From assembly GCF_004135345.1 (NCBI RefSeq), contig NZ_CP035495.1:1860001-1924000 (forward strand): a stretch of DNA of 64,000 bases, read 5' to 3'. Under the pieces are notes generated by a model. The model saw only the letters and a program-made list of their open reading frames with translations, did not search any database and was not told where the DNA came from. Below, piece after piece: positions 1 to 64,000 of the stretch. Numbering within the stretch: the first letter of the stretch is position 1; each line of letters opens with the position of its first letter. Source of the DNA: Xylanimonas allomyrinae. GTDB taxonomy: Bacteria > Actinomycetota > Actinomycetes > Actinomycetales > Cellulomonadaceae. A program made the position numbers and the translations under genes.

Positions 1-1378
1 CGGCGCGCGCCACGCCGCGGTCGGCGGCGTTGCGGTCCACGGCGGCCGTGCGCGAGTGCGCGTACTGCACGTAGTAGACCGGGTTCTCGTTCTTCTGGCT
101 GGTCAGCAGGTCGAGGTCGAGGTCGATCGTCGAGTCGGCGGCGAAGCGCGCGAGCGAGTAGCGCGCGGCGTCCACGCCGACGGCGTCGACCAGGTCGTCG
201 ATCGTGATGACGGTGCCCGCCCGCTTGGACATGCGCACCGGGGCGCCGTCCCTGACGAGGTTGACGAGCTGGCCGATGAGGATCTGCAGGTTCTTGTGCG
301 GCTCGTCTCCGAAGGCCGCGCACACGGCCATCATGCGGCCGATGTACCCGTGGTGGTCGGCGCCGAGCATGATGATGACCTCGTCGGCACCGCGCTCACG
401 CTTGTCGAGGTAGTAGGCGATGTCGCCCGCGATGTAGGCGGCCTCGCCGTCGGACTTGATGACGACGCGGTCCTTGTCGTCGCCGAAGTCGGTGGTGCGC
501 AGCCAGGTGGCGCCGTCGGCCTCGAAGATGTGGCCCGCCTGGCGCAGGCGCTCGACGGCGCGGTCCACGGCCCCGGACTCGTGCAGCGAGTCCTCGTGGA
601 AGTAGACGTCGAAGTCGACGCCGAAGTCGTGCAGCGACTTCTTGATCTCGCCGAACATCATCTCCACGCCGCGGGCGCGGAACGCCTCCTGCGCCTGGTC
701 GTCGGGCAGCGTCGCCGGAACCGGCTCACCCGCGGCGACGGCCTGCGCGGTGACGGCGTCGGCGACCTCCTGGATGTAGGCGCCGCCGTAGCCGTCCTCG
801 GGCGCCTGCTCACCGCGGGCGGCCGCGAGCAGGGAGCGCGCGAACCTGTCGATCTGCGTGCCGTGGTCGTTGAAGTAGTACTCGCGCGTCACCTGCGCGC
901 CGCTCGCCTCGAGCACACGGGCGAGCGAGTCGCCGACGGCGACCCACCGCACGCCGCCGATGTGGATCGGTCCCGTGGGGTTGGCCGAGACGAACTCGAG
1001 GTTGATGTGCTTGCCGGCCTCGGTCGTGTTGCGGCCGTACGCCTCGCCCGCCTCGACGATCGAGCGGGCCAGCTCGCCCGCGGCGGCGGCGTCGAGCGTG
1101 ATGTTGAGGAACCCGGGGCCGGCGATGTCGACCCGCTTGATGCCGGCGACCGTCCGCAGGCGGGCGGCGACATCCTCGGCCAGCGCGCGGGGCGTGGTGC
1201 CCGCCTTCTTGGCGAGCTGGAGGGCCACGTTGGTGGCCCAGTCCCCGTGCTCTCGCTGCCGCGGTCGCTCCACGTGCACCCGGGCCGGGACGGCCGCCGG
1301 GTCGAGGGCGAGGGTGCCGTCGGCCACGGCCGAGGCGAGGGCAGCGCTGAGGGCTCCAGAGAGCTCGTCGGGGGTCAC
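1..1378 (-). CDS. argS: Arginyl-tRNA synthetase, 3' end cut by window edge
   Basis: Class I aminoacyl-tRNA synthetase that charges tRNA-Arg in the cytoplasm. The reading frame starts at GTG 1378 ([16 protein letters not shown]) and stays open to the window edge, giving about 459 residues of a usual ~550. Visible are the N-terminal Arg-tRNA-synthetase additional domain with HGDWATN at about residues 39-45 and the HIGG form of the class I HIGH signature near 956-967. After it comes the family stretch [17 protein letters not shown]. The anticodon-binding C-terminus lies outside the window. It is divergent from a tRNA-Arg gene 165 bp away, a frequent actinobacterial arrangement. Identity is seen directly in the translation; the GTG start is the first plausible one. 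Confidence 0.95.
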
Positions 1379-1543
1379 CCGGCGATTCTACGTGGGGGGC
1401 GTAGCGGATTTCGGCGGCGCGCACCGGCGTCGGACGCGTGCACCCGGTGCGGTGCGCGAGCGGTGCCCGGGCCCGATGCCCGAGGAGGGCGGAGAGGCTG
1501 GTAGTCTCGGTTCGGCCACGCGGCAGGACGCTGCGTCGGTTCC

Positions 1544-1616
1544 GCGCCTGTAGCTCAGTGGATAGAGCGTCTGCCTCCGGAGCAGAAGGTCGGGGGTTCG
1601 AGTCCCTTCAGGCGCA
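1544..1616 (+). tRNA. tRNA-Arg, anticodon CCG
   Basis: A 73-nt cloverleaf folds cleanly. The acceptor stem GCGCCTG pairs with CAGGCGC and the discriminator is A1616. The D arm is GCTCAGTGGATAGAGC. The anticodon stem TCTGC/GCAGA encloses CTCCGGA with anticodon CCG at 1577-1579. The T loop is TTCGAGT with a stem containing two G-T pairs. It reads CGG arginine codons. CCA is not encoded. A TAGTCT hexamer at 1502-1507 could be its -10 box. Confidence 0.95.
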
Positions 1617-1620
1617 CCGT

Positions 1621-1679
1621 GCTGGTACGAGAACCTCGGTCCTCAGGGCTCCTGAGGCCGGGGTTCTCGGCAGACCAGC
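1621..1679 (+). terminator. Strong hairpin downstream of tRNA-Arg
   Basis: GAGAACC (1629-1635) and CCTCAGG (1641-1647) pair with CCTGAGG (1651-1657) and GGTTCTC (1662-1668). An outer GCTGGT/ACCAGC pairing closes the structure at 1621-1626 and 1674-1679. It starts five bases after the tRNA, so it is probably the tRNA transcript terminator, although no T tract follows. Confidence 0.6.
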
Positions 1680-1694
1680 CATGACAGACCCGAG

Positions 1695-1718
1695 GAGGCC
1701 GTCCGCGAGGGCGGCCTC
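1695..1718 (+). terminator. GAGGCCG/CGGCCTC hairpin
   Basis: A 7-bp perfect stem with a 10-nt loop rich in CGAGGG, followed by TCTCGTG. This is the common actinobacterial terminator form and probably backs up the preceding hairpin. The remaining sequence from 1719 to 1912 shows no gene I can support. Confidence 0.45.
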
Positions 1719-1912
1719 TCGTGCGTCGCCGGGGATTCCTGGGGTGAGCGGCATCCTCCTGGGAATCTCGACCGGCGGACCCAGGGAGTCGCACACGGCG
1801 ACGGCCCGCACCTGGATGCCCAGGTACGGGCCGTTCTCGCGCCTGAGCGCGCTCACGCGGGTTGCCTCAGCCGCGCAGCACCGCGCCGATGACGTGGTTC
1901 CGCACGGACGCC

Positions 1913-1946
1913 GACCCGGCGGCGCCGCTGCGGGCGCCGCCGGGTC
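1913..1946 (-). terminator. 14-bp perfect hairpin after the adhesin-like gene
   Basis: GACCCGGCGGCGCC (1913-1926) is exactly complementary to GGCGCCGCCGGGTC (1933-1946) across a 6-nt loop. It lies 21 bp past the stop codon of the minus-strand surface protein gene, the right place for its terminator. Confidence 0.7.
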
Positions 1947-1966
1947 GTACCAGTGGAAGCGTCACG

Positions 1967-4075
1967 TCAGCCGCGGCGGCGTCGAGCGATCAGCATCGAG
2001 GCGGCGGCCAGGAGCAGCCCGGCCGCCCCCACCGTGGCGGGGACGAGCCACGACGGCGTCGGCTCGGCGACGCGGCCGCCGGCGGCCACGGACGCACCGT
2101 CCGGCTCGGGGGCAACGGTCTGCTCCGTCATGCAGCCCTGCTCGGTGCCGTCGACGCACGTGGACGGCACCGAGACGTCGGGTGCCGACGGGTCCACCGC
2201 CGTGCCCGTCAGGTGGTTGACCACCCGGCTGTGCCCCGGAAGCCCGTCCTTGACCGTGACCTGGTACGTGACCGTCACCGACGACCCCGGCGGCACACGG
2301 CCCGTCCAGGTCAGCGTCGTCCCCTCGAGGACGGGCGCATCGGCGGCCTGCGCGTCGACCGTGGCCGCCAAGGACCCCTCGACCAGCGTCGCGTCGTCGA
2401 GCACGTCCGCCAGGTCGTCGACCAGTGTCACCGGATCCAGCTCCGTGTTCCCGCCGTTCCGCGCCGTCACCGAGTAGGAGATCGTGTCGCCTCCCGCAAC
2501 GACGGCTCCCGACGCGGGTGAGGACGCCTTGCCGACCTCCAGCACCGGCTGACGCTGGGCGTTCGTGATCGGGCCCAGGTCGAGGCCCGGGTTCTCGGCA
2601 CCGACGACGAACCGGTGGGGCGTGGGGTCCAGGAGGTACCCGTCCGGGGCCCGCGTCTCGGTGAGGGTGTACGCACCTTCGGCGAGGTCCGAGACCTTGA
2701 GCACCCCGTCGTCGCCGTCCGTGTCGTTGTCGCCGTTGTCGACGACGGCCAGCGTGCCTTGGGGGCCCTCCAGCGACCACTGCGACCCGGCCAGCGGCGC
2801 GGACCCGTTCTCGCCCACCTTCGACCACGTGACCTCGCCGGCAACGACGGCCAGGTCCACCGAGACCTTGGCCATCGGGTAGAGCGAGAGGTTGTCGATC
2901 GCGAGGTCGTTGCCGAGCCCGCCTTCGGCGTAGTTGCGCACGCCGACCGTGATCGCCCCCGACGCGTCCGCGGTCACGACCGACGTCACGCGGGTCCACT
3001 CCGTCAGGTCGTTCAGGCACGACTTCTGCTTCGGTATCGGTTGTGAGGCTCCCACGACGGTGCCGGTGTCCTCCGGCGAGGTCTTGAGGTAGAAGCCCGT
3101 CCGGACGGGAAGGACCGTCCCGCCCGAGTCCGAGACGTTCGCGATGTACCCGGAGAACGTGTACAGCGAGCCTGGCTCCAGCCCGGTCACGGTGGTCCGC
3201 ACGACCTCGTTGGGCAGGTCGGTCTTGGTCGAGCCGTTGACCACGAGGATCTTTCCGGCACGTCTCGACTCGTCGTCCGAGACCTGGAGCGTGTTCCGCG
3301 AGTCCAGCTTGCTGAGGGAGCCCGGCTCGTCCCAGTCCTCGCACACCGCATCCGTCGTCGGCTCCACCATCGGGTTGTCGATGCTGCGCAGGTCTGCCCA
3401 GTAGTTGTTGAAGTGCCGTCCGGCCTCGTTCCCCTCGCCGTTCATGTCGGACGTCGGCCAGATCGAGTAAGAGCCGTCGCACGGGCCGTACTGCAGCGTC
3501 GAGCACCCCATCCCGGGGTCGCTCATGAGCTCCGTCGGGTCGTGGTACTTGTACTCCGTGGCGGCCTGCGGCAGCTGAGGCTTGGCGTCGTCGAGGTAGT
3601 CGAACGTACCGTTGTCGAAGTCGGTGACCAGGTTGCCCTCCAACGACACTCGTCCGACCGCCACGTTCGAGACCGACCCCGAGAACCCGCTCGGAGCGAC
3701 CACACGGATCGACGCGGCCAGCGCCGACTCCTTGTCCACCTCGTAGATCACCGGGTCCGGCGACGTCGGCGTCAGCTCGGTCTGGCCGTCGCGGACCGAC
3801 CAGTCCGCGGGGATCCCGTACAGCAGGTAGGAGTCGAACTCCGCCTGCGAGTCGTTGGTGTCGGTGATCTTCAGGGTGAACCCGTCGGCGTCGCCGATGC
3901 CGATCACCGAGGGCTCGACGGCCAGCGACAGCCCGTCCTCGACCGAGCCTGGAGGCACCGCCTGCGCGACGATGCCGGCGCCCGCGCCGGCCATCCCGAG
4001 CGCCAACGCCGCCGTCAGCGCCCGGCGCGTCCGGCTGCGCACCCGCTGGCGTTGCACCTTTGATCCTGTCTGCAC
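1967..4075 (-). CDS. Secreted, membrane-anchored adhesin-like protein (SpaA-like + DUF11 domains)
   Basis: A 702-residue exported surface protein. The start is GTG 4075, supported by AGGAG six bases upstream; the longer open frame lacks such a site. Residues 1-40 form an arginine-rich signal peptide (VQTGSKVQRQRVRSRTRRAL followed by an Ala/Gly hydrophobic core). A large central beta-rich region contains a PVEPTTDAVCEDWDEP-like segment. Around residues 490-580 there is a SpaA/prealbumin-type domain with the characteristic YTLTETRAPDGYLL strand. A DUF11-type domain follows, containing VTVTYQVTVKDG. The C-terminus has one membrane segment (VPATVGAAGLLLAAASMLIA) and an RRRRG tail. No LPXTG is visible, so sortase anchoring is unlikely and simple membrane anchoring is inferred. 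The ligand is unknown. Confidence 0.8.
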   Translation of the reverse strand: MQTGSKVQRQRVRSRTRRALTAALALGMAGAGAGIVAQAVPPGSVEDGLSLAVEPSVIGIGDADGFTLKITDTNDSQAEFDSYLLYGIPADWSVRDGQTELTPTSPDPVIYEVDKESALAASIRVVAPSGFSGSVSNVAVGRVSLEGNLVTDFDNGTFDYLDDAKPQLPQAATEYKYHDPTELMSDPGMGCSTLQYGPCDGSYSIWPTSDMNGEGNEAGRHFNNYWADLRSIDNPMVEPTTDAVCEDWDEPGSLSKLDSRNTLQVSDDESRRAGKILVVNGSTKTDLPNEVVRTTVTGLEPGSLYTFSGYIANVSDSGGTVLPVRTGFYLKTSPEDTGTVVGASQPIPKQKSCLNDLTEWTRVTSVVTADASGAITVGVRNYAEGGLGNDLAIDNLSLYPMAKVSVDLAVVAGEVTWSKVGENGSAPLAGSQWSLEGPQGTLAVVDNGDNDTDGDDGVLKVSDLAEGAYTLTETRAPDGYLLDPTPHRFVVGAENPGLDLGPITNAQRQPVLEVGKASSPASGAVVAGGDTISYSVTARNGGNTELDPVTLVDDLADVLDDATLVEGSLAATVDAQAADAPVLEGTTLTWTGRVPPGSSVTVTYQVTVKDGLPGHSRVVNHLTGTAVDPSAPDVSVPSTCVDGTEQGCMTEQTVAPEPDGASVAAGGRVAEPTPSWLVPATVGAAGLLLAAASMLIARRRRG

Positions 4076-4246
4076 AACTGACTCCTCACCTGTGACCGGT
4101 TGAGAGCGGGCAGCCAGACGGTCGCCAGCCCGTGACACGCCTCGGGCGTTCCGCGGAGCCGTGCGGCTGTCGCGGGTCCTGCCGGCGTCGGGCGACATCG
4201 ACGCCGACCGCCTCGCCTGCCGGGCTTCGGCGGCGTGGCCCATGCC

Positions 4247-4286
4247 CGCGGTCACCGCACCGAGCCACATCGGTGCGGTGACCGCG
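4247..4286. repeat. Perfect 17-bp inverted repeat in a divergent intergenic region
   Basis: CGCGGTCACCGCACCGA (4247-4263) and its exact complement (4270-4286) enclose GCCACA. The 549-bp gap at 4076-4624 separates two genes transcribed away from each other, so an ordinary gene-end terminator is not expected. It could be a regulator site, an mRNA leader structure of the surface protein, or the end of an unannotated short RNA. I see no protein gene in the gap. Confidence 0.7.
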
Positions 4287-4564
4287 ATCGAGCCTTTCCG
4301 TACACCACTCCACCCGGCAGACGAACTCCCTCGGCGGTTCTGAGCCAACCAGCCGGACCTCGGCCCGGGGGCACCTCTGCGCGCGCACCCACGTGACTTC
4401 GGTACGTGGGCCGCGCAGTCTCATGGGTCCACCCACTCCCGCTACGTGTCGTGCCGCACCGCTCTCGGTCCTTGGCGCCGGGCCGACGACGTGGGACGTA
4501 CGGGTTTCTCGAAGGTGCCCGGTCGGCACGAACGCATCGGCGGCTGCCGCGCAGGAACGGTCTT

Positions 4565-4625
4565 TGTATACAGAACCCGGGTGGGGGTAGACCTGACGGC
4601 GAGCCGAGGCTAGGTTCTGCATACA
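4565..4625 (+). promoter_or_regulatory. Leaderless promoter and candidate GntR operator pair for the prp operon
   Basis: TGTATACAGAACC at 4565-4577 recurs inverted as GGTTCTGCATACA at 4613-4625, with one mismatch over 13 bp. Between and over them lies a promoter: -35 TAGACC (4588-4593), 17-bp spacer and -10 TAGGTT (4611-4616). The regulator ATG at 4625 is 8 nt past the -10 and has no Shine-Dalgarno, so the mRNA is probably leaderless. The distal repeat overlaps the transcription start, suggesting autorepression by the encoded FadR-type GntR protein. The binding itself is inference. Confidence 0.65.
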
Positions 4626-5269
4626 TGAGCGTCATCGAAGCCACTCCCCGCGCCAGCGAACGCGCGTACCGCGCACTGCGCGACGCGATCGTCGGCTGGG
4701 AGCTGCGCCCGGGCGACTCGCTCGGCGAGATCGAGCTGGCCGAGCGCCTCGGCGTGTCTCGCACCCCGGTGCGCGAGGCCCTCGCGCGCCTGACCGCCGA
4801 CGGGCTCGCCGTCGCCGTCGGCGGGCGAGGGCTCGCCGTCGCTCCCATGGACCTCGGGCGCGTCCACGCGCTCTACGAGGTGCGTCAGGCGCTCGAGACG
4901 CAGGCGGCGCGGCTGGCCGCACGGCGCGGGGACCCCGCCGTGTTCCAGCAGCTCGCCGACGAGCTCGCGGCCTCGCCCAGCGAACGGGTCGCCTACTACG
5001 ACCTCGTCGCGCGGCTCGACGCCGCGATCGACGCCGCCGCGGCCAACGACTACCTCGTCGCGGCCCTGACCACGGTGCGCACGCACCTGGCCCGCATCCG
5101 CCGGATCGCACAGGACGACCCGGCGAGGCTCGCGGAAGCCGCCGCCGAGCACCGCACGATCGCGAGCGCCATCGCCGCCGGCGACCCAGATCTGGCCGCC
5201 CACGCGACCCACGTCCACCTGCACCACAGCCTCGAGAACGTCGTGAGAACCGGAGCGCACCCCGCATGA
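4625..5269 (+). CDS. GntR-family (FadR subfamily) regulator of the methylcitrate operon
   Basis: A 214-residue transcription factor. Residues about 10-70 form the winged HTH with the GntR signature [19 protein letters not shown]. Residues about 80-205 are an all-helical FCD ligand domain containing conserved [13 protein letters not shown], a conserved D in the middle helix region, and [11 protein letters not shown] with AATHVHLHH metal/ligand histidines near the end. It is the first gene of the operon and its stop overlaps the prpD start (ATGA). Inverted repeats flank its own promoter, so autoregulation in response to a propionate-derived ligand is likely. The ligand is inferred from context only. 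Confidence 0.88.
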
Positions 5270-6783
5270 GAACGCACCACGTCCGCGTCCACCGCAGCGA
5301 CGAGAACCTGCCCCGCGAGGAGCAGCTCGCCTACGCCATCGCCGCCGTCGCCGCCGAGCAGCTCGACCCGACGCCCGAGGTCACCGACATGGTGATCAAC
5401 CGCGTCATCGACAACGCCGCCGTCGCGACGGCGAGCCTCGGGCGGGCACCCATCCTCGCCGCCCGCGCCCAGGCCGAGGCGCACTGCGTCCCCGCGGGCG
5501 GACGGGGCGCGACCGTCGTCGGCTCCACGCACCGGACCAGCCCCGAGTGGGCCGCGTGGGCGAACGGCGTCGCCGTGCGCGAGCTCGACTACCACGACAC
5601 GTTCCTCGCCGCGGAGTACTCGCACCCGGGCGACAACATCCCACCCGTGCTGGCCGTCGCGCAGCACCTGGGAGCCGACGGCGCCGCGCTCGTGCGCGGC
5701 ATCGTCACCGGCTACGAGATCCAGGTGGACCTGGTGCGCGCGATCAGCCTGCACCGGCACAAGATCGACCACGTCGCCCACCTCGGGCCGAGCGCTGCCG
5801 CGGGCATCGGCACGCTGCTGAGGCTCGCACCCGAGACGATCGCCCAGGCCGTGGCCCAGGCCCTGCACACGACGACGGCCACGCGTCAGTCGCGCAAGGG
5901 CGAGATCTCGACCTGGAAGGCGTACGCACCGGCGTTCGCGGGCAAGGCGGCGATCGAGGCCGTCGACCGCGCGATGCGCGGGCAGACGAGCCCCTCCCCG
6001 ATCTACGAGGGCGAGGACGGCGTCATCGCCTGGCTGCTCGACGGTCCCGACGGGGCCTACGACGTCGCGCTCCCCGAGCCTGGCGAGCCGCGCCGGGCGA
6101 TCCTCGACACCTACACCAAGGAGCACTCGGCCGAGTACCAGGCCCAGGCCTTCATCGACCTCGCCCGGCGGCTGGGCACCGAGCGCCCCGAGCTGCGCGA
6201 CCCGGCCGCCGTCGAGCGCGTGGTGCTGCACACCAGCCACCACACGCACTACGTCATCGGCTCAGGGGCGGGCGACCCGCAGAAGTACGACCCGAGCGCC
6301 TCGCGCGAGACGCTCGACCACTCGATCCCCTACATCTTCACGGTCGCGCTGCAGGACGCGGCGTGGCACCACGTCGACTCCTACTCCCCCGCGCGTGCGG
6401 CCCGCCCCGACACGGTCGCGCTGTGGCGCAAGGTCACCACGGCCGAGGACGCCGAGTGGACCCGCCGCTACCACTCGGACGACCCCGCCCAGAAGGCGTT
6501 CGGCGGCCGCGTCGAGATCACCCTGACCAGCGGCGAGACCGTCGTCGAGGAGATCGCCGTCGCCGACGCGCACCCGCTGGGCGCGCGCCCGTTCGCCCGC
6601 GCCGACTACGTCCGCAAGTTCCGCACGCTCGCGCAGGGCGTCCTCGCCGACGCGGAGACCGAGCGCTTCCTCGACGTCGCACAGCGCCTGCCCGAGCTGA
6701 GCGCCGACGAGCTGGGCGGCCTGACCGTGACGCCGCTGGCCGACCCGGCCGCGAGCGTGACCGCCACCCGGGGGATCTTCTGA
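5266..6783 (+). CDS. prpD: 2-Methylcitrate dehydratase (MmgE/PrpD family)
   Basis: A 505-residue enzyme that dehydrates 2-methylcitrate in the methylcitrate cycle, which oxidises propionyl-CoA to pyruvate and succinate. The length matches PrpD. Recognisable family blocks are [18 protein letters not shown] near the N-terminus, [20 protein letters not shown] around residue 105, [20 protein letters not shown] around residue 205, and a C-terminal lid domain containing [19 protein letters not shown]. It overlaps the regulator gene by 4 bp and shares the A of its TGATG junction with prpB, so it is translationally coupled on both sides. Confidence 0.96.
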
Positions 6784-7688
6784 TGCTGTACTCCACCCTC
6801 ACGCCGTCGGCCAAGCGGCAGGCCCTGCGCGCGCGCCTGCGCTCAGGTGAGCTGGTCGAGATGCCGGGGGCGTTCAACCCGCTGGCGGCCCGCCTGATCC
6901 AGGACAAGGGGTTCGGCGGGGTCTACGTGTCGGGCGCGGTGGTCGCCGCGGACCTGGGCCTGCCCGACGTCGGCCTCACGACGCTCACCGAGGTGGCGAC
7001 CCGTACGGGCCAGATCGCACGCATGACCGACCTGCCCACGCTGGTCGACGCCGACACCGGGTTCGGCGAGGCGATGAACATGGCACGCACGGTGCAGACG
7101 CTCGAGGACGCCGGGGTCGCGGGCCTGCACGTCGAGGACCAGGTCAACCCCAAGCGCTGCGGCCACCTTGACGGCAAGCAGGTCGTCGAGGACGCGACGG
7201 CGCTGCAACGGGTCCGTGCCGCGGTCCAGGCCCGGCGCGACCCCGACCTGCTGATTATGGCCCGCACGGACGCGCGCGCCGTCCTCGGGTTCGGCGCCGC
7301 GCTCGACAGGGCGCGGGCCCTCGTCGACGCCGGCGCCGACGCCGTCTTCCCGGAGGCGCTCACGACGCCGGCCGAGTTCGAGGCGTTCGCGAGCGCGCTG
7401 CCGGTCCCGGTGCTGGCCAACATGACCGAGTTCGGCAAGTCCGAGCTGTTCACCCGCGAGCAGCTCGCCGACGCCGGCGTCGCGATCGTGATCTACCCCG
7501 TCTCGCTGCTGCGCGTCGCCATGGGCGCGGCCGAGCGGGCGCTCGACGCGCTGCGCGCCGAGGGGTCCCTGCGCTCGCAGGTCCCCGGCATGCAGACGCG
7601 CGCACGGCTGTACGAGCTGCTCGACTACGCCGGCTACGCGGCGTTCGACGGCAGTGTCTACGACTTCACGCTCAAGGAGGAGCCATGA
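6783..7688 (+). CDS. prpB: 2-Methylisocitrate lyase
   Basis: A 301-residue TIM-barrel lyase that splits 2-methylisocitrate into pyruvate and succinate. Seen in the translation are the Mg-binding DADTGFGEAMN, the active-site loop EDQVNPKRCGHLDGK with the catalytic Cys of the K-R-C-G-H signature, and IMARTDARAVLGF. PEALTTPAEFEAF and ANMTEFGKSELF follow. The KRCGH form and the neighbours support methylisocitrate lyase rather than isocitrate lyase. ATG 6783 overlaps the prpD stop. Another frame runs open upstream, but it is only a shadow of prpD. Confidence 0.96.
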   Translation: MLYSTLTPSAKRQALRARLRSGELVEMPGAFNPLAARLIQDKGFGGVYVSGAVVAADLGLPDVGLTTLTEVATRTGQIARMTDLPTLVDADTGFGEAMNMARTVQTLEDAGVAGLHVEDQVNPKRCGHLDGKQVVEDATALQRVRAAVQARRDPDLLIMARTDARAVLGFGAALDRARALVDAGADAVFPEALTTPAEFEAFASALPVPVLANMTEFGKSELFTREQLADAGVAIVIYPVSLLRVAMGAAERALDALRAEGSLRSQVPGMQTRARLYELLDYAGYAAFDGSVYDFTLKEEP

Positions 7689-8827
7689 CCGAGGAGATCC
7701 GCCGCGGCCTTGCCGGCGTCGTCGCCGACTCGACCGCGATCAGCCGCGTCAACCCTGAGACCAACTCGCTGCTCTACCGCGGCTACCCCGTCCAGGAGCT
7801 GGCCGACACCCAGCTGTTCGAGGCCGTCGCGCTGCTGCTGTGGAACGGTGAGCTGCCGACCGACGACGACCTGGAGTGGCTGCGGGCCAACGGGCGCCCG
7901 CACCGCATGCTGCGCGACGACGTGCGCGCCGCCATCGACGCGCTGCCGCTGGGGTCGCACCCCATGGACGAGGTGCGTACCGCCGTCAGCGTGATCGGTG
8001 CCCGCGAAGGCGAGGGCGAGTCGCTCCTGGAGTCCGGGGCGTCACGCGAGGAGAACGTGGCACGCAGCCTGCGGTTGTTCGCCGCGTTGCCGGCGATCGT
8101 CGCCTACGGGCAGCGGCGCCGGCACGGCCTGGACCCGATCCCGTCGCGTGAGGACCTCACGTACGCCCAGAACTTCCTGTGGATGACCCACGGCGACCTG
8201 CCCGACCCCGTCGTCGTCGACGCGTTCAACCGGTCGATGATCCTGTACGCCGAGCACTCGTTCAACGCCTCGACGTTCACCGCGCGCGTCATCACGAGCA
8301 CGCTCAGCGACCTGCACTCCGCGGTCGTCGGCGCGATCGGGGCGCTCAAGGGGCCGCTGCACGGCGGTGCCAACGAGATGGTCATGCACACGTTCGACGA
8401 GATCGGCACCGCCGGCAACGTCCGTCCGTGGCTCGACACGGCGCTCGCCGAGCGCCGCAAGATCATGGGGTTCGGCCACCGCGTCTACAAGCACGGCGAC
8501 TCCCGCGTGCCGACCATGCGGGCCGCCCTCGGCGCGCTCGTCGAGCACTACGACCGGCCGGACGTGCTGGCCCTCTACGAGGCGCTGGAGCGCGAGTTCG
8601 TCGAGCGCAAGGGCATCTACCCCAACCTCGACTTCCCGTCAGGCCCCGCGTACCACCTCATGGGCTTCGACACCCCGACCTTCACCCCGCTGTTCGTCGC
8701 GGCACGCGTCACCGGCTGGACGGCGCACATCCTGGAGCAGCAGGCCGACAACTCCCTGATCAGGCCGCTCGCCGCGTACAACGGCGTCCCCGAGCGGCAC
8801 GTTCAGGCGGCCGAGCCCGTGAGCTGA
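7685..8827 (+). CDS. prpC: 2-Methylcitrate synthase
   Basis: A 380-residue citrate-synthase-fold enzyme that condenses propionyl-CoA with oxaloacetate. Present are the substrate loop LLYRGYPVQELAD, GALKGPLHGGANEMVM containing the first catalytic His, MGFGHRVYKHGDSRVPTMR with the second, and the catalytic Asp region YPNLDFPSGPAYHLMGF. Its 4-bp overlap with prpB makes the genes a single translational unit. The short length and prp neighbours favour methylcitrate synthase over the citrate synthase of the TCA cycle. The last 25 bp overlap the convergent hydrolase gene. Confidence 0.95.
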   Translation: MTEEIRRGLAGVVADSTAISRVNPETNSLLYRGYPVQELADTQLFEAVALLLWNGELPTDDDLEWLRANGRPHRMLRDDVRAAIDALPLGSHPMDEVRTAVSVIGAREGEGESLLESGASREENVARSLRLFAALPAIVAYGQRRRHGLDPIPSREDLTYAQNFLWMTHGDLPDPVVVDAFNRSMILYAEHSFNASTFTARVITSTLSDLHSAVVGAIGALKGPLHGGANEMVMHTFDEIGTAGNVRPWLDTALAERRKIMGFGHRVYKHGDSRVPTMRAALGALVEHYDRPDVLALYEALEREFVERKGIYPNLDFPSGPAYHLMGFDTPTFTPLFVAARVTGWTAHILEQQADNSLIRPLAAYNGVPERHVQAAEPVS

Positions 8828-9515
8828 GCCACGAGCTCGCGCGTCCCACCCCGCCATGGCGTGCCGTGACCGGGCAGCACCCACGTCGCGTCGACCTCCG
8901 CGAGGCGGGCGTACGACGCGAGGGCCGCGGCCGGGTCGTCCGTGAAGGGCGCCGGCTGCGGCCCGCTGACCCCGGTGAGCACGTGCAAGGTCGTCAGGGC
9001 GTCGCCGACGCAGACCGCGTCGAGACCCGGCAGGTGGACGCCGACGCTCCCCGGTGAGTGGCCGGGCAGCCCGACGATCCGCGGGGAGCCCGGCAGGTCG
9101 AGCACGTCGCCGTCGTGCACCGGCGTGACCTCGGTGACGTGGACGGGCCGCAGGCCGCCGTGGCGGGCCGCGTACCAGAGGAATCGCGCGACGGGACCGA
9201 GGCGCATGCTCCCCACGCCGGATGCGTGCGCTCCTGCCCGCGGGCGCGCGCGGCGTCGGCCTCGTGGACGTACACCGGCACGCCGTGGTCGCGGCGCAGA
9301 CGCTCGGCGTAGCCGAGGTGGTCGGTGTCGCCGTGCGTCAGGACGACGCCGCGCAGGTCGGCGAGCGAGCGACCCATGGCCGTGAGCTCGCGCAGCAGGT
9401 CGCGGAACTGGCCCGGCAGGCCCGCGTCGACGAGGGTCAGGCCGCCCTCGCCCTCGACGAGGTAGGCGGCGACGATGTCGTTCCCGACACGATGCAGACC
9501 AGGCGCCAGCAGCAT
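8803..9515 (-). pseudogene. Metallo-beta-lactamase-fold hydrolase, frameshifted by one missing base
   Basis: The start is ATG 9515 with GGGAG seven bases upstream. The N-terminal part MLLAPGLHRVGNDIVAAYLV carries the zinc motif LTHGDTDHLGYAERL. At the G4 run 9211-9214 the frame breaks: upstream it reads ERTHPAWG, and the frame that continues is SMRLGPVARFLWYAARHGG. That part contains GLPGHSPGSVGVH, CVGDALTT and WVLPGHGTPW, so every metal ligand is present. Adding one G to the run restores a ~237-residue protein. A sequencing error is more likely than real decay because both halves look fully conserved. The substrate is unknown. The 3' end overlaps prpC by 25 bp. Confidence 0.8.
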
Positions 9516-9635
9516 GGCAGGCTCCCTTCCCGTGGCAGGTGGCGCGGACGACCGCAACCCTACCCAGCGCCCGCGCGCCCGCGCCTGGGAGCACCGTTCG
9601 TCGCTGCGGGCCTCCGCCGCAGCGCCGTCGATCGC

Positions 9636-9641
9636 TACGCT
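9636..9641 (+). promoter_or_regulatory. -10 box TACGCT, leaderless start of the CYTH gene
   Basis: TACGCT fits TANNNT and ends 6 nt before ATG 9648. No Shine-Dalgarno is present, which fits transcription starting at or next to the A of the start codon. Confidence 0.45.
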
Positions 9642-9647
9642 GGCGCG

Positions 9648-10283
9648 ATGACCGACGAGACCACCGGGTATGCGGACTTCGAGTTCGAGCGCCGCTTCCT
9701 CGTGCGCGAGCTGCCCGCCGCGCTCCGGGACACGCCCGCGCTCATCGTCCAGAGCTACTTCCTGTCCGACGGCGGGTACGCGCTGCGGGTGCGCTGCCAG
9801 GCCTCGGGGATCGAGGCGCGGCTGGGGGCGTCGTCGGACGCCCGCGACGTGCTCGACCGCCACCAGGGCGACGTCGACTTCGCCGCCGTCACGGTCAAGG
9901 GCCCGAGCGTGGGCGGGACGCGCTACGAGGCCGAGCGGGAGATCGAGCCGAGCGTCGGCGTCGAGCTCGTCCGGCGCGGTGGCGCGCAGATCCTCAAGAC
10001 GCGGTACGCGGCGTGGCTCGGCGCCGACGGGTGGGTGATCGACGTGTTCGGCGGGGCGAACCACCCGCTGATCGTCGCCGAGTGCGAGCGCTCAGGGCCC
10101 GTGACCGACCTGCAGATCCCCGAGTTCTGCGTCACGGAGCTCACCGACGACAGGCGGTTCTCGAACGAGTCGCTCGCCGTCGACCCGTACAGCGCATGGG
10201 CCGCGCCGTTCGCGCGCGAGCTGACCGCGCAAGGACCGCGGTTCCGGCAGGACTTCGGCCCCAACGGGCGGCTGACGCTGTAG
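9648..10283 (+). CDS. CYTH-domain protein
   Basis: A 211-residue protein of the CYTH (adenylyl cyclase CyaB / thiamine triphosphatase) fold. The N-terminal FEFERRFLVRELP is the ExExK-type signature in the common bacterial ERRF form. Later strands carry alternating charged residues expected to line the triphosphate tunnel (ALRVRCQ, AAVTVKGP, RYEAEREIE). The C-terminal EFCVTELTDDRRFSNESLA matches the adenylate-cyclase-like bacterial subfamily. The substrate is probably an inorganic or organic triphosphate, but the sequence does not decide which. It stands alone, convergent with the M15 peptidase gene. Confidence 0.85.
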   Translation: MTDETTGYADFEFERRFLVRELPAALRDTPALIVQSYFLSDGGYALRVRCQASGIEARLGASSDARDVLDRHQGDVDFAAVTVKGPSVGGTRYEAEREIEPSVGVELVRRGGAQILKTRYAAWLGADGWVIDVFGGANHPLIVAECERSGPVTDLQIPEFCVTELTDDRRFSNESLAVDPYSAWAAPFARELTAQGPRFRQDFGPNGRLTL

Positions 10284-10303
10284 GCGGCACGCGCGCCCGG
10301 CCG

Positions 10304-11646
10304 TCACTTCCCGGTCGTGAGCTTCTCGACGCCCGGCCGGAACTCGAAGTGCCACGGCTCGTAGTTGCCCGTGCCACCGCGACGGGCCCACGGCGGGTTC
10401 TCCCAGCCATACGCGGCGCCGTTCTCCACGAGCCACCTGTAGGCGGCCGGACTGCCCGTGACCGCCGACGACAGGTCGATCGCCAGGCCGAGGCCGTGCA
10501 TCGAGGTGCCCGGCTGGGCCGCGAGATACCCGCGCGTCTCCTTGACCGAGTACTGCCGGTTCAGCGATCGGTAGCTGTCGACGAGACCGATGTTGGTGCC
10601 GAACTCCGCGCGGAAGGCCTCGTTGAGCGCCGTCAGCGCCACCGCGGCGCTCGGCTGCAACCGCATCCCGGGGGCGAACGGCAGGTCGCAGAGCTCGGCC
10701 GCGGTCAGGTGCCCGTTGGGGCTGGTGACCGTGACGTCGGCGGAGCAGCCCGGCAACGGGTCGCGGTCCGCCGACCGCGACGCCGCGGACGCCACCCGGG
10801 CCACCGTCGGCGGCGCCGCGATGCCAGGGGCAGTGGCCGGGGTGGCCACGCGGGCGCGGACGACGTCGAGCGTCGATGGCCCCGAAGGCGCGTGATCGAG
10901 GCCGAAGGGTGATGCTCCGCGCCCGTTCGCGACCGAGCTGAGCGGCGTCAACGGTGCGGCGATCGTGGCGGCCGCGAGCGTTCCGAGCACCGCGACACGC
11001 GGCAGCCAGGCGCCGCGCCTGCGGCCATCGGTCTCGGGCTGAGCCTGGCGCTCGGGGCGTCCCGCGCGCGCGGCCCTGCTGGCCGGGGCCGCCGGGCCCG
11101 CGCTGGTGCCGCGGGCGGCACGCTCGGCCTGCAGGCGTAGCTCGCGGCGGGAGGGCAGCGGCTGAGACGTGCGCGCGAGCGGTGCGTCACCTGGTGCGGT
11201 CGGCACGGTGGCCGGACGGCTCTGCGCCGTGCCCTCGTGGCCCTGGCTGGTCGCGGGCGTGACCCGCGTCGCGGGGGCACCGCCTTGCGTCGCACCGCCG
11301 GCTGCTCGGCTGCGCTGGGCGGCGCCGGGAGCGGCGCGGCGTACGCCGTGCGTCGCGCCGGCGCGGCTGCGGGCGTCAGGGGCGGGAAAGGGCTGGCGGG
11401 CGCCTGGGCGACGGGCTTGGCCGGCGTCTGGCGCGCAGAACTGTCGAGCGTCCGGACGACGGGGTTCCCGAGCACCGGGCTGATCGGCGCCGGCCCGGCG
11501 AACGTGATGCCGCCTACGACGACGGTGTCCCCCGAGGGGCCGGCCGCGGCGAGCGTGGCCTCACGCTCACGAGCCTCGGCCTCACGGCGCTCTCGTCGTG
11601 TCATCAGCACCGGGCGGGGCGCAGACGTGGTGCTCGTCGGCTCCAC
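10304..11646 (-). CDS. M15 (VanY-like) D-alanyl-D-alanine carboxypeptidase, N-terminal part frameshifted
   Basis: A cell-wall peptidase trimming D-Ala from peptidoglycan peptides. The catalytic domain occupies the last ~180 residues with zinc-site motifs GTSMHGLGLAIDLSS and NYEPWHFEF. It is preceded by a membrane/signal segment (WLPRVAVLGTLAAATIAAPL) and a Pro/Ala-rich basic region. Translation probably begins at GTG 11646 (GGAGG five bases upstream), giving MTRRERREAEAREREA soon after. That frame is lost unless one C is added to the C5/G5 run at 11273-11277; with it KAVPPATRVTPATSQG runs smoothly into the downstream frame. As sequenced, GTG 11206 would give a 300-residue protein retaining all catalytic residues. 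Confidence 0.82.
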
Positions 11647-11751
11647 GTCCACCTCCCGTTCTCGCGCCGTTCGTCCGGCGCGGCGCCCCACGGCGCACGC
11701 TCTGGTCCTGGGAAACGGGCGGGGGCGACAACCCCGGCCCGTCCGTCAGGG

Positions 11752-11780
11752 ACGATAACGGGATCGGGAACCGCCGCCAA
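11752..11780 (-). promoter_or_regulatory. Promoter of the M15 peptidase gene
   Basis: Read on the minus strand, TTGGCG (-35, 11780-11775) and TATCGT (-10, 11757-11752) are separated by exactly 17 bp. The predicted mRNA has a leader of about 100 nt before GTG 11646. Confidence 0.6.
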
Positions 11781-11800
11781 GCCCCCAAGAGAGACATCGA

Positions 11801-11812
11801 CCCCGAAAGGGG
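11801..11812 (-). terminator. CCCC-TTTC-GGGG hairpin after the first CNNM gene
   Basis: A short G/C hairpin 48 bp past the stop at 11860, between that gene and the next minus-strand promoter. It is a weak terminator candidate because it lacks a U tract and has only four main pairs. Confidence 0.3.
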
Positions 11813-11838
11813 CGCGAGATGCGACAAGGGGCGCCCGA

Positions 11839-11854
11839 TGTGACCAAGGTCATG
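11839..11854 (-). promoter_or_regulatory. Crp/GlxR-like site upstream of the M15 peptidase gene
   Basis: The + strand reads TGTGA-CCAAGG-TCATG. The left half is perfect and the right half deviates (TCATG for TCACA). It lies about 60 bp upstream of the -35 box. GlxR/Crp control of cell-wall hydrolase genes is known in other actinobacteria; here it is only a motif match. Confidence 0.35.
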
Positions 11855-11859
11855 CGCGT

Positions 11860-12909
11860 TCAGATCCGTCGTTGGCGCTTCTGCATCGCATCGCGCACCT
11901 CGCCGACGAGCTCCTCGAGGATGTCCTCGAGGAAGACGACGCCGAGCACGCCGCCCGGCCCCTCGACCTTGGCCAGGTGCGCGCCCGTGCGCTGCATGGC
12001 CCGCAGCGCGTCCTCGACCTCGTCCTGCGGGTGGACGGTCGCCAGCGCGCGCACGCGGAAGGCCGGCACGGGCAGGTGCCGGTCGCCGTCGGACGCGTAG
12101 AGCACGTCCTTGAGGTGCAGGTAGCCGGTGAGTTCGCCGGGCCCGCCGCTCACGACCGGGAACCGGGAGAAGCCGGTGCGCGCCACGAGGTGCTCGACGT
12201 CGTCGGGTGTGACGGCGTCGGTCACGGTGACGAGCTGCGCGACGGGCACCATGACGTCGCCCGCGGTGCGCGCCGAGAACTCGATGGCCGAGCCGAGCAG
12301 GCCCTGCGCGTCGAGCAGCAGGCCCTCGGCCTGCGAGTGCTCGACGATCGACTGCACCTCCTGGGCCGTGAACGCCGAGGCGACCTCGTCCTTGGGCTCG
12401 ACCCCCGTCATCCGCACGGCGTGGTTGGCCAGCCAGTTGAGCGCGCCGACGACCGGCCTTACGGCGCGGGCGAACACCACGAGCGGCGGCCCGAACCACA
12501 GCACGGCCGCCTCGGGCCCCGCGACCGCGAGGTTCTTGGGCACCATCTCGCCGAGCACGACGTGCAGGTAGACGACGACGGCGAGCGCCACGACGAACGA
12601 CGCGGGATGGACCAGCCCGTCGGGGACGCCGGCGGCGTGGAACGGGCGCTCCAGCAGCGCGGCCACGGCGGGCTCGGCAACGATGCCGAGCCCGGTGGAG
12701 CACACGGTCACGCCGAGCTGCGCCGCGGCGAGCATGAGCGAGACGTGCTCCATCGCCCACAGCACCACCTGGGCGCGGCGCTCGCCCGCGGCCGCGCGCG
12801 GCTCGATGGCCGACCGGCGCGCGGAGATGATGGCGAACTCGGCGCCGACGAAGAATGCGTTGCCGGCCAGCAGCAGCACGCCGATCACGATCGCCATGGG
12901 CGTGCTCAT
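11860..12909 (-). CDS. CNNM/CorC-type membrane protein with CBS pair
   Basis: A 349-residue integral membrane protein of the hemolysin C/CorC (UPF0053) group, proposed Mg2+/Co2+ transport or efflux proteins. The N-terminal DUF21 (CNNM) domain has about four membrane segments with family motifs GNAFFVGAEFAIISARRSAI, LGVTVCSTGLGIVAEP and VLGEMVPKNLAV. Two CBS domains follow (RTAGDVMVPVAQLVTV, then FLEDILEELVGEVRD). It starts at ATG 12909 inside the stop of the upstream paralogue (ATGA overlap), so the two are coupled and may form a hetero-oligomer. The C-terminal transporter-associated domain seen in longer relatives is missing; the protein ends at the second CBS, whereas the partner keeps that domain. 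Confidence 0.9.
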   Translation of the reverse strand: MSTPMAIVIGVLLLAGNAFFVGAEFAIISARRSAIEPRAAAGERRAQVVLWAMEHVSLMLAAAQLGVTVCSTGLGIVAEPAVAALLERPFHAAGVPDGLVHPASFVVALAVVVYLHVVLGEMVPKNLAVAGPEAAVLWFGPPLVVFARAVRPVVGALNWLANHAVRMTGVEPKDEVASAFTAQEVQSIVEHSQAEGLLLDAQGLLGSAIEFSARTAGDVMVPVAQLVTVTDAVTPDDVEHLVARTGFSRFPVVSGGPGELTGYLHLKDVLYASDGDRHLPVPAFRVRALATVHPQDEVEDALRAMQRTGAHLAKVEGPGGVLGVVFLEDILEELVGEVRDAMQKRQRRI

Positions 12910-14218
12910 GGGTGCTCCGCGGGGAGCTCGCGCACCCGGACCCGTTCGGCCCGCCGCCCGGTCATCGACTCGACCCGCAGCCGCACCGTGCGTCCCCGCG
13001 CGCTCACCTCGACGACGTCGCCGACGACGGGCACGCGGCCCAGCAGCGCCATGACGAGGCCCCGAGCGTCTCGTACGCCGGGTCTTCGGGGACGGGAATG
13101 CCGGTCGTCTCCTCGAGCTCGTCGGGCCGCATGACACCCGGCACGACCCACGAGCCGTCGGCGGCGCGCACCGCGCCGGCGCGGCGCGGGTCGTGCTCGT
13201 CGGCGACGTCGCCGACGAGCTCCTCGACGACGTCCTCGAGCGTGACGACGCCGGAGGTGCCACCGTACTCGTCGACGACGACGGCCATCTGGAGCCCGAA
13301 CGAGCGCAGCTCGACGAGCAGCGGCCCCAGGCGCACCGTCTCGGGCACGCGCGGGGCGTCGCCCATGAGCGCCGCCACCGGCACCTCGGACCGCCGTTCG
13401 AACGGCACGCCCACGGCGCGCCGCAGGTGGACGATGCCGACGACGTCGTCGCGGTCCTCGCCGATGACCGGGAAGCGCGAGTGCCCCGTGCGGCGGGCCA
13501 GCGCGATGACCTCGTCCGCGGTGTGGTCGCGTTCGACGACGACCAGGCGCATGCGGTCGGTCATGACGTCTCGCGCCGAGAGCTCGTCGAGCTCGATCGA
13601 GTTGGTCAGCAGCGTGGCCACCGACTGCTCGAGCGTGCCCTCTTGGGCCGATCGCTTGACGAGGGAGAGCAGCTCGGGCGCCGAGCGCGCGCCCGAGAGC
13701 TCCTCGCGCGGCTCGACGCCCACGCGGCGCAGCAGCCCGTTCGCCGACCTGTTGAACAGCACGATCAGGGGCCGGCCGACGCGCGTGAAGCCCCGGACGA
13801 GCGGCACGACCCACAGCGCCGTCCGGTACGGGGCCGACAGGGCGTAGTTCTTGGGGATGAGCTCGCCCACGAGCATCGAGAACACGTTGACGACGACGAG
13901 GCCGAAGACCGCCGCCAGCACGCCGGCCACCGCGGGGCCGACGGGTGCGGACCGCAGCCCCGCGGAGAACAGGTTCAGCAGGGCGGGCTGCGTGGTGTAG
14001 CCCAGCAGGATCGTGGTGACCGTGACGCCGACCTGGGCTGAGCTGAGCTCGATCGACAGGTGCTTGAGCCCGGACCGCACCGAGCGGTGCCGCCAGCCGT
14101 GCTGCTCGCCGAGGATCGCGGGGTCGAGGGTGACGAGAGCGAACTCTCCGGCGACGAACACGGCGGTCCCGGCCGTCAGGACGACGCCGAGGGCGACCAT
14201 GAGCCAGTCACCCGTCAT
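12906..14218 (-). CDS. CNNM/CorC-type membrane protein with CBS pair and CorC domain, C-terminus frameshifted
   Basis: Partner of the downstream CNNM protein. It starts at ATG 14218 (MTGDWLMVALGVVLTAGTAV; GGAG upstream). DUF21 motifs include FVAGEFALVTLDPAIL, VGVTVTTILLGYTTQP and LVGELIPKNYALS. CBS domains cover ARDVMTDRMRLVVVE through LEDVVEELVGDVADE, then the CorC/HlyC domain begins. At the G4 run 13060-13063 the frame breaks after PAYETLG. One added G gives GLVMALLGRVPVVGDVVEVS, running to a stop at 12906 that overlaps the next start codon. That fit strongly favours a one-base sequence error over a truncated protein. As read, the frame ends at 13004. Confidence 0.85.
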
Positions 14219-14355
14219 CGGAGGCTCCACGCGGCGCGGCGGGCAAGGCGCTGGGATGTCGGGGTCGGTCCATCGTGGCCGATCGTATCCACAGGCGGCG
14301 ACCGTCAGCGGCCCGGTATCAGGCTTTCGCCAACGGTGTGTGCCAACCTGATCCC

Positions 14356-15069
14356 ATGGCACCCGAGGTCACCCAGCAGACGGCAACCATCCTGGTGGTC
14401 GAGGACGAGCCCGCGATCGCCACGGCCGTGGCGCAACGCCTGACGGCCGAGGGCTGGCGTGTCGAGGTCGCGCGCGACGGCCTCGCTGCGGTGGATGCGG
14501 CAGCCCGCCTGCGGCCCGACGTCGTCGTGCTCGACGTCATGCTGCCCGGCATCGACGGGCTCGAGGTCACGCGCCGCATCCAGGCCGACCAGCCCGTCCC
14601 GATCCTCATGCTCACGGCGCGCGACGACGAGACCGACATGCTCGTGGGCCTCGGCGTCGGCGCGGACGACTACATGACGAAGCCGTTCTCGATGCGCGAG
14701 CTCGTCGCCCGCGTCAAGGCGCTGCTGCGCCGCGTCGAACGCGCACAGCAGGCGGCGGTCGTCGCGCCGGCCGACCCGCCGCTGGTCATGGGCGACGTGG
14801 CGATCGACAGGGCGCAGCGTCGCGTCCACCGCAACGGCACGGAGATCCACCTGACGCCCACCGAGTTCGAGCTGCTGGTCATGCTGGCCTCCTCCCCCAA
14901 GACGGTGCTCACGCGCGAGCGCCTGCTGGCGGAGGTCTGGGACTGGGCCGACGCGTCCGGCACACGCACGGTCGACTCGCACATCAAGGCGCTGCGCCGC
15001 AAGCTCGGACCGGACCTGATCCGCACGGTGCACGGCGTGGGCTACGCCTTCGAACCGCCTGCCTCCTGA
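14356..15069 (+). CDS. OmpR/PhoB-type response regulator
   Basis: A 237-residue regulator. The receiver domain (residues ~10-125) has ILVVEDEP acidic pocket residues, phospho-acceptor Asp in VVVLDVMLPGIDGLEV, the switch Thr in LMLTARDD and Lys in MTKPFSMRELVARV. The C-terminal winged-helix domain (residues ~145-235) has LTPTEFELLVMLASSPKTVL and TVDSHIKALRRKLG plus VHGVGYAFEP. It precedes its kinase by 18 bp. CAACCT at 14344-14349 lies 6 nt before ATG 14356 with no Shine-Dalgarno, suggesting a leaderless message. The regulated genes cannot be told from the sequence; the divergent CNNM pair is one candidate. Confidence 0.93.
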   Translation: MAPEVTQQTATILVVEDEPAIATAVAQRLTAEGWRVEVARDGLAAVDAAARLRPDVVVLDVMLPGIDGLEVTRRIQADQPVPILMLTARDDETDMLVGLGVGADDYMTKPFSMRELVARVKALLRRVERAQQAAVVAPADPPLVMGDVAIDRAQRRVHRNGTEIHLTPTEFELLVMLASSPKTVLTRERLLAEVWDWADASGTRTVDSHIKALRRKLGPDLIRTVHGVGYAFEPPAS

Positions 15070-15087
15070 GAGGTTCGGGGCTGCGTC

Positions 15088-16146
15088 GTGGCGATCCGGC
15101 CGCTCGACCCGCTGCGGTCGATCAAGATCAAGCTCGGCGTGCTCGTGGTCGCGGCGACGTCGTTCGCCGCCGCGCTGACGTGGCTCGGCCTGCGCGTGCA
15201 CCTGGGCCCGACCCGCACGGTCCCGCTCGTCATCGTGCTGTCGCTGGTCCTGACGCAGGTGCTCGCGCGCGGCATGACGTCGCCGCTGCGCGAGATGAAG
15301 GCGGCCGCCGAGGCGATGGCGGCGGGTGACTACGGCCAGCGGGTGACCGCGACCAGCAGCGACGAGGTGGGGGCGCTCGCCGCGGCGTTCAACCATATGG
15401 CGGAGGACCTCGCGTCAGCCGACCGCACCCGCCGCGACCTGATCGCCAACGTCTCGCACGAGCTGCGCACGCCCGTCGCGGCCCTTCAGGCCCAGCTCGA
15501 GAACATGGTCGACGGCGTCACCGAGCCCACGCCGGCCGCGCTCGAGCTCTCGCTCGCGCAGACCGAGCGCCTGACCCGGCTCGTGACCTACCTGCTCGAC
15601 CTTTCGCGCGTCGAGGCCGGCGCCTCGGCGCTCACGATCACGCGCATCGACGTCGGTGACTTCCTGGAGGACTGCGCGCAGGCGCTCAGCATGGTCGAGG
15701 CGGCGAAGAACCTGCGCTACGTCGTCGACGTGACGCCTCCCGACCTTGTTCTGGAGGCCGACGCCGAGCGGCTGCGCCAGATCGTCGTCAACCTGTTGCA
15801 GAACGCGATCAGGCACTCGCCGCACGGCGGCGAGATCCGCCTCGACGGGTACCCCGAGGCCGACGACGTCGTGATCGAGGTGTCCGACGACGGTCCGGGG
15901 ATCGCACCGCAGGATCGCGAGCGCGTCTTCGAGCGGTTCGCCCGGGGCGGCACCGCGCCCGGAGTGGGCACGGCGAGCGGGGGCACGGGCATCGGCCTGG
16001 CGATCGTGCGGTGGGCCGTCGACCTGCACGGTGGCCACGTGTCGGTCACGGACTCGCCGACCGGGGCGGGGGCGACCATGCGGCTGGTGCTGCCCGCGCG
16101 GGCGCACCCGGCGGCGGGGGTGTCCACGACACCAGCGGACACGTGA
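15088..16146 (+). CDS. Membrane sensor histidine kinase
   Basis: A 352-residue partner of the preceding regulator, starting at GTG 15088. Two membrane segments span residues ~12-30 and ~42-58 with only a short loop between them, so little extracellular sensing domain exists. A HAMP linker follows (SPLREMKAAAEAMAAGDY), then the HisKA box with the phospho-His in NVSHELRTPVAALQAQLENM. The ATPase domain has the N box NLLQNAIRHSPHGG, D box VSDDGPGIAP, F box VFERFARG and G box GGTGIGLAIVRWAVDLHGG. The tiny sensor loop suggests an intramembrane or partner-transmitted signal. Confidence 0.93.
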   Translation: MAIRPLDPLRSIKIKLGVLVVAATSFAAALTWLGLRVHLGPTRTVPLVIVLSLVLTQVLARGMTSPLREMKAAAEAMAAGDYGQRVTATSSDEVGALAAAFNHMAEDLASADRTRRDLIANVSHELRTPVAALQAQLENMVDGVTEPTPAALELSLAQTERLTRLVTYLLDLSRVEAGASALTITRIDVGDFLEDCAQALSMVEAAKNLRYVVDVTPPDLVLEADAERLRQIVVNLLQNAIRHSPHGGEIRLDGYPEADDVVIEVSDDGPGIAPQDRERVFERFARGGTAPGVGTASGGTGIGLAIVRWAVDLHGGHVSVTDSPTGAGATMRLVLPARAHPAAGVSTTPADT

Positions 16147-16160
16147 GCACCGTTCCCAGA

Positions 16161-16176
16161 TGTGACCTTCCTCACA
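16161..16176 (+). promoter_or_regulatory. Crp/GlxR-type operator upstream of kgd
   Basis: TGTGACCTTCCTCACA is TGTGA-N6-TCACA, with both half sites of the Crp/GlxR consensus intact. It lies about 190 bp before the kgd start. GlxR regulates TCA-cycle genes in corynebacteria, so cAMP-linked control of kgd is a reasonable inference. Confidence 0.6.
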
Positions 16177-16202
16177 TTTCGCGCCTCGCGGGGAACCCGG
16201 CG

Positions 16203-16216
16203 GGCATCCGGATGCC
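16203..16216. repeat. 14-bp perfect palindrome GGCATCCGGATGCC
   Basis: A loop-less palindrome between the Crp-type site and kgd. Without a loop it is a better protein-binding site than a terminator. The same core with a 3-nt loop occurs at 62163-62183 upstream of hpf. The regulator is unknown. Confidence 0.45.
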
Positions 16217-16331
16217 GATAGTTGACGGTTCACCCGAGGGCGCCGGAAGAGGCTTGCCCGACCTTTTGCCTCCCGTCGACCGGGGCGCGAACGGGCGCTG
16301 GACGGCCCGGGGAAGGCCGCCTCGCAAGGCA

Positions 16332-16337
16332 TAGGCT
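16332..16337 (+). promoter_or_regulatory. -10 box TAGGCT for kgd
   Basis: TAGGCT fits the actinobacterial TANNNT -10 box, 16 nt before the proposed GTG start. No convincing -35 hexamer lies 16-18 bp upstream, which would fit activator dependence at the Crp-type site. Confidence 0.4.
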
Positions 16338-16353
16338 GGGCGCGTCCGGGGGT

Positions 16354-19300
16354 GTGCCACGAATCACTCTCGGCGACAACAAGAGACCCGATGCAACACG
16401 TGAAAGTGGGCGAAACACGCGTGGTGTCCCCAAGGCTGAGTCGACGTCGATCAGCGAGAGCGCCGGTGCCGAGTTCGGAGCCAACGCCGGGCTCGTGGAC
16501 GAGCTGTACGAGCAGTACCTGAAGGACCGGAACGCGGTGGACCCCGCGTGGTGGGACTTCTTCGACGGCTACGTCCCGTCGTCCGGGGCGACCCCGGCAC
16601 CCGCGCGGCCTCCAGCGCCACCGACGCCGGCCCCCGCCGCCACGACGGCACCAGGGCCGGCCTCCCCCGGCCCCACGCGCACGGTCGACCCCCTGCCGGC
16701 CGAACGCCCCGTCGCGACAGCGCAGCCGACCACCGCGCCCTACGCAGAGGCCGCCGTCGCGACCGTCAGGCCACCGGTGGTGGCCGAGGACGCCGTCGCG
16801 AAGCTGCGCGGCCCCGCCGCGCGCGTGGTGACCAACATGGAGTCCTCGCTCGAGGTCCCCACGGCGACGTCGGTGCGCGCCGTGCCCGCCAAGCTCATGG
16901 TGGACAACCGCATCGTCATCAACAACCACCTCGAGCGCACGCGAGGCGGCAAGGTGTCGTTCACGCACCTGATCGGCTTCGCGCTCGTCGAGGCGCTGTC
17001 CGACATGCCGGTCATGAACGCGCACTACACGCTCGTCGACGGCAAGCCCGGCATCGTGCAGCCCGCGGGCATCGGGTTCGGCCTCGCGATCGACCTCGCC
17101 AAGCCGGACGGGTCACGCCAGCTCCTCGTGCCGTCGATCAAGGACGCCGGTGCGCTCGACTTCAAGGCTTTCGTCGCCGCGTACGAGGACCTCGTGCGCA
17201 AGGCGCGCAACGGGCGGCTGACCGTCGAGGACTTCCAGGGCACCACGATCTCGCTGACCAACCCCGGCGGCATCGGCACCGTCCACTCTGTGCCACGCCT
17301 CATGCAGGGGCAGGGCACGATCATCGGCGTCGGCGCCATGGACTACCCCGCGGAGTTCGCGGGCGCGTCGGTCGAGCAGCTGTCCAAGATGGGCGTCTCG
17401 AAGGTCATGACGCTCACCTCGACCTACGACCACCGCATCATCCAGGGCGCGCAGTCGGGCGAGTTCCTCAAGAACATCGCCGACAAGCTGCTCGGGCTCG
17501 ACGGCTTCTACGACCGCGTCTTCACCTCGCTGCGCGTGCCGTACGAACCGATCCGCTGGGTGCGCGACAACACGCACGACGCCGACGACGAGGCCGCCAA
17601 GCCCGCGCGCATCTCCGAGCTCGTCCACGCCTACCGCTCGCGCGGCCACCTCATGGCCGACACCGACCCGCTGGCCTACCGCCTGCGCAAGCACCCCGAC
17701 CTCGACGTGCAGAACCACGGCCTGACGCTGTGGGACCTCGACCGCACGTTCCCGACCGTCGGGTTCGGCACCAAGCCCAAGGCGACGCTGCGCGAGACGC
17801 TGGGCCTCCTGCGCGACTCGTACTGCCGCAGCATCGGCGTCGAGTACATGCACGTCGCCGACCGCGCCCAGCGCAAGTGGATCCAGGACCGCCTGGAGAC
17901 CGGGTACGCCCGCATGCCGCGCGAGGACCAGCAGCGCATCCTGCGCCGTCTCAACTCCGCCGAGGCGTTCGAGACGTTCCTCCAGACCAAGTTCGTGGGC
18001 CAGAAGCGCTTCTCGCTCGAAGGCGGAGAGTCACTCATCCCGCTGCTCGACGCGATCCTGTCGAAGGCGGCCGAGGGCGGCCTCGACGAGGTCGGCATCG
18101 GGATGTCGCACCGCGGCCGCCTCAACGTGCTGGCGAACATCGCCGGCAAGAGCTACGGCCAGATCTTCAAGGAGTTCGAGGGCCAGCTCGACCCGCGCTC
18201 CGTGCAGGGCTCGGGCGACGTGAAGTACCACCTGGGCACCGAGGGCACGTTCACCTCGGAGTCGGGTGCCACGACGAAGGTGCACCTGGCGGCCAACCCG
18301 TCGCACCTGGAGGCCGTCGACCCGGTGCTCGAAGGCATCGTGCGCGCCAAGCAGGACCGCATCGACCTGGGCGGGGACGGCTTCTCGGTGCTGCCGATCC
18401 TCGTGCACGGCGACGCCGCGTTCGCCGGCCAGGGCGTCGTGCCCGAGGTGCTCAACCTCGCGCAGCTGCGCGGCTACCGCACCGGCGGCACGATCCACGT
18501 CATCGTCAACAACCAGGTGGGCTTCACCACCGGGCCGTCGAGCTCGCGCTCGACGACGTACGCGACCGACATCGCCAAGGGCTTCCAGGTCCCGGTGTTC
18601 CACGTCAACGGGGACGACCCCGAGGCCGTCGTGCGCGTCGCCGAGCTCGCGTTCGCCTACCGCGAGCAGTTCGACCGCGACGTCGTGATCGACATGATCT
18701 GCTACCGCCGCCGCGGCCACAACGAGGGCGACGACCCGTCGATGACGCAGCCGCTCATGTACAACCTCATCGAGAAGAAGCGCTCGGTGCGACGCCTCTA
18801 CACCGAGAGTCTCGTCGCGCGCGGCGACATCACGGTCGAGGAGGCCGAGCTCGCGCTGCAGGACTACCAGCAGCAGCTCGAGCGCGTCTTCACCGAGACC
18901 AAGCAGGGCGTCGGCGCCCAGCCCACGGCCGAGCACGTCGGCGGCCTCGAGCGCCCCGAGGCGCAGCGCGAGGACGCCGGCACGATGGTCGGCTGGAAGA
19001 CGGCCGTGTCGCACTCGATCGTCGAGCGCATCGGCGAGGCGCACGTCGCGCCACCCGAGGGCTTCACGGTCCATCCCAAGCTCGGCAAGCTGCTCGAGAC
19101 GCGCCGCCTGATGGCCAAGGAGGGCGGCATCGACTGGGGCTTCGGCGAGATCCTCGCGTTCGGCTCGCTGCTCATGGAGGGCACGCCGGTGCGTCTGGCC
19201 GGCCAGGACTCGCGGCGCGGCACGTTCACGCAGCGCCACGCCGTGTTCCACGACCGCACCAACGGCGCCGAGTGGACCCCGCTGAACTACCTCACCAAGG

Positions 19301-20145
19301 ACCAGGCGAAGTTCTGGGTCTACGACTCCTCGCTCTCGGAGTACGCCGCGCTCGGGTTCGAGTACGGCTACTCGGTGGAGCGTCCCGACGCCCTGGTCAT
19401 GTGGGAGGCGCAGTTCGGCGACTTCGTCAACGGCGCCCAGACGGTCATCGACGAGTTCGTGTCGTCGGCCGAGCAGAAGTGGGGCCAGTCGTCGTCGCTG
19501 GTCATGCTGCTGCCGCACGGCTACGAGGGTCAGGGGCCCGACCACTCGTCAGCGCGCATCGAGCGGTTCCTCCAGCTCGCCGCCGAGGACAACATGGTCA
19601 TCGCGCACCCGTCGACCCCGGCGTCCTACTTCCACCTGATGCGCCGCCAGGCCTACCAGCGCCCGCGCAAGCCGCTCATCGTGTTCACGCCCAAGCAGCT
19701 CCTGCGGCTCAAGGCGGCGGCGTCGAGCGTCGAGGACTTCACGTCGGGCACGTTCCGCCCGGTCATCGCGGACACCAGCGTGCCGGCCGCGGGTGTGTCA
19801 CGGGTGATCCTCTGCTCGGGGCGCGTGTACTACGACCTGCTCGCCGAGCGCACGCAGCGCGGCGACACGACGACGGCGCTGGTCCGCCTTGAGCAGCTCT
19901 ACCCGCTGCCGGAGGCAGAGATCGTCGCCGAGCTGGCCGCGTACCCGACCGACGACGTCGTGTGGGTCCAGGACGAGCCCGAGAACCAGGGCGCGTGGTC
20001 GTACCTGCACCTCGCGCTGCCGGCAGAGCTGCGCCGCACGGTCCGCGTGGTCTCGCGACCGGCGTCGGCGGCGACGGCGGCGGGCACCCATCGCCTGCAC
20101 GCCGCCCAGCAGCAGACGCTGATCGCGGAGGCGTTCGCCCGCTGA
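16354..20145 (+). CDS. kgd: Multifunctional 2-oxoglutarate dehydrogenase E1-E2 / decarboxylase
   Basis: A large fused TCA-cycle enzyme of the actinobacterial Kgd/OdhA type, 1263 residues from GTG 16354 (mycobacterial Kgd is ~1230). Order: a short helix EFGANAGLVDELYEQYL, an Ala/Pro-rich linker without a lipoyl domain, and an E2 acyltransferase domain whose catalytic box is STYDHRIIQGAQSGEFL. The ThDP-dependent E1 part follows with GIGMSHRGRLNVLANI, GDAAFAGQGVVPEVL, NNQVGFTTGPSSSR and MLLPHGYEGQGPDHSSARIE. The missing lipoyl domain means the lipoyl carrier comes from another protein. The start is uncertain: no strong Shine-Dalgarno exists and the conserved part begins near residue 37. Confidence 0.95.
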   Translation: MPRITLGDNKRPDATRESGRNTRGVPKAESTSISESAGAEFGANAGLVDELYEQYLKDRNAVDPAWWDFFDGYVPSSGATPAPARPPAPPTPAPAATTAPGPASPGPTRTVDPLPAERPVATAQPTTAPYAEAAVATVRPPVVAEDAVAKLRGPAARVVTNMESSLEVPTATSVRAVPAKLMVDNRIVINNHLERTRGGKVSFTHLIGFALVEALSDMPVMNAHYTLVDGKPGIVQPAGIGFGLAIDLAKPDGSRQLLVPSIKDAGALDFKAFVAAYEDLVRKARNGRLTVEDFQGTTISLTNPGGIGTVHSVPRLMQGQGTIIGVGAMDYPAEFAGASVEQLSKMGVSKVMTLTSTYDHRIIQGAQSGEFLKNIADKLLGLDGFYDRVFTSLRVPYEPIRWVRDNTHDADDEAAKPARISELVHAYRSRGHLMADTDPLAYRLRKHPDLDVQNHGLTLWDLDRTFPTVGFGTKPKATLRETLGLLRDSYCRSIGVEYMHVADRAQRKWIQDRLETGYARMPREDQQRILRRLNSAEAFETFLQTKFVGQKRFSLEGGESLIPLLDAILSKAAEGGLDEVGIGMSHRGRLNVLANIAGKSYGQIFKEFEGQLDPRSVQGSGDVKYHLGTEGTFTSESGATTKVHLAANPSHLEAVDPVLEGIVRAKQDRIDLGGDGFSVLPILVHGDAAFAGQGVVPEVLNLAQLRGYRTGGTIHVIVNNQVGFTTGPSSSRSTTYATDIAKGFQVPVFHVNGDDPEAVVRVAELAFAYREQFDRDVVIDMICYRRRGHNEGDDPSMTQPLMYNLIEKKRSVRRLYTESLVARGDITVEEAELALQDYQQQLERVFTETKQGVGAQPTAEHVGGLERPEAQREDAGTMVGWKTAVSHSIVERIGEAHVAPPEGFTVHPKLGKLLETRRLMAKEGGIDWGFGEILAFGSLLMEGTPVRLAGQDSRRGTFTQRHAVFHDRTNGAEWTPLNYLTKDQAKFWVYDSSLSEYAALGFEYGYSVERPDALVMWEAQFGDFVNGAQTVIDEFVSSAEQKWGQSSSLVMLLPHGYEGQGPDHSSARIERFLQLAAEDNMVIAHPSTPASYFHLMRRQAYQRPRKPLIVFTPKQLLRLKAAASSVEDFTSGTFRPVIADTSVPAAGVSRVILCSGRVYYDLLAERTQRGDTTTALVRLEQLYPLPEAEIVAELAAYPTDDVVWVQDEPENQGAWSYLHLALPAELRRTVRVVSRPASAATAAGTHRLHAAQQQTLIAEAFAR

Positions 20146-20152
20146 GGAGCCC

Positions 20153-20201
20153 GCGCACGCCGTCGGGACGGTGCCTGAGGCACTCTCTCGACGGCGTGCG
20201 C
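20153..20201. terminator. Bidirectional hairpin between kgd and the aldo/keto reductase gene
   Basis: GCGCACGCCGTCG (20153-20165) is exactly complementary to CGACGGCGTGCGC (20189-20201). The loop itself holds a small GTGCCT/AGGCAC hairpin. It sits between convergent genes and can serve both. Confidence 0.75.
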
Positions 20202-20208
20202 CGTCACG

Positions 20209-21201
20209 TCACCAGCGGTCGTGGACCTGGGCGCGGAAGTGGCGGTCGTACAGGTCCTTGACCTTCGACGCGAACAGCGGGCCGAGGGCCGGTACCGCGC
20301 CCGCGGCAGCGTTGGCGCGCGCCTGGTCCGGGTTGCGAGCACCGGGGATGACCGTCGAGACGCCCGGCTGCTGCCAGATCCAGGCGATGGCTGCCTGGGC
20401 CGGGGTGAGGTCCTCGGGCAGCGCGCCGACGAGCTCGGCGAACTCTGTCGCCGCCGTCACGCCCGTGTCGTAGTCCACGCCCGAGAACGTCTCGCCGACG
20501 TCGAAGGCCTCGCCCTTGCGGTTGTAGGTGCGATGGTCCTCGGCGGCGAACGTCGTCTCCTTGGTGTAGCGGCCCGAGAGCAGGCCCGACGCGAGCGGCA
20601 CGCGGGCGATGATGCCGATCCCGGCCTCCGACGCCGCGGGCAGCACCTGCTCGAGCGGCTTGAGCCGGAACGCGTTGAGGATGATCTGGACGCTCGCGAC
20701 ACCCGGGTGCGTCATCGCCTCGAGCGCCTCGGCCGTGGTCTCCACGCTCACGCCGTAGGCGGCGATCGCGCCTTCGGAGACGAGGGTGTCGAGGCCGTCG
20801 TAGACCTCGGCGGTGGAGTAGACGGCCGTCGGCGGGCAGTGGAGCTGCACGAGGTCGATCGTGTCGACGCCGAGGTTGCTGCGGGAGCGGTCCGTCCACT
20901 CGCGGAAGTGGGAGAGCACGTAGTTCTCGGGCACCTGGTCCATGCGGCGGCCCATCTTCGTCGCCACGGTGATGCCGGCGTCGGGGTGGTCCTTGACCAG
21001 CCTGCCGACGGCCTGCTCGGACCGGCCGTCGCCGTAGACGTCGGCCGTGTCGAAGAACGTCACGCCCGCCTCGAGCGCGGCCTCGAGGACGGCGCGGGAG
21101 TCGTCGTCGGTGACCTCACCCCAGTCCGCCCCGAGCTGCCAGGTCCCCAGGCCCACGACCGAGACCATCCTGCCGGTACGACCTAGTACCCGTCGTTCCA
21201 T
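20209..21201 (-). CDS. Aldo/keto reductase
   Basis: A 330-residue NADPH-dependent TIM-barrel oxidoreductase. Catalytic tetrad context is visible: Asp and Tyr in TFFDTADVYGDGRSE, Lys in VATKMGRR, and His in VQLHCPP. The start is marked by VLGRTGRMVSVVGLGTWQLG. The C-terminus carries the cofactor phosphate region GVSTVIPGARNPDQARAN. The closest family look is the YdhF/YghZ-like group with general aldehyde/ketone substrates. It is monocistronic and convergent with kgd. The physiological substrate is unknown. Confidence 0.92.
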   Translation of the reverse strand: MERRVLGRTGRMVSVVGLGTWQLGADWGEVTDDDSRAVLEAALEAGVTFFDTADVYGDGRSEQAVGRLVKDHPDAGITVATKMGRRMDQVPENYVLSHFREWTDRSRSNLGVDTIDLVQLHCPPTAVYSTAEVYDGLDTLVSEGAIAAYGVSVETTAEALEAMTHPGVASVQIILNAFRLKPLEQVLPAASEAGIGIIARVPLASGLLSGRYTKETTFAAEDHRTYNRKGEAFDVGETFSGVDYDTGVTAATEFAELVGALPEDLTPAQAAIAWIWQQPGVSTVIPGARNPDQARANAAAGAVPALGPLFASKVKDLYDRHFRAQVHDRW

Positions 21202-21262
21202 CGTTCCTCCCCTGTTAGTTCAACGGATACACACTACGGCGTGCCAGGTGCGCCCGGGCGGA

Positions 21263-21268
21263 TACCGT
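21263..21268 (+). promoter_or_regulatory. -10 box TACCGT, leaderless start of the epimerase gene
   Basis: TACCGT ends 6 nt before GTG 21275 and no ribosome site precedes the start, consistent with a leaderless transcript. Confidence 0.45.
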
Positions 21269-21274
21269 GGGCAC

Positions 21275-22201
21275 GTGACCACCAGCGATCCCACCACAGT
21301 GCCCGCGCCGTCCGGCACCCAGCACGTCATTTCCCACGGGCAGCACCGCGCCGTCGTCGCCGAGGTCGGCGCGATGGTGCGCGAGTACACGGTGGGCGGG
21401 CGCGACGTGTTCGTCCCGTTCGCGCAGGACGAGGTGGCGCCCGTGTTCAACGGCGCCGTCCTGCTGCCGTGGCCCAACCGCCTGCGCGACGGTGCCTACG
21501 CCGTCGACGGCACGCGCTACGAGCTCGCGCAGAGCGAGCCCGAGCGCGGCAACGCCCTCCACGGCCTCGCCTGCTGGGTTCGCTGGTCGCTCGTCGAGGC
21601 CACGACGGACGCCGTGACCCTCGAGCTTGCGCTGCCCGCGCAGAAGGGCTGGCCGTTCCAGCTCGTCTCGCAGGCGCGGTATTCGCTGTCCGACGCCGGG
21701 CTCGACGTGACGCTGACCACGCGCAACGTCGGCGCGGGCACGGCTCCCTACGGCGTGGGGTTCCACCCGTGGCTGTCCCCCGGCGGCGCGAGCCTCGACG
21801 CGTGCACCGTCCGGCTCGACGCGACGACGCATGTCACGGTCGACGAGCGCCTGCTGCCGACCGGGACCGAGCCGGTCGCCGGAGCGTTCGACCTGCGCAC
21901 CGAGCGCTCGCTCGCGGGCCTCGACCTCGACGACGCCTGGGTCGACGTGACGCGCGACGGCGACGGGCTCTCCTGGTGCCGCCTCGGCTGCCCCGACGGC
22001 CGCACTCCGGCGGTGTGGATGGACGCTTCGATGGAGACGTGGCAGGTGTGCTCGGCGAACCACATCCCGCACTTCCCTCGTGCGGGGCTCGCGGCGGAGC
22101 CGATGAGCTGCGTGGCGGACGCCTTCAACACCGGGGAGCGGCTCGTGCGCCTCGCACCGGGTGAGCGCCACGTCGTGCGCTGGGGCGCCACGCTGCTCTG
22201 A
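21275..22201 (+). CDS. Aldose 1-epimerase family protein
   Basis: A 308-residue beta-supersandwich enzyme interconverting alpha and beta anomers of hexoses (mutarotase family). Family landmarks are VLLPWPNRLRDGAYAVDG, ERGNALHGLACWVRW with the conserved His, PYGVGFHPWLS with the second catalytic-region His, and a C-terminal VWMDASMETWQVCSANH ending in an acidic pair. It resembles the actinobacterial GalM-like subgroup. The exact sugar is not resolved. The start is GTG 21275; longer open frames upstream overlap the divergent reductase gene and are unlikely. Confidence 0.9.
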   Translation: MTTSDPTTVPAPSGTQHVISHGQHRAVVAEVGAMVREYTVGGRDVFVPFAQDEVAPVFNGAVLLPWPNRLRDGAYAVDGTRYELAQSEPERGNALHGLACWVRWSLVEATTDAVTLELALPAQKGWPFQLVSQARYSLSDAGLDVTLTTRNVGAGTAPYGVGFHPWLSPGGASLDACTVRLDATTHVTVDERLLPTGTEPVAGAFDLRTERSLAGLDLDDAWVDVTRDGDGLSWCRLGCPDGRTPAVWMDASMETWQVCSANHIPHFPRAGLAAEPMSCVADAFNTGERLVRLAPGERHVVRWGATLL

Positions 22202-22279
22202 CATCCCCACGTCCGCGCCCTCGGCACGGAAGAATGTCGGCGCAGCGGAGGACATCTCGGGAGTCGGAAGGGTGAGGCC

Positions 22280-22882
22280 GTGACCGCACGATCCGTGCGC
22301 ATCTGCGTCGTCGGCGACGAGCTGAGCGTGGGCGTCGGGGACCCTCGCGCGCTCGGCTGGGTCGGCCGCGTGATGGCCCGGTCCCACTTCGACCGCCCCG
22401 CGATGCATTTCACGCTCGCGGTTCCGGGCGAGACGACGTCGGGACTCGGGGCCCGCTGGGAGGCCGAGACCGGTCCCCGGTTCGGGCCGGACGCCGAGTA
22501 CGACAACCGGCTCGTGGTCGCGCTCGGGCGGCACGACCTGGACGCCGGGTTGTCGATCGCGCGCTCGCGCCTCAATCTCGCCAACGTTCTCGACATGGCC
22601 TCGGCGAACGGCGCGGCCACCTTCGTGGTCGGGCCGCCTCCCGGCAGGCCCGAGGACGGCGACCACATCGCCGAGCTGTCCGCCGCGTTCGCCGACGTCG
22701 CCTCGCGACGCCGCGTGCCGTACGTCGACACGTACACGCCTCTCGCCCAGCACGAGCAGTGGCTGGCTGACCTCGCGCAGAGCGGCACGCTCTACCCCGG
22801 CCAGGCCGGGTACGGCCTCATGGCCTGGCTGGTGCTGCACACGGGCTGGCACGCCTGGCTCGGCCTGCCGGCCGAGGACTGA
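22280..22882 (+). CDS. SGNH/GDSL-type hydrolase family protein with altered nucleophile motif
   Basis: A 200-residue protein of the SGNH esterase fold, with no signal peptide. Block I reads CVVGDELSVGVGDPRALGWV, so the usual nucleophilic Ser of GDS is replaced by Glu (GDE). Block II has the oxyanion Gly near VPGETTSGL. Block III has ALGRHDL where N is usual (GxND). The C-terminal Asp/His pair is not clearly preserved (LYPGQAGYGLMAWLVLH contains a late His). Classical esterase activity is therefore doubtful. It may be a non-catalytic relative or use another mechanism. GTG 22280 has GGAAGGGTGAGG upstream. Confidence 0.75.
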   Translation: MTARSVRICVVGDELSVGVGDPRALGWVGRVMARSHFDRPAMHFTLAVPGETTSGLGARWEAETGPRFGPDAEYDNRLVVALGRHDLDAGLSIARSRLNLANVLDMASANGAATFVVGPPPGRPEDGDHIAELSAAFADVASRRRVPYVDTYTPLAQHEQWLADLAQSGTLYPGQAGYGLMAWLVLHTGWHAWLGLPAED

Positions 22883-23075
22883 GCCGCAGCGCAGCGCAGG
22901 GTGGGGGCCGAGGCACGAGGCACCCGCCCGCAGCGCAGCGCAGGCCCAGTCCGACCAGCAGACCCGAGGACTGAGCCGGAGCGCAGCGCAGGGTGGGGGC
23001 CGAGGCACGAGGCACCCGCCCGCAGCGCAGCGCAGGCCCAGTCCGACCAGCAGACCCGAGGGCTGAGCCGGAGCC
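22879..23075. repeat. Tandem 92-bp direct repeat between convergent genes
   Basis: Two nearly identical 92-bp units begin at CTGAGCC 22879 and 22971; a third starts at 23063 and is lost after GGAGC. Each holds CAGCGCAGCGCAGG twice and GGGTGGGGGCCGAGGCACGA. They differ at a few sites (CCGCAGC versus CCGGAGC). The units fill the space between the hydrolase and padR stops and are G/C structured. They may act as a duplicated transcription-end element. No coding support. Confidence 0.8.
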
Positions 23076-23087
23076 CCTGCCTGTGGC

Positions 23088-23693
23088 TCAGCCGTGGATC
23101 GTCGCCCGGATCGCGGCGCGGGCGCCGTCGAGCACGGTGCGTGCCGTCTCGACCGTGAGCGTCCCGACGGCCTCCGCCAGGTCGGCCTGGCGCAGGTCGG
23201 CCAGGACGTCGGCGCGGAACCGCTGGACGAGCGCCTCGACCTCGCGTCGGGCGGCGTACGACGCCGCCCGGCGCGGGTCGGGCGGCACGTCGGGGGCGGG
23301 GCGTGCGCGGACTTCTTGCGCGGCGGCGGCGAGCTCGGCGCGCAGGCCCTGCATGGTGGCGCGGACGTCGTCGCGCAGTTCGTCGGCGCGGGCGCGGACC
23401 GTCGCGGCGACGGAGTGCTCGAGCCGGCGCAGGTCGTCGCGCCGGGCGTCGAGCTCGGCGCGACCGGCCTCGGTGAGCACGTAGGGAGCGGTGCGCCCGG
23501 CGTCGTCGCGCCGTACGAGGCCTTCTTCTTCGAGCCGTGCGAGCCGCGGGTAGATGGTGCCGGCGCTGGGCCGGTAGGTGCCGCCGAACCGGTGGGTGAG
23601 CTCGGTGATGAGCTCGTACCCGTGGCGCGGGCCGTCTTGCAGAAGGGCCAGGAGGTAGAGCCGGAGCTCGCCGTGGGCGAAGACGGGGGGCAT
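23088..23693 (-). CDS. PadR-family transcriptional regulator
   Basis: A 201-residue regulator. The PadR winged helix covers residues ~8-85: LRLYLLALLQDGPRHGYELI, GGTYRPSAGTIYPRLARLEE, and TEAGRAELDARRD. A long charged C-terminal helical region (residues ~85-200) would mediate dimerisation, as in the Vir-type subfamily. It starts at ATG 23693, sharing one base with the stop of the DUF4097 gene (TGATG), so it is the second gene of a two-gene operon. Palindromes at the operon promoter are its probable operators, giving autorepression of both genes. Confidence 0.92.
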   Translation of the reverse strand: MPPVFAHGELRLYLLALLQDGPRHGYELITELTHRFGGTYRPSAGTIYPRLARLEEEGLVRRDDAGRTAPYVLTEAGRAELDARRDDLRRLEHSVAATVRARADELRDDVRATMQGLRAELAAAAQEVRARPAPDVPPDPRRAASYAARREVEALVQRFRADVLADLRQADLAEAVGTLTVETARTVLDGARAAIRATIHG

Positions 23694-24496
23694 CAGCGTG
23701 CTCCGGCGGGTGCGCCGAGCACGGTCACGTCGCCGGTGACGACGTTGGCCTCCAGGGTGGTGGCGGCGGGCGCGGCGGCGCCGAGGGTCTTGGTGCCGAA
23801 GCCGCTGGCCTCGACGCCGCCGACCACGAGCCGGCCGCCGACGCCGGTGAGCTTGGCGCGGACGGTGCCGGGGTCGGGCACGCGGATCACGAACGAGCCG
23901 GAGACGGCGTTGCAGCGCACGGTTCGTGGCTGCTCGTGGAGGTCGAGCGTCACGGTTCCGGAGACGGTGCTGATGTCCACGGCCGGCACGACGCCGGTCA
24001 CGGTGAGGTCGGCGGAGACGCTGTTCGCGTGGATGTCGCCGCGCAGGTCGCGCACGGTGACCTCGCCGGAGACCGTGTTGACGTCGAGCGGGCCGTGCAC
24101 GTCGGTGACGAGCGCGGAGCCTGACACGGTGTGGACGCGCGCCTTGGCGCTGGTCCCGGCGAGCAGCGCTTCGCCGCGGACCATGCCGAGGCTCACGGGT
24201 GTGCCGCGCGGAACGGCCACCTGCAGGTCGGCGCGGGCGCGTCCGGTGAAGTCGCTGAAGTTCTCGAAGAACGCCTTCCACCCGCTGAGGGTCTCGTGCC
24301 CGACGACGAGGCGTCCGTCGTCGTCGAGGCTGACCTCGAGGGGGCGTCCGTCGACGGAGTGGACCTCGATGCGGGTGACGGGCTCGTCGTGGGCGACGAC
24401 GTCGACGCGACCGTCGACGCAGCGCACGGACAGGGCGCTGACGCCGTCGAGCTCGATCGTCTGCGGGCCGGTGACGGTCCAGCGTTCCGTGGCCAT
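23693..24496 (-). CDS. DUF4097-family beta-strand repeat protein
   Basis: A 267-residue protein with no signal peptide or membrane segment. It is made of short repeating beta strands: ELDGVSALSVRCVDGRVDVV, then regular units such as LNTVSG-like DVNTVSGEVTVRDL, HANSVSADLTVTGV and DISTVSGTVTLDLH. These predict a right-handed beta-helix or adhesin-like solenoid. The family is widespread beside PadR regulators in actinobacteria; its function is unknown. ATG 24496 has AGGAAGG seven bases upstream. It is first in the operon directly downstream of two palindromic operators. Confidence 0.88.
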   Translation of the reverse strand: MATERWTVTGPQTIELDGVSALSVRCVDGRVDVVAHDEPVTRIEVHSVDGRPLEVSLDDDGRLVVGHETLSGWKAFFENFSDFTGRARADLQVAVPRGTPVSLGMVRGEALLAGTSAKARVHTVSGSALVTDVHGPLDVNTVSGEVTVRDLRGDIHANSVSADLTVTGVVPAVDISTVSGTVTLDLHEQPRTVRCNAVSGSFVIRVPDPGTVRAKLTGVGGRLVVGGVEASGFGTKTLGAAAPAATTLEANVVTGDVTVLGAPAGAR

Positions 24497-24520
24497 GGTG
24501 TGCCTTCCTGAGAGGTGGAA

Positions 24521-24555
24521 CGCGATATATCGCGATCAGGACACGATATATCGCG
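24521..24555 (-). promoter_or_regulatory. Pair of ATATAT-centred palindromic operators for the PadR operon
   Basis: CGCGATATATCGCG (24521-24534, perfect palindrome) and CACGATATATCGCG (24542-24555, one mismatch) are spaced 21 bp centre to centre, two DNA turns, so dimers would bind the same face. They lie 25-60 bp before the DUF4097 start and also near the bL37 promoter. AT-rich palindromes of this type are usual PadR targets. PadR binding is inferred. Confidence 0.65.
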
Positions 24556-24622
24556 TTTCGCCACCTGCCAACACCGTGTGGGAACATGGACCGACATCCG
24601 TCCACCACCAGTGGGAGCAATC

Positions 24623-24697
24623 ATGAGCAAGCGCGGTCGGAAGCGTCGCAGCCGCAAGGGCAACGGCGCGAACCACGGCAAGCGTCCCAACGCCTGA
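24623..24697 (+). CDS. Large-subunit ribosomal protein bL37 (24 residues)
   Basis: A tiny, very basic protein starting MSKRGRKRRSRKGNGANHGK and ending RPNA. It matches the 24-residue bL37 found in mycobacterial 50S subunits, which is packed among 23S rRNA helices. ATG 24623 has GGGAG six bases upstream, and a strong terminator follows at 24757-24794. It is convergent with rsrA, a neighbourhood I expect in actinobacteria. It is too short for usual ORF cut-offs. The identification is from memory of the family sequence. Confidence 0.85.
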   Translation: MSKRGRKRRSRKGNGANHGKRPNA

Positions 24698-24756
24698 TCC
24701 GCAGGCGCAGCGGAGGCGAGAGCCGAGTGCGCTCGCCCGCCGCGCAGCCAGGACGC

Positions 24757-24794
24757 ACGAGAGGCCGCGACCCCACAGGGTCGCGGCCTCTCGT
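24757..24794. terminator. 17-bp perfect hairpin between bL37 and rsrA
   Basis: ACGAGAGGCCGCGACCC (24757-24773) pairs exactly with its complement at 24778-24794 across a CACA loop. It lies 21 bp past the rsrA stop and 60 bp past the bL37 stop, a clear bidirectional terminator. Confidence 0.85.
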
Positions 24795-24815
24795 CATGTC
24801 CGCAGGACGGCGCGC

Positions 24816-25085
24816 TCAGTCCCCCGACGTCATCACCGTGAGCTGTGCGTGGATGCGTGCCCGCAGGGCCTCCGGGGCGCGTTCGGTGCACGTGCGGCGC
24901 ACCAGATTCTTGATGATCTCCTCGGCACTCAGCTCGGCGAGGCACGGCGAGCAGTGCGCGAGGTGCGCGCGCATCCGCTGCTCGTCCTCCGGCGTCATCT
25001 CCGAGTCCAGGTACTCGCTGATGTGGATCAGGACGTGCTCGCACTCGTTCCCGCCCTCGACCTCGTGCGCGATCGGCTCGCTCAC
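24816..25085 (-). CDS. rsrA: Mycothiol-system zinc anti-sigma factor
   Basis: An 89-residue ZAS-family redox switch that binds and inhibits SigR until its zinc cysteines form a disulphide. The zinc motif is [12 protein letters not shown] (H-x3-C-x2-C), preceded by [17 protein letters not shown] further Cys follows in [18 protein letters not shown], typical of the RsrA/RshA group. The first base positions of its GTG/ATG overlap the sigR stop by 4 bp, so partners are made in equal ratio. It acts in the cytoplasm with mycothiol and thioredoxin. Confidence 0.95.
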
Positions 25086-25810
25086 TTCGCACCTCCGTGC
25101 GCCTCGGCCGGGACTGCGGCGGGGACCAGCCCGCGCTCCGCGGCGTAGTCGGCCAGCAGCTCACGCAGCTGCTTGCGCCCGCGGTGGAGGCGGGACATCA
25201 CGGTCCCGATCGGCGTGCCCATGATCTCGGCGATCTCCTTGTACGGGAATCCTTCGACGTCGGCGTAGTAGACGACCATGCGACGGTCCTCGGGAAGCTG
25301 GGCGAGGGCCCGCTTGACGTCGGAGTCGGGCAGGCGATCCAGCGCCTCGGCCTCGGCCGATCGCAGTCCCTGCGACGTGTGCGACGCCGCGCGGGCGATC
25401 TGCCAGTCCTCGACCTCCTCGGCCTGGGACTGCTGCGGCTCGCGCTGCTTCTTGCGGTAGTTGTTGATGAACGTGTTCGTCAGGATGCGGTACAGCCACG
25501 CCTTGAGGTTCGTGCCCGGCTTGTACTGGTGGAACGCGGCGAACGCCTTCGCGAACGTCTCCTGCACCAGGTCCTCGGCGTCCGCGGGGTTGCGCGTCAT
25601 GCGCAGGGCGGCCGAGTAGAGCTGGTCGAGGTGCACGAGGGCGTCGCGCTCGAAGCGCGCGGCCCGGTCCCCTGCGCCCTCGCCCTGCGGGGCACGGTCG
25701 GTCCCGGGCTCGATGTCGACGCGCTCGCCAGGGGGCAGGACGTCTGGGCCGGACGCACCTTCGCCGGGCGTGTCGGGGCCGGGAACCTCGGGGCTCAGTG
25801 CGTCGCTCAT
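25082..25810 (-). CDS. sigR: ECF sigma factor SigR (SigH), with a 55-residue longer isoform from ATG 25975
   Basis: A thiol-oxidative-stress sigma factor. From ATG 25810 it has 242 residues: an acidic N-terminal tail, region 2 ([39 protein letters not shown]) and region 4 ([40 protein letters not shown]). It ends in AEAHGGAK and overlaps rsrA by 4 bp. The same frame stays open upstream to ATG 25975 ([20 protein letters not shown]), exactly 55 residues longer. That start lies just after a SigR-type promoter, as for the unstable sigma-R-prime isoform of Streptomyces. No Shine-Dalgarno is obvious for either start. Confidence 0.95.
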
Positions 25811-25985
25811 CGCGCCCGAGCCTAGCCCTTGGGTCAACGTCACGGGCGGCCAGGACGGTGCGGCGCCCTTGGCCACGCCGTCGACGCGCGCGGGGAAGGC
25901 GAACAGGTGCACCGTCTCGACCGAGGCGGGCTGGACCGAGGCGGGCTGGGAGGGGCACGAGGCTGTGTACGACATCGTCCTGTGG

Positions 25986-26013
25986 AACGCCGCGCGACGG
26001 TGCGCGCATTCCC
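25986..26013 (-). promoter_or_regulatory. Candidate SigR-dependent promoter of sigR
   Basis: On the minus strand GGGAAT (26013-26008) and GTT (25988-25986) are separated by 19 bp; the known consensus is GGAAT-N18-GTT. Transcription from it would begin near 25979, about four bases before ATG 25975, so the induced mRNA would encode the longer isoform. Confidence 0.55.
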
Positions 26014-26060
26014 GCCGCCGCCGACCTGCACACGGTCGGCGGCTCTGCAAAGGTGGACCC

Positions 26061-26537
26061 ATGCTGCTGCGTCGCGTCGCCCGTCCCCTGCTGGCCGCTC
26101 CCTTCGTCTACGACGGCGTCCAGGCGGCCCTGCATCCGGACGAGCACGTCGAGGCCGCGCGCGGGCTCGCCGACCAGGCGACCGACAGGCTCGGCGTCGC
26201 GCGGCTCACCGACGCCCACCTCACGCTCGCCGTGCGTGCCCACGGCGGGCTCACCGCCGTCCTGGGCGTCGCGCTCGGAGCCGGGTTCCTGCCACGCCTG
26301 GCCTCGCTCAAGCTCGCCGCGCTCGCGCTGCCGCTCGCCGTCGTGCACCAGCCGTTCACCGCCAAGGGGCCGGAGCGCGCCGAGAAGACGGCGAAGTTCG
26401 TGCGCGCGCTCGGGGCCGTCGGCGGTGCGCTGCTCGCCGGGCTCGACACCGAGGGCAAGCCCGGGCTGTCGTGGCGCGTGAGCAACGCGCGACGACTCAA
26501 GGCGCAGAAGGCGCACAAGGCCCACCCCGCCGCGTAG
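26061..26537 (+). CDS. DoxX-family membrane protein
   Basis: A 158-residue membrane protein with about four hydrophobic segments ([63 protein letters not shown]). The N-terminal [13 protein letters not shown] is typical of actinobacterial DoxX proteins. DoxX-like proteins have been linked to thiol/redox membrane complexes in mycobacteria, which would fit its place divergent from sigR. ATG 26061 follows AAAGGTGG. The C-terminal tail is basic and low-complexity ([12 protein letters not shown]), and the stop lies inside a 14-bp repeat array. Confidence 0.8.
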
Positions 26538-26635
26538 GCCCCGCCGCGTAGGCCCCGCCGCGTAGGCCCCGCCGCGCAGACGCCGACGCGCAGACCCCGA
26601 CGCGCAGACCCCGCCGCGCAGACGCCGACGCGTGG
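26527..26635. repeat. 14-bp minisatellite, about 7.8 copies
   Basis: Consecutive units from 26527: CCGCCGCGTAGGCC three times, then CCGCCGCGCAGACG, CCGACGCGCAGACC twice, CCGCCGCGCAGACG and a partial CCGACGCGTGG. The DoxX stop codon TAG is in the first unit and recurs in the next two. The array ends 46 bp before aroA. It probably arose by slippage from the 3' end of the DoxX gene. Confidence 0.9.
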
Positions 26636-26669
26636 CGACCGAGCGCCGGGGAGCGCGGCACGCGGACAG

Positions 26670-26675
26670 TAGCCT
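26670..26675 (+). promoter_or_regulatory. -10 box TAGCCT, leaderless start of aroA
   Basis: TAGCCT matches TANNNT and ends 6 nt before ATG 26682, with no Shine-Dalgarno between. The aroA-rsgA-hisN mRNA is therefore probably leaderless. Confidence 0.5.
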
Positions 26676-26681
26676 GAGCGC

Positions 26682-27995
26682 ATGACGCCGACCGCTCCCG
26701 GAGCGCCCGAGACCAGCACCTCCGAGCTCTGGGACGCACCAGTCTCCTCCGGCCCCCTCGCCGCGCGCGTCGAGATCCCCGGGTCCAAGTCGCTGACCAA
26801 CCGGCTGCTCGTGCTCGCCGCGCTCGCCGACGGCCCCGGCACCTTGCGCGGCGCGCTGCGCAGCCGCGACGCCGACCTCATGATCGGCGCCCTGCGCACG
26901 CTCGGCGTCGGCATCGAGCAGGGCGACGCGCCCTCGACGCTGCACGTCACGCCCGGCCGCCTGAAGGGCGACGTCGACATCTTCACCGGCCTGGCCGGCA
27001 CCGTGATGCGGTTCCTGCCGCCCGTCGCCGCGCTCGCCGACGGCCCCGTGCGGTTCGACGGCGACCCGCAGGCGCGCGTGCGGCCCATGCGACCCGTGCT
27101 GCGCGCGCTGCACGCGCTCGGCGTCGGCGTCACGGGCCCCGAGGGCGACCTGCCGACGACGCTGCCGTTCACGATCGCCGGACGCGGAGGGCTGCGCGGC
27201 GGCGCCGTCGACGTCGACGCCTCGGCCTCCAGCCAGTTCGTCTCCGGGCTGCTGCTCGCGGCCGCCCGGTTCGAGCAGGGGCTCGCGCTGCGCCACGTCG
27301 GCACGACGCTGCCGAGCCTGCCGCACATCGAGATGACCGTGGCGACGCTGCGCGACGCCGGTGTCACCGTCGACGACTCCCGCGACGGCATCTGGGTGGT
27401 CTCGCCCGGCCCGATCGCCGCCCGCGACGTGCGCGTCGAGCCCGACCTGTCGAACGCGGCGCCGTTCCTCGCGGCCGCGCTCGTCGCAGGCGGTCGCGTC
27501 TCGGTGCCCGGCTGGCCGACGTCGACGACGCAGCCGGGCGCCCTCGTGCCCGGCCTGCTCGAGCGCATGGGCGGCTCGGCGTCGCTGTCCGACGGCGTGC
27601 TGACCGTGACCGGCGACAGCACCGTCCACGGCATCGACGTCGACCTCAAGGCCGCCGGAGAGCTCACCCCGACCATCGCCGCGCTCGCCGCGCTCGCCGA
27701 CTCCCCCAGTCGGCTGCGCGGCATCGCCCACCTGCGCGGTCACGAGACCGACCGGCTCGCGGCGCTCGCCACCGAGATCACGCGCCTCGGCGGGCAGGCC
27801 GAGGAGACGCGCGACGGCCTGGTCATCACGCCGCGCCCGCTGCACGGCGGCGTCTTCCGCACCTACGCCGACCACCGGATGGCGACGTCGGGCGCACTGA
27901 TCGGGCTGCGGGTCGCGGGCGTGCAGGTCGAGGACGTCGAGACGACCGCCAAGACCCTGCCCGGCTTCGCCGGCCTCTGGCAGGCGATGCTCTGA
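26682..27995 (+). CDS. aroA: 5-Enolpyruvylshikimate-3-phosphate synthase
   Basis: A 437-residue shikimate-pathway enzyme joining shikimate-3-phosphate and phosphoenolpyruvate. Signatures include [20 protein letters not shown] (S3P/PEP binding), [19 protein letters not shown] (the actinobacterial form of the GTAMRP loop), [14 protein letters not shown] and [16 protein letters not shown]. The fold is two domains of inside-out alpha/beta barrel repeats, and the length fits the family. It shares one base with rsgA (TGATG). The order aroA-rsgA-hisN next to sigR/rsrA is conserved in actinobacteria. Confidence 0.97.
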
Positions 27996-29026
27996 TGGCG
28001 CGCCGGGGCGGGCGCGACGAGCACGACGCCTTCGCGCGCCCGTCCAAGCGCGGCTCACGGCCCCGCACCAAGCAGCGCCCCGAGCACGCGGACGCCGTCG
28101 TCGGGTTCGTCACGGGCGTCGACCGCGGGCGCTACACCCTGCTGCTCGCCGAGGGACTGCCCGACGAGCGCGCCGTGCACGCCATGAAGGCGCGCGAGCT
28201 CGCGCGCACGCGCGTCGTCGTCGGCGACCGCGTCGACGTCGTCGGCGACACCTCGGGGGGCAAGGACGCTCTCGCCCGCATCGTGCGGATCGGTGAGCGC
28301 ACGTCCGTGCTGCGACGCACCGCCGACGACACCGACCCGTACGAGCGGATCGTGGTCGCGAACGCCGACCAGCTCGTCATCGTCACCGCGCTCGCCCAGC
28401 CCGAGCCACGCACCGGCATGATCGACCGCGCCGTCGTCGCCGCCTACGACGCCGGGATGGACGTGCTGCTGTGCCTCACCAAGGCGGACCTCGCGCCCGC
28501 AGACGAGCTGCGGGGGCTGTACGAGCCGCTCGGGGTGAGCGTCGTCGTGACCGCGACCCTCGCGGACCCGGCGTCGGTCGACGCCGTGCGCGAGCGGCTG
28601 CGCGGGCGCGTCTCGGTGCTGCTGGGCCATTCGGGCGTCGGCAAGTCCACGCTGGTCAACGCCCTCGTACCGAGCGCACGGCGAGCCACCGGGCACGTCA
28701 ACGACGTGACGGGCCGCGGGCGGCACACCTCGACGTCGGCGGTCGCGCTACGGCTGCCCGGCGCCCAGGGATGGGTCGTCGACACCCCGGGCGTGCGGTC
28801 GCTCGGGCTCGCGCACGTCGAGGTCGAGCACGTGCTCGCCGCGTTCGAGGACCTCGACGAGGCCGCCGAGCGGTGCCCGCGCGGCTGCACGCACCTCGAC
28901 GGGGCACCCGACTGCGCGCTCGACGACTGGCTCGCAGCCTCCCCCGACACCGAGACCAGAGCGACACGCGAGGTCCGCCTGACGAGCTTTCGCCGCCTGC
29001 TGGCCTCGCGCACCGCTAGCGTGTGA
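27995..29026 (+). CDS. rsgA: Ribosome small-subunit-dependent GTPase A
   Basis: A 343-residue circularly permuted GTPase in late 30S assembly. An N-terminal OB fold (residues ~35-105) leads to the permuted G domain: G4 LCLTKADLAP first, then G1 LGHSGVGKSTLVNAL, G2 region GRGRHTSTS and G3 VVDTPGVRSLGL. The C-terminal zinc knuckle reads RCPRGCTHLDGAPDCALDDW. The N-terminus RRGGRDEHDAFARPSKRGSR is the basic tail usual for actinobacterial members. Its stop overlaps the hisN GTG by 4 bp. Confidence 0.97.
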   Translation: MARRGGRDEHDAFARPSKRGSRPRTKQRPEHADAVVGFVTGVDRGRYTLLLAEGLPDERAVHAMKARELARTRVVVGDRVDVVGDTSGGKDALARIVRIGERTSVLRRTADDTDPYERIVVANADQLVIVTALAQPEPRTGMIDRAVVAAYDAGMDVLLCLTKADLAPADELRGLYEPLGVSVVVTATLADPASVDAVRERLRGRVSVLLGHSGVGKSTLVNALVPSARRATGHVNDVTGRGRHTSTSAVALRLPGAQGWVVDTPGVRSLGLAHVEVEHVLAAFEDLDEAAERCPRGCTHLDGAPDCALDDWLAASPDTETRATREVRLTSFRRLLASRTASV

Positions 29027-29817
29027 GCGTGACCCCCGCTCGCACGTACGAAGACGACCTGCGGCTGGCCCACGTCATCGCCGACCAGGTCGACGCCCTG
29101 ACCATGCAGCGCTTCCGCTCGCTCGACCTGCACGTCGAGACGAAGCCCGACAACACCCCCGTCTCCGACGCAGACCGCGCAGCCGAGGAGTTCATCCGCG
29201 CGCAGCTCAAACGGGCGCGCACGCGCGACGCCGTCGTCGGCGAGGAGTACGGGTCGGCCGGCAACGGCGCCCGGCGCTGGATCATCGACCCCATCGACGG
29301 CACCAAGAACTTCGTGCGCGGCGTACCCGTCTGGGCCACGCTCATCGCGCTCGCCGACGGCGAGGACGTCGTCATGGGGCTCGTCTCCGCGCCGGCGCTC
29401 GGGCGGCGCTGGTGGGCGGCCCAGGGGCAGGGCGCGTGGACGGGCCGCGCGCTGTCCTCGGCGACGCGCATGAACGTCTCGGGCGTGCGCACCCTGGAGG
29501 ACGCGTCGCTCTCCTACGCCTCGCTCGGCGGGTGGGAGGAGCGCGGCAAGCTCGACGGGTTCCTCGACCTGACCCGGCGCTGCTACCGCACCCGCGGGTA
29601 CGGAGACTTCTGGTCGTACATGCTGGTGGCCGAAGGCGCCGCCGACATCGCCGCCGAGCCCGAGCTCGAGGTCTACGACATGGCCGCGCTCGTCCCCATC
29701 GTCACCGAGGCCGGGGGGCGGTTCACGTCGCTCGACGGCGCTCCGGGGCCGTGGGGCGGGAATGCCGTCGCGACCAACGGGTACCTGCACGGCGAGGTGC
29801 TGGTCTACCTCGGCTGA
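29023..29817 (+). CDS. hisN: Histidinol-phosphatase (inositol monophosphatase family)
   Basis: A 264-residue Mg-dependent phosphatase catalysing the penultimate step of histidine synthesis in actinobacteria. The metal site is visible: VVGEEYG, WIIDPIDGTKNFVRGVP and the C-terminal EVYDMAALVPIVTEAGGRF. An early loop has TKPDNTPVSDADRAAEEFI. The FVRG after DGTKN and the neighbours separate HisN from inositol monophosphatases. GTG 29023 overlaps the rsgA stop, so it is the third gene of the aroA operon. Confidence 0.92.
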   Translation: MSVTPARTYEDDLRLAHVIADQVDALTMQRFRSLDLHVETKPDNTPVSDADRAAEEFIRAQLKRARTRDAVVGEEYGSAGNGARRWIIDPIDGTKNFVRGVPVWATLIALADGEDVVMGLVSAPALGRRWWAAQGQGAWTGRALSSATRMNVSGVRTLEDASLSYASLGGWEERGKLDGFLDLTRRCYRTRGYGDFWSYMLVAEGAADIAAEPELEVYDMAALVPIVTEAGGRFTSLDGAPGPWGGNAVATNGYLHGEVLVYLG

Positions 29818-29948
29818 CGCCTCGGCGACCCGACGGCCAGAGCCACGGCCGGTCCCGGTGCGACAGACGCCGGACGTCACGCGCCACGGACCGAGCAGCC
29901 GCCGCCTCCTCGCCGCTGCGCCCCGTCAGGGGGACGTGACGATGGAAC

Positions 29949-31439
29949 ATGGTGCGACGACGAGCCACTGCCGCCTTGCGTCTCGCCCTCGACCCCGCCG
30001 TCCACCCGGCCACCGAACGCGTGGTCCGAGGCGTGGTGCGGGCACTGCACGACGGGCAGCTCCAGGACGGTGACCCGATGCCGTCGTCGCGCGTGCTGGC
30101 CGACTCGACGGGCATCGCGCGCTCGTCCGTGGTCGCGGCCTACGAGCGGCTGGCCGGGATGGGCGTGCTCGCGGCGGTCCAGGGCCGTGCCACGGTCGTG
30201 CGCAGCGGCGCACGCCTCCTGGTCCGCCCGGCGGCGCCGCCCACACCGGCACCCGTCGCCCGGCGCCCAGCGCCGCCCTGCGTCGACCTGTCGGTCCCGG
30301 GCGGCGCCACGCCCGAGACGCTCGACGCCCAGGACTGGAACCGAGCCTGGCGCCGCGCCGTCGCACCCCTCACGGGGGGCGGCTGGCTCGACGAGCGCGC
30401 CTCGCCTCGCACGACGGCGAGCACACGCGAACACCCCCGACGGCCCGGCTCGGGCCCCGCCTGCGCCGACCCGAGCGCGATGCACGGCACCGACGAGCTG
30501 CGCCACGCCCTGGTCGACTTCCTGCGCACCACGCGCGGGATCGTCGCCTCGCCCGAGGACCTCGTGCTGCGCCCGAGCCTCAGCGCTGCGGTGGCCGACG
30601 TCGTCGACGGCTTCGAGCTCTCCGGGCGCGAGGTCGTGATCGAGGACCCCAGCCTGCCGGGCCTGCAACGCAGGCTCGCGCTCGCCGGGTGCCGCGTGCG
30701 CTCCGTCCCCGTCGACGACGAGGGGCTGCGCGTCGACCTCCTCGGGCACGACGTCGCGGCCGTCCACGTCACCCCCGCACGGCAGTGGCCGACCGGGGCG
30801 CCGCTCAGCCCGCGACGCCGCGACGCCCTGCTCGCCTGGTCGCGCCGCACCGGCGGCGTCGTCATCGAGAACGATCACGATGCCGTCTTCACCTTCGGAG
30901 CGGCGCCGCCCGTGCCGCTCGCCGCCCAGGCCCAGGGCGGGGACGACCGTGCCCGCGTGGCCTTCCTCGGGTCGTCGGCCAAGCTGGTCGCCACCGACCT
31001 GCAGGTCGTCTGGCTCGTCGCACCGCAGCGGACGGCGCGGCGCGACGACGCGGTCGCTCCCGTGTGCGGCTACACGGCGCGCGCCCTCGCCGACTACCTC
31101 ACCTCGGGTGCCCTGTACCGCCACCACAACCGGACCCTGCGCCTGGTCGAGGACCGCCGTGACGCGCTCGTCGCCGCGCTCGCCAGCCACGCCCCGGCGG
31201 TACGCGTGCGGGGCGACGCGTGCGGCACCGAGGCCGTGATCGACCTGCCCGCCGGCATCGATGAGTGGTGCGTGCGCCGATCGGTCCAGGACGCCGGGTT
31301 CCGCTGCTCGACGCTCGGGGACTTCGCCGTGCGCGAGCAGCGCGCCGCGCTCGTGGTGCACTACGGGCCGCTGCCGGCGGCGTCCGCACGCCGGTTCGCG
31401 GCGGCGCTCGCTGCGGCGCTCGGACCCGCGGCGCGGTAG
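29949..31439 (+). CDS. MocR/GabR-type regulator (GntR HTH fused to aminotransferase fold)
   Basis: A 496-residue protein. Residues ~15-80 form a GntR winged helix (VLADSTGIARSSVVAAYERL). An Ala/Pro linker leads to a fold-type I aminotransferase domain from residue ~100 on. Likely PLP contacts are GGVVIENDHDAVFTF and the Lys of FLGSSAKLVATDLQVVW. MocR proteins sense PLP plus an amine or amino acid. It is convergent with the ethanolamine operon end, which has no regulator of its own, so control of that operon is possible but unproven. An insertion TASTREHPRRPGSGPA around residue 160 is unusual. Confidence 0.87.
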   Translation: MVRRRATAALRLALDPAVHPATERVVRGVVRALHDGQLQDGDPMPSSRVLADSTGIARSSVVAAYERLAGMGVLAAVQGRATVVRSGARLLVRPAAPPTPAPVARRPAPPCVDLSVPGGATPETLDAQDWNRAWRRAVAPLTGGGWLDERASPRTTASTREHPRRPGSGPACADPSAMHGTDELRHALVDFLRTTRGIVASPEDLVLRPSLSAAVADVVDGFELSGREVVIEDPSLPGLQRRLALAGCRVRSVPVDDEGLRVDLLGHDVAAVHVTPARQWPTGAPLSPRRRDALLAWSRRTGGVVIENDHDAVFTFGAAPPVPLAAQAQGGDDRARVAFLGSSAKLVATDLQVVWLVAPQRTARRDDAVAPVCGYTARALADYLTSGALYRHHNRTLRLVEDRRDALVAALASHAPAVRVRGDACGTEAVIDLPAGIDEWCVRRSVQDAGFRCSTLGDFAVREQRAALVVHYGPLPAASARRFAAALAAALGPAAR

Positions 31440-31551
31440 CCCGGCCAGGCACGTCGGGCCTTCCGTTCCCCCGGCTCGACGCCTGCCACCGCGCGCAGGG
31501 CCCCGGCGGACGGCAGCGCCCGCGGCGCGTCCAGGGCGCTTCGCCCCTCGG

Positions 31552-32760
31552 TCAGGACGCGGGCGCGGCGACCTGCGCCTGGACCGCCGTGACCGCGATC
31601 GTGGAGACGATGTCCTCGACGCTCGCCCCCCGCGACAGGTCGTTGACGGGTTTGCGAAGCCCCTGCAGCACCGGTCCCACGGCGAGCGCGCCCGCGGACC
31701 GCTGGACGGCCTTGTAGGCGATGTTCCCGGCCGAGAGGTCGGGAAACACGAGCACCGTCGCGCGTCCCGCGACGGGCGAGCCGGGTGCCTTGCGCTCCCC
31801 GACACCTGGGTCGACGGCGGCGTCGTACTGCAGCGGGCCGTCGACGGGCAGCTCGGGAGCGGCCGCGCGCACCAGCGCCGTGGCCTCGCGCACGAGATCG
31901 ACGTCAGGCCCGGAACCCGAGCCGTGCGTGGCGTACGACAGCAGGGCGACGCGTGGCTCGATGCCGAGCTGACGTGCGGTGCGCGCCGACGCCACGGCGA
32001 TCGCGGCGACCTGCCGGGCCGTGGGGTTGACGTTGACCGCGCAGTCGGCGTAGACGAGCACGTCACGGGTGCCGGGCAGGCACATGAGGAACACCGAGGA
32101 GACGAGCTCGGCGTCGTCGGCCGTGCGGATGATCTCCAGCGCGGGACGCACCGTCTCGGCCGTGGTGTGGACGGCACCCGAGACCATGCCGTCGGCAAGG
32201 CCCTCGGCGACCATCATCGTGCCGAAGCACGACACGTCCCCCATCGCGGCGCGCGCCAGGTCCGCAGTGACGCCCTTGCTGCCGCGCAGCTCCAGATAGC
32301 GCCGCTCGAAGGCCGCGCGATGCGGGGAGGTCTGCGGGTCCCAGATCGCGACGTCGCCGGGGTCGAGCCCCGCGGCGCGCGCGGTGGCCGCGACGACGTC
32401 GTCGGGGCCGAGCAGCACCAGCCGCGCGATGCGTTGTTCCCGCACGCTTGCGGCGGCCGCGCACACCCGCGGCTCGGTGCCCTCCGGCAGCACGATCGTG
32501 CGGTCGGCCTCGCGAGCGCGCGCGTACAGCGCGTCGAGGAACCCGGCGCCGGGGACGGTCGTGGCGCCGCGCTCCGGCACCGCACCGTCGCTCACCACGA
32601 GCCGCACCCCGTGGTCGCGCGCGAGGTCGCGCGCATCGGGAGTGAGGATCGCGCCCGCGGGCAGGCGCAGCTCACGCACACCGCGCCCGACGGCGTCCCG
32701 CACGCGCGAGCGGGTCACCACGGGCCGGCGCGCGGGGCCGGTCAGGTCGCGGCTCGTCAT
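31552..32760 (-). CDS. eutD: EutD-type phosphotransacetylase with microcompartment N-terminal motif
   Basis: A 402-residue enzyme converting acetyl-CoA to acetyl phosphate and recycling CoA. The C-terminal ~330 residues are a PTA_PTB domain: IVLPEGTEPRVCAAAASV, MMVAEGLADGMVSGAVHTT, VLVYADCAVNVNPTARQ and LVFPDLSAGNIAYKAVQR. The first ~60 residues are an extra segment with LPAGAILTPDARDLARDHGV, nearly the same as in EutQ and like the EutT start, presumably for packing in the compartment. It is the last gene of the operon, 10 bp after the BMC-T gene. No ackA is present. Confidence 0.9.
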   Translation of the reverse strand: MTSRDLTGPARRPVVTRSRVRDAVGRGVRELRLPAGAILTPDARDLARDHGVRLVVSDGAVPERGATTVPGAGFLDALYARAREADRTIVLPEGTEPRVCAAAASVREQRIARLVLLGPDDVVAATARAAGLDPGDVAIWDPQTSPHRAAFERRYLELRGSKGVTADLARAAMGDVSCFGTMMVAEGLADGMVSGAVHTTAETVRPALEIIRTADDAELVSSVFLMCLPGTRDVLVYADCAVNVNPTARQVAAIAVASARTARQLGIEPRVALLSYATHGSGSGPDVDLVREATALVRAAAPELPVDGPLQYDAAVDPGVGERKAPGSPVAGRATVLVFPDLSAGNIAYKAVQRSAGALAVGPVLQGLRKPVNDLSRGASVEDIVSTIAVTAVQAQVAAPAS

Positions 32761-32770
32761 CCCGACCGCC

Positions 32771-33427
32771 TCAGCCGACGCCGTCGACGGAGGCGAGCGC
32801 CGTGAGCGCTGCGTCCCGTGCGGCCAGCACGTCGGCCTCCGTGCCCGACATCCACAGGCGACCGAACGCTCCCACCGACGAGAAGTGATTGAGGCGCACG
32901 GGCGCGGCCTTCTCGGCCTCGTTGGCGGCGAGGGTGACGTACGCGGCGGGCTCGACCTCCAGCACCAGCATGGTCTCCCCCGCGACGATCATGGTGCCGC
33001 GGTTGAACCGGTTGAGGAGCTGGCACTGGAACGGGTTGACGTTGGTGACGACCTGGACGGACGCGACGTTGGGCCGCATGCGGTCCGCGCGCACGAGGCC
33101 CAGCTCCTCGAGCACCACCTCGCCGGCGCGCAGCACGTCGGCCTGCGAGCCCGAGTGCACCTCGAACATGCCGTAGTGCCGTTCGACGATCTGGCTGCCG
33201 GGGCGCACGTCGGTCGACTTGACCACGCGGTCGACGATGGGGAACACCCAGTTGCCGGGGGCCATCTCGACATACAGCGCGGCCCAGCCCTCGACCACGG
33301 GGTCGCCCTGCGTGATGGTCCCGATGAACGCCGCGAACTGCGGCTGCATGCGGTCGATGTGGCAGTACGCACGCAGCTGGAAGTCCTCGTGCGGCACGCG
33401 GGCCGCCGGGGTCGCGGGAGGGTTCAT
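32771..33427 (-). CDS. Tandem-BMC (BMC-T) shell protein, not EutL
   Basis: A 218-residue microcompartment shell protein with two BMC-like halves. The first (residues ~15-110) has AYCHIDRMQPQFAAFIGTIT and ends in SGSQADVLRAGEVVLEEL. The second (residues ~120-212) has ASVQVVTNVNPFQCQLLNRF and SGTEADVLAARDAAL. Trimers would form pseudohexameric tiles. It lacks EutL landmarks, and a true EutL lies at 38036-38692. The N-terminal half resembles shell proteins of actinobacterial amine-type compartments (judged by eye). ATG 33427 overlaps the eutJ stop (ATGA). Confidence 0.8.
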   Translation of the reverse strand: MNPPATPAARVPHEDFQLRAYCHIDRMQPQFAAFIGTITQGDPVVEGWAALYVEMAPGNWVFPIVDRVVKSTDVRPGSQIVERHYGMFEVHSGSQADVLRAGEVVLEELGLVRADRMRPNVASVQVVTNVNPFQCQLLNRFNRGTMIVAGETMLVLEVEPAAYVTLAANEAEKAAPVRLNHFSSVGAFGRLWMSGTEADVLAARDAALTALASVDGVG

Positions 33428-34359
33428 GGCAGGGCTCCGTCATCGGTCAGGGGCGGGGCGAAGCAGGCGACACCAAGCGGCGTCACCAGGGCGGGCTCGG
33501 GCGCGACGGTGCACGGGACGCCCGTGACGCGCGCGATCACACGGTCGATGCCGGCGAACGCGCAGGTGCCGCCGACGAGCACGACGGCGGGTACGTCGTG
33601 CCCCGCGACGGCACGGGCCACGATGCCGGCCTGCCGCTCGAACACGGGCACGGCCAGGGGCAGGTAGCGCTGCTGGAACGCCGGGTCGCGCTTGAGCAGC
33701 TCGGCCTCCTCGAAGGGCACGCCGAGGCCGCCGGCGAGCACCAGGCTCAGGTGGGTGCCGCCGCCGGGCTCGTCGTCCGTCGCGACCACCACGCCGTCGC
33801 GCACCACGGCCGTGCCGGTGGTGCCGCCCCCGATGTCGACGACGGCGCCGTCGCGCAGCCGCAGGACGGCGTTGGCCGCGGTCGGCTCGTCGACGACGGT
33901 CGCGCACTCGATGCCCGCGGACTCCAGCACGTACCGGTGGGCGCGCGCGTCGGAGGCGTCGACGCCGGGCGGCAGGGTCACCGCGCCGCACGTCAGCCTC
34001 CGCCCGGTGGCCACTTCGAGCTCGTGACGCAGGCCGGAGACGACGCGGCTCGCGCCGGCGAAGTCCCACACGACGCCGTCGCGCACGACGTCGGCAAACG
34101 TCGTCGCGACTGCCAGCGGGTCGCCGTCGGCGTCGGTCACGGTGATGACGGTGTACGCGGTGCCGAGGTCGACGCCGACACGGATCGGCACGTCGGCGCC
34201 GATGGGGCGAGGCGTGTCGAGCGCGGCTCGCGCGCGCGCCATGAGCGCGGCGACATGCCCGCGGCGCCCGGCCTCGTCGACGGGGACGCCGGGGTTCGCG
34301 TCGTCCGGCGCCGGGGCGACGCCCGGAACGGGCGCGACGGCGGTCCGGCCCGCGCTCAT
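33424..34359 (-). CDS. eutJ: EutJ-type Hsp70/actin-fold chaperone
   Basis: A 311-residue ATPase of the Hsp70-like EutJ family, thought to help fold or load Eut enzymes. After an Ala/Pro-rich N-terminal ~50 residues the phosphate-1 motif is VGVDLGTAYTVITVTD. Phosphate-2 is VVDIGGGTTGTAVV, and the adenosine motif is VVLVGGTCAFAGID. DEPTAANAVLRL is the Hsp70-like hinge. It begins at ATG 34359, overlapping the eutT stop, and ends on the BMC-T start, so it is fully embedded in the operon. Confidence 0.9.
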   Translation of the reverse strand: MSAGRTAVAPVPGVAPAPDDANPGVPVDEAGRRGHVAALMARARAALDTPRPIGADVPIRVGVDLGTAYTVITVTDADGDPLAVATTFADVVRDGVVWDFAGASRVVSGLRHELEVATGRRLTCGAVTLPPGVDASDARAHRYVLESAGIECATVVDEPTAANAVLRLRDGAVVDIGGGTTGTAVVRDGVVVATDDEPGGGTHLSLVLAGGLGVPFEEAELLKRDPAFQQRYLPLAVPVFERQAGIVARAVAGHDVPAVVLVGGTCAFAGIDRVIARVTGVPCTVAPEPALVTPLGVACFAPPLTDDGALP

Positions 34360-35144
34360 GCCAGGCCCCCGCGGGCGAGCAGGAGCTGCACGAGGTAGCA
34401 CGCCGACGACAACCGGTTCAGCCCCTCGCAGACCGACGCGCCGTACGGGTGGTGCGGACTGGGGAACACGCCCGCGGCCACGATCTCGACCTCGCGCGCG
34501 TGGGTGCGGCACGCGTTGACGCGGTGCTGGACCGGCGCCGACCGTTCGGTGAGGGTCACGTGCGCGACGCCGAGCGTGCCGACCGGGTCGTGTGTCGCGG
34601 CACGGATCTGCTCGGCGTCCCGGCCGTCGAGCACCAGGCCTGCGGCGGGCCGCTCGTTGTACTCGGCGCTGAGCAGCTCGCGGCAGTAGGCGGCCAGGGT
34701 GGCCAGGTCGGCGCCCGCGCCGTCGTGCCCCGCGGCGACGGCGTCGCCGGCCACGGCCAGGAGGTGCGCGCCGAGCGAGTCGAGCCGGCCGCGCAGCACG
34801 ATGCGCGGGTGCGTCTTGGGCACGTAGTGGTTCCGGTTGAGCTGGGTCAGGCGGCTGGGCTTGGTGTCGACGGTCGAGCCGCACTGCGTGCACAGCGGCG
34901 CCGCGTCGCCGTCGACCGGGAACGACGCGTCCCGGTCCCAGCCCGGCCGGGCGGCGGCGTGCCCGCCCGGGTCGTGCCCGCCGGACGGGTCTGCCGGGGA
35001 CCCCGCGTCGTCGAGCACGAGCCGCCACTGCGCTACGAAGTCGGCCGCCGCGGGCGACAGCCGCGCCCCCGGCGGCACGAGCACCACGGCGCCCGGGGTC
35101 GGGCGCCGCAGGCGGTCACGCAGGTCGGCCTCGGTGAGGATCAC
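34356..35144 (-). CDS. eutT: Ethanolamine cobalamin adenosyltransferase EutT
   Basis: A 262-residue enzyme making adenosylcobalamin for EutBC. It begins with the BMC-associated segment VPPGARLSPAAADFVAQW. The metal-site region PLCTQCGSTVDTKPSRLTQL is followed by the EutT signature VPKTHPRIVLRGRLDSL, then helical bundle motifs AAYCRELLSAEYNERP and SACYLVQLLLARG. The CxxC (CTQC) fits the ferrous/zinc cysteine motif of EutT, though I cannot see a second adjacent CC. GTG 35144 overlaps the eutQ stop, and the 3' end overlaps eutJ. Confidence 0.9.
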   Translation of the reverse strand: MILTEADLRDRLRRPTPGAVVLVPPGARLSPAAADFVAQWRLVLDDAGSPADPSGGHDPGGHAAARPGWDRDASFPVDGDAAPLCTQCGSTVDTKPSRLTQLNRNHYVPKTHPRIVLRGRLDSLGAHLLAVAGDAVAAGHDGAGADLATLAAYCRELLSAEYNERPAAGLVLDGRDAEQIRAATHDPVGTLGVAHVTLTERSAPVQHRVNACRTHAREVEIVAAGVFPSPHHPYGASVCEGLNRLSSACYLVQLLLARGGLA

Positions 35145-35824
35145 CGCAGGTTCTCCTCCCAGTCGGCGGGGAAGGTGACGTACACGAACTTGGCCCAGCC
35201 CGGCGTGCCGAACGTGATGCGCGAACCCCGCGGCACGTACAGGACGTCACCGGGGCGCCCGACCCGTTCGCCGTCGGGCGTGCCGATGCGCAGCTCGCCC
35301 TCGAGCACGACCTGCACCTCGTCATACGTGAGGGTCCACGGGAACGAGCCTTTGGTCAGCGTCATGTAGCCGGCCGCCATCGGGGCCCCGTCAGCGGACG
35401 TCACGACATCGGCGGTGCGGACGTCCTGCCCAGGCTCGGGGCCCGGGTAGCCGAACGGCGCGAGCGGCGCCTCGCTCGCGCGAGCGAGGACGACGGGGCG
35501 CGCGGGCAGCGAGGGCGCGGACGGCACCGGAGCGGTGCCCGCACCGAGCAACGACGCGACGATCGCCCGTACACGGGCCTCGACGGCGTCGGCGGCCGGC
35601 CCCGCGGACGGGCAGGGCGCCTGCGGGAGCGCAGGCACGACCGGCGCGGCGGGCGCCTGCGACGGGCGGAGTCCCGTCGCAGGCGCAGCCTCCACCAGGG
35701 TGACGCCAAGGTCACCGGCCACCTCGCGTGCCAGAGGCGTGACCACGGCACCGGCCGGCAGCTCGAGCCGTCCGCCCTCGCCGGCCGCACGGACGTCAGC
35801 AGCGCTGATCGCGATGCGACCCAT
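35141..35824 (-). CDS. eutQ: EutQ-type cupin protein
   Basis: A 227-residue protein. Its N-terminus (ISAADVRAAGEGG then LPAGAVVTPLAREVAGDLGV) is the microcompartment-type motif shared with EutD here. A Pro/Ala linker contains a possible encapsulation helix VEARVRAIVASLLG around residue 80. The C-terminal EutQ cupin (residues ~120-225) has LTYDEVQVVLEGELRIG and PGDVLYVPRGSRITF. EutQ has been reported as an acetate-kinase-like or shell-assembly factor; the function here is inferred. ATG 35824 was chosen over two upstream GTGs because GGGGGTGAG precedes it. Confidence 0.9.
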   Translation of the reverse strand: MGRIAISAADVRAAGEGGRLELPAGAVVTPLAREVAGDLGVTLVEAAPATGLRPSQAPAAPVVPALPQAPCPSAGPAADAVEARVRAIVASLLGAGTAPVPSAPSLPARPVVLARASEAPLAPFGYPGPEPGQDVRTADVVTSADGAPMAAGYMTLTKGSFPWTLTYDEVQVVLEGELRIGTPDGERVGRPGDVLYVPRGSRITFGTPGWAKFVYVTFPADWEENLR

Positions 35825-35837
35825 CACCACTCACCCC

Positions 35838-36500
35838 CTACTGGGCCTGCGGCAGGATCTGCTCGACGTCCGTGTGCGGCCGCGGGATGACGTGGACGGA
35901 GACGAGCTCGCCGACCCTCCCCGCGGCAGCCGCACCGGCGTCGGTCGCGGCCTTGACCGCGCCGACGTCGCCACGAACCATCACGGTCACGTAGGCGGCG
36001 CCGATCTGCTCCTTGCCGATCAGCTTGACGTTGGCGGCCTTGACCATCGCGTCGGCCGCCTCGACGGCGCCGATCAGGCCTTTGGTCTCGACCATGCCGA
36101 GCGCGATCATCTGGACATCAGCCATGGCAGTGCTCCTTGCTGTGTGGGTGGTGGTGGAACGGGGCGCCGGCGCTGGGGCCGGAGCTGGCGTGGCCCTTGC
36201 TTGCGAGGGCTTGGCTTTCGAGGGCTTCGCTTTCGTGGGCTTGGCCTGCGAAGGCTTGGCTTGCTGGGGCTCTGCTTGCGAGGGCTCTGCCTGCGAGGGC
36301 TCAGCCTTCGCAGCGGCGGCCCTCGTCGTGCCCGCGAGCGGCTTGCTGCTCGCGGGCCGCCGCACGGGCTCATCGCGGCCTGCCTCCGCTACCTTCCTGC
36401 GCCTCGTGACCGCGGGCTGGGGGCCCGAGGGGACGGCGGCCGGTGATGTCGGCGGGGCCGGGGAGGCCGGTGGTCCCGGCGGCGGCACGTGATCAGACAT
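35838..36500 (-). CDS. BMC-H shell protein with 125-residue low-complexity N-terminal extension and internal start
   Basis: The C-terminal 95 residues from ATG 36125 ([20 protein letters not shown], ending in [10 protein letters not shown]) are a canonical EutM/PduA-type hexameric shell subunit. The frame is open and in phase upstream to ATG 36500, giving 220 residues. The extension begins [20 protein letters not shown] and has a basic patch TRRRK. It then has seven pentads of form A-E/K-P-x-x (acidic ones first, basic ones later) and an Ala/Pro run. Both starts have ribosome sites: GGGAGG before 36500, which overlaps the eutE end by 8 bp, and AAGGAG seven bases before 36125. Long and short forms are therefore likely. 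No other single-domain BMC-H gene exists in the operon. Confidence 0.85.
36180..36310. repeat. Degenerate 15-bp coding repeats within the BMC-H extension
   Basis: About seven units of a 15-bp pattern (plus-strand core GCTTGCGAGGGCT and variants with TTTCG or CTGCG) encode the A-E/K-P-S-Q pentads. Base choice here includes more T and A on the plus strand than neighbouring genes. Expansion by slippage is likely. Confidence 0.75.
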
Positions 36501-37989
36501 GCGTCGTCCCTCCCAGGAGCTGCTCGACGACGCGGCGCACCATGCGCTCGACCGCCGCAGCAGCGGTGTCCGAATCGGACGCGAGCGGTTCCGTCGCGCG
36601 CCGCGCACCGGTGCCCGGCGTCCTTGCGGCGGCGGGAGGCTCGGCGCGGTGATACGCGACACGCTTGACGTTGAGCAGGTGGCGCACCGAGACGTTGTCG
36701 GAGACGGTGGCTCCGCCCAGCCCGCCGGGGGCCAGCGTGAGCGACGGCTCGAGGCCCGTCGTGGCTCCGATGCCGCCCAACGAGCCCCAGGTGTTGACCA
36801 GGATGCGGAACGCGGGCTTCTCGATGCCGAACGCGAGGATCGCCTCCTCGTCGCGCGCATGGATGACGACCGAGTGGCCGTCGCCGCCGAACCGCAGCAG
36901 CTCGATCGCACGCTCGCACCCGGCACGCCACCCGTCGACGACCATGAAGCCCAGCACCGTGGTCAGCTTCTCGCGCGACAGCGGGTGCGCCGCGCCCACG
37001 CCGTCGAGGTCCGCGACCAGCACGCGCGCCGAGGCCGGCACCGCGATCCCGGCGCGCTCGCCCAGGTACTGCGGGGTGCGGCCCACGTAGTCGGCGACCA
37101 TGAGCCCACCGGGCCGGAAGAGCATGGCGGCGAGCCGGTTCGCCTCGTCGCGGCTGAGCCAGTGCGCGCCGTGGGCGCGCATGGCGTCACGCAGGTGCTC
37201 GGCCACGGGGGCGTCGGCGACGACGACCTGCTCGGTGGCGCAGATCGTCGAGCAGTCGAACGCCTTCGACTCGACGATCATCTGCGCGGCCCGCCCGACG
37301 TCGGCGCTGCGGTCCACGTAGGCGGGCACGTTGCCCGGCCCGACGCCGATCGCGGGCTTGCCGCACGAGTGCGCGGCGCGCACCATCCCCGGCCCGCCCG
37401 TCGCGAGCACGAGCGAGGTCAGCCGGTGGCTCATCAGGGCCTGCGTGCCCTCCACGCTGATCTCCGTGAGGCACGACACCAGGCCCGGCGGCATCCCCGC
37501 GCGCTCGCCCGCCTCGGCCATGACGCGCACGGCCTCCGCCGTCGAGCGCCGTGCCGACGGGTGCGGGGCCACGACGACCGCGTTGCGGGCCTTGACGCCG
37601 ATCAAGATCTTGAAGATCGCCGTCGACGTCGGGTTGGTCGACGGCGCCAACGCCGCGACGACCCCGACGGGCCAGCCGATCTCCACGATCCCGCGAGCCT
37701 CGTCACGACCGATCACCCCGCACGTGGGCACGTCGCGGATCGACTCCCAGACGCTCGACGCCGCGAACTCGTTCTTGATCCGCTTGTGCTCGGCGTCGCC
37801 GAAGCCGGTCTCCTCGTGCGCGAGCACGCCGAGCCGGCTCGCCTCGCGCACGGCAGCCGCGACCATCGCCTCGCAGATCCTGTCCACCTCGTCCTGCGGG
37901 GCGAACTGGAAGGCATGCATGGCCTCGTTCGCGGCCACGACCCGGTCACGGGCGTGCTGAATCGCGACGAGGTCTGCGTCGAGCGTCAT
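36493..37989 (-). CDS. eutE: CoA-acylating acetaldehyde dehydrogenase EutE
   Basis: A 498-residue enzyme oxidising acetaldehyde to acetyl-CoA inside the compartment. Seen are the NAD-binding region [45 protein letters not shown] and the catalytic Cys in [34 protein letters not shown] is the usual C-terminal block. After the enzyme proper comes a ~50-residue linker and a terminal amphipathic helix [19 protein letters not shown], which looks like a C-terminal encapsulation peptide (most EutE relatives carry it at the N-terminus). ATG 37989 has AGGAGGTGACA directly upstream. Confidence 0.94.
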
Positions 37990-38035
37990 TGTCACCTCCT
38001 GGGTCGGTGCTCCCGGCCGCCGGTCGGCGGGCCGG

Positions 38036-38692
38036 TCAGTACTTGCGGGGCGAGGCCGCGACGTCGAGCACCGCGTCCTGGAACGCGGCACACGCCGCGC
38101 GGCACGCGCTCTGCGAGCCGGTCAGCAGGCCGCCCGCGAAGTTCGTCTCGGACGGCGGCTCGTAGAAGACCTTCATCTCGACCTCGGCCGCCTTGATGGC
38201 CGCGTCCAGGCCGTACGTCGCCTCGAGCGGCGGCGCGATGAGGTATGCCAGCGACTGACCGCGCGCGATGCCCGCGGCCTGCGACAGGTACGAGCCGGTC
38301 GAGCTGATCAGGTGCGGGAAGAACGCGAGGTCTCCGGCCTCGTTGGCCGTGTAGAACCACGCCTCCTCCGTGCAGTAGGCGATGGCGGCGTCCATCCCGG
38401 CCCGTACCTCCGCGGGGTCGGGCCCCGCGAGGATGCCGATGATCTCGCCCGACAGCGGGCCTGAGGCGTGCGCCGAGCCGGCGTAGAAGCTCTTGGCGTA
38501 GACCACGTCGACCTCGGCGAACTTGGTCGCCTCGTCGAGCGAGACGTACAGCGAGTCGTCGATGTCGCAGGTGAGCAGGCCGACGGAGCGTTGCGTGTCG
38601 CTCAGCCCGAGCTTGGCCGCGTAGCCGCGGTCGACGTTCGGGATCATGCGCGTGGCCAGGATGGTCGGCTTGACTGGTTCGAGGATGGGCAT
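38036..38692 (-). CDS. eutL: EutL tandem-BMC shell protein
   Basis: A 218-residue trimeric shell protein with a gated pore. The start MPILEPVKPTILATRMIPNV and the blocks EATKFAEVDVVYAKSFYAGS, GEIIGILAGPDPAEVRAGMD, SSTGSYLSQAAGIARGQSLA and PPLEATYGLDAAIKAAEVEM are diagnostic of EutL. PPSETNFAGGLLTGSQSACR closes the second domain. Length and spacing match the enterobacterial protein. GGAG sits upstream of ATG 38692, 17 bp after the eutC stop. Confidence 0.96.
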   Translation of the reverse strand: MPILEPVKPTILATRMIPNVDRGYAAKLGLSDTQRSVGLLTCDIDDSLYVSLDEATKFAEVDVVYAKSFYAGSAHASGPLSGEIIGILAGPDPAEVRAGMDAAIAYCTEEAWFYTANEAGDLAFFPHLISSTGSYLSQAAGIARGQSLAYLIAPPLEATYGLDAAIKAAEVEMKVFYEPPSETNFAGGLLTGSQSACRAACAAFQDAVLDVAASPRKY

Positions 38693-38708
38693 GGCGTGCT
38701 CCTTCGTC

Positions 38709-39638
38709 TCACTCGGCCCCGGCGACGTCCCGCAGCCGGACGCCGCTGGCGGAGTGCTGGATCATCTTCTTGACGAACTCCACGACGTAGGCGCCCGCCT
38801 CCAGCGGGTTCGTCCCTCCGTGGGTGGTGATCATGCAGATCAGGTCGCGATCGGCGTCCGACTTGCCGGGCTGCGGGTCGTAGCCCATGTAGGCGCTCAT
38901 GGCGTCGGCGATGCCCAGGCCCGGGCGCTCGCCGATGAGCAGCACGACGACCTTGGCCCCGATGATCGCGTTGACGTCGTTCATGACGCCGACGCGCGCG
39001 TTCTCGATGAAGAACGGGGTGCCCAGGCTCAGGCCGGCCGCGGTCAGGCCCTGCTCGATGACCGGGTAGATGTCGGCCAGGTTGTTGCTGATCGCCGCCG
39101 CCGAGAGCCCGTCGCCCACGCAGATCTGCACGTCGGGACGCTTGACGCACCGCTCGGCGATGGTCGCCTTGCCGTGCTCGGACAGCCGCCGCCCCAGGTC
39201 CGGGCGCAGCAGGTACTCCTCGCGGTCGGCGACCTGCGTCGTGACCGTGAACAGCCCCAGCGCGTCCTTGGTGGCGTCGTCGACGACGCCGTAGATGGCG
39301 TCCTGGGTCACGGCGTGGTCGGCCTGGAACAGCAGCAGCGAGGCCGTGCGGGGGCGGGCCCCGGTGCGCCCGACGCCGAGCCGCGCCGTCGTCGTCGCGC
39401 ACAGGTTGCGCAACCCGTCGGGGTCGTAGGGCTCGGCGATCCCGATGGTGCGCCGGGCCGCCTCCAGGGTCGGGTCGGGCAGGTCGATGACCAGCTCGCC
39501 GTCGGTGGCCGTGGCCGCGTGCGGCCGGGTCGCGTCGGGGGTCAGCGAGACTCCCTCGCGGACGAGCTCGGCGATGACCCTCGCCACGAGCTGGTCGATG
39601 TTTGCCAGGCCTGCGGCCGGGGTGATGTCGTCGGTCAT
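38709..39638 (-). CDS. eutC: Ethanolamine ammonia-lyase small subunit
   Basis: A 309-residue subunit that binds adenosylcobalamin together with EutB. Family motifs are GVGRTGARPRTASLLLFQAD, SDGLS-type VGDGLSAAAISNNLADI, ENARVGVMNDVNAIIGAKVV, LIGERPGLGIADAMSAYM and ITTHGGTNPLEAGAYVV. The N-terminal helix IDQLVARVIAELVREG may target the enzyme into the shell. ATG 39638 (AGAGGTGAACCC upstream) was chosen over a longer frame. Only 4 bp separate it from eutB. Confidence 0.95.
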   Translation of the reverse strand: MTDDITPAAGLANIDQLVARVIAELVREGVSLTPDATRPHAATATDGELVIDLPDPTLEAARRTIGIAEPYDPDGLRNLCATTTARLGVGRTGARPRTASLLLFQADHAVTQDAIYGVVDDATKDALGLFTVTTQVADREEYLLRPDLGRRLSEHGKATIAERCVKRPDVQICVGDGLSAAAISNNLADIYPVIEQGLTAAGLSLGTPFFIENARVGVMNDVNAIIGAKVVVLLIGERPGLGIADAMSAYMGYDPQPGKSDADRDLICMITTHGGTNPLEAGAYVVEFVKKMIQHSASGVRLRDVAGAE

Positions 39639-39642
39639 GGGT

Positions 39643-41010
39643 TCACCTCTGCAGGAAGAAGGACGGGTCGCCGGCCAGGTCGGTGAGGGCTCCGTCACGC
39701 CACAGCCCGATGCCCTCCATCCAGGCCTCGAACTCGGGCAGCGGGCGCAGGCCCAGGGCCTGGCGCAGCGCGGGAGCGTCGTGGTAGCTGGTCGACTGGT
39801 ACGAGAGCATGGCGTCGTCGCCCATGGGGACGCCCATGATGTAGCTGCCGCCCGCGGCGGCCAGCAGCACGGCCAGGTTCTCCAGGTCGTTCTGGGTCGC
39901 CTTGGCGTGGTTGGTGTAGCAGACGTCGCAGCCCATCGAGATGCCCGTCAGCTTGCCCATGAAGTGGTCCTCGAGCCCGGCGCGCGTGATCTGGACGGCG
40001 TCGTACAGGTACTCCGGGCCGATGAACCCCACGACCGTGTTGACCTGGTAGGGGTGCCACCGCTTGGCCATCGAGTAGATGCGGGCCTCCAGGACGAGCT
40101 GGTCGGCGCCGTGGTGCGCGTCGGCCGACAGCGCCGAACCCTGGCCCGTCTCGAAGTACATGTAGTCGGGGCCCTGCGTCCAGCAGTGCTTGGCCGCGAG
40201 CGCCGCCGCCTCGTCGATGAGGCCCACGGACACACCGAAGCTCTCCATGGCCTTCTGCGACCCGGCGATCGACTGGAACACCAGACCGACGGGACTTCCG
40301 CGCCGCAGGCACTCCATCTGGGTGGTGACGTGTGCGAGCACGCAGTTCTGCGTGGGGATCTCCCAGCGGTCGATGACGTCCTTGGTCATGTCGAGCAGCC
40401 GCGAGACCGAGCCGACCGAGTCGTCGGCGGGGTTGATGCCGATGACGGAGTCGCCCGACCCGTAGGAGAGGCCCTCGTAGAGGGCGGCCCGGATGCCGTC
40501 GACCGAGTCCGTGGGGTGGTTGGGCTGGTTGCGTGAGCCGAGCGTGCCGGGCAGGCCGATGGTGTTCTGGCAGTGCCGCACGACGTGGATCTTCTTGGCC
40601 GCCAAGATCAGGTCCAGGTTGCTCATGAGCTTCGTGACGGCGGCGACCATCTCACCGGTCAGCCCGTTGGAGACCCGCCGGATCATGTCGGAGTCGGTCG
40701 TGTTCGCGAGGATCCACTCGCGCAGGTCGCCGACGGTCCAGCCCTTGATCTCCGCGTAGACCGTCTCGTTGACGCCCTCGTCGATGACGCGGGAGACCTC
40801 GTCCTCCTCGATGGGCACCACGGGGTTCTCGCGCAGCACGGACAGCGGGACCTCGGCCAGCACGAACCGCGCGGCGACGCGTTCCGCCTGGCTGTGCGCC
40901 GCGATGCCGGCCTGCTGGTCGCCGGACTTCGGCTCGTTCGCCTTGGCCAGGAGCTCCTTGACGGTGCCGAACTCGTAGGTCGTGCCGAACAGCTTGGTGC
41001 GCAGGATCAT
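39643..41010 (-). CDS. eutB: Ethanolamine ammonia-lyase large subunit
   Basis: A 455-residue TIM-barrel subunit holding the ethanolamine site; with EutC it forms acetaldehyde and ammonia by a radical mechanism. Motifs include NTIGLPGTLGSRNQPNHPTD, GLSYGSGDSVIGINPADDSV, CVLAHVTTQMECLRRGSPVG, ETGQGSALSADAHHGADQLV and GFIGPEYLYDAVQITRAGLE. GKLTGISMGCDVCYTNHAKA follows. The length is close to the enterobacterial 453. AAGGAGG precedes ATG 41010. Confidence 0.97.
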   Translation of the reverse strand: MILRTKLFGTTYEFGTVKELLAKANEPKSGDQQAGIAAHSQAERVAARFVLAEVPLSVLRENPVVPIEEDEVSRVIDEGVNETVYAEIKGWTVGDLREWILANTTDSDMIRRVSNGLTGEMVAAVTKLMSNLDLILAAKKIHVVRHCQNTIGLPGTLGSRNQPNHPTDSVDGIRAALYEGLSYGSGDSVIGINPADDSVGSVSRLLDMTKDVIDRWEIPTQNCVLAHVTTQMECLRRGSPVGLVFQSIAGSQKAMESFGVSVGLIDEAAALAAKHCWTQGPDYMYFETGQGSALSADAHHGADQLVLEARIYSMAKRWHPYQVNTVVGFIGPEYLYDAVQITRAGLEDHFMGKLTGISMGCDVCYTNHAKATQNDLENLAVLLAAAGGSYIMGVPMGDDAMLSYQSTSYHDAPALRQALGLRPLPEFEAWMEGIGLWRDGALTDLAGDPSFFLQR

Positions 41011-41074
41011 CGCGCCACCTCCTTCGATCGCTCGGGTAGCAGGTGTGGGTACATGTGCCCCTCCCTCGGGTCGG

Positions 41075-42529
41075 TCACTGGTAGAAGACGAGCGTCTTGA
41101 CGGAGACGGGCACCACGCGCCCGTCGAACAAGGGCTCGCCGATGTCGATGAAGTCGCCCTCGTCAAGGCCGATCTGGTCGACGACGACGACGGGCTGATC
41201 GGGCAGGCGCCCTTTGAGGGTCTGGCCGAGCACCTGCGCGTAGTCCTCCTCGGTGACGAGCACGAGGGGTCGCAACGGCGGGAGGTAGTCGCTCGCGAAG
41301 TCGGCGAGCCCGTCGGCGAGGCCGACGACCTGCCGGTAGGCGAGGCGTTCGGGCAGGTCGAGCACGATGGCGAAGGCGCCGTGATCGGCTTCCAGGTCCC
41401 AGCGCCGCACCGCTCCGTCGACGGCGGCGCGCACGTCCCGCGGCTCGACATGACCTTCGAGCAGGGACCCGAACCGCGGTTCGACGACGGGCAGGTTCTT
41501 GAGCGGCAGGTATTCGGGGTCGGTCCAGATCGTCGAACCGGACAGGGTGACCTGCTGGCTGGAGGCGCCCAGGACGGTGGCCCGCAGCGTCTGCGCCGGC
41601 CGCTCGATCCGCAGCGTCTGCCAGCGCGGGTTCTCCCGCAGGGAGCGGGCGAGCAGCGGCCCGACGTCTCCGTACCGGGCGACCTGCGCGAGCGTGCTGC
41701 ACGGCTGGTCCTCGTAGTAGACGTGCCCGACGCCCCCCGAGACGAAGCACGCCGCCACCGGGCCGTCGAGCGCCAGGGGTGCGGTGAGGGCGACGATCTC
41801 GGTCAGGGGCGTGACGTTTCCCAGCACGAGGTCGACGACGACGTCGGCCATGACGTCGGTGAGCCGCCGCAACGCCGCGACGTCGGTGCGCCGTCCGACG
41901 ACGAGGTCGAGGCCGAGCGCGTCGACGAGGGTCGCCCCTGCCGGCTTGAGGTGGGTCAGGATGCCGGTGGCCGGATCGACCATGGCCTGCCTCCCGCCCA
42001 CCATGGCCGCGGCGGATCCGATGTGCTTGCCCGAGCGGAACAGGGCCGCGTTCGAGCTTCCGCCCCCGATGTCGACGTTGACGACGGTCGCGTAGTGCTC
42101 GGTGGACCAGTCGCACGCGCCCGACCCGCGCCCGGCGATCTGGGCTTCCAGGGCAGGTCCGGCGACGGTCACGACGAACTCGCCCGCAAGGTCGGACAGG
42201 CCGTTGAGGATGGCCTCGGCGTTGCGCGTGCGCGCTGTCTCGCCCGTGACGATGACGGCACCGCTCTCGACCTGCGCGGCGTCGATCCCGGCGAGCTCGT
42301 ACTCCCGGTGGATCATGCCGAGCACGCCGGCGACGTCGATGCGGTCGGGTGCGGCGAGCGGCGTCAGATGGGGCTGCGACTGGTAGAGGACGGCGCGCCC
42401 CTCGACCCCGAGCCGTGGCACCAGGCCGCCACGGGCCTGGTTGCTCACGGTCAGGCGCGACAGGACGAACTGGCTCGTCGTCGTGCCGATGTCGATGCCC
42501 ACGCTGAGCACCTGCCGGGTCTCCGCCAC
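41075..42529 (-). CDS. eutA: Ethanolamine ammonia-lyase reactivating factor EutA
   Basis: A 484-residue ATPase that removes damaged cobalamin from EutBC and lets fresh cofactor bind. The actin-fold phosphate-1 motif SVGIDIGTTTSQFVLSRLTV lies at the N-terminus. Other motifs are AVIVTGETARTRNAEAIL, VVNVDIGGGSSNAALF and ACFVSGGVGHVYYED. The C-terminal strand PVSVKTLVFYQ is typical. It starts at GTG 42529, 7 bp after the eutN stop; the 64-bp gap to eutB is the largest in this part of the operon. Confidence 0.94.
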   Translation of the reverse strand: MAETRQVLSVGIDIGTTTSQFVLSRLTVSNQARGGLVPRLGVEGRAVLYQSQPHLTPLAAPDRIDVAGVLGMIHREYELAGIDAAQVESGAVIVTGETARTRNAEAILNGLSDLAGEFVVTVAGPALEAQIAGRGSGACDWSTEHYATVVNVDIGGGSSNAALFRSGKHIGSAAAMVGGRQAMVDPATGILTHLKPAGATLVDALGLDLVVGRRTDVAALRRLTDVMADVVVDLVLGNVTPLTEIVALTAPLALDGPVAACFVSGGVGHVYYEDQPCSTLAQVARYGDVGPLLARSLRENPRWQTLRIERPAQTLRATVLGASSQQVTLSGSTIWTDPEYLPLKNLPVVEPRFGSLLEGHVEPRDVRAAVDGAVRRWDLEADHGAFAIVLDLPERLAYRQVVGLADGLADFASDYLPPLRPLVLVTEEDYAQVLGQTLKGRLPDQPVVVVDQIGLDEGDFIDIGEPLFDGRVVPVSVKTLVFYQ

Positions 42530-42536
42530 GTCGCCC

Positions 42537-42827
42537 TCAGCTCTTCCTGAAGGTCACCTGACCCTCGACCTCCACGGAGTCGAGGATCGCCATGATCACG
42601 GCGTCGGTGGGTGCGCCCGCGGTGGGCTCGGTGTGCCGGGCAGCGCTGCCCTGGGCCACCAGGACGAGCTCGCCCTGGCCGGCGCCCACGGCGTCGACGG
42701 CCACGAAAGGCTCGCCGACGAGCTCGTCGGCGGGCGTCGCGCGGCGCACCACCAGCAGCTTGGCTCCCCGCAGCGACTCTGCCTTGATCGTGCAGACGGC
42801 CGACCCCAGGACGCGGGCGATGAGCAT
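42537..42827 (-). CDS. eutN: EutN/CcmL pentameric vertex protein (BMC-P)
   Basis: A 96-residue shell vertex protein. MLIARVLGSAVCTIKAESLR followed by LLVVRR, FVAVDAVGAGQGELVLVAQG and TDAVIMAILDSVEV are the classic EutN/CcmL strands. Pentamers close the corners of the shell. ATG 42827 is one base after the eutH stop, so coupling is likely. A longer frame upstream overlaps eutH and is not needed. Confidence 0.95.
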   Translation of the reverse strand: MLIARVLGSAVCTIKAESLRGAKLLVVRRATPADELVGEPFVAVDAVGAGQGELVLVAQGSAARHTEPTAGAPTDAVIMAILDSVEVEGQVTFRKS

Positions 42828-42828
42828 G

Positions 42829-43986
42829 TCAGGCCACCGCGCTGCCGGTGACGGCGCCACCCTGGGCGGGGTCGGGCTCGTACTTGGGCATCGACCGGCC
42901 GAAGATCAGCAGCGCCACGACGATCGCGGTGACGCCCGCGACGAGCTTGCCCGCGATGACGGGGAAGATCAGGTCTCGCGAGGCACCGGCGACGAACCCG
43001 AGGTGGTCACCGAACGCGAAGGCGGCGGAGACGGCGAACGCGGCGTTGACGACCTTTCCGCGCGGGTCCATGTCCTTCATGATCTGGAACATCGGGATGT
43101 TGTTCGCCAGCGTGGCGATCAGCCCGCCGGCCGCGGTGTCGTTGACCCCGATGAGGGTGCCCGCCTTGGCCAGCGGCTTGGAGGCGAACTCGATGATGAG
43201 GTGGACGGCCGGGAACGCACCGAGCAGCATCATGGCGATCGAGCCGACGACGGCGATGCCCTCGGACGGCGGGATCAGCTCCCAGCCGGCGGGCATGATC
43301 GCGGTGCCCGTGAGCTCCTCGAAGACGCCGATGACCAGGCCGATCGAGATGAGGGCGACCAGGCCCTTGCCGAAGACCTCGAACCCGCGCGTCATGCCGT
43401 TGGGGATGAACCACAGGCCGAGCGCGATGAGCACGGCGACGACGATGATCGGTACGAGGTTGGGCAGCACCATCGACATCGGGAAGCCGGCCACCAGGCC
43501 GCCGACGAACACGCCGAGCGGGATCGTCACCATGCCGGCGAGGATGCCCTTGGCCAGGTAGCCGCGGTCCTTCTTGTCGATGATCGACAACGCGACGGGG
43601 ATCGTGAAGACGATGGTCGGGCCCATCATCGAGCCGAGGATCAGGCCGGAGAGCTGCGCGGCCATCGACGGGACGCCGTCGATGCCGGGAGCCATCTCCA
43701 ACGCCAGCGGCCAGCCGCCCATGTCGCACGCGAGCAGCGTCCCCGCGAACATCGACGGGTCCGCGCCGACGAGCGAGTAGATGGGGGTGATGACAGGGTC
43801 GAGGATCCGGGCCAGCACGGGCGACAGCGACATCACGCCGACCATCGCCAGGGCCAGCGGCCCCATCGCGTTGAACCCTTCCTCGAACTGCTGGCCGAGG
43901 CCGAAGCGGCAGCCGATCGCGCGGTCCAGACCACCCAGGACCATGCAGATCATGAGGATCCAGACGATGACTTCGTTGATGTCCAC
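42829..43986 (-). CDS. eutH: Ethanolamine permease EutH
   Basis: A 385-residue membrane protein with about ten hydrophobic helices. The N-terminus (DINEVIVWILMICMVLGGLD) and AGTLLACDMGGWPLALEMA, GSMMGPTIVFTIPVALSIID, GVNDTAAGGLIATLANNIPM and AFAFGDHLGFVAGASRDLI are EutH features. It imports ethanolamine across the cell membrane. GTG 43986 has AAGGAAGTG upstream. It is the first gene of the 13-gene operon, which is unusual relative to the enterobacterial order. Confidence 0.94.
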   Translation of the reverse strand: MDINEVIVWILMICMVLGGLDRAIGCRFGLGQQFEEGFNAMGPLALAMVGVMSLSPVLARILDPVITPIYSLVGADPSMFAGTLLACDMGGWPLALEMAPGIDGVPSMAAQLSGLILGSMMGPTIVFTIPVALSIIDKKDRGYLAKGILAGMVTIPLGVFVGGLVAGFPMSMVLPNLVPIIVVAVLIALGLWFIPNGMTRGFEVFGKGLVALISIGLVIGVFEELTGTAIMPAGWELIPPSEGIAVVGSIAMMLLGAFPAVHLIIEFASKPLAKAGTLIGVNDTAAGGLIATLANNIPMFQIMKDMDPRGKVVNAAFAVSAAFAFGDHLGFVAGASRDLIFPVIAGKLVAGVTAIVVALLIFGRSMPKYEPDPAQGGAVTGSAVA

Positions 43987-44081
43987 GGGTCACTTCCTTG
44001 TCAGACCACGAGCACGAGCAGGGCCCCTGCGTGCCGTCCCGGCCCGCCGCCTCGCTGCGGCCGACCCTCGACGGCGACTTC

Positions 44082-44087
44082 AGGCTA
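44082..44087 (-). promoter_or_regulatory. Possible -10 box of the eut operon
   Basis: On the minus strand TAGCCT lies 96 bp upstream of eutH. The hexamer 17 bp further up, GGTCGC, is far from the -35 consensus, so activation by a regulator would be needed. A perfect CAGATCTG palindrome lies at 44114-44121, about 27 bp upstream of the -10, and could be its operator. Confidence 0.35.
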
Positions 44088-44268
44088 GGGACGCCCGACG
44101 TTCTGCGACCGGACAGATCTGGACCAGTTACCCCTCGAACGTCAGGACCACTTCGGCCGGTCGCACCCATGACAATCGCCCGGAAAGCGTGCGTGGCCAG
44201 CGCTGACACCGCGTCGGTGCCCGCGCCGCGCGCCGCACCCCTGCCGCGGAGCCGGCCGGCGGACGGGC

Positions 44269-44274
44269 TACCGT
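44269..44274 (+). promoter_or_regulatory. -10 box of the riboswitch-controlled transporter operon
   Basis: TACCGT fits TANNNT and would start transcription near 44281, immediately before the cobalamin riboswitch. Confidence 0.45.
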
Positions 44275-44283
44275 GCACACGTC

Positions 44284-44365
44284 GGGACGGGAGAATCCGG
44301 TGCGAACCCGGAGCTGACCCGCAACCGTGAGGCGCGACGCGCGCCGAGCCGGACCGCCCGCCCCG
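44284..44365 (+). ncRNA. Cobalamin (B12) riboswitch
   Basis: The conserved core is plain: GGGAGAATCCGGTGCGAACC, then CGGAGCTGACCCGCAACCGT, and the B12 box GAGCCGGACCGCCCGCC at 44346-44362. These match the adenosylcobalamin aptamer order. It lies in the leader of the ECF transporter operon, so B12 excess should shut off uptake. About 95 nt separate it from the AGGAGG site of the first gene, leaving room for an expression platform. No equivalent is seen before the divergent eut operon. Confidence 0.93.
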
Positions 44366-44461
44366 CACCGCACGACCACCACACCCGTCGCGGACTGCGG
44401 GTGGGGCCGCCCCGCGCTGCCGCGGTGCCCACGCCTCCCGCGCCCGTCCCAGGAGGCATCC

Positions 44462-46042
44462 ATGACCGCTGCCCGCTCCATCGGCCGCCGGCTCCCCGCC
44501 GCCGCGAGCCTGCTCCTGCTCGCCGCGTGCTCTGCGACACCGGCGTCCAGCCCCTCCCCCGCCGGCCCTCCATCGGGCGACGACGACGTCGCGGCCTGCA
44601 CGGACGCGGGCGACGTCTGGCTCGTCGTCGCCGCCGAGGACGGCACGCGCCTGGCAGACCAGTGCGTCGGCACGCCCGCGACCGGGACGGCGGCGCTCGA
44701 CGCGGCTGGACTCGACGTCGCTCGTGACGCGAGCGGCTTCATCTGCGCCGTCGGCGGCGAGCCCGCCCAGTGCCCCGCGGCGTTCGACGGCCGGTTCTGG
44801 CAGTACTACACCGCGACCCCGGGCGGCGAGTGGGCTTTCGCCACGGCCGGTTCCGACGAGGCGGTGCCGGCGCCCGGCACGATCGAGGGCTGGTGCTACG
44901 GCTCCGCCTGCACACCGCCCGAGATCGCCGATGTGACCGCCCCTCCCCCGCGAGCTGACGAGGTGGGCGCCGCCCGGCCGGGACGCGAGCTGCACCCTGG
45001 GGCGTGGTGGGCGTGGGCCGCGGGCGCCGCGGCCGCCGTCTCCCTGACGACGCATGCGCTGCTCGCCGCTCTCGTGGCCGCCGCGGCCGGAGCGGTCGCG
45101 CTGCGCCGTCGGCCCGCCGACGGAGCACGTCGCACCTGGTGGCTGTACGTGAGCCTCGGAGCGGCGATCGTCGTCGTGCGGCTGGTGCTCCAGGCCGTGC
45201 TCGGGGTCAACCGGGCCGGCACCGTCCTGTTCACGCTGCCCCGGGTGCCGTTGCCGACGTGGGCGGCGGGGATCCGCCTGGGCGGGCCGGTGACCGTCGA
45301 CGGAATGGCGCTCGCGCTCGGGGACGGGCTGCGGCTCGCCGTCATCGTGATGTGCGTCGGAGCCGCTGCCGTGCTCGCCAGCCCGCGCCGCGCCCTGCGC
45401 GCGCTCCCCGCCGCGCTCGGTGAGGCGACCACCGCCATGGCGATCGCGCTGACCGTCGCGCCCCAGCTGCTCGACTCCGCGGCGCGCGTGCGCCGCGCCC
45501 GACGGCTGCGTGGGAGCACCCCGGGGCGTGCCCGCCTGCTGCGCAGCCTGGTGCTGCCCGTGCTCGGCGACGCCATCGACCGCTCGGTGTCGATCGCCGC
45601 GGCCATGGAGGCCCGCGGCTACGGAGCGACGCTCGACGCCCGCCGCGTCCCGGCGGCGACCGCGGGCCTGACCGCCGCCGCGCTGGGCCTGCTCGGGTTC
45701 GGGGCGGTCGCCGTCCTCGGCCTGCCCGGCGCAGGCGCGGCCGGGACGGCGTGCCTGGTCGCCGGGGGCGTGTGCTCGGCCGCGGCCATGACGCTCGCGC
45801 GGCGGCGCCTGGCCGTCACCCGCTACCGGCCCACGCCGTGGACGCGCCGCGAGTCGGCCGTCGCGGCCTCGGGTACTGCCACGTTCGCCGTGGCCGCGTG
45901 GGCGCTGGCCACCGACCCGGCCGTGATGCGCCCGACGTCGCCGGCGCTGTGGCCAGCCCCCACCCCGGCGATGCTCGCCGTCCCGCTGCTGGTCGCGTGC
46001 GCCCTGGCCTGGACGGCGGCGCCCGCGCAGGAGGCTCGATGA
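44462..46042 (+). CDS. ECF transporter T component fused to an N-terminal lipoprotein domain
   Basis: A 526-residue fusion. Residues 1-25 form a lipoprotein signal with lipobox LLAACS. Residues ~40-155 are an extracellular DUF4430-like domain with DVWLVVAAEDGTRLADQC and PAPGTIEGWCYG. The rest is an EcfT membrane protein with several helices and coupling motifs DSAARVRRARRLRG and AAAMEARGYGA. T components link ATPases to the substrate subunit. DUF4430-like domains resemble transcobalamin domains, so capture of corrinoid is a fair inference given the riboswitch. AGGAGG precedes ATG 44462. Confidence 0.85.
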   Translation: MTAARSIGRRLPAAASLLLLAACSATPASSPSPAGPPSGDDDVAACTDAGDVWLVVAAEDGTRLADQCVGTPATGTAALDAAGLDVARDASGFICAVGGEPAQCPAAFDGRFWQYYTATPGGEWAFATAGSDEAVPAPGTIEGWCYGSACTPPEIADVTAPPPRADEVGAARPGRELHPGAWWAWAAGAAAAVSLTTHALLAALVAAAAGAVALRRRPADGARRTWWLYVSLGAAIVVVRLVLQAVLGVNRAGTVLFTLPRVPLPTWAAGIRLGGPVTVDGMALALGDGLRLAVIVMCVGAAAVLASPRRALRALPAALGEATTAMAIALTVAPQLLDSAARVRRARRLRGSTPGRARLLRSLVLPVLGDAIDRSVSIAAAMEARGYGATLDARRVPAATAGLTAAALGLLGFGAVAVLGLPGAGAAGTACLVAGGVCSAAAMTLARRRLAVTRYRPTPWTRRESAVAASGTATFAVAAWALATDPAVMRPTSPALWPAPTPAMLAVPLLVACALAWTAAPAQEAR

Positions 46043-47925
46043 TCACGTTCGACGACGTCACGCTCACCCCCGCGGGGGCGACCCGGCCCGTGCTCGACGG
46101 CGTCTCCCTCACGATCGCGGAGGGCGACCTGTGCCTCGTCGTCGGGCGCACCGGCAGCGGCAAGTCGACGCTGCTCGGCGCCGTCAACGGACTGGTGCCC
46201 CACTTCACGGGCGCGACCATGCGCGGCACCGTCACCGTCGCGGGGCGCAGCACGCGCGACCACCCGCCGCGCCAGCTCGCCCGGCTCGTCGGGTACGTGG
46301 GGCAGGACCCGGCACGCGGATTCGTCACCGACCGCGTCGAGGACGAGATCGCCTACGGGATGGAACAGCTCGGCATCACGCCCACGGCGATGCGCAAGCG
46401 CGTCGAGGAGACGTGCGACCTGCTCGGCATCGGCGACCTGCGCCGCCGCGCACTGACGACACTCTCGGGCGGGCAGCAGCAGCGTGTCGCGATCGCGTCC
46501 GTGCTCGCCGCCCAGCCCCGCGTGCTCGTGCTCGACGAGCCCACCTCCGCGCTCGACCCCACCGCGGCCGGCGACGTCCTCGCCGCGATCACCTCGCTCG
46601 TGCACGACGTCGGGCTGACCGTCGTGCTCGCCGAGCACCGGCTCGAACGCGTCATGCAGGCCGCCGACCAGGTCGTGTGGCTGCCCGGCGACGGCAGCGC
46701 CGTGAACGGGGACGGGCCACAGGTGCTCGCGCGCGCGGACGTGCGCCCACCCCTGGCCGCGCTGGCGCACGAGCTCGGCTGGGCGCGCGTGCCGCTCGAC
46801 GTGCGGCAGGCGCGACGCACCGTCCGCAGCGAGCACCCCGAGCTCGCGGCGGAGCCCGACGACGTCGGGGGCGTCGCGGGATCTGGGGGCGTCCGGGTGG
46901 CGGCGGGACGGGTCGATGCCGGGGCGGTCGGGCGGTCGGCGGGCATCCGGGGCGGGGCGGGGCGGGACGACGCAGGCGCCGTAGCGAGGCGGGACGACGC
47001 CGGGGCCGTGACGGGACCCGCGAGCGGCCAGGGCGTGGCGGGACGGCACGACGCCGGGGCCGTCGGACGGCCGGCGGGCACCGGGCGCGACCGGCCGGCC
47101 CCCGCCGTGGCCGCGCGCGGGCTCACCGTGCGCTACGGCTCGACGACGGCGGTCGACGGCCTGGACCTGAGCCTCGACGCGGGGCAGGTCACCGTCGTCA
47201 TGGGACGCAACGGCGCCGGCAAGTCCTCGCTGCTGTGGGCCCTCGCGGGTGCCACGCCGTCGACGGGAGCGCTGACTGTCGCGGGCACCGACCCGCGCCC
47301 CCGGGCCGCGAGCGCCGCGCGCCGCGTCGTCGCCCTCGTGCCGCAGACGGCGTCCGACCTGCTGTACCTGCCGACGGTCGCCGCCGAGTGCGCGCAGGCC
47401 GACCGCGAGTCCCGGGTCGCGTCCGGCAGCACGGCACGCCTGCTGGCCCGGCTCGACGGCGCCGGCGAGGCCACCGGTGCCCGTGGCCCATTGCTGTGCG
47501 CGAGCCCGCATGCCGACCCGGCGGACCTGTCCGAGGGGCAGCGCCTCGGGCTCGTGCTCGCGGTCCAGCTCGTCGCCCGCCCCGCCGTCGTGCTGCTCGA
47601 CGAGCCGACCCGCGGGCTGGACTACGCGACCAAGGAACGCCTCGCCGGGCTGCTGCGCGAGCTCGCGCGCGAGGGGGCCACCGTCGTCGTCGCGACGCAC
47701 GACGTGGAGTTCGCGGCCGACGTGGCCGACCGAGCCGTCATCCTGGCCGACGGCCAGGTCGTCGCCGACGGCCCGGCGCGCGAGATCTGCACGGCCTCCC
47801 CCGCGTACGCGCCACAGCTCGCGAAGGTGTTCTGGCCGTGGCCGTGGCTCACGCTCGACGACGTGCGCGCGGGCCTGCAGCTCGCGTCGGCGGCAGGCAC
47901 GGCCGCGACAGGTGGCGTGCGGTGA
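46039..47925 (+). CDS. ECF transporter ATPase, two fused ABC domains
   Basis: A 628-residue protein with both ATPases in one chain. Domain 1 (residues 1-250): Walker A GRTGSGKSTLLGAV, signature LSGGQQQRVAIA, Walker B VLVLDEPTSALDP. Domain 2 (from ~355): Walker A GRNGAGKSSLLWAL, degenerate signature DLSEGQRLGLVLA, Walker B VVLLDEPTRGLDY. The linker (residues ~275-350) is a Gly/Ala/Arg repeat with DAGAV four times. It overlaps the T-component stop (ATGA) and the S-component start (GTGA). It energises uptake, probably of cobalamin. Confidence 0.92.
   Translation: MITFDDVTLTPAGATRPVLDGVSLTIAEGDLCLVVGRTGSGKSTLLGAVNGLVPHFTGATMRGTVTVAGRSTRDHPPRQLARLVGYVGQDPARGFVTDRVEDEIAYGMEQLGITPTAMRKRVEETCDLLGIGDLRRRALTTLSGGQQQRVAIASVLAAQPRVLVLDEPTSALDPTAAGDVLAAITSLVHDVGLTVVLAEHRLERVMQAADQVVWLPGDGSAVNGDGPQVLARADVRPPLAALAHELGWARVPLDVRQARRTVRSEHPELAAEPDDVGGVAGSGGVRVAAGRVDAGAVGRSAGIRGGAGRDDAGAVARRDDAGAVTGPASGQGVAGRHDAGAVGRPAGTGRDRPAPAVAARGLTVRYGSTTAVDGLDLSLDAGQVTVVMGRNGAGKSSLLWALAGATPSTGALTVAGTDPRPRAASAARRVVALVPQTASDLLYLPTVAAECAQADRESRVASGSTARLLARLDGAGEATGARGPLLCASPHADPADLSEGQRLGLVLAVQLVARPAVVLLDEPTRGLDYATKERLAGLLRELAREGATVVVATHDVEFAADVADRAVILADGQVVADGPAREICTASPAYAPQLAKVFWPWPWLTLDDVRAGLQLASAAGTAATGGVR
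46900..47090. repeat. Degenerate tandem repeats in the ATPase linker
   Basis: Copies of a GACGACGCCGGGGCCGT-type unit encode D-D/H-A-G-A-V four times, separated by R/G-rich spacers. The region is confined to the interdomain linker and likely arose by slippage. Confidence 0.6.
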
Positions 47926-48748
47926 GCGCAGCGCCGGACCCGCTCACGACCCCGGGCGCGCGGCTGCGCGCCGTCCCCTCCCGCCACGCTCCCGGGTCAC
48001 CCTGACGGCCGCGGCCCTGATCGGCCTGGTCGCGTTCACGTGGCCGCTGCTGGTCGACCCGGCCGCGCTCGTGGGCGACGACCGCACCGGGGCGAGCATC
48101 GCGCCCGTCGTCATGGGCGCGGTGCTGCTGGTGGTCGCGGCGCTCGTGCTGGTCGAGCTGTCGGGGCGCGAGGTGCGCACCACGACGCTCGCGATGCTCG
48201 GGGTGCTCGCGGCCATCGGCGCGATCGTGCGCCCGCTCGGCGCGGGCGCGGGCGGCCTGGAGACGGTGTTCTTCCTCATCGTGCTCGGCGGGCGTGCGTT
48301 CGGCGCCGGGTTCGGCTACCTGCTGGGGGCGCTGACGATCTTCGCGTCCGCGCTGGTCACCGCGGGAGTGGGCCCGTGGATGCCGTACCAGATGATCGGG
48401 GCCGCGTTCGTCGGGCTCGGCGCGGGGCTGCTGCCGCCCACGCGGGCGGGCTCACGCGCCGAGCTCGCGCTCCTGGGCGCGTACGGGTTCGTGGCCTCGT
48501 TCGCCTACGGCTACCTGGTGGATCTGGCGTTCTGGCCGTTCGTCTTCGGCACGGGCTCGCAGGCGGGATTCGACCCGTCCGCGGGGGCGTGGTCCAACCT
48601 GCGCACGTTCGCGGTGGTCAACACGGTGACGTCGCTCGGCTGGAACCTGGGGCGGGCGGTCACGTGCGTCGTGCTGATCGCGGTGCTCGGCCCGGGCCTG
48701 CTGCACGCCCTGCGCCGGGCGTCGCGCCGGGCGGTGTTCGCGGCCTGA
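47922..48748 (+). CDS. ECF transporter S component, frameshifted near its start
   Basis: The substrate-binding membrane subunit. It begins at GTG 47922 overlapping the ATPase stop (SAAPDPLTTPGARLRAVPSR) but runs into a stop at 48003-48005. One extra base in CCCGGG 47991-47996 joins it to the long downstream frame VTLTAAALIGLVAFTWPLLV. That frame contains six hydrophobic segments including VFFLIVLGGRAFGAGFGYLL, GVGPWMPYQMIGAAFVGLGA and SLGWNLGRAVTCVVLI. The repaired length is ~275 residues. The MPYQM block is typical of S components found with B12 riboswitches. A sequencing error is favoured over true loss because the rest is well preserved. Confidence 0.82.
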
Positions 48749-48947
48749 CGGGCCCCCGCAGGGCCCCATCCGCGACGACGTGACCGGCAACGGGCCGCCC
48801 GCCTCCGGCGGCGGCTGCAACCCGAGGTCGAGCTCGTCCTGCCCGCCCGCGAGGGTCTGCCGTGCGACCGTCTTAGGGCGGTGGGGTTACAGGCGGGCAG
48901 CAGCACGTACATTTCGGTGATGGTTCTGCACTCAACATTGACGGAAC

Positions 48948-49511
48948 ATGGAAGCATGGTGGAGGAGTGCTGACAATGGCTCGGGAACAGTGGCTGCGCG
49001 CGAATGGGTGGGAAGTTCCGTAGTGTGTGCGACGCTAGAAGCATGGTTGTCGGTCGCGAAGAAGCGCCTTCGCGACGGTGATCTCGAGTTTTACTTTGAC
49101 TCGTGTCATATCGACGAGGTCGGTATTCAGTGGTTGGCAATCCGAGACGTTCCGCGCCTTGTTGCCCGCGTTCTCCGCGCGCAAGTGGGCATCGATCCCG
49201 GAATGCGGCTCGCGGTTGCCATCCCACTGGAGGAGTCTGTGGAGCCGTACTGCACACCGCCTAGTTTCGACTCTCTAGAAGCGGATGAGTTCGAACCTCC
49301 GTCTGTTTATCTCTTCGACGCTAGGCATTTTCAACTGCCGAACGATGACACCGAGCGGGTTAGGCTGCGCTACAGCGGGAACCCTTGGGGGGCAGATTCA
49401 GAGAGTGTGTCTGTTGAACTGGTCAGTTGGCGCGACAGCCGTGGACGCAGTCTCGACTGGCCCTACTCAAACACGTTGTGGATCTGGATGGGCAGCAAGC
49501 AAAAGGTGTGA
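48948..49511 (+). CDS. Hypothetical protein, possible orphan immunity protein
   Basis: A 187-residue soluble, acidic protein I do not recognise. Aromatic and acidic stretches (GDLEFYFDSCHIDEVGIQWL, DEFEPPSVYLFDARHF) resemble the style of polymorphic-toxin immunity proteins. Codon and base use is clearly less GC-rich than in neighbouring genes, with frequent T/A third positions. An Rhs-repeat fragment follows directly and an ISL3-like remnant after that. The start is uncertain: ATG 48948 lacks a good ribosome site and GTG 48990 is an alternative. Transfer from another organism is likely. Confidence 0.55.
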   Translation: MEAWWRSADNGSGTVAAREWVGSSVVCATLEAWLSVAKKRLRDGDLEFYFDSCHIDEVGIQWLAIRDVPRLVARVLRAQVGIDPGMRLAVAIPLEESVEPYCTPPSFDSLEADEFEPPSVYLFDARHFQLPNDDTERVRLRYSGNPWGADSESVSVELVSWRDSRGRSLDWPYSNTLWIWMGSKQKV

Positions 49512-49515
49512 CTTC

Positions 49516-49563
49516 ACCACGATGGCGTACGACGGGGTCGGGAACCTGACCTCGAAGAAGTAG
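49516..49563 (+). pseudogene. Rhs/YD-repeat remnant
   Basis: A short in-frame scrap encodes TTMAYDGVGNLTSKK before a stop at 49561. YD-x-x-GNLT is the core of the Rhs/YD repeat of polymorphic toxins. It starts within a few bases of the preceding gene, the position expected for an orphan toxin-tip module behind an immunity gene. Confidence 0.55.
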
Positions 49564-49564
49564 A

Positions 49565-50004
49565 GACGATTTGCGGTTCATCCCAGGTGAGCGTGTAGTC
49601 GGGTCGCTGGTGGCGGGGCTGGTGTCGGCGCGTCGGTGACCGGGTAGGGGTCGAGGCCTTCCGAAGATGGGGGTTCTCACGCCAACCCATCCGAAAGACC
49701 TCGACGTGGACGAACCTACCTTTTGCCCCCTGACCTGACGGCGTTCTGCCGCCTCGACACGCTCGGCCTCGTGGTCGTCGCCCAGCACCTGAGCCCGGAG
49801 CGCACGACGCTCGTGTGTCGGGTCGTGCGACGTGATGAGGACCGGTTCTGCAAGCGGTGCGGCGCCGAGGGCGGAGCACGGGACACCGTCACTCGGCGGT
49901 TGGCGCACGTCCCCAACACCCTCGAGGCACCTCAGGCCGCTACGCTCGGCCCGGCCGCGCAATCACCGACAAGCGTGTCCAAGATCCAGGGGCAAGGCCC
50001 CTAG
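49565..50004 (+). mobile_element. ISL3-family element remnant with transposase N-terminus
   Basis: A transposase fragment from TTG 49723 reads LTAFCRLDTLGLVVVAQHLS, VCRVVRRDEDRFCKRCGAEG and TVTRRLAHVP, the N-terminal zinc-finger region of ISL3 transposases. After about 65 residues the similarity stops (ATLGPAAQ) and the DDE catalytic domain is absent. Upstream, 49651-49707 forms a long imperfect hairpin (GATGGG...CCCATC), common before such transposases. GGTTCATCCCAGGTGAGCG near 49573 may be the left terminal repeat; I find no matching right end. Confidence 0.65.
49988..50002 (-). terminator. AGGGGC-AAG-GCCCCT hairpin
   Basis: A 6-bp stem with a 3-nt loop 39 bp past the stop of the minus-strand DUF6912 gene. 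Plausible terminator for it. Confidence 0.45.
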
Positions 50005-50040
50005 GCCGCGAGCGCCCGGCCGGGGCGGGCTGCGGGCGCG

Positions 50041-50553
50041 CTACGCGCGCGGGATCGCCCGCAGCTCCTCGGGCGCGTACCAGAGCAGGTCCCGGTCGGT
50101 CACGCGCTGGATCGCGTCGTCGAGCACCGCCTCGGCCTCCGGCGCGTCGCTCGCTGCCGCGTCCAGCACCTCCGCGACGTCCGCGGCCGCCTCGGGCTCG
50201 TCGACGTGCACCGCCACGACCTTCGTGCCCGGCAGGCTGCGCGTCACGGTCACCTGGGACGCCGGGCTCCCCTCACCGGGACCGGCCGCGACGGCGTCGT
50301 CGGGCACCTCGACGGTGACCACGACGCGCAGCCGGACGCCGTCGGGCGCCCCGGCGATGCGCAGCAGCGAGTCGTGCGCGGCGGCGAGGAACGCGAGCCA
50401 CTCCCGGCCCTCGTCGTCCTCGTCGGGCAGCGAGGACGCGAGCGCCGCCGTCACCGCGTGGGCCGGCCCGCCCGGAACGGTCCAGGTGGCGGCGGAGGCG
50501 GTGACGACGGCGGCGTCCAGCTCGTCGAGCGTGGCAGGCACGTAGAGGCGCAT
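50041..50553 (-). CDS. DUF6912-like hypothetical protein
   Basis: A 170-residue cytoplasmic protein with MRLYVPATLDELD at the start, an Asp/Glu-rich centre, and C-terminal LWYAPEELRAIPRA. The layout (RLYVPAT start, YAPEEL end) matches a conserved actinobacterial family of unknown function, often listed as DUF6912. No catalytic motif or membrane segment is visible. It is separated by 27 bp from the upstream symporter gene on the same strand. Confidence 0.75.
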   Translation of the reverse strand: MRLYVPATLDELDAAVVTASAATWTVPGGPAHAVTAALASSLPDEDDEGREWLAFLAAAHDSLLRIAGAPDGVRLRVVVTVEVPDDAVAAGPGEGSPASQVTVTRSLPGTKVVAVHVDEPEAAADVAEVLDAAASDAPEAEAVLDDAIQRVTDRDLLWYAPEELRAIPRA

Positions 50554-50580
50554 GCCTCGATTGTGCAGGAGCGTGGCCCG

Positions 50581-52053
50581 TCAGGCCGTCGCGGGCGTTC
50601 CCGCGGCGCGCTGCTCGATCTCGGCGTTCATCTGCGTGAGGCGCTCGTCGGTCAGGTCGTAACGGCTGATGATGACCATCGCGACGACCAGCAGCACCGC
50701 GGGGATGACGGAGACCAGCCACAGGATGCCGTGCGTGGCCGCGTCCGACTGGGTCCCGGCGTCCGAGCGGTAGCCCGTCAGCGACAGGACGACGCCCGGC
50801 ACCACGCCTCCCAGGGCCATGCCGGCCTTGAAGAAGATGCCGGTCAGGGCGTTGACGATGCCCGAGATGCGCCGGCCCGTGCGCCACTCGCCGTAGGAGA
50901 CGACCTCGGGGATGAGCGACCACATGTAGCCGGTGGCGACGATGACGCCCGTCGAGCGGACGAACTGTGCGGCCATGACCAGGCCCACGTGCTCGGCCGG
51001 GTCGGGGATGAGGTAGAGCATCGCCAGCCCGAGGATCGCGACCCCGAGGAACCCGAGGAACAGCGGCTTCTTGCCCACCCAGCGCTTGATGCGCGGCACG
51101 AGCGGCAGGAACACGAACGCAGGCAGCACGCCCAGCGCGTTGAACCACTGCACCGAGTCCTCGGCGCGCACGACGTCGTTCATGTAGTACGCGGCCCCGG
51201 CGTTGCCGACCGACATCATGGCGAACGCCGTGATGAAGAAGAACGCGACGACGCGCAGCGGCCGGTTGCGCCGGAACTCGGTCACCAGGTCGCTGACGCG
51301 TACCTGCTCGGCGGTGGCGTCGTCCATGACGACGCGCTCCTTGGTCTGCGTGAACGTGAAGATCAGCACGGCCAGGCCGACGACGGCGTAGATCGCCATT
51401 GTGGTCAGCCACCCGCCCGCGGAGGCGGGCGTGTCCCAGTGGCCGTCGGCGGAGAAGAGGCGCACGAGCACCGGCACGCCGAACGCGACGGCGAGCCCGC
51501 CGATGTTCGCGAGGAACATGCGGGTCGTGGTGAGCACCGAGATCTCGTCGTTGTCGCGCGTGAGCGAGGAGTTCAGCGCGCCGTAGGGCACGTTGAGCAA
51601 CGTGTAGAGCATCGACAGGCCCACGTAGGTGACGTACGCGTACAGCAGCGAGCCCGACATGCCCGTCCAGAAGACCAGCACCGCGAGCGCCGACAGGGGG
51701 ATGCCCGCGAGCACGAGGTAGCCGCGGTACCGGCCCCACGGGGTCGAGCGCTTGTCGACCATGGTGCCCACGATCGGGTCCCAGACCACGTCGATGAGGC
51801 GCACCGCGAGGAACATCGTCGCGGCCGCGGCCGCGGACAGCCCGAAGACCTCCGTGTAGAAGAACAGCAGGTACGTCGAGACGGTGTTGTAGATGAGGTT
51901 CTGGGCCAGGTCGCCCGACCCGAATCCGATGCGCTGCATCCAGGTCAAGTGATAGAAGCCGTGCTCCTCACCCGGCTTCTGGCGCCCCGAAGCGTCGCCC
52001 CCTGGCCCCTGGAGCCTGAGAGCGCTTCCAGCGCTGTCGATGGTCGCCGTCAT
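50581..52053 (-). CDS. GPH-type (glycoside-pentoside-hexuronide) cation symporter, MFS fold
   Basis: A 490-residue transporter with twelve hydrophobic segments. The GPH family marks are FGSGDLAQNLIYNTVSTYLL at helix 1, DVVWDPIVGTMVDKRSTPWG after helix 2, and GVPVL...NDEISVLTTTRMF in the middle. GEWRTGRRISGIVNALTGIF appears in the C-terminal half. It imports sugars or glycosides with Na+ or H+. No LacI regulator or glycosidase is adjacent, so the substrate is open. ATG 52053 begins MTATIDSAGSALRLQGPGGD. Confidence 0.9.
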   Translation of the reverse strand: MTATIDSAGSALRLQGPGGDASGRQKPGEEHGFYHLTWMQRIGFGSGDLAQNLIYNTVSTYLLFFYTEVFGLSAAAAATMFLAVRLIDVVWDPIVGTMVDKRSTPWGRYRGYLVLAGIPLSALAVLVFWTGMSGSLLYAYVTYVGLSMLYTLLNVPYGALNSSLTRDNDEISVLTTTRMFLANIGGLAVAFGVPVLVRLFSADGHWDTPASAGGWLTTMAIYAVVGLAVLIFTFTQTKERVVMDDATAEQVRVSDLVTEFRRNRPLRVVAFFFITAFAMMSVGNAGAAYYMNDVVRAEDSVQWFNALGVLPAFVFLPLVPRIKRWVGKKPLFLGFLGVAILGLAMLYLIPDPAEHVGLVMAAQFVRSTGVIVATGYMWSLIPEVVSYGEWRTGRRISGIVNALTGIFFKAGMALGGVVPGVVLSLTGYRSDAGTQSDAATHGILWLVSVIPAVLLVVAMVIISRYDLTDERLTQMNAEIEQRAAGTPATA

Positions 52054-52217
52054 GGCTGTGCCCTCTCACCGTCGTCGGATTCGCCGCCCGGGGCTGCGGA
52101 GCGTCTCGCGGCGCGCGCAGGCAACCCGGACAGGGTGCGCCCCGCAGGCGCCGCACGACAAATCGGCACGCGCCACTGTGGCGAAGGCCACGCCCCCGCT
52201 CGGGTCGTCGGCGGCGC

Positions 52218-53513
52218 TCAGGCCACGGCCCGCCGCAGGCGGTCGGCCACCTCGGCGAACGCCGTCCGCACCGGTGAGCCGGGCGCGTGCTCGGCCAGGC
52301 TGCGCCCGGCGAGCAGCGCTCCGTCGACCGCCGGGTCGTCGGGGACGACGACGACGTCGTCGACCCCGGCGTAGCGGGCCATGGCCTCGCGCACGGCCGC
52401 TTCGGGACGCGGCCCGACGGCGGCCGCGCGCGCACGGTTGACGACGACGACCGCGGGGGTGGGTACCGGCACGGGCGCCTCGCGCAGCTCCTCGAGGGCC
52501 TGCACGAGCCGTTGCACGCCGACAGGGTCGGCGCCACCCACCACGACGACGTCGTCGGCCGCGGCCAGCGCAGCCAGGGTGGCGGCGTTGCGCTGCGGCG
52601 CGTGCGTGTCGTACATGAGCAGCTCGTCGGCCTCGATGGGCGAGGCGGTGTCCACGACCGTCCACTCGGCCAGCCGGCGCGCCTGCTCGATCACGACCTC
52701 GAGGGCCGAGGCCGGAGCCTCGGGCCACCGGGCCGCGCGCGTCAGGCCCGTGAGCACCCGCAGCCGGGGTGCGACGACCGGGGTCAGGCGTGCGAGCGCG
52801 ACGACGTCGAGCACACCCTGCCCGGCAGCCCGGCACGCGGCGGCCAGCCCTGGTGCGTCGTCGAGCAGCCCGAGGCGCATCGCCAGCGACGAGCCGTAGG
52901 TGTCGGCGTCGACGAGCAGCGTCTCGCCGCCTGCGTCGTCCGCAGGGCGCCCGCGGCCGGGGCCCGGCCGGCGTCCGGCGCGCGGCGGGCCGGACGCGAG
53001 CCCCGCGAGCCGGGCCGCGATCTCGAGCGCCGCGGTGGTGCGGCCGGGAGCGCCTCCCGGACCCCACACCGCGACGACGCGTCCCCGTGCGCCGTCGTCG
53101 GCCGGAGGCTCGGCGCCCGGATCGGCCGGCGCGGGATCGGCCATCGCGCCGCCCGCCCCTGCCGCCTCGCGTACGGCATCGGCCACGGCACCTTCCAAGG
53201 CGGCGGCCGTGGCGTCCAGGACGACGTCGGCCCCGAGCGCGCGCAGCCGCTCTCGGCCGTGCCCGTCGTCGAGCGCGACGACGCGCACCCCGGCGGCGTG
53301 CAGCCTCGCGACCGCCTCGCGGTCGAGGCCCGGAAGATCGCCCGAGACGACGGCGACCGTGCCGGCGCCGGCCGCGGCGGCCGCCAGCAGCTCGACGACG
53401 TCGCCGCAGCGGCGTGTCACGGTCGCCGTCGAGCCCGGCGCCCCGAGCGCGAGCACCACGTGCGTCTCGGCCGCGCCGCGCACGGCCGACAGGACGGTGA
53501 CCTCGGCCGCCAT
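52218..53513 (-). CDS. CpaE-like P-loop ATPase (Flp/Tad pilus or septum-site type)
   Basis: A 431-residue protein. The N-terminal ~120 residues form a receiver-like domain without a clear phospho-Asp. After an Ala/Pro-rich linker the ParA/MinD-like domain begins with a deviant Walker A, WGPGGAPGRTTAALEIA, where Arg replaces the usual Lys. LLVDADTYGSSLAMRLGL follows, then WTVVDTASPIEADELLM as the Walker B region. It resembles actinobacterial CpaE-like proteins found with SAF-domain CpaB-like partners. Other tad genes are missing, so a pilus role is not shown. ATG 53513 overlaps the SAF gene stop (TGATG). Confidence 0.82.
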   Translation of the reverse strand: MAAEVTVLSAVRGAAETHVVLALGAPGSTATVTRRCGDVVELLAAAAAGAGTVAVVSGDLPGLDREAVARLHAAGVRVVALDDGHGRERLRALGADVVLDATAAALEGAVADAVREAAGAGGAMADPAPADPGAEPPADDGARGRVVAVWGPGGAPGRTTAALEIAARLAGLASGPPRAGRRPGPGRGRPADDAGGETLLVDADTYGSSLAMRLGLLDDAPGLAAACRAAGQGVLDVVALARLTPVVAPRLRVLTGLTRAARWPEAPASALEVVIEQARRLAEWTVVDTASPIEADELLMYDTHAPQRNAATLAALAAADDVVVVGGADPVGVQRLVQALEELREAPVPVPTPAVVVVNRARAAAVGPRPEAAVREAMARYAGVDDVVVVPDDPAVDGALLAGRSLAEHAPGSPVRTAFAEVADRLRRAVA

Positions 53514-54169
53514 CAGGCGTCGGCTCCGGCGACCGGCACGACGTCGACGGAACCGTCGGCCCCGAGCGCCGCGAGCAGGCCCGGGAGGTCGGCGGTGGGG
53601 ACCAGCACGTGCAGCGTCGTCGAGGAGCCGACGACGAGCTGCGTCCCGGCGTCGTCGACCTGCTCGACCAGGACCCCCTCGACGACCGCCCGCGGGTCGG
53701 GGGCGGGCGCGTCCGACCCGGGAGCCGCGTCGGGCACGAACCACACGTCGACCACGCTGCCCTTGCGGACGCGCGCGGACAGCGCGCCGTCGACCGGGAC
53801 CGCGACCGAACGCAGGTCGAGTCCCGCGGCCTCGCCCAGGGCGGAGCGCGCGACGAGCTCACCGTCGCCGACGGCGCGCGTGACGACGAGCCCGTCGGGC
53901 AGGGGCCGGTCCGCGGGCAGGTAGCGGTCGGCACGGTCGCCCAGGCGCACGTCCACGACTCGCAGGGCACCGGGCGTCAGCCTCTCGCCCGGGGTGAGCG
54001 CTCCGGCGGCTGCCCACACGGGAACGGTGCGCGACGCCGAGGACACGGCCCACGACCCCAGCGCGACGGAGAGCGCGACCAGGACGATGCCCACGACCAG
54101 GCGCGGGTCGCGCCAGGACGGCCGGCGCAGGCGGGGCGCCACGGGGGCGGGAAGTGTCGGGGAGCTCAT
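53513..54169 (-). CDS. SAF-domain (CpaB/RcpC-like) membrane protein
   Basis: A 218-residue protein with a cytoplasmic Pro/Arg-rich start and one membrane helix (LVVGIVLVALSVALGSWAV). An extracytoplasmic SAF domain follows (ALTPGERLTPGALRVVDVRL, LPDGLVVTRAVGDGELVARS). A CpaB-type C-terminal region has VAVPVDGALSARVRKGSVVD and VLVPTADLPGLLAALG. It pairs with the CpaE-like ATPase. The domain is shared with flagellar FlgA and antifreeze proteins; here it is probably part of a cell-envelope assembly of unknown type. Confidence 0.85.
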   Translation of the reverse strand: MSSPTLPAPVAPRLRRPSWRDPRLVVGIVLVALSVALGSWAVSSASRTVPVWAAAGALTPGERLTPGALRVVDVRLGDRADRYLPADRPLPDGLVVTRAVGDGELVARSALGEAAGLDLRSVAVPVDGALSARVRKGSVVDVWFVPDAAPGSDAPAPDPRAVVEGVLVEQVDDAGTQLVVGSSTTLHVLVPTADLPGLLAALGADGSVDVVPVAGADA

Positions 54170-54250
54170 GGGCGTTCCTTCGTGCTGGTGGTGGGTCGTG
54201 TGTCGGTCGACGACATCATCGGTCGTCTACCGTCGCTCAGTGATGGCTGT

Positions 54251-54259
54251 TGTGGACAA
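54251..54259 (-). promoter_or_regulatory. Isolated DnaA-box match TTGTCCACA
   Basis: TGTGGACAA on the plus strand is a perfect complement of the actinobacterial DnaA box. It is alone, in the promoter region between the SAF gene and the HTH gene. Another single copy is at 63095-63103. A regulatory DnaA site or chance are both possible; there is no box cluster to suggest an origin. Confidence 0.3.
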
Positions 54260-54288
54260 ACGTGGTGTGCTGTCGGCACGTGCTGTGC

Positions 54289-54294
54289 CAGACT
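54289..54294 (+). promoter_or_regulatory. -10 box CAGACT, leaderless start of the HTH gene
   Basis: CAGACT ends 6 nt before ATG 54301 and no ribosome site precedes it. The hexamer is one step from TANNNT. Confidence 0.35.
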
Positions 54295-54300
54295 GACCGC

Positions 54301-54510
54301 ATGGCCGCCCGATTCCTCTCCCTCGCCGACGTCGAGGAGATGCTCGCGATCTCGTCCCGTCAGGCGTATGCGCTTGTCCGCAGCGGCGAGCTTCCCGCGA
54401 TCCAGATCGGCGGCAAGGGCGTGTGGCGGGTCGAGGCGACCGAGCTCGAGGCCTACATCGCGCGGCAGTACGCGCGCACGCGTGCGCGGCTCGACTCCGG
54501 CCAGATCTGA
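54301..54510 (+). CDS. Excisionase-type helix-turn-helix DNA-binding protein
   Basis: A 69-residue protein: FLSLADVEEMLAISSRQAYA forms the first helices and HTH, then LVRSGELPAIQIGGKGVWRV the wing, and LEAYIARQYARTRARL a final helix. This is the MerR-like/excisionase (DUF helix_turn_helix 17) fold. No phage genes surround it, so it is probably a chromosomal regulator for the divergent SAF/CpaE genes. ATG 54301 was chosen; the longer frame adds only a cysteine-rich non-conserved stretch. Confidence 0.85.
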   Translation: MAARFLSLADVEEMLAISSRQAYALVRSGELPAIQIGGKGVWRVEATELEAYIARQYARTRARLDSGQI

Positions 54511-54512
54511 GC

Positions 54513-55060
54513 TCACGCCTGACTCACCCGAAGGACGGCGGCGAAGGGGACCGTACGCACGCCGACCGGTGACCGGTCCGTCTCCTCCAGGTCGAGGTGG
54601 TCCCCGCCGACGCGCGCCAGCCTCCCGGCCGCCTGCCCCCGGCCGTCCGCACGACGACGCGGGCCCGGTCACGCTGGAGCCCGCGCAGCACGGTGCCCAG
54701 CCCGAGCGCGTCGGTGCGCGCCGTCGACGGAACGACGTGCCTGGTCAGACCGGTCACCGACGCGACGGCCGCGAGCGGGACGAGGTGTTCGACCACGCCG
54801 CTCGGGCCACGGCCCTCCAGCAGGACCCACGCCGTCGCGACCCGCCGGAGCACGCCCTGGACATGCTCGCCGTCGAGCAGGGTCAGCGCGACCGGCCTGC
54901 CGACCACGGCGCGCAGCCGATCGGCGAGGGTCATCGACGCGTGCTCGGCGCGCGTCAGCTCGGCGATCTCGCCGTCCCGCACGACCTGCGCGTGCGCCTC
55001 GAACTGCGACTCGAGATCGGCGAAGAGCAGGTCCCATCGTGCGGACCTCGATGCGGTCAT
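54513..55060 (-). CDS. Conserved hypothetical actinobacterial protein, frameshifted
   Basis: It starts at ATG 55060 (MTASRSARWDLLFADLESQF; AAGGA upstream). It has an N-terminal charged helix followed by small beta-rich domains (VALTLLDGEHVQGVLRRVAT, VEHLVPLAAVASVTGLTRHV). The frame breaks in the G5 run at 54636-54640. As read it continues as RRPGGWRASAGTTSTW and stops at 54524. One added G gives QAAGRLARVGGDHLDLEETD and ends in VPFAAVLRVSQA at 54513, clearly the better reading. The repaired protein has ~182 residues. The fold may be Sm/Hfq-like; function unknown. It is convergent with the HTH gene. Confidence 0.7.
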
Positions 55061-55243
55061 CGTCTTCCTTCCGGCATCCGGCATCGGGTGACAGCCCGCG
55101 ACGCCGCCGCACAGGGTGCCACGGATCGCCGGTCATCCGGGAATCGGCTCGTCCGGCAGGCCTGGACATCGATGACACGGTGTGGTTCTCTTTCGCCCCT
55201 GAGGGTCATCCAACGCCATCAAACGTCATCATCGGAGGCTTAC

Positions 55244-56188
55244 GTGAACCATCAACGGCTCACCGGCACCGGGCGACTGCTCGGCCTCGGCGCCGGCCTC
55301 GGGGCCGCTGCCATCGCCCTGACGGCCCGTCTCGTCGAGATCGCCCCGCAGGCCGGCTCGCCCGCCGCCCGGGTCGAGGACTGGGTCGAGGTCACCGTCG
55401 TCGGTGCCGCCGCGGTCGCGGCCGCGTGGGTCGCCGTCGGCGCGCTGCTCGGGCTCGCCGTCGTCGCCGCCTCCAGGGCGGGCCTGCGCTGGCGCACCGG
55501 TGAGGCGGCGATCCAGCGGCTCGCTCCGGGAATCGTCCGCCGGCTCGTGCGCGCGGGGCTCGGCGTCGGCGTCGGCGCGTCGCTCGCCCTCACCCCGGCC
55601 ACCGCGTTCGCGGCGCCGGACGCGGGCACCGACCCCGCCATCACCGCCGAGAGCAGCCGAGCGGCCGAGGCGCCGACCACGCCCGTGGCACCGCCCGGGA
55701 CGACTCCCGAGACCGCCGACGCGCACCTGGGCGTCGACCTCGCGTGGCAGCCGACGATCGCTCCGGAGCCCACCGCTCCGGCGCAGGCCGCGCAGGCCGC
55801 GCCGACCCCCCGTGACGCGGCAGACGTGGCCCCGGCCACGCCCCAGCCCGCCGCGACGGCCACGACGCCCGCGACGCCCGCCGGACCGCTGCCGACGGCC
55901 GGCCCCGCGGCAGCAGAACAACGGACTGACTGGCCGCAGGATGCGGCTCGCACCCCCGACCCCGCCCCGGCGCTCCCGGCTGCGCCGAGCGCCACGCACG
56001 ACGACGGGACGGTCGTCGTGCTGCGCGGCGACACCCTGTGGGCCATCGCCGCACGCGCCCTCGGCGGCCACCCGACCGACGGGCAGATCCTCGCGGCGAC
56101 ACTGCGCTGGCACGAGGCCAACCGGAGCGTCATCGGCGACGATCCCGACCTCGTCCGCCCGGGACAGATCCTCGTCCCGCCCTCCTGA
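55244..56188 (+). CDS. LysM-domain membrane protein
   Basis: A 314-residue protein with three membrane helices near residues 12-28, 45-75 and 100-120. A long Ala/Pro/Thr-rich extracytoplasmic linker (residues ~125-245) follows, then a C-terminal LysM domain (VVVLRGDTLWAIAARALGGH, ending PDLVRPGQILVPPS) that would bind peptidoglycan. GTG 55244 has GGAGG five bases upstream. It precedes the Rv3235-like gene by 37 bp. The pair upstream of secA is a common actinobacterial arrangement. Confidence 0.88.
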   Translation: MNHQRLTGTGRLLGLGAGLGAAAIALTARLVEIAPQAGSPAARVEDWVEVTVVGAAAVAAAWVAVGALLGLAVVAASRAGLRWRTGEAAIQRLAPGIVRRLVRAGLGVGVGASLALTPATAFAAPDAGTDPAITAESSRAAEAPTTPVAPPGTTPETADAHLGVDLAWQPTIAPEPTAPAQAAQAAPTPRDAADVAPATPQPAATATTPATPAGPLPTAGPAAAEQRTDWPQDAARTPDPAPALPAAPSATHDDGTVVVLRGDTLWAIAARALGGHPTDGQILAATLRWHEANRSVIGDDPDLVRPGQILVPPS

Positions 56189-56225
56189 CCCGACGCCCGA
56201 GCCACGACCCACCCTGGAGGCCGCG

Positions 56226-56768
56226 ATGTCCAGCACCGTCGACCACGACCCGACACCCGCCACCCGCGCCGTGACCGTGCGCGCCGTGCCCCCACGCCCC
56301 GGCATGCCTCCGCAAGCCCCCACGCACCCGCCGCGAGTGCGCAAGGTGCACCTCGGGCGCGAGAGCACGACCGAGCGGAAGGCCGTCGACGACCTTGCCG
56401 AGGCGAGGCCCGTCGTCGAGCAGGCCGCTCCACCGCTCCCGGACCCGACCGCGATGTGCTGCTCGGTGGTACGCGCCGCCGTCGAGGTGCTGCGCGGCGA
56501 GCGCTCCGCGGTACAGCTCGCCCGCTGGGTCACACCGGCAGTGCTCGACCAGCTCACCGAACGTGCACGCCTGCTGCGCGAGGCCCCGGCTCAGGTGCCG
56601 TCGGGCCGGCGACCGGCCCAGGTGCGGCGCGTCCGCGTGGACCGCCGTAACGAGACCGCAGCGGAAGTCACGGTGATCGTCGAGGACAACGGCCGCGTCC
56701 GCGCGGCCGCGGCCCGCCTGGAGGCCCGCCGCGGCCAGTGGCGTGTCGCAGTCCTGGAGCTCGGCTAG
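56226..56768 (+). CDS. Rv3235-like protein
   Basis: A 180-residue protein with a disordered Pro-rich N-terminal half and a C-terminal domain: SVVRAAVEVLRGERSAVQLA, WVTPAVLDQLTERARLLREA and a final beta-rich VTVIVEDNGRVRAAAARLEA. This matches the Rv3235/DUF6459 family that neighbours secA1 in mycobacteria and relatives. Function unknown. GGAGG precedes ATG 56226. It is the last plus-strand gene before the bidirectional terminator. Confidence 0.85.
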   Translation: MSSTVDHDPTPATRAVTVRAVPPRPGMPPQAPTHPPRVRKVHLGRESTTERKAVDDLAEARPVVEQAAPPLPDPTAMCCSVVRAAVEVLRGERSAVQLARWVTPAVLDQLTERARLLREAPAQVPSGRRPAQVRRVRVDRRNETAAEVTVIVEDNGRVRAAAARLEARRGQWRVAVLELG

Positions 56769-56915
56769 CTACCGGCCCGCCCCGTCGGCCGGCCGTCGAC
56801 CCGCGCCCCGCAGTCCAGGGCGACGGACGCGACCACGGGCGCTGGCCGGGGTTCCTCGATCGATCCGCCAGCCGACGGCATCGCCGCGTGCCGTCGCCGT
56901 CGGCCACGAGAACGA

Positions 56916-56956
56916 GAGGTGCCCCTGACACTGTCGATGCAGGTCAGGGGCACCTC
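56916..56956. terminator. 14-bp hairpin between the Rv3235-like gene and secA
   Basis: GAGGTGCCCCTGAC (56916-56929) pairs exactly with GTCAGGGGCACCTC (56943-56956) across 13 nt. It lies 24 bp past the secA stop and serves convergent genes. Confidence 0.8.
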
Positions 56957-56980
56957 CGTGGTGCACGCCTCGTCAGCTGG

Positions 56981-59929
<2,949 letters not shown>

Positions 59930-60094
59930 GCGTTCTCCTATGTCATGTCGCGGACGCGACAGATCGCCGCTCCTTTGGTCACACCCTCGGCCATCCTAGG
60001 CCCGGCCCCCGGGACGTCGGCTCGGGTTCGCCCCTGGGAGAAACGATCGTCCCTCCCGTGTCGCACGTCGCGTCGCCACCTCGGCGCTCCGGCG

Positions 60095-61404
60095 TCAGCC
60101 ACGGCCCAGCGCCCCCGCAAGCTCGGGAGCGAGGTCCCCGCCGGCGCGACGACGACGTCGGCGAGGCCCAGCCACCCCGCCATCGCCCGCAGCTCGGCGG
60201 CCAGCCGGTGCGCCGTCGCACCCCGGTCCCCCGGTGCCGCCGGCTCGCCGTGCGCGGACTGCACACGCAGGACTCCGCCCCCTGCCGCACGGCGATCGGC
60301 CTTGAGGTCGACGCGTGCCGTGATGTGCTCGCCCTCCAGGAACGGCAGCACGTAGTACCCGTGGACGCGTCTGGCCGCCGGGACGTAGATCTCGATGCGG
60401 TAGGTCGTGCCGAACAGCTCTTCGAGCCGGGTGCGCTCGAACACCAGCGGGTCGAACGGGCTCAGGAGCGCGGCACCGTCGGCGCGACGCGGCAGCGCGG
60501 CGTCGCGGTGCAGGTACCACGGGCCACGCAGGCCCTCGACCTCGACCGGCACGAGCACGCCGTCCTCGACGAGCTCGCGGACCGCGGCCGGGACGAGGGC
60601 GTTGGTGACCCCGCGCCTCAGCCGGAAGTAGTCACGCAGGTCGCGCAGCGTGGCGACGCCGTGGGCACGGGCGCCGACCTCGACCAGCCCGCGGATCGCC
60701 TCGGCGTCGGTCACGGGCGGCGCATCGAGCACGGAGCGCGGCAGTACGCGCTCGGGCAGGTCGTAGCGCCGCTCGAACTGTGCGGACCGCCCGGCCGAGA
60801 CCACCTCGCCGGTGAAGAACAGGTGCTCGAGGACTCGCTTGGCCGCCGACCAGTTCCAGCCCCACTCGTCCGTGGCGGGCCTCCCGCCCGCACCGCCCTC
60901 GGCGAGCAGCGCGTGGACCTGCGCCGAGGTCACGGGGCCGCGCTCGGCGAGGATCGCGCGCACCGCCGCGAGCTCGGCGGGATGCCGCTCGGCCGCGGAG
61001 GCGATGCTGCCCCAGGCGTGGTCGCGGACCGCTCGCCGCCGCCATGCGAGCAGAGGCCACGTCTCGACGGGGACGAACGACGCCTCGTGCGCCCACGCCT
61101 CGACGAGCCTGCGCGGGGTGCGCGACGACAGCCGGTCGAGCAGCCCGACGTCGTAGGGCCCGAGCCGCGAGAACGCCGGCATGAGGTGGGCGCGCGCGAG
61201 CACGTTGACCGAGTCGATCTGCAGCAGGCCGAGGCGGCGCACGACCGCCGTCACCTGCCGCAGGCCAGGCCCGCTGCCACCGGTCCGCGCCCGGTGCAGG
61301 CCCTGCGCGGCGAGCGCCACGCGGCGGGCCTGCGCGCGCGACAGGCGGTCGGGTCGCGCCCGCGCGGGCGCGACCGGCGTGGAGACGACAGTGGCGGCGG
61401 TCAC
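60095..61404 (-). CDS. YcaQ-like winged-helix DNA glycosylase family protein, C-terminus frameshifted
   Basis: A winged-helix protein of the DUF1006/YcaQ-AlkX group, DNA glycosylases that unhook interstrand crosslinks. It begins at GTG 61404 (VTAATVVSTPVAPARARPDR). Motifs include LSRAQARRVALAAQGLHRAR, LGLLQIDSVNVLARAHLMPA, HEASFVPVETWPLLAWRRRA, FERRYDLPERVLPRSVLD and LLSPFDPLVFERTRLEELFG. Near the end the frame breaks at the G4 run 60136-60139. One extra G gives APAGDLAPELAGALGRG and a stop at 60095, whereas the read frame runs on to 59938 without family similarity. The repaired length is ~436 residues. Confidence 0.87.
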
Positions 61405-61451
61405 CGTTCCATGGTGCCCGCCGCCACCGACATCGGTCGCCGTGCTGCCGG

Positions 61452-62105
61452 TCAGGTCAGCTCGCTCACCGGAAGGAGGCCCTCGCACTGCTGGTCGAGC
61501 TGGACGACTCCGTACGTCCATCCCTTGCGCTTGTAGACCGCCGACGGCCGCGCCGACTCCTTGTCGATGAACAGGAAGAAGTCGTGGCCCACGAGCTCCA
61601 TCTCGTAGATCGCGTCGTCAACCGTCAGCGGGTCCGCCGAGTGCAGCTTCTGACGGATCACCACGGGCGAGTCGCCAAGCTGGTGCTCGACGGCCTCGCC
61701 GTCGGCGACCAGCGAGGTGGACGGCTCGGCAGGCTCAGGCTCGACATCCTTCACCGCGTCGTAGGGGCGGACGTCCACGGGAGCGAGGACGTAGCTGCGG
61801 CGGTGGTCCTTGCGGCGGTCCCGGCTGCGGCGCAGCCGTTCGACCAGCTTGTCGATGGCGAGGTCGAGGGCGCCGTAGCGGTCGTCCGCCGCGGCCTCCG
61901 CGCGGATCACGGGTCCCTTGGCGCGCACGGTGAGCTCGACGCGCTCGCGCACGTCGGACAGCTTGGGGTTGTTCTCGTGCGTGACCTCGACGTCCACGCG
62001 CTGCGCGAGCGGCGCAAGCTGTGTGACCTTGGCGAGCTTGTCCTCCACGTGGCGGCGGAAACGCTCCGGCACCTCCGTGTGCCTTCCGGCGACAACGATC
62101 TCCAT
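61452..62105 (-). CDS. hpf: Long-form ribosome hibernation-promoting factor
   Basis: A 217-residue protein that inactivates and dimerises 70S ribosomes in stationary phase. The N-terminal HPF/RaiA domain covers residues ~1-100: MEIVVAGRHTEVPERFRRHV, AKVTQLAPLAQRVDVEV and DRYGALDLAIDKLVERLRRS. A flexible linker precedes the C-terminal dimerisation domain with AIYEMELVGHDFFLFIDKES and ARPSAVYKRKGWTYGVVQLD. AAGGGAG precedes ATG 62105. The secA-hpf-comF-lpqB order is as in mycobacteria. Confidence 0.96.
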   Translation of the reverse strand: MEIVVAGRHTEVPERFRRHVEDKLAKVTQLAPLAQRVDVEVTHENNPKLSDVRERVELTVRAKGPVIRAEAAADDRYGALDLAIDKLVERLRRSRDRRKDHRRSYVLAPVDVRPYDAVKDVEPEPAEPSTSLVADGEAVEHQLGDSPVVIRQKLHSADPLTVDDAIYEMELVGHDFFLFIDKESARPSAVYKRKGWTYGVVQLDQQCEGLLPVSELT

Positions 62106-62127
62106 CGTGTAGCTCCCTTCTTCGGGA

Positions 62128-62149
62128 GGGCGCCCGCCCACGGGCGCCC
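62128..62149 (-). repeat. GGGCGCCCG hairpin in the hpf leader
   Basis: GGGCGCCCG (62128-62136) and CGGGCGCCC (62141-62149) enclose CCCA, 22 bp upstream of the hpf start. It could end transcription from comF or limit hpf translation. Confidence 0.6.
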
Positions 62150-62162
62150 GGTGTGGTTCGGC

Positions 62163-62183
62163 GGCATCCGGTCACCGGATGCC
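62163..62183 (-). terminator. GGCATCCGG hairpin between comF and hpf
   Basis: GGCATCCGG (62163-62171) and CCGGATGCC (62175-62183) enclose TCA. A very similar loop-less palindrome lies before kgd (16203-16216), so it might also be a protein site. Confidence 0.45.
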
Positions 62184-62298
62184 CGTGACGGCACCACCTC
62201 CAAGACGCGCCCGAACTCGGGCCAGCGGCTGACCGTGGGTGTGGTTGGCACCCTCGGTGAGACCCCAGGCTAGCCCCGGTCACGGCTCTGCAACAGCG

Positions 62299-63054
62299 CT
62301 ACGGGGCGCGTGGCGCATGCAGATCCGCGAAGCGCCCCGGCGGCGGTGTCGCGGCCAGCACGAACGCGCCGACGACGTCCGCCCCCACCGCCTCCAGGCA
62401 TCGCTCCGAGGCGGCGAGCGTCGCGCCCGTGGTGACGACGTCGTCGACCAGCAGGCAGGCAGGTGCGCCACCGCGACCCGTGCGCCGGCCCGCGGCCGCG
62501 AGCGCGCGGACGTCGGCCCTCACGGTCACGTTCGCCCCACGCGCCCTCGCGCCGAGCCCGACCTGGTCGGCCCCGCGACCCCGGCGCAGCGCGGGCGCGA
62601 CGGCGCCGCCCACGGCCGCCGCGACCACGCGCGCGAGGGGCGCCAGGTGGTCACGCCCGCGGGCACGCCGCGAGGCGGGGCTCGACGGCGCCGGCACGAC
62701 CAGCAGCGGACGGCGTCCGACGACGTCGTGCAGCGTGGGCGCAAGGCCCGCCGCGGCGCGGGCCGCGGCCCGCACCAGCACGGTGTCGAGGTCCGAGCGG
62801 GCGCGGTCCTTCCACGCGACCACGACCCCGCGCACAGGACCTTCGTAGCGGGTGAGCGCCCACACGGGCAGCGGGCCGACGCCGTCGACGCGGTCGAGCC
62901 GCGGCACGTCGCGCTCGACGCGGACCGGGTCCTGACCGAAGCTCTCGGCACACGGCCCGCACCACGGCACGTCGGTCGCGCCGCACCCGGGGCACTCGAC
63001 AGGGACGACGACGCGGGCGAGCTCGCGCAGCAGCGCGACGACGGGGCTGGGCAT
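62299..63054 (-). CDS. ComF-family phosphoribosyltransferase-like protein
   Basis: A 251-residue protein of the ComF/GntX family (Rv3242c-like). An N-terminal zinc knuckle VECPGCGATDVPWCGPC leads to RYEGPVRGVVVAWKDRA, LLVVPAPSSPASRRARG and the PRPP-binding motif ACLLVDDVVTTGATLAASER. In other bacteria ComF aids DNA uptake; here its role is unknown. ATG 63054 is used; the longer upstream frame overlaps the lpqB end without conservation. The gene lies 68 bp downstream of lpqB. Confidence 0.9.
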   Translation of the reverse strand: MPSPVVALLRELARVVVPVECPGCGATDVPWCGPCAESFGQDPVRVERDVPRLDRVDGVGPLPVWALTRYEGPVRGVVVAWKDRARSDLDTVLVRAAARAAAGLAPTLHDVVGRRPLLVVPAPSSPASRRARGRDHLAPLARVVAAAVGGAVAPALRRGRGADQVGLGARARGANVTVRADVRALAAAGRRTGRGGAPACLLVDDVVTTGATLAASERCLEAVGADVVGAFVLAATPPPGRFADLHAPRAP

Positions 63055-63094
63055 GCACGCATCGTGGCGCCCCCGCGGCCCTCCCCGTGCGCCC

Positions 63095-63103
63095 TGTGGA
63101 CAA
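63095..63103 (-). promoter_or_regulatory. Isolated DnaA-box match TTGTCCACA
   Basis: Single perfect box in the 68-bp gap between lpqB and comF. Weak evidence for function without further copies nearby. Confidence 0.25.
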
Positions 63104-63122
63104 CCCGTCCGGGTCGACCCGG

Positions 63123-64000
63123 TCAGCCCGGGAAGGCCGCCAGGGTCACGCCCTGCGCGACCACGGGCCAGACCGCCGAGGACTGGTGCAGGTACAGCAC
63201 CCCCTGGCCGTCGAGCGCAAGCACCGACCCCGTGCCGACGGTGGCGCTGAGCGACGTCGGCGAGCTCACCCCGCTCAGACGGCGAGCGAGACCGCCGGCC
63301 GAGCCGGCCAGACCGCCCACGCCCGCGAGGTACACCACGGCGCCGTCCTCCTGGCCCAGCAGCGCGAGGGCAGCCTCGTCCTGCCACACGGCCTGCGACA
63401 CGTCACCCACCGACTGCCCGACCGTCACGGGCGTCGCGAGCGCCGTCGGGACGCCGCGCTGGTCGCGCACGATGCCCGCGACCTGGACGGCAGGGCCGCC
63501 CGGTCCCGTCGAGACCACGGCCAGCCGGGCGCCGTCCGGTGCGACGCTCAGCGACGTCACGGTGCGGTCCTCGAGCCACGGCGCCGCCACCGAGTAGCGG
63601 CCACCGGTCGGCAGGACGGCCTCCACGGGCCCGGCGCGCTCACCGCTCCACGTCACCCCGAACCGGTCGACCGACGGCGCGAGCAGGTCCGCGCCCTCCA
63701 GCAGCACGGCACGGTCGCCCGTGACGCGCACGATGCGCGTCGACCCGTCGCGCACGACGACCGTGCTGGCGCCGGAGCCGAGCGCGAGCGCCGTCGGGTC
63801 GAGCCCGTCGAGGTTCGCCGCGACGTCGGACTCCACCAGCTCACGCCCCGCGAGCGACCAGAGCTTGCCGTCGCGCAGCACGAGCGCCTGCCCGGTGGTG
63901 CGCGGCAGGCTCGGCAGCTCGACGTCGTCGGGCGGCACGATCGGGCCGTTGCGGTCGAGCAGGGTGACGCCCACGCCCTCGCTCACGCCGTCGGAGAGCG
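63123..64000 (-). CDS. lpqB: LpqB-type lipoprotein, C-terminal part (5' end beyond window)
   Basis: About 292 C-terminal residues of the MtrAB-associated lipoprotein LpqB. The visible portion is the beta-propeller-like domain with repeated strands such as QALVLRDGKLWSLAGRELVE, LSVAPDGARLAVVSTGPGG and VWQDEAALALLGQEDG. The N-terminal lipobox and GerMN domain would lie past the window edge, with mtrB and mtrA expected upstream. Assignment rests on these strands plus the comF-hpf-secA order. Confidence 0.82.
   Translation of the reverse strand, partial: LSDGVSEGVGVTLLDRNGPIVPPDDVELPSLPRTTGQALVLRDGKLWSLAGRELVESDVAANLDGLDPTALALGSGASTVVVRDGSTRIVRVTGDRAVLLEGADLLAPSVDRFGVTWSGERAGPVEAVLPTGGRYSVAAPWLEDRTVTSLSVAPDGARLAVVSTGPGGPAVQVAGIVRDQRGVPTALATPVTVGQSVGDVSQAVWQDEAALALLGQEDGAVVYLAGVGGLAGSAGGLARRLSGVSSPTSLSATVGTGSVLALDGQGVLYLHQSSAVWPVVAQGVTLAAFPG

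Follow-up and report, generated by a model that had tools for sequence, protein, structure and literature searches.

The eutM gene of Xylanimonas allomyrinae carries two in-frame start codons, each with its own ribosome site, and very probably yields two forms of its hexameric shell protein (BMC-H): a plain subunit and one with a long N-terminal tail that is predicted to be disordered. A sequence-only reading of the window, the 64,000-nucleotide stretch analysed here, had proposed these two isoforms, and the starts, ribosome sites and reading frame kept in relatives support the proposal well.

On the minus strand, the frame that opens at ATG 36500 runs stop-free for 220 codons to 35838, and its last 95 codons specify a canonical BMC-H protein (Table 1). 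The outer ATG lies 8 nt inside eutE, whose stop ends at 36493, and has GGGAGG 8 nt upstream; the inner ATG, at 36125, has AAGGAG 7 nt upstream and gives a 95-residue product. Both the stop-free extension of 125 codons and the second start, as first described, are thus borne out.

Table 1. Features of the eutM gene and of neighbouring shell and operon genes in the window.
Feature	Position	Strand	Basis
EutM-L, long reading frame, 220 aa, tail plus BMC-H domain	35838..36500	-	stop-free ORF; PF00936 at residues 133-208
EutM-S, canonical 95-residue BMC-H from inner ATG	35838..36125	-	ORF and relatives' cores
N-terminal tail, 125 codons, Ala/Pro/Ser/Thr rich, predicted disordered	36126..36500	-	same frame open in 24/27 assessable loci, window included
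GGGAGG, ribosome site of long start, within eutE	36509..36514	-	match of at least 4 bases in 23/24 tailed loci
AAGGAG, ribosome site of short start, across ..A-R-S.. in tail frame	36133..36138	-	AGGAG at 7 nt in 23/24; AGG codon bias
Seven A-[EK]-P-x-x pentads, acidic then basic	36201..36305	-	residues 66-100
eutE, aldehyde dehydrogenase	36493..37989	-	PF00171 (query without first codon); start codon chosen by eye; 3' end overlaps long start by 8 nt
eutQ, next gene	35141..35830	-	PF06249
eutL	38036..38692	-	PF00936 and gene order; the other PF00936 place listed for the genome
BMC-T-like shell protein	32771..33427	-	PF00936 score 23.5, cut-off 24.5

The eutM product contains one full PF00936 domain (2e-27, profile 1-75) in which the facet motifs of basal hexamers, KAAN and RPH (PMC8217296), are present as VKAANV and VIPRPH. 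Only 12 residues follow the domain match, leaving no C-terminal extension of the EutK/PduK kind. The core is 84-98% identical in the four family relatives with a full-length match. None of the 57 listed solved sequences aligns with the long protein before residue 118, and the closest single-domain relatives among them are 4axj, 7mmx and 3ngk. AlphaFold2 gives block means of 82-92 for the domain and 50-65 for the tail, which is modeled without secondary structure, and the prediction supports the disorder originally ascribed to the extension.

The gene sits among eutH, A, B, C, L, E, Q and eutN and so belongs to an ethanolamine operon. Pfam matches identify EutH, EutA, EutC, EutN, EutQ, the aldehyde dehydrogenase and a phosphotransacetylase (PTA), whereas EutB was assigned by gene order and by eye and EutL by PF00936 and order. 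Across the whole genome, PF00936 has two places at E up to 0.001, eutM and EutL; eutM is the only single-domain BMC-H gene found at that threshold, and the main facet tile, as far as found, can therefore only come from eutM, with the limit that a very divergent shell gene could be missed by this list. The BMC-T-like protein at 33427-32771 is missing from the list; its score is slightly below the PF00936 cut-off, and scans for the family can overlook it. Beside the operon, on the plus strand of the window at 44327-48748, lie a CbiQ-like gene and an ECF substrate-component-like gene (under cut-off), with an ABC-like protein between them recognized by eye; these perhaps serve cobalt or cobalamin uptake for the B12-dependent lyase.

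We then looked at eutM in relatives. With the query's genome counted where it was searched, the core had matches in 7 of the 199 near genomes searched, in 6 of 221 genomes of the family and in 30 of a draw of 394 from the class; with E limited to 1e-32, they occurred in 2 of 17 genomes of the family of G498 and in 64 of 198 of that of Propioniciclava tarda (Propionibacteriaceae), from which 30 loci and 7 more were examined. The loci read include 28 eut-type genes, the window's among them. One (L139) is open to the contig end, with its start off the contig, and belongs to neither class, leaving 27 assessable. L009 (36% identity) was left out, and seven second copies or other types stand outside the 27: L154 keeps the inner site and a short open stretch, and L155-L158, L166 and L167 have no convincing tail.

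An in-frame N-terminal tail of 30-153 residues is present in 24 of the 27 assessable genes. The proposed search for stops or frameshifts in the upstream frame of relatives thus came out largely in favor of the extension; the tail is missing in three loci (L006, L122 and L142, the last with no eutE end found upstream) and is dispensable to that extent. An additional, tailed shell gene elsewhere in untailed genomes gained no support: one PF00936 place is present in G103, one in G711 and three in G677 (by position eutM and two EutL parts). In L006 and L122, from G103 and G677, about 120-140 nt separate eutE from eutM and include a short out-of-frame reading frame that begins at the eutE stop. This frame may be a detached tail gene, but chance in GC-rich DNA suffices to explain it.

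Over their combined 1601 codons, the 24 tailed loci show no stop in the tail frame, whereas the other two frames hold 27 and 48; leaving out stops that overlap the start codon (ATGA, GTGA) changes the counts to 0 versus 7 and 48. Among PduA-like paralogues of the same bacterial family (nine genes, eight assessable, L145 having been left out at a contig end), none of the eight has a ribosome-site-led upstream start, a rule that 21 of the 24 tailed loci satisfy. Of 30 loci read for other BMC-H types, five were too short and one was misread; 23 of the remaining 24 (L011 left out), together with L008 and L094, were put to this rule, and L007 alone satisfied it, through its own start 15 codons ahead of the domain. 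A tree of 86 cores (85 columns) is poorly resolved, and its starred branches force at least five changes of tail label, so the number of tail origins is not fixed.

The pooled tails are 17% Ala, 17% Thr, 16% Pro and 8% Ser, with 7.4% large hydrophobic residues versus 33.8% in the core. The seven charged pentads on which the sequence-only reading dwelt, three with E and then four with K, are indeed present in the window, but they are not conserved; an alignment shows them to be absent from the same-genus neighbor G002, and we rejected them as the working part of the tail. The window tail has 19 basic and 7 acidic residues. Across the 24 tails, net charge is positive in 16, zero in three and negative in five, and a basic cluster beyond shuffles (P < 0.05) occurs in only six. 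A DNA-binding tail as a general rule is unsupported because charge is not kept; together with the scarcity of basic clusters, this weakens a nucleic-acid tether and favors plain spacing. For the window itself, a charged tether is possible, and plain spacing is at least as likely. No tail domain of the EutK or PduK kind, nucleic-acid-binding or Cys-rich, was matched in the EutM tail. The 153-residue tail of G205 (L092:1042-1500) opens with an Arg-rich, helical-looking stretch and an AEERAAA repeat, unlike the others by eye, and has no Pfam match outside the BMC domain.

We favor the following mechanism. Ribosomes finishing eutE would restart at once at 36500 and make the 220-residue EutM-L, while others would enter at 36125, on a strong and more open site, and make the 95-residue EutM-S. 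The short start is predicted to be less folded in 23 of 24 tailed loci (mean -7.4 versus -14.2 kcal/mol for the long start), and it is ATG in 22 and GTG in two, compared with 16 and eight for the long start. Weaker folding and the commoner ATG predict that plain tiles are made in excess over tailed ones, which we consider rather likely, with the caveat that the folding difference may merely reflect the GC-rich end of eutE and that ribosomes on eutE would melt the outer site. Since the BMC-H domain is identical in both forms, EutM-L and EutM-S would mix within the hexamers and facets of the only hexameric tile found.

If the N-terminus lies on the concave, cytosolic face, the compartment would wear a sparse coat of floppy tails. 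The PduA N-terminus occupies that face, in a report that calls the orientation in native shells ambiguous (PMC6109187); the projection of the tail from the shell, as originally envisaged, thus draws on the PduA orientation, and we regard an outward-facing tail as probable. Salmonella cells that lack EutK or PduK keep their compartments mostly at the pole, and for PduK a tail pointing outward from the concave side has been proposed (PMC12487888, PMC9132943). The coat would do the work of these C-terminal tails, spacing shells and/or tying them loosely to a large partner, for example the nucleoid. EutK_C had no match over cut-off in any of the nine genomes searched, and the window genome has none with E up to 0.001; sub-cut-off matches in G085, G498 and G687 were set aside, being on a different contig or over 1 Mb away from eut. 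With EutQ present, no EutK_C over cut-off and one hexamer with an optional tail, the tailed form is most simply explained as standing in for EutK or PduK. A role in positioning or spacing is nevertheless a tentative assignment, and the explanation as a whole (two starts, a mixed shell with plain tiles in excess, outward tails and an EutK/PduK-like role) has in our estimate an even chance of being right.

The strongest competing account also has two forms but turns the tail inward, or lets it act before closure, tying the enzyme core to the shell as residues 1-37 of PduB do. PduB and PduB' are a known two-start shell pair whose extra N-terminus binds the core (PMC9132943), and the G205 tail begins with what looks by eye like a helix. 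Against this, the operon already contains eutQ, whose product bridges cargo to the shell in Salmonella (PMC12487888), which also makes the cargo tethering first suggested for the tail less likely. Helix-like cargo peptides on eutE and eutC are read by eye only. The low content of large hydrophobic residues in the tails is unlike that of amphipathic binding helices. We consider an inward-acting tail unlikely.

The tail evolves far more freely than the domain, with dN/dS over eight pairs of 0.25-0.96 and 0.01-0.13, respectively. Such loose constraint would fit an account in which the short protein alone matters and the upstream frame is a leader carrying ribosomes from eutE to eutM, through translational coupling or message protection. 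In keeping with it, the long start overlaps eutE or follows it closely. All 24 tailed loci have the outer start within -8 to +22 nt of the eutE stop, a range whose lower bound is partly by construction, as the tail start was taken as the first in-frame start codon at most 40 nt before that stop. A leader, however, needs neither the eutM frame nor a stop-free run, yet 24 of 27 loci have both, and when eight tail pairs were aligned as nucleotides, each of the 12 gaps had a length divisible by three (nucleotides were used because a gap in a protein alignment necessarily spans whole codons). The make-up also remains Ala/Thr/Pro rich and non-hydrophobic. We therefore judge a mere leader to be quite improbable; as for a linker, frame and make-up appear to matter more than residue order.

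Both ribosome sites are kept. At the outer start, the SD match extends to at least 4 bases in 23 of 24 tailed loci and to at least 5 in 21. At the inner start, AGGAG stands exactly 7 nt upstream in 23 of 24, the exception (L093) having GAGG at 8. The recurrence of R-S-T, R-S-N or R-R-T ahead of the inner Met might indicate that only the long protein is made and that the inner AAGGAG arose by chance or reflects a requirement for Arg-Ser-Thr. The Arg codon at this site, however, is AGG in 23 of 24 tail frames, compared with 53 of 622 Arg codons (8.5%) in neighboring eutE stretches; this count restates the AGGAG count at the codon level and is the same fact rather than separate evidence. That AGG is kept despite its rarity in eutE indicates selection for the RNA site and not for the residue alone, as does the fixed spacing of 7 nt. 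The untailed relatives also retain the inner site (AGGAG at 7 nt in L142, GAGG at 8 in L006 and AGGA at 7 in L122), and, by a rough estimate, six full tails per hexamer would crowd all facets of the sole tile. A long form alone is accordingly very unlikely, and the joint conservation of frame, starts and ribosome sites supports both products.

Finally, we examined more distant loci. Eleven clostridial genes and one spirochaetal gene were picked by eye from 80 named relatives (L052 and L053 are near copies); their tail frames contain no stop, versus 27 and 25 in the other frames, and 10 of the 11 clostridial genes have an inner AGGAG(G) 6-9 nt before the start. Of 397 genomes searched in the family of L038, 78 have a match at 1e-40; among 30 loci examined, 13 are convincingly tailed, two are doubtful (L171 and L193, with TTG and no ribosome site) and 15 are untailed, L038, L041 and L072 being common to this set and the one picked by eye. 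The 15 loci flagged by script, the two doubtful ones included, have no stop in the tail frame and 43 and 58 in the others. Net charge is positive in 12 of the 13 clostridial tails, whose sequences look by eye unrelated to the actinobacterial ones while the layout is alike.

These AT-richer loci bear on the weakest alternative, a chance open frame in GC-rich DNA. By itself the window is a weak case, since such DNA frequently lacks stops: when the tail stretch is shuffled by dinucleotides, 47% of the shuffles remain open, all three frames are open in five of the 24 loci (start-overlapping stops excluded), and G+C by codon position (0.69, 0.74 and 0.78 in the tail; 0.75, 0.42 and 0.93 in the core) lacks the core's coding pattern, which fits a Pro/Ala-rich peptide and also non-coding DNA. 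We rejected this alternative, which retains hardly any credibility, on the frame, gaps and starts in relatives and on joint shuffle probabilities of about 10^-8.5 across the actinobacterial loci and 10^-18.7 over 13 clostridial loci, both with loci taken as independent, which for the former is not fully true.

Two tailed clostridial loci warrant separate description. L198 holds a class II aldolase, aldehyde and alcohol dehydrogenases, PduL, a PduS-like protein and a BMC-T, and resembles the fucose/rhamnose kind of C. phytofermentans. In that organism, a table footnote gives only residues 73-161 of Cphy_1182 as homologous to its match (PMC3557285); this fucose/rhamnose BMC-H thus probably bears a tail of about 72 residues. 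L027 (2896-3910) has a tailed BMC-H without an inner start followed by two separate untailed copies identical at 81 and 82 of 88 residues; in this locus, to judge from sequence, several genes supply the two forms that a single one does not.

Taken together, the loci point to a recurring design in Actinomycetota and clostridia, probably reached separately, in which one gene supplies a plain and a tailed tile, the ratio of starts sets the density of a disordered coat, and the coat spaces or positions compartments without EutK or PduK; we advance this generalization tentatively. A single gene that makes a tailed tile at a set ratio offers a testable answer to how metabolosomes lacking EutK, PduK or McdAB are kept from clumping and reach daughter cells. 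It would also provide a ready handle for peptide display on shells, and the two-start design in distant bacteria suggests a simple way to decorate a compartment surface. Annotating such genes with one start would hide one of two products, and shell models with one EutM form would be incomplete for these bacteria.

The arrangement, at first thought unfamiliar among BMC-H proteins, is not unique to the window genome, as relatives and clostridial loci share it. What is already known is a shell protein of two lengths from overlapping starts (PduB/PduB') and C-terminal tails on BMC-H proteins (EutK, PduK). For an optional N-terminal disordered tail provided through a conserved inner start on a hexamer tile, and recurring across phyla, no description was found in the literature searched, which misses most subscription papers and all preprints. 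PduB is a tandem-domain trimer; EutM has one BMC domain, and its tail would be a long disordered linker on a hexamer tile. The two are alike in having two in-frame starts with a ribosome site each, read in EutM from sequence only. In Salmonella, PduB and PduB' are BMC-T proteins encoded by overlapping genes, the long form having 37 additional N-terminal residues that, unlike the role we favor for EutM, bind the core, mainly through PduM (PMC9132943).

Canonical EutM and PduA share the domain of the EutM described here without its tail. A 2021 catalogue notes BMC-H extensions of up to 200 residues, most often C-terminal, and N-terminal tails and a second start are not described in the portion available (PMC8217296). 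Cphy_1182 resembles EutM-L in its probable N-terminal tail, and the accessible part of its report does not discuss the extra part or a second start (PMC3557285). EutK and PduK, like EutM-L, join a BMC-H domain to a tail and are needed for subcellular distribution (PMC12487888, PMC9132943). They differ from EutM in being separate genes whose tails are C-terminal and carry a nucleic-acid-binding fold (EutK) or a Cys-rich motif (PduK) (PMC12058022).
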